Source: Candidatus Portnoybacteria bacterium CG02_land_8_20_14_3_00_45_8 (lineage in GTDB: Bacteria; Patescibacteriota; Minisyncoccia; Portnoybacterales; GWB1-42-6). Taken from it: DNA of 10,595 nucleotides. The stretch is taken from positions 1 to 10,595 of the forward strand of contig PEUE01000052.1 of assembly GCA_002780785.1 (NCBI GenBank), written 5' to 3'. Under the pieces are notes generated by a model. The model saw nothing but the letters and a program-made list of their open reading frames with translations, was not told the DNA's origin and did no database searches. Both the position numbers and the translations under genes were made by a program. Positions 1 to 10,595 of the stretch are shown in pieces. The stretch's first letter is position 1. Each line of letters starts with the position of its first letter.

Positions 1-1438
1 TTCTATTTTTTCCCTCAACATAAGTCTGTTCGGTTCCCTTACCTAAAAACAAGACAATGTCCCCCGCCTGCGCCAACGACAATCCCCTCGCGATTGCCTG
101 GCGCCGGTCTAAAATAATTTCCGGCTGCGTTTTTTTGCATCCAACGGCAATTTGCTGACAAATTTCCTCCGGCAATTCATCGTACGGGTCTTCGTTGCAA
201 ATTATAACTATATCCGAATTCTCGCTGGCGATCCGGCCAAGCTCCGGCCGCTTCCACTTATCGCGCCCGCCGCCCGCTGAACCGAAGACAGAAATGATTT
301 TGGGTTTTTTCCTCCCATCCTCAATTGAGGAGGGGCTGGCCTGCCCGCCATTGGCCTGAGCCGCAGGCGATGGCAGGCGAAGGGAGGTGATGTTTCTATT
401 TTCAACACCCCACCTTAATCCTCCCCTCATCTGAGGGGAGGAGACAATATTTTTTAATCCGTTAAATAATTTAAATACTTTCTCAAAGGAATCCGGTGTG
501 TGCGCCAGGTCTACTATCACTGAAAAATCCTGCTCCTCGTCAATCATTTCCAAGCGCCCCGGAATGGCTTTGATTTTCCCTAAGGCCCGTGCCGCCGTTG
601 CCAAGTCCGCGCCGCACGCCAGCCCCACCGCCATCGCCGCCGCGCAATTATACACATTAAACTCACCGAGTAAATTTGTTTTAAACTTCACACCATTAAT
701 CTCAAATTCGCTGCCATTAGCATATAATTGAATATTAGAAATTTTGAGCTCAAATAACTCCCCCCGTAAAGGGGCGTGGCTCCCACGGGTCTTTACGCCC
801 TCGCCCCCTCTTAATTTCAGAGGGGGAACTGCTCCCTCCTTTTTAAAGGAGGGTTGGGGAGGATTTAAAAAATACCCAATTTTTTTCTTCACCGGAAATG
901 CTAAAAAATGCTCCGCATTCTCATCATCTAAATTATAGACCCCGAAGCTATTTTTGTTTCTGGCTGCCGCCGCAAATAATTTTTCTTTCTCTTGACGATA
1001 ATTCTCAAATCCGCCGTGCGCCTCCAAGTGCTCCGGCGCCAAATTGGTAAATACCGCGCCCGCCCAATTAATAAACCGATGCCGGTGCTGTTTTATTCCC
1101 TCGCTGGTTACTTCCACCAATGCATACTCACAGCCATTTTTCACTATCTGCCGCAATGTCCGCTGTATAAAAAACCGGCCGGGCATTGTCATATGATAAG
1201 GATTCATTACTTCCTTTTTCCCGTCATTTATTGTCAGCGATGAAATCCAGCCAACTTTTCTACCATTCTCTTCTAAAATCTGCCCTGCCAAAACTACTAT
1301 TGTTGACTTCCCTTTTGTCCCCGTCACACCAATCACCTTTATTTTTTTTGACGGCCAACCATAAGTCACCGCCGCCCAAAAAGCCAGCATCCAATGATAC
1401 CAGCAAAGAATAAAATCAGGAATTAATTTTTTAAGCAT
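1..1438 (-). CDS. murE: MurE-type Mur ligase (UDP-N-acetylmuramyl peptide synthetase), C-terminus cut by window edge
   Basis: Cytoplasmic ATP-dependent ligase that adds the third stem-peptide residue to UDP-MurNAc-dipeptide. I translated the minus strand and the frame is open to base 1, giving about 479 codons without a stop. Seen, numbered from the ATG at 1438: a hydrophobic helix at about 9-27, P-loop GTKGKST at 40-46, VEVTSEG, then TNLAPEHLEAHG, VDLAHTPDS, and VFGSAGGGRDKWKRPE followed by NEDPYDE. The last group is the C-terminal-domain signature of MurE. The usual N-terminal domain I of about 100 residues is absent, a form I associate with Patescibacteria. The position of the usual DNPR (diaminopimelate) motif reads NEDPYDE, so the amino acid added cannot be named. 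Start choice: AGGAG lies 9 nt before this ATG; an ATG at 1447, overlapping the femABX stop as ATGA, is the alternative. Two in-frame repeat insertions interrupt the protein at about residues 192-227 and 333-379. Confidence 0.9.
   Translation of the reverse strand, partial: MLKKLIPDFILCWYHWMLAFWAAVTYGWPSKKIKVIGVTGTKGKSTIVVLAGQILEENGRKVGWISSLTINDGKKEVMNPYHMTMPGRFFIQRTLRQIVKNGCEYALVEVTSEGIKQHRHRFINWAGAVFTNLAPEHLEAHGGFENYRQEKEKLFAAAARNKNSFGVYNLDDENAEHFLAFPVKKKIGYFLNPPQPSFKKEGAVPPLKLRGGEGVKTRGSHAPLRGELFELKISNIQLYANGSEFEINGVKFKTNLLGEFNVYNCAAAMAVGLACGADLATAARALGKIKAIPGRLEMIDEEQDFSVIVDLAHTPDSFEKVFKLFNGLKNIVSSPQMRGGLRWGVENRNITSLRLPSPAAQANGGQASPSSIEDGRKKPKIISVFGSAGGGRDKWKRPELGRIASENSDIVIICNEDPYDELPEEICQQIAVGCKKTQPEIILDRRQAIARGLSLAQAGDIVLFLGKGTEQTYVEGKNR
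302..442 (-). repeat. In-frame hairpin repeat insertion B inside murE
   Basis: About 47 extra codons split the MurE C-terminal domain between the helix ending KVFKLFNGLKN and the strand beginning IISVFGSAGGG. The DNA is a chain of palindromes. An 11-bp perfect stem occupies 419-429/432-442 with a TC loop. GCCTG/CAGGC pairs at 354-358/364-368. An 11-bp stem with one mismatch, centred on CCTCAATTGAGG, covers 314-335. The encoded residues (SSPQMRGG, then a Ser/Pro/Ala/Gly/Gln-rich run) do not resemble a Mur ligase. The reading frame is kept on both sides. The exact borders are estimates, because they rest on remembered MurE family sequence rather than an alignment. Confidence 0.8.
758..865 (-). 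repeat. In-frame hairpin repeat insertion A inside murE
   Basis: About 36 codons (108 nt) interrupt the MurE central domain between KKKIGYFL and FELKISNIQL. On the DNA it is three consecutive hairpins: 765-771/791-797 plus 775-779/783-787 (CGTAAAG and CGTGG arms with a 3x3 internal loop), 804-811/819-826 (CCCCCTCT, 8 bp perfect), and 834-842/845-853 (CCCTCCTTT, 9 bp perfect, TT loop). The encoded peptide has the pattern NPPQPSFKKEG then PPLKLRGGEG, a translation I recognise as typical of dispersed repeats in bacterial genomes rather than of a folded Mur domain. No stop codon appears in the coding frame. Confidence 0.85.
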
Positions 1439-1443
1439 TTTTT

Positions 1444-2487
1444 TCATCTCCTAGCCATTTGCACCAACCGATACAAAAAATACCACAGCTTATTTAATGG
1501 ATAATCCCAATAGCCGATATAGTTAACTTCCCGCCCGCCAAAGCCCTTTTTAAAACGGGTAAAGCCCTCCCAGGACTGGCCGCGCTTATCTTTGGTGTGC
1601 TCATTCACAATACCCCAGAAATCATATTCGCTGCAACCGCGCTTTTTTGCTTCTTTTATCTGTTCCCACTGCAATAGGTGCGGCGCCATAACTTCGCGGT
1701 GCTCACTGCTGGTGGCGCCATGCAAATACGTGGCGCGATTGCCAAATAGCACAACGATATTCGCCGCAATAATTTTACATTCGTATTCAGCCACAAACAG
1801 CTCAAACTTTATATCCTCGCTATTTATTTCCAGCTGTTTTTTGTAATAATCCTTAGGATGATGTTTGATATTCTTGCGCTCCGAAGTGCCTTTGTCCACC
1901 AGCCGATAAAACTCATTAAAATAGTATTCAAAATTCGTGATATCAGATATCACGAATTTTACTTTCACGCCTTTGCGCTCGGCCAAACGAATATTGTAGC
2001 GCCATTTTTCATGCATTTGCGCCAGCAATTCTTCCTCGCTTTTTGTTATATCCAAAATTAAGGTCTGCGATGGCTCAATATCATAAGGCAACTGCTTAAA
2101 ACCCAGTTTTAATAAAACTTTTTCTATCCCCTGCCCGCTTTCCCATTCCAGTCCCAGCCGAAAAAAAATCCGGCCCGGACATTTTTTCTCTTTGATTTCC
2201 CCTATCAGGTTTTTGATTTTTTCTTTAAAATCCTGCCCTTTGGTTATTCGGCTCATCACCGGTCCGCGCTGAGCGTGCCAATATTTTTTGCCCAGCGGCA
2301 GCGGCATCTCAATAAATTGCGCCTGCATCGCCTCGCCGAAATCCGCACCAGCGGATGAAGGCGGGCCACAACATTTAAAGCGAAAAACGCGCCTACACGC
2401 GCGCTCTTGAAACTCACCCCATTCGTAGGATTGCAAAAACGAGCCGTTATTTTCTAAAATAAATTTATTCCAGCTTTCTTTATTCAT
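1444..2487 (-). CDS. FemABX-family peptidyltransferase (peptidoglycan interpeptide bridge, lipid II aminoacyltransferase type)
   Basis: Protein of 347 aa, a normal length for FemABX enzymes, which use two GNAT-like domains to transfer amino acids from aminoacyl-tRNA onto the stem peptide of peptidoglycan precursors. Seen: an N-terminal FLQSYEWGEFQE at 17-28, then MPLPLGKKYWHAQRGPV, a basic MHEKWRYNIRLAERKGV segment, and the C-terminal family signature ATYLHGATSS, then APHLLQWEQIKEAKKRG, YDFWGI and FKKGFGG. Its stop lies 5 nt before the chosen murE start, and its ATG overlaps the ruvA stop by 4 nt (ATGA), so translation is probably coupled. Pairing with murE fits a shared role in stem-peptide building. 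Which residue is transferred, and whether the donor is a tRNA, cannot be read from sequence. Odd: residues about 41-53 come from a hairpin repeat, and a 31-bp perfect palindrome lies at codons 176-186. Confidence 0.88.
   Translation of the reverse strand: MNKESWNKFILENNGSFLQSYEWGEFQERACRRVFRFKCCGPPSSAGADFGEAMQAQFIEMPLPLGKKYWHAQRGPVMSRITKGQDFKEKIKNLIGEIKEKKCPGRIFFRLGLEWESGQGIEKVLLKLGFKQLPYDIEPSQTLILDITKSEEELLAQMHEKWRYNIRLAERKGVKVKFVISDITNFEYYFNEFYRLVDKGTSERKNIKHHPKDYYKKQLEINSEDIKFELFVAEYECKIIAANIVVLFGNRATYLHGATSSEHREVMAPHLLQWEQIKEAKKRGCSEYDFWGIVNEHTKDKRGQSWEGFTRFKKGFGGREVNYIGYWDYPLNKLWYFLYRLVQMARR
1448..1452 (-). promoter_or_regulatory. Shine-Dalgarno AGGAG for murE inside the femABX 3' end
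   Basis: Read on the minus strand, AGGAG is followed by ATGAAAAAA and then ATG at 1438, a 9-nt spacing. The first ATG (1447) abuts the AGGAG with no spacing, so the site favours the start at 1438. It is the only convincing Shine-Dalgarno sequence I see before a gene in this window. Confidence 0.6.
1930..1960. repeat. 31-bp perfect palindrome inside the femABX gene
   Basis: Two 15-nt arms around a single central base (1945) pair without a mismatch: AAAATTCGTGATATC, A, GATATCACGAATTTT. It encodes roughly KFVISDITNFE in the FemABX protein, in the segment between the two halves. Unlike the other repeats here it is AT-rich. Confidence 0.9.
2332..2365 (-). repeat. In-frame hairpin repeat insertion in the femABX gene
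   Basis: Arms at 2332-2346 and 2351-2365 pair as ATCCGC/GCGGAT (loop ACCA), then a symmetric GAA/GAA internal loop, then CGCC/GGCG plus a GU and a CG pair. It encodes GPPSSAGADFGEA at residues 41-53, between the strand ending VFRFK and AQFIEMPLP. That spot is normally a short beta-turn in this family. The borders are estimated. Confidence 0.7.
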
Positions 2488-3065
2488 TTTTTACCTAATC
2501 TTTTAAGCGCCCCCCGTACGCGATTCTCTACTCCTTTGACATCTTCCGGCACCTGTTTTAGCGCGTCGCGCGCTTCATAGACCTTATAGCCCATAGCCAC
2601 CAGCGCATCAATAATTTCAATATCGTCGGCCACGCGGAATTTATCACCCGTGCCTTTGGCCAATTTTTTAACTTTACTTTTCAACTCAATCACGATTTTT
2701 TGCGCCACTTTTTTGCCAATACCAGAAACGCGGCTTAATATGGTCTCGTCGCCCAACACTATCGCCTCTTGCAAATCCTCTGTCGTGGCCACCGACAAAA
2801 TATTGGCGGCGGTCTTGGGCCCGATACCAGAGATAGAAATTAGCAACTCAAAAAGTTCCAGCTCCTCAAACGTCAAAAATCCGAACAAATCCCAGCTATT
2901 TTCCTTAACCGCCAGGTACGTAAACAGCTTTACCGCCCCATCTTTTTGTGATATTTTTGAGAGAGTTTTTTCAGCACACCAAACCTTATAGCCAAGACCA
3001 TTGACCTCTAAAATTATATATTTTTCGGCTTTAAGGGTAATTTTGCCTTCTAATGATGAGATCAT
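2484..3065 (-). CDS. ruvA: Holliday junction branch migration complex subunit RuvA
   Basis: DNA-binding subunit of the RuvAB branch-migration motor. It forms tetramers on four-way junctions and recruits the RuvB ATPase. Protein of 193 aa, close to the usual 190-205. Seen: N-terminal OB-fold beginning MISSLEGKI with VNGLGYKV (1-62, ending in LFGF), two helix-hairpin-helix motifs (SISGIGPKTAANIL at 77-90; VSGIGKKVAQKIV at 113-125), a flexible lysine-rich stretch, and the RuvB-binding domain III at about 145-190 (DALVAMGY near the start). The acidic-pin region reads KEN where E. coli has an adjacent Glu-Asp pair. It is the first gene of the ruvA-femABX-murE operon; neither ruvB nor ruvC is in the window. 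The ATG is close to the 75-bp intergenic hairpin, and no clear Shine-Dalgarno sequence precedes it. Confidence 0.96.
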   Translation of the reverse strand: MISSLEGKITLKAEKYIILEVNGLGYKVWCAEKTLSKISQKDGAVKLFTYLAVKENSWDLFGFLTFEELELFELLISISGIGPKTAANILSVATTEDLQEAIVLGDETILSRVSGIGKKVAQKIVIELKSKVKKLAKGTGDKFRVADDIEIIDALVAMGYKVYEARDALKQVPEDVKGVENRVRGALKRLGKK

Positions 3066-3070
3066 AAAAA

Positions 3071-3145
3071 CTTACAGAATTACAGATTATTACTGATATA
3101 CAGATAATTAATCCGTAAATCTGTAAGTATCTGTAAATCCGTAAG
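3071..3145. repeat. 75-bp long imperfect hairpin built from TTACAGAT-like units
   Basis: Positions 3071-3105 pair with 3111-3145: 28 of 35 positions are complementary, with a 5-nt loop. Each arm holds about four spaced copies of a TTACAGAT/TTACAGAA-like word, so it is a direct-repeat array folded into an inverted repeat. It fills most of the gap between the divergent ruvA and uvrB. If the ruvA promoter below is right, the structure forms almost the whole ruvA 5' leader. Confidence 0.88.
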
Positions 3146-3148
3146 ATA

Positions 3149-3177
3149 ATTCTATACTATTTCCCCGCCACCTTCAA
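3149..3177 (-). promoter_or_regulatory. Candidate sigma-70-type promoter for ruvA-femABX-murE
   Basis: On the minus strand, TTGAAG (-35, at 3172-3177) and TAGAAT (-10, at 3149-3154) are separated by 17 nt. The start of transcription would fall near 3142, just at the edge of the hairpin 3071-3145. The -35 matches four of six consensus bases and the -10 five of six. Confidence 0.45.
3153..3158 (+). promoter_or_regulatory. Possible -10 box (TATACT) for uvrB
   Basis: TATACT lies 24 nt before the uvrB ATG, so the transcript would have a very short leader, which agrees with the lack of a Shine-Dalgarno sequence. No good -35 lies 17 nt upstream. GATAAT at 3145-3150 is an alternative. The site overlaps the candidate ruvA -10, which would make the two promoters mutually interfering. 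Confidence 0.25.
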
Positions 3178-3181
3178 CTAT

Positions 3182-5206
3182 ATGCCTCAATTCAAACTCG
3201 CCGCTCCATTTAAGCCAACCGGCGACCAACCAACAGCTATTAATAAGCTCGTCAAAAATTGGCAAGACGGCGCCCGGCACCAGGTGCTTTTGGGCGTGAC
3301 GGGAAGCGGTAAAACCTTCACCACGGCCAATGTGATTGCTAGAGTGCAACGACCCACGCTCATAATTTCACACAATAAGACCTTGGCCGCCCAGCTATAC
3401 CAAGAATTCAAAGAATTTTTTCCGCAAAATTCCGTTAACTATTTTGTGTCATATTATGACTATTATCAACCCGAGGCCTATATTCCCCAGACCGACACCT
3501 ATATTGAAAAAGACGCCAAAATCAACCAGGAGATTGACCGCCTGCGCCACGCTTCCGTTCAAAACCTGCTGGACCGGCCCGATACTATTATTGTGGCTTC
3601 GGTTTCCTGTATTTATAATATCGGTTTGCCCGGCGACTATTTGGACTTGAGTATTGAACTGAAAGTCGGACAAATTATTTCCCGGCAAGCCCTGCTGCGA
3701 CAACTGGCAACATTGCAATACGACCGGAAAGATATTAATTTTGGCCGCGGCTCTTTCCGCGTGCGGGGCGAAAACGTGGAAATTTGGCCGGCCACCGGCG
3801 AAAAAGTTATCCGAGTGGAACTCAAAGGCAGCGCTATCGCGGCTATCATTGTTCGCCAGACAACTCTGACGCGCGACCTGTTTGATAAACGCGAGACCGA
3901 GGTTAAGACCGAACGGCTTTATCCGGCTAAGTTTTGGGTGGCGCCGCAAGATAAGCTGAAACTGGCGATAGCGAATATCCGCGCGGAGCTGGAAACCCAA
4001 CTTAAAAAACTCAAAAAGCAGGGTAAATTATTGGATGCCGAACGCTTGCGCCGCCGCACCAATTACGACTTGGAAATGATGAGAGAAGTTGGCTACTGCC
4101 ACGGCATTGAAAACTATTCGCGGCACCTGGAATTCCGCCAGCCGGGTGAACCGCCCTCTTCCCTGTTGGACTATTTTGCCCACGCGAGAAACGGCGCTAA
4201 TGATTTTTTAACCATCATTGACGAATCCCATATGACTATGCCGCAGATTGGAGCGATGTATGAGGGCGATAAAGCGCGCAAACAAACTTTAATTGATTTT
4301 GGCTTCCGCCTGCCTTCTGCCTTGGACAACCGACCGCTTAGGTTTGCTGAATTTGCCAAAAAAGTCGGCCAAACAATTTATACTTCAGCCACGCCGGGTA
4401 AATACGAGCTTGGCAAAACGCCGCATATTGTTGAACAACTTATCCGCCCAACCGGCCTTCTTGATCCGCAAATTTCAGTGCGGTCGAGCCAAAACCAAAT
4501 TCCTGACTTAATCAAAGAAATTAAAAAACGGGTCGTCAAAAAACAACGAGTGCTCGTCACCACTCTCACCAAACGCATGGCTGAAGACCTGGCTGATTAT
4601 TTAACGGAGGAAGGCATAAAAACTCACTATTTCCACTCGGAAATTAAAACCCTGGAACGGCCGGAAATCTTAAAAAAACTGCGTGAGGGGGAATATGACG
4701 TAGTAGTGGGAATAAATTTACTGCGTGAAGGGCTGGACTTACCCGAGGTCTCGCTGGTCGCAATTTTGGACGCGGACAAAGAAGGTTTCTTGCGCAATGC
4801 CACCACACTCATCCAAACCATTGGCCGCGCTTCGCGGCATTTGTCAGGTCAAGCCATAATGTATGCCGATAGAATTACTCAGTCCATGAAGCACGCGATT
4901 GAAGAAACTAATCGCCGGCGCAAAATCCAAGCCGATTACAACAAAAAGCGCGGCGTTGCCCCCAAACAAATTATCAAAGCCATTCGGGCAAGTTTTGGCG
5001 TTGCCGAGACCAACCAGCCCATCAAAGGCGGGTCCACCCCAAGCAAAGAATACTTAAAAGAGTATCTGCAAGAGCTACAATTTAAAATGGATTTAGCCAA
5101 CCGAAACTTGCAGTTTAATGAAGCCATCCGGCTCAAAGAAGAAATCAACAAATTGCTCGTCTCAATTCGGCCGAGTCAAAGCGGAAAAAAGGTTGCCAGG
5201 AAGTAG
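3182..5206 (+). CDS. uvrB: Excinuclease ABC subunit UvrB
   Basis: Damage-verification helicase subunit of nucleotide excision repair. It receives DNA from UvrA, inserts a beta-hairpin between the strands, and recruits UvrC. Protein of 674 aa, almost the same length as E. coli UvrB (673). Seen: GDQPTAI Q-motif-like start, Walker A GVTGSGKT at 38-45, the aromatic beta-hairpin YFVSYYDYYQPEAYIP at 87-102 with all key tyrosines, DESH box at 347-350, YTSATPG, EGLDLPEV, motif VI QTIGRASR at 545-552, and a C-terminal UVR domain at about 622-658 that contacts UvrC. All catalytic motifs are intact, so the protein should be functional. It is transcribed alone, divergent from ruvA. No Shine-Dalgarno sequence precedes the ATG. 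The stop codon sits in the left arm of an inverted repeat, so the last residues may be repeat-derived. Confidence 0.98.
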   Translation: MPQFKLAAPFKPTGDQPTAINKLVKNWQDGARHQVLLGVTGSGKTFTTANVIARVQRPTLIISHNKTLAAQLYQEFKEFFPQNSVNYFVSYYDYYQPEAYIPQTDTYIEKDAKINQEIDRLRHASVQNLLDRPDTIIVASVSCIYNIGLPGDYLDLSIELKVGQIISRQALLRQLATLQYDRKDINFGRGSFRVRGENVEIWPATGEKVIRVELKGSAIAAIIVRQTTLTRDLFDKRETEVKTERLYPAKFWVAPQDKLKLAIANIRAELETQLKKLKKQGKLLDAERLRRRTNYDLEMMREVGYCHGIENYSRHLEFRQPGEPPSSLLDYFAHARNGANDFLTIIDESHMTMPQIGAMYEGDKARKQTLIDFGFRLPSALDNRPLRFAEFAKKVGQTIYTSATPGKYELGKTPHIVEQLIRPTGLLDPQISVRSSQNQIPDLIKEIKKRVVKKQRVLVTTLTKRMAEDLADYLTEEGIKTHYFHSEIKTLERPEILKKLREGEYDVVVGINLLREGLDLPEVSLVAILDADKEGFLRNATTLIQTIGRASRHLSGQAIMYADRITQSMKHAIEETNRRRKIQADYNKKRGVAPKQIIKAIRASFGVAETNQPIKGGSTPSKEYLKEYLQELQFKMDLANRNLQFNEAIRLKEEINKLLVSIRPSQSGKKVARK

Positions 5207-5263
5207 AAATTCGGCTGCCGCTATCGCGGCGAATTAACGAAGTTGCCGAATTTTCACTTCCTG
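5197..5263. repeat. Inverted repeat overlapping the uvrB stop codon; possible terminator
   Basis: Arms 5197-5215 and 5245-5263 pair at 17 of 19 positions plus one GU. The loop holds a second small hairpin, GCCGC-TATC-GCGGC (5217-5230). The uvrB TAG (5204-5206) is inside the left arm. There is no T-run after the structure, so if it ends uvrB transcription it is not a classical intrinsic terminator. The right arm ends two bases before the rpsT -35 box. Confidence 0.8.
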
Positions 5264-5264
5264 T

Positions 5265-5293
5265 TTGCCAAAAAATAACTTTTCTGCTATATT
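5265..5293 (+). promoter_or_regulatory. Sigma-70-type promoter for rpsT
   Basis: TTGCCA (-35, 5265-5270; five of six matches to TTGACA), a 17-nt spacer, and TATATT (-10, 5288-5293; five of six) preceded by TGC, an extended -10. Transcription would start near 5300, leaving a leader of about 25 nt before the ATG at 5326. Confidence 0.75.
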
Positions 5294-5325
5294 CATTAAG
5301 ACATCTAAATTAGAAACTATTTCTT

Positions 5326-5583
5326 ATGCCAAATAAACCCTCAGCCAAAAAGGCCATCCGACAATCCGCCAAGCGGAATATTTTGAATTCAGCCCGCAAG
5401 GAGGCAATAAAAAACTCGGTCAAAAAGATAAAAAAGTTGGCTCAGGCCGGCAAAAAAGACGAGGCCAAAAAATTAGTAGCCGCCGCCTATCAAGCGATAG
5501 ACAAGGCGGTTAAACGCGGCGTTATCAAAAAAAACACGGCTAATCGTAAAAAATCCCGCCTAATGAAATCGTTGAATAAATAG
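5326..5583 (+). CDS. rpsT: 30S ribosomal protein S20
   Basis: Primary 16S rRNA-binding protein of the small subunit, needed for 30S assembly. Protein of 85 aa, normal for S20. Very basic, helix-only sequence with the family pattern: MPNKPSAKKAIRQSAKR at the start, NSVKKIKKL in the middle, and AYQAIDKAVKRGVIKKNTA then NRKKSRLMK at the end. It has its own promoter upstream and a strong hairpin terminator directly after the stop, so it is a single-gene unit. No clear Shine-Dalgarno sequence precedes the ATG. Confidence 0.97.
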   Translation: MPNKPSAKKAIRQSAKRNILNSARKEAIKNSVKKIKKLAQAGKKDEAKKLVAAAYQAIDKAVKRGVIKKNTANRKKSRLMKSLNK

Positions 5584-5586
5584 GCC

Positions 5587-5636
5587 AAAAACAAAAATCC
5601 GCCCCTTCGACTACGCTCAGGGCGGTTTTTTGTTTT
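5587..5636. terminator. Bidirectional intrinsic terminator between rpsT and holA
   Basis: CCGCCC (5599-5604) pairs with GGGCGG (5620-5625). The flanking A-run (5588-5597) pairs for 10 further bp with the T-run TTTTTGTTTT (5627-5636). U-tracts therefore follow the GC stem on both strands, which suits the convergent rpsT and holA genes. The loop carries CTTCGACTACGCTCA, a motif common in dispersed bacterial hairpin repeats. Confidence 0.9.
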
Positions 5637-5647
5637 ATTGTATGGTC

Positions 5648-5679
5648 TAATTCGCGCGAATACGCCTATACGAGAATTA
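5648..5679. repeat. Inverted repeat overlapping the holA stop codon
   Basis: TAATTC (5648-5653) pairs with GAATTA (5674-5679), with two more pairs after one mismatch. A perfect 12-bp palindrome ATTCGCGCGAAT occupies 5650-5661. The holA TAA (5677-5679) falls in the right arm. With the terminator beside it, nearly all of the rpsT-holA gap is repeat DNA. Confidence 0.55.
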
Positions 5680-6672
5680 ACCTGTTATCTCCCCGACCAC
5701 CAAGTCCAGCGCGGCACGCGTTTCCATTTGGCCGCTTTTTATACCCAAGTCAATTTCCGCCAGCCGCTCATAGATTTTCTTAAGCGCAGCCAAAGTAAAG
5801 CCCTTTGATTGCTCGAAGCTTTTGCGCAAAACAAACGGGTGTAGACCCAATTTTTTCCCCAAGTTCTGAAATTGCGTTCCCTGCTCCAGCTGGCTTTTAA
5901 CCAGCAATAAATTGCGAAACTGATAAGCCAGCATAGAGAGCAAATAAATCTCCGATTCGCCCTGGGCTAAGTGCTGATGCAAGAGCTTGAAGGCCGCCGT
6001 TTTATTGCGCGAGGCCAGAGCGTCAATGGTCTGAAAAATATCGCTGTCAATTTTAGCGCGAACCAATTCATCAACATCCGCCTCGGTTATTGTTTTCTCG
6101 CCCTTAAAACTTATGAGCTTTGCCAGCTCATTTTGCATTCGCCACAAATCCGACCCTACGGCCAAAGTTAATTTTTTAACGGCCGCGCTGTCTATTTGAC
6201 CACCGCCAGCGCGCACTTCTTTTTTTACCCAATTTTCCAAACCAGCGCCGGTTAAAATATCAAACTCCTCGGTCTGAATCGGTTTGGCGATTAACTGCTT
6301 AAAAATATTCTTGGCCTCCCGCAATACGTATTTTTCCTTGGCTCGCTTATCCTCACTTAACTCCAGCTCTTGTTCAATTACCAAAAAACTTTCCTGAGTT
6401 TTTAAAATATCGCTGTTTTTCAAATAAAAGGCCAGCTCCTCCTGCAGGTTTTCACCCGCTTCAAATAAGTTTTTAACCACCGCCAGTTTTTTTTCAACAA
6501 ACATGGAATAAGAATCCAAAAAGTTTTTAAGTCCGGCCAGCGAGTCCTCTTGAGCCAAATCAAATTGACCAAAATTCAGACCACTTTGGTGCTTAGAGCG
6601 ATAACCTGCAATAACTTGATTAACTTTTTGGCGCAGCCGTAAAGCATCCGCGCCATAGAAAAAATAGACCAT
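5677..6672 (-). CDS. holA: DNA polymerase III subunit delta (HolA), clamp-loader subunit
   Basis: Clamp-loader subunit that opens the beta sliding clamp. Protein of 331 aa, near the 343 of E. coli HolA. Seen: N-terminal MVYFFYGADALRLRQKV, the family start (a degenerate P-loop without the GKT lysine, as expected for delta), then SMFVEKKLAVVKNLFEA (the delta beta-strand region), LENWVKKEVRAGGG, AVGSDLWRMQNELAKLISF, and the C-terminal collar GESEIYLLSMLAYQFRNLLLVKSQ. It is the last gene of the tsaE-polA-DUF3048-holA run, 13 nt after the DUF3048 gene, with no clear ribosome-binding site. The identification rests on overall pattern because HolA diverges strongly. Confidence 0.93.
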   Translation of the reverse strand: MVYFFYGADALRLRQKVNQVIAGYRSKHQSGLNFGQFDLAQEDSLAGLKNFLDSYSMFVEKKLAVVKNLFEAGENLQEELAFYLKNSDILKTQESFLVIEQELELSEDKRAKEKYVLREAKNIFKQLIAKPIQTEEFDILTGAGLENWVKKEVRAGGGQIDSAAVKKLTLAVGSDLWRMQNELAKLISFKGEKTITEADVDELVRAKIDSDIFQTIDALASRNKTAAFKLLHQHLAQGESEIYLLSMLAYQFRNLLLVKSQLEQGTQFQNLGKKLGLHPFVLRKSFEQSKGFTLAALKKIYERLAEIDLGIKSGQMETRAALDLVVGEITG

Positions 6673-6685
6673 GGTGAAATAATAT

Positions 6686-7711
6686 TTACTGCCAGCTAAT
6701 ACTCTGATTGGGCTGAACTACTTCCACCCAGATCGACCCGGTGACGAATTTAATTTCTTGCCCCGCGGCGTCGTAGAAATATAGCTTGCTAGTTTGGTTT
6801 TTAGCATCTTTTTTCCAAGTGCCGGAAATTTCCTCGCCGTTGCGGTAAATTTTAGCCGGCCCCTCGCCCTCAACTTGAACGGTGTTGTACTGCCCCTCAA
6901 TTTGCCGCGAAGGCGCAATCATCGCCACCACGTTTTTAACCCCCACCTGCTGGCCGTTATTTTTATCAATTTCTTTGGTCCCGCCGCGCCACCGCCAATA
7001 AGTATTATCCTGAGGACTATAAGTATATTTGATATGATAGTCGCCCGGAAAACCCAAATCCAGGGTCTTGGTACTAGTGGCGACAGGGCTTATCTCTCCC
7101 TCTAAATGCAGATAGCCGTTAACTTCACCGGTTAAACGATAGTCCAATTTCTGCGCCGCTTCTGTCAGACGGCTATAAGAAGTAAAGCCGTTGTGCGGCG
7201 CGGCAATGCCTGACTTGCGAAAAAAAGAATTGGCCGGATTTTTAAGCGCGTCAATATTATCCATAATGCCCTTATCCAACAAAGCCAAGGCGAAGTGCGA
7301 ACCGCCCCAGTGAGCCAAAATTGCATCCAGACCCCGCGCCAAGGGAATAAAATCGTCGCGCGTTGAGCGAATTGAACCGATTTCTTTAGGCGAATTACAA
7401 ACATAAACTGCCATCATCCGCGTAATGCTGTCAGTGATAACCGGCATATCAAAAACTAAATCCGCCTCGTTCAAGCCCGATAGTGGCCGTGTTATGGCGT
7501 CGCCGCTCAACATCGCGGCAATTGGCCGGCGATTGGCATTGGCACACTCCAAGCCGCTGATAGGGCTATTGGATAATTTAGGCGAGGCGCTAGGTGAAGC
7601 GCTTGAACCGCTGCCGGAAATATCAACTACTTTTCCTTTACCACTAAAAATAAAATAGCCGCCCAAAATAATTAAAATTATAAATAAAGTTACCGGCAAA
7701 TATTTCTTCAT
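6686..7711 (-). CDS. DUF3048 domain-containing membrane-anchored protein (YerB-like)
   Basis: Protein of 341 aa of unknown function. An N-terminal signal anchor (about 5-22, YLPVTLFIILIILGGYFIF) has no lipobox cysteine, so it is probably tethered to the membrane, unlike the B. subtilis YerB lipoprotein. A low-complexity linker follows at about 32-50, with a SASP unit duplicated. The extracytoplasmic DUF3048 domain shows RRPIAAMLSGD, RPLSGLNEADLVFD, ITRMMAVY, EIGSIRSTRDDFIPLARGLD and AILAHWGGS. The C-terminal half shows TYWRWRGG, KNVVAMIAPSR, GEGPAKIYRNGEEISGTWKK and TGSIWVEVV, the DUF3048 C-terminal pattern. It lies between polA and holA with gaps of 7 and 13 nt, so it is co-transcribed with replication genes, but I see no functional link. 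A cell-envelope role is only a guess. Confidence 0.9.
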   Translation of the reverse strand: MKKYLPVTLFIILIILGGYFIFSGKGKVVDISGSGSSASPSASPKLSNSPISGLECANANRRPIAAMLSGDAITRPLSGLNEADLVFDMPVITDSITRMMAVYVCNSPKEIGSIRSTRDDFIPLARGLDAILAHWGGSHFALALLDKGIMDNIDALKNPANSFFRKSGIAAPHNGFTSYSRLTEAAQKLDYRLTGEVNGYLHLEGEISPVATSTKTLDLGFPGDYHIKYTYSPQDNTYWRWRGGTKEIDKNNGQQVGVKNVVAMIAPSRQIEGQYNTVQVEGEGPAKIYRNGEEISGTWKKDAKNQTSKLYFYDAAGQEIKFVTGSIWVEVVQPNQSISWQ

Positions 7712-7718
7712 CTAAGTG

Positions 7719-9980
7719 TTAATCGTTAATTATTAATTGTTTAAGCTCTCCCCAATTATCCCCCACCTCTAGCTCCATCTTTAAAGGAACAGCCAGTTGA
7801 TAAACATTTTCCATAATAGTTTTTATTTCTTTAGCCGCTTCTTTGACTTTATCATTAGCTACCTCAAAAACCAACTCATCGTGGACCTGCAATAACATTT
7901 TACTATTAGCTGCCAGCCACTGGTTTTTAGCCACGCCAACCATGGCTAGCTTCATAATATCGGCGGCCGTGCCTTGAATGGGCATGTTAACCGCCATGCG
8001 CTCCGCCGACTGGCGCAAATTCCAAGCCGAAGAATTAATTTCGGGAATGAAACGCCGGCGGCCAAACATAGTTTGCACGAAGCCCTGCCGTTCCGCTGAT
8101 TTTTTGGTTTGTTCAACATAACGAGCTATACCGGAAAACTCCTCAAAATATTTTTTGATAAAGTCCTTGGCCCGGCTGTTATCAATGCCGGCGGCCTCGG
8201 CAAAGCCGTGCGCCCCCATGCCATAGAGCACGCCAAAATTCAATACTTTAGCCATGCGCCGCATCTCTTTGGTAACTTTATCGGGAACCACCTCCAGCAC
8301 CTCGGCCGCGGTAATAGTATGAATATCTTTATTTTCTTTAAAGGCCTGCGTCATCTCTTTATCTTTGGCGATATGAGCTACCACGCGCAACTCAATTTGC
8401 GAATAATCGGCCGCCAATAACTTACAGCCTTTATCCGCCACAAAGGCCTTGCGAATTTCATTTCCCAATTCCGTCCGGATAGGAATATTTTGCAAATTAG
8501 GATTTTTGGAAGATAAGCGGCCGGTGCTGGTGCCCAGCGCATCAAAACTGGTATGCAGCCGGCCGTCGGCGGCCACTAATTTTGGCAAGGCCTCAATATA
8601 GGTAGTTTTGAGCTTTGTCAGTTCGCGGTTGACGATTATTAAATCAATAATCGGGTGCTGGCCTTTGAGTTTTTGCAGCTCGCCCGCAGCCGTAGAAATT
8701 ACTTTGCCCGGCGTTTTTTTGAGCCCTTTAGTGGCGATATTTAATTTACTGAAAAGAATCTCTGACAGCTGCTGGGGGGAATTAACATTAAACCTGATGC
8801 CAGCGGCCTTGTATATTTTGGTTTCCAATTCCGCCAAGCTTTTGTTGACCCGCTGGCCTAATTTTTTCAAATAAGCCGCGTCAATTTTAATGCCGGTTTT
8901 TTCCATCGCGTCAATTACCGGCACGAGTTCCTTCTCCAGCTGATAAAGTTTATCCGGTAAAATTCCTTGCGTTCTCGCTTGCTCAATTTTTTCATAGACA
9001 TCTTTTTTGTCATTAAGTTCCTTTACTTCTGGTTTTTCTTTTTCAACCGCCTGACTTTTTCCCGAATCGGGCAGGCGAGTAATTAACGAATAAAAACCCA
9101 AGTCCTTAAAAATTTTAATTACCTTGTCTTTATCATAATCATGTGTCACCGCGTCTTTTAATTTAAACTTGATCGGCGCGTCCTGTTTAATAGTGGCCAG
9201 ATACTTACTAAAAAATGCCTGCTCTTTATTCTCTAGCAGTTTAGTTTTTAATTTCTCGTTCTTAAAACTACTTTTTTCTTTGGCTAATTCCTTATACAAA
9301 TTATCTAAGCTGCCGTATTGTTTTAAAAGCTCAATGGCCGTTTTTTCGCCAATGCCCGGCACACCCGGGATATTATCGGATGGGTCGCCCTTTAACCCCT
9401 TGTAGTCAACCATTTGCTCCGGCCCCAAGCCCTCAAAACGCGCCCGCACTGCCGCCTCGTCATACAGAATCGTCTCCTTAACGCCTTTTTTCAAGGTAAA
9501 GATACTGATATTGTTATCGACCAACTGCAGTGTGTCTAAATCCCCAGTTACGATAATGGTTTTTATTTTCCCGTTGTTTTCTGTTATCTGTTTTCTGTTA
9601 ACTTGTTTAGCAATCGTGCCGATAACATCGTCGGCCTCGTAGCCCTCTTTTTCCCAGACCGGAATATTAAAAGCCGCCAGCACGTCTTTGACCCGGCCGA
9701 TTTGCGCGTAGAGTTCATCGGGGGCTTTAACGCGCGTGGCCTTATACTCCTCAAACTCTTTGTGACGAAAGGTTGGACCGGCCAAATCAAAAGTCGCGGC
9801 AATATAATCGGGCTGCAAATCCTTTAACACTTTCAATAAAATTGACGCAAAACCATACACCGCGTTAACCAGCTCGCCCTGGCCGGTGCTCAACGGTGGC
9901 AGCGCGTGATACGCCCGATGCACTAAGGCATGGCCGTCTATTAAAACCAATGTTTTCAATTTTTTATTTTCAGCAACCAT
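7719..9980 (-). CDS. polA: DNA polymerase I without a 3'-5' exonuclease domain
   Basis: Repair and Okazaki-fragment polymerase, 753 aa; E. coli PolA is 928 and Taq 832. The 5'-nuclease domain is at about 8-305, with metal ligands at D15, D65, E115, D117, D118, D147, D149, D199 and D202 (the last two in GDPSDNIPGVPGIG). The polymerase domain is at about 345-753: motif A DYSQIELR (525-532), O-helix R574, K578, F582, Y586 (phenylalanine, the type that selects against dideoxynucleotides), and motif C QVHDE (698-702). Only about 40 lysine- and glutamate-rich residues lie between the two domains, so the whole 3'-5' exonuclease-like domain, still present as an inactive fold in Taq, is missing. Proofreading is therefore not expected. 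A 7-mer tandem repeat adds 7 residues at 128-136. Its start follows an inverted-repeat element; the stop is 7 nt before the next gene. Confidence 0.96.
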   Translation of the reverse strand: MVAENKKLKTLVLIDGHALVHRAYHALPPLSTGQGELVNAVYGFASILLKVLKDLQPDYIAATFDLAGPTFRHKEFEEYKATRVKAPDELYAQIGRVKDVLAAFNIPVWEKEGYEADDVIGTIAKQVNRKQITENNGKIKTIIVTGDLDTLQLVDNNISIFTLKKGVKETILYDEAAVRARFEGLGPEQMVDYKGLKGDPSDNIPGVPGIGEKTAIELLKQYGSLDNLYKELAKEKSSFKNEKLKTKLLENKEQAFFSKYLATIKQDAPIKFKLKDAVTHDYDKDKVIKIFKDLGFYSLITRLPDSGKSQAVEKEKPEVKELNDKKDVYEKIEQARTQGILPDKLYQLEKELVPVIDAMEKTGIKIDAAYLKKLGQRVNKSLAELETKIYKAAGIRFNVNSPQQLSEILFSKLNIATKGLKKTPGKVISTAAGELQKLKGQHPIIDLIIVNRELTKLKTTYIEALPKLVAADGRLHTSFDALGTSTGRLSSKNPNLQNIPIRTELGNEIRKAFVADKGCKLLAADYSQIELRVVAHIAKDKEMTQAFKENKDIHTITAAEVLEVVPDKVTKEMRRMAKVLNFGVLYGMGAHGFAEAAGIDNSRAKDFIKKYFEEFSGIARYVEQTKKSAERQGFVQTMFGRRRFIPEINSSAWNLRQSAERMAVNMPIQGTAADIMKLAMVGVAKNQWLAANSKMLLQVHDELVFEVANDKVKEAAKEIKTIMENVYQLAVPLKMELEVGDNWGELKQLIIND
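9574..9599 (-). repeat. 7-bp tandem repeat (AACAGAA/AACAGAT) inside polA
   Basis: On the coding strand, AACAGAA, AACAGAT, AACAGAA and a partial AACAA follow each other. They encode about NRKQITENN at residues 128-136 of PolA, in the loop between the YEADD motif and the TGDLD strand. Compared with Taq polymerase as I recall it, the loop is 7 residues (21 nt, three units) longer. Confidence 0.85.
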
Positions 9981-9998
9981 TGAACTAATTTAAAATGT

Positions 9999-10211
9999 AA
10001 AAATCAAAATGAAAAATGATGCCGACTTTATCGAGCATTCTCGACAAAGTCGGAACAATGTAAAATGACAAAGAAGTTGTCGTCCTGAGGAGCGTAGCGA
10101 CGAAGGATCTCTGGCGAATGCTAGAAGTTTTCTCAAACAAGTTGAGAGATCTCTCCCCCGCCAAGGCGGGGTCGGGATGACGCTACGCGTCAATTTTACA
10201 TTTTGATTTTT
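9999..10211. repeat. 213-bp inverted-repeat element between tsaE and polA
   Basis: Bounded by a 13-bp perfect terminal inverted repeat, AAAAATCAAAATG (9999-10011) and its complement (10199-10211). Within it are a 14-bp hairpin (10022-10053), a GTCGTCC/GGATGAC-type outer pair, CCCCGCC-AA-GGCGGGG (10156-10162/10165-10171) and GACGC-TAC-GCGTC (10179-10191). No gene is seen in it. It fills the only gap over 200 bp in the window. The right end supplies the last codons of tsaE, and the TAA at 10196-10198 lies just inside that end. Confidence 0.7.
10022..10053 (-). terminator. Possible terminator or attenuator hairpin upstream of polA
   Basis: Arms 10022-10035 and 10040-10053 pair at 13 of 14 positions with a 4-nt loop. 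On the minus strand the stem is followed, after CATCA, by T-rich sequence (TTTTTCATTTTGATTTTT). It could end tsaE transcription before polA, or it may simply be part of the surrounding repeat. No clear separate polA promoter was found. Confidence 0.35.
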
Positions 10212-10595
10212 CGCTTATCTCCTCCCTTATGTTCAAACTTCAACCAAATAGTATCGGGCGGCAAAATATCCTTAATCTTTTCCGCCCATTCAATCACCAC
10301 CAAGCCCTGGGGTTCGGCTATAATTTGCCCAAAGCCTAACGCCATAATTTCACGAAAGTCGCTGACGCGATAACAATCCAAGTGATAAAAATCGGCCAAT
10401 CTTTTATCTTTCACCGGAAAACGTTTCATTATCACAAAGGTTGGGCTTAAAATCGACTCTTTGATTTTTAAAGCCCTGGCCAGTCCTTGCGTAAAAGTTG
10501 TTTTTCCGGCGCCCAATTCTCCCTCCAGCGCCAACACAAAAACACCCGGAACCTCGCCCCTTAACTTTATTAAATCTTTTGTTAATCTGGCCGCG
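10196..10595 (-). CDS. tsaE: tRNA t6A biosynthesis ATPase TsaE, N-terminus cut by window edge
   Basis: ATPase partner of TsaB-TsaD in making threonylcarbamoyladenosine at position 37 of ANN-decoding tRNAs. The frame is open to the window edge and encodes 132 residues; the family is usually about 150, so roughly 15-20 residues lie outside. Seen: P-loop LEGELGAGKTTFTQGLA, SPTFVI, the HLDCYR motif, and VVIEWAEKI, all in the family order. A GTG at 10537 could start a shorter frame, but the family-like residues before it (ARLTKDLIKL) show that the true start is upstream. The C-terminal KRKIKM and the stop lie in or at the end of an inverted-repeat element. It is probably the upstream neighbour of polA in the same direction. 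Confidence 0.92.
   Translation of the reverse strand, partial: AARLTKDLIKLRGEVPGVFVLALEGELGAGKTTFTQGLARALKIKESILSPTFVIMKRFPVKDKRLADFYHLDCYRVSDFREIMALGFGQIIAEPQGLVVIEWAEKIKDILPPDTIWLKFEHKGGDKRKIKM

Follow-up and report, generated by a model that had tools for sequence, protein, structure and literature searches.

Di Nocera et al. (PMC3733652, cited from part of the article) reported GTAG- and CGTC-class REPs inside genes, and in-frame insertion of REPs is therefore already known. As described in that part, REPs are hairpins of 20–40 nt that carry a conserved tag on one side and form inverted dimers with the tags inside or outside, and some copies lie in frame in genes, for instance those for repair proteins and tRNA synthetases. 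The repeat that we identified in the murE gene of a small bacterial genome resembles REPs in these respects. It differs in that its tag is TTTAAATCC... instead of GTAG or CGTC, that its host belongs to a Patescibacteria lineage and that several repeat families occupy the same loops of one enzyme. No tyrosine transposase linked to it was found, as is also the case for CGTC repeats according to the same partial text. In REPIN/RAYT systems, copies of the repeat flank a cognate tyrosine transposase, an arrangement that was absent from the seven Y1_Tnp loci considered here.

Other related systems include Rickettsia palindromic elements (RPEs), nearly half of which lay within genes in the first report (review PMC10969869, cited from an excerpt). 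Like the repeat in murE, RPEs are described in the excerpt as dispersed palindromic DNA that is found in frame in unrelated protein genes and is predicted to be compatible with the protein fold. However, by that description RPEs are ~150 bp long and encode a conserved peptide, whereas the unit reported here has ~36 nt and is read in six frames, and it is on this description that we set the two apart. A first-pass annotation of this DNA had named RPEs as the closest parallel; in-frame insertion is indeed alike, but REP-type in-gene repeats, as covered by the cited part of PMC3733652, are at least as close. MITEs are similar in being short, non-autonomous looking, present in many copies and found as inverted pairs (general knowledge and the PMC10969869 excerpt), but no parent transposon or target-site duplication was identified at the loci described here, and the empty sites come only from relatives with divergent DNA.

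Here, we propose that the block in murE arose by insertion of small hairpin elements that are dispersed in the genome and that it is now translated; a mechanism supplied in trans would spread these elements, and protein loops of variable length would tolerate them (estimated probability, about 0.86). Among the matches listed in searches of titles and the beginnings of abstracts in the open-licence literature (subscription papers and preprints lie outside this set), we found no description of such repeats in Patescibacteria/CPR; nor did the matches listed from the open-licence literature describe fixed loops of a single essential enzyme being filled repeatedly by several families of repeats.

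Composition of the insert in MurE

The window (the whole 10,595-nt stretch of DNA that was analysed) is one contig of a genome of 472 kb in 64 contigs (G000, 76% complete); among its closest named relatives are Candidatus Portnoybacteria and further Patescibacteria/Parcubacteria records. Features of its murE gene are listed in Table 1. Positions 758–865 had been described in the first-pass annotation as a 108-nt repeat made of three hairpins and translated within MurE. We found that this segment of the minus strand is codon-aligned and free of stops, as claimed, and that its 36 codons encode NPPQPSFKKEGAVPPLKLRGGEGVKTRGSHAPLRGE, residues 195–230 of MurE. The three hairpins were also recovered, but the predicted DNA fold of positions 750–870 contained an additional outer stem joining the ends of the block, which had escaped the earlier description (z = −3.74; none of 200 dinucleotide shuffles folded as well). 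The view of the block as a single 108-nt repeat had to be abandoned: it joins two REP-like units in inverted orientation to an unrelated hairpin, hairpin C, and the ends of the element lie outside 758–865, at about 752 and 869. The order of bases suggests that hairpin C is nested in the tag of unit 2. The strong match of unit 1 to R1, a model of the unit built from 18 copies, is expected because the window copy is among these 18; independent evidence for unit 1 came from a sequence search of its own genome with the block (see below).

The segment around the second murE block (298–455) had a fold z of −5.61. When murE was scanned in 25 segments of 108 nt, four had z < −2.5, all at the two blocks (−2.63 and −3.33 at the S2 block, −2.93 and −3.01 near 303–452), and the next value was −2.24 at the start of the gene. 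No Rfam family reached its gathering score within the window.

Table 1. Coordinates of murE and of the repeat features within it (window positions).
Feature	Position	Strand	Basis
murE; hosts both inserted blocks	2..1447	-	Mur_ligase_M and Mur_ligase_C, full-length relatives; C-terminus cut by contig end
Composite inserted element at loop site S2, both end tags included	752..869	-	Outer stem in fold; unit 1 extends to 869; tag-like stretch 752–763; far end inferred
REP-like unit 1: tag TTTAAATCC... and hairpin A	834..869	-	R1 match, 57.5 bits, E 6.3e-18
Hairpin A	834..853	.	DNA fold
REP-like unit 2, in opposite orientation to unit 1; holds hairpin B (804–826)	792..826	+	R1 match, 15.1 bits, E 0.0088 (weak)
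Hairpin C, apparently nested in unit 2 tag	765..797	.	Second genomic copy, in frame in ribosomal protein L28
Second hairpin-rich in-frame murE block at site S3, with different repeats	303..452	-	Fold z, S3 length, pLDDT

The REP-like unit and its dispersal

Alignment of the 18 copies, taken from fetched loci, showed that the unit consists of a conserved one-sided tag (TTTAAATCC, then a C-rich stretch) and an 8-bp hairpin. It spans 36 positions with 8 pairs, and its consensus, TTTAAATCCCCCCCAACCCCCCTTTAAAAAGGGGGG, contains neither a GTAG nor a CGTC tetranucleotide. Covariation in the stem amounted to 9 two-sided compensatory cells, a value reached by none of 500 shuffles, although kinship of the copies alone can beat shuffles without any structure; two other measures lay within the shuffles (pairs with two-sided change, 85 of 500; pair types, 380 of 500).

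In the own-genome search, ten other places matched the hairpin A half (E ≤ 3.4e-4) and one place, on contig C56, matched hairpin C (92% over 39 nt, E 2.0e-10). No full second copy was found with the whole 131-nt block as query; only the units match elsewhere. The expectation that the genome would carry many copies, some of them in other genes, therefore holds for the units, which are dispersed and in part lie in frame elsewhere, but not for the whole 108 nt. A search by hairpin pattern located 11 distinct places in the same genome (reversed control, 0). A looser pattern applied to 86 other loci had 8 matches, every one of them in the four loci that belong to this family, and the reversed control gave 3. 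Inverted pairs were common: tag-to-tag pairs occurred on contigs C4, C18, C22 and C45, and a pair with the tags outside was present in the FemAB gene of G008.

Among up to 150 scored candidates per genome, and with double matches (one palindrome on both strands) included, R1 had 25 matches at E ≤ 1e-4 in G000 and, for the other members of the family, G001–G008, 0, 33, 53, 103, 33, 7, 86 and 55, respectively. Beyond the family, 8 matches were detected in G010, a member of another family, and one each in G009, G011 and G013; the remaining ten of the order's 23 genomes had none at this threshold. G001 had no R1 match despite being 97% complete, and G002, from the same genus, had 33, which offers a natural contrast for studies of gain and loss.

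Copies inside other genes

In the window's own genome, in-frame units were found in the genes for MurC, KsgA (twice) and an O-antigen ligase (three hairpin copies). In relatives, in-frame copies were present in FemAB, TsaD, AlaRS, KsgA, a PCRF/RF-1 release factor and an Mfd-like helicase. We surveyed 40 stretches from four genomes, in which 84 copies were identified by pattern (including a few double-strand duplicates). Eighteen of the 84 lay 120 nt or deeper inside ORFs of at least 100 codons, a fraction that is no genome-wide rate because the stretches had been picked for holding R1 matches. Thirteen of the 18 were located in Pfam-identified genes (FemAB, 2; TsaD, 5; Mfd-like helicase, 1; AlaRS, 2; KsgA, 2; PCRF/RF-1, 1); two others were in KsgA identified by alignment, two in an unscanned ORF of 850 codons and one in a possibly spurious ORF of 142 codons.

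Copies were read in every frame: 15 copies in seven genes used all six (3, 2 and 2 copies in the three frames of the same orientation; 2, 3 and 3 in those of the opposite one). A reading of the repeat as a protein domain was rejected for this reason. Four frames were open in 42 of the 84 copies, fewer in 33 and more in 9, of which 3 had all six open.

Another example involved hairpin C, which adds 12 residues (12 codons) to ribosomal protein L28 that are absent from five aligned relatives. With regard to L28 in other genomes of the family, that of G006 was matched and stands outside the alignment, G007 gave short matches with stops only, and G002 gave none. In KsgA (16S rRNA dimethyltransferase), different in-frame repeat inserts were found in the same loops in three genomes (L023, 1948–2940; L206, 1312–2304; L218, 1207–2256). 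The O-antigen ligase-like membrane protein (L011, 264–2471) contained a further repeat-like insert in addition to its three in-frame hairpin copies.

Variable loops of MurE among relatives

In 65 close MurE sequences, three loops varied strongly: S1 before GWISSL, S2 after KKKxGY and S3 before KIISVFG. A fourth place was longer in a few sequences, such as P0018 and P0025. Loops were measured between anchors, which failed in 71 to 98 of 201 sequences per site, mostly in distant relatives, and loop statistics were therefore restricted to the close clade. The whole 36 residues of the S2 block were present in only two of the 65 close sequences, P0001 and P0002, both of which have the N-terminal part of the window's protein. 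In P0004, P0007 and P0018, S2 opens at the same junction with a similar NPPxPSF peptide and then diverges, so that the first unit in these proteins may reflect either common descent or independent arrival. The first-pass annotation had predicted that relatives would lack the block and had held that conservation of the 36 residues in most related MurE proteins, or the lack of any second copy, would speak against a repeat; most relatives lack it, and neither of the contrary outcomes was observed.

Many close sequences had other inserts at the three loops, and many had a short S1 or S3. With loops of at least 25 residues (S1) and at least 27 residues (S3) counted as filled, S1 was filled in 36 of 64 labelled sequences and S3 in 29 of 61. 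A MurE tree (67 sequences, 423 columns) required at least 17 changes at S1 and at least 15 at S3; sequences without anchors are uncounted in these numbers, some sequences are identical, and support is below 80 for 22 of the 60 inner branches. S3 has 68 residues in the window and 20–23 in many relatives, and S2 has 51–92 residues in the measured members of the close clade versus 31 in outgroup sequences. Some close pairs differed at a single site (P0020 and P0060 at S1; P0028 and P0030 at S3).

R1 units were also detected in MurE of relatives. They occur in S1 for G005 and G008, with a weaker match for G003 (E 1.4e-4), and in S2 for G008. A different family accounts for the S2 insert of G003: this insert has 25 matches in G003 (itself included), 10 in G005, 9 in G007, 2 in G008, 1 in G004 and none in G000. 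The S2 insert of G007 was matched five times in G007 (itself included), seven times in G004 and twice in G008, and G000, G003 and G005 had no match to it. Folds were computed for ten of the 11 located MurE inserts of four relatives; nine had z < −2, and the tenth, an A-rich insert of G005, showed no structure.

Predicted structure of MurE

An AlphaFold (AF2) model built with 36 sequences had a mean pLDDT of 70.6. As had been anticipated for the block, it was drawn as an excursion between two strands, here as a coil of very low confidence: residues 199–228, with pLDDT < 50, lie between strands 188–194 and 231–242, and block means of pLDDT in this coil were 26–37. Residues 334–378 (pLDDT < 50) likewise form a coil, between helix 318–335 and strand 384–389. 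The solved structures nearest to the model were MurE ligases and MurE-like plastid proteins (TM-scores, about 0.5–0.6), and the sequence alignments to the two best solved relatives end at residue 183 and restart at 253–255. The model thus fits the blocks being surface excursions, with low pLDDT taken as consistent with, and not as proof of, a flexible loop.

Origin of the inserts

We suggest that the main element is a REP-like unit, composed of the tag TTTAAATCC, a C-rich stretch and the 8-bp hairpin and often arranged in inverted pairs, whose copies would reach new chromosomal sites through a mechanism supplied in trans. The units would be actively mobile and would depend on a moving enzyme. 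To judge from where copies are located, those in genes would survive only where they consist of whole codons, contain no stop and fall in a loop that tolerates changes in length. Three or more loops of this kind exist in MurE; relatives repeatedly differ there, and elements of several families occupy them. The inserts are probably close to neutral for this enzyme. Such genomes would provide a dense natural record of how DNA elements become protein loops of essential enzymes, here in bacteria whose genomes are small. Since close relatives differ time and again in the same loops, insertion tolerance, the rate of turnover and the mover can be asked about directly. There is also a warning for annotation: where unrelated proteins of such genomes share a peptide, its source may be a translated repeat and not homology. 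A broader proposal, which we offer tentatively and consider less likely than not, is that in this Patescibacteria family several unrelated hairpin-repeat families form a common and still active source of new loops, and that fixed loops of core proteins such as MurE, KsgA and a ribosomal protein are refilled repeatedly and faster than the rest of these proteins changes, without a dedicated transposase.

Template switching at replication, or gene conversion among dispersed copies, could also spread and exchange the repeats, so that loops already containing one would receive others, and neither process needs a transposase. Consistent with this are the different inserts in the same loops, the close pairs with a difference in a single loop (such as P0020/P0060 for S1 and P0028/P0030 for S3) and the fact that no link to a transposase was found. 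We nevertheless consider it somewhat unlikely as the explanation, since such processes alone would explain neither how a loop that lacks an insert in relatives, as in L28, was first occupied nor why the tag is conserved.

Alternatively, the units could be moved by a Y1 tyrosine transposase (RAYT, TnpA-REP type) of some of these genomes, as proposed for GTAG-tagged REPs. The REP-like architecture (one-sided tag, hairpin and inverted pairs) points in this direction, and the Y1_Tnp gene of the window's own genome adjoins a KsgA gene with two units. However, Y1_Tnp genes (E ≤ 0.001) occurred in 6 of the 9 genomes in which R1 had at least five matches versus 9 of the 14 in which it had fewer (one of these nine being below the family cut-off), and G004, which is 97% complete and has 103 R1 matches, had none. 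In seven Y1_Tnp loci (flanks of ~1.5 kb, incomplete genomes), R1 matched at E ≤ 0.01 only in L023, within the neighbouring KsgA gene, and several of the loci have palindromes of their own instead. Both the loci and the distribution among genomes thus fail to support a cognate tyrosine transposase for the unit, and we regard this origin as unlikely.

An own palindrome was present both beside and inside the Y1_Tnp gene in four of the seven loci (L023, L146, L147 and L150), the scored loci being all but L148. L149 had two palindrome copies within the open frame, and L145 had other palindromes beside the gene. The palindromes of the RAYT-like genes (L023, 1182–1943; L146, L147 and L150; L149) were gene-specific and ~21–25 nt long, for example TCTATTGAGGTTGAACCTCAATAGA-like in L023 and L147. 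The cited part of PMC3733652 describes tyrosine transposases whose flanking inverted repeats have no relation to REPs, and the Y1_Tnp genes found here therefore look, by that partial account, like a known kind.

Returning to insertion of units spread in trans, it has also to be weighed against a benefit of the added loops, which might have been selected, for example, as disordered linkers that bind partners. The greater length of S2 in the close clade (51–92 residues, compared with 31 in the outgroup) would suit such a role, but close relatives differ in both sequence and length at one and the same site, and the unit is read in six frames, so that no peptide is conserved; selection for useful loops is very improbable. 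Removal of the block before or during translation, by splicing or ribosome bypassing, so that it would be missing from the enzyme, might be suggested by the strong predicted hairpins in the coding strand, but was rejected as highly implausible because the examined in-gene copies sit in open frames, which removal would not need, and all six frames are open in only 3 of the 84 copies (four in 42). Finally, we give hardly any credence to an assembly artefact created by repeats, for which a second MurE C-terminus on contig C22, sharing 52 bases with the window, could be taken as a sign of mixed strains, given that the S2 block is also present in P0001 and P0002 (contigs of 2289 and 11043 bases, possibly from the same sample) and that proteins from several public sources carry comparable inserts.

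Additional observations

The second MurE C-terminus opens contig C22 (L004, 1–500); its 52 bases are identical to the window (1–545), after which the two diverge, and P0002 consists of the window's N-terminus joined to a C22-like C-terminus. Judging by these sequences, the binned genome combines different haplotypes or contains a recombinant, and a second haplotype may therefore account for roughly the first 500 bases of the window.

Further repeat-like sequences were observed in the window. A short stretch of FemAB (2340–2380) has the sequence KCCGPPSSAGADFGEAM, and the G008 orthologue has another repeat-like insert at this place. A 20-nt inverted repeat, 90% complementary, lies between ruvA and uvrB (3070–3128). 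The polA–tsaE intergenic region contains a block (9999–10211) with long inverted arms (9999–10017 and 10193–10211) and nested repeats, some of which are similar to the CGTC type.
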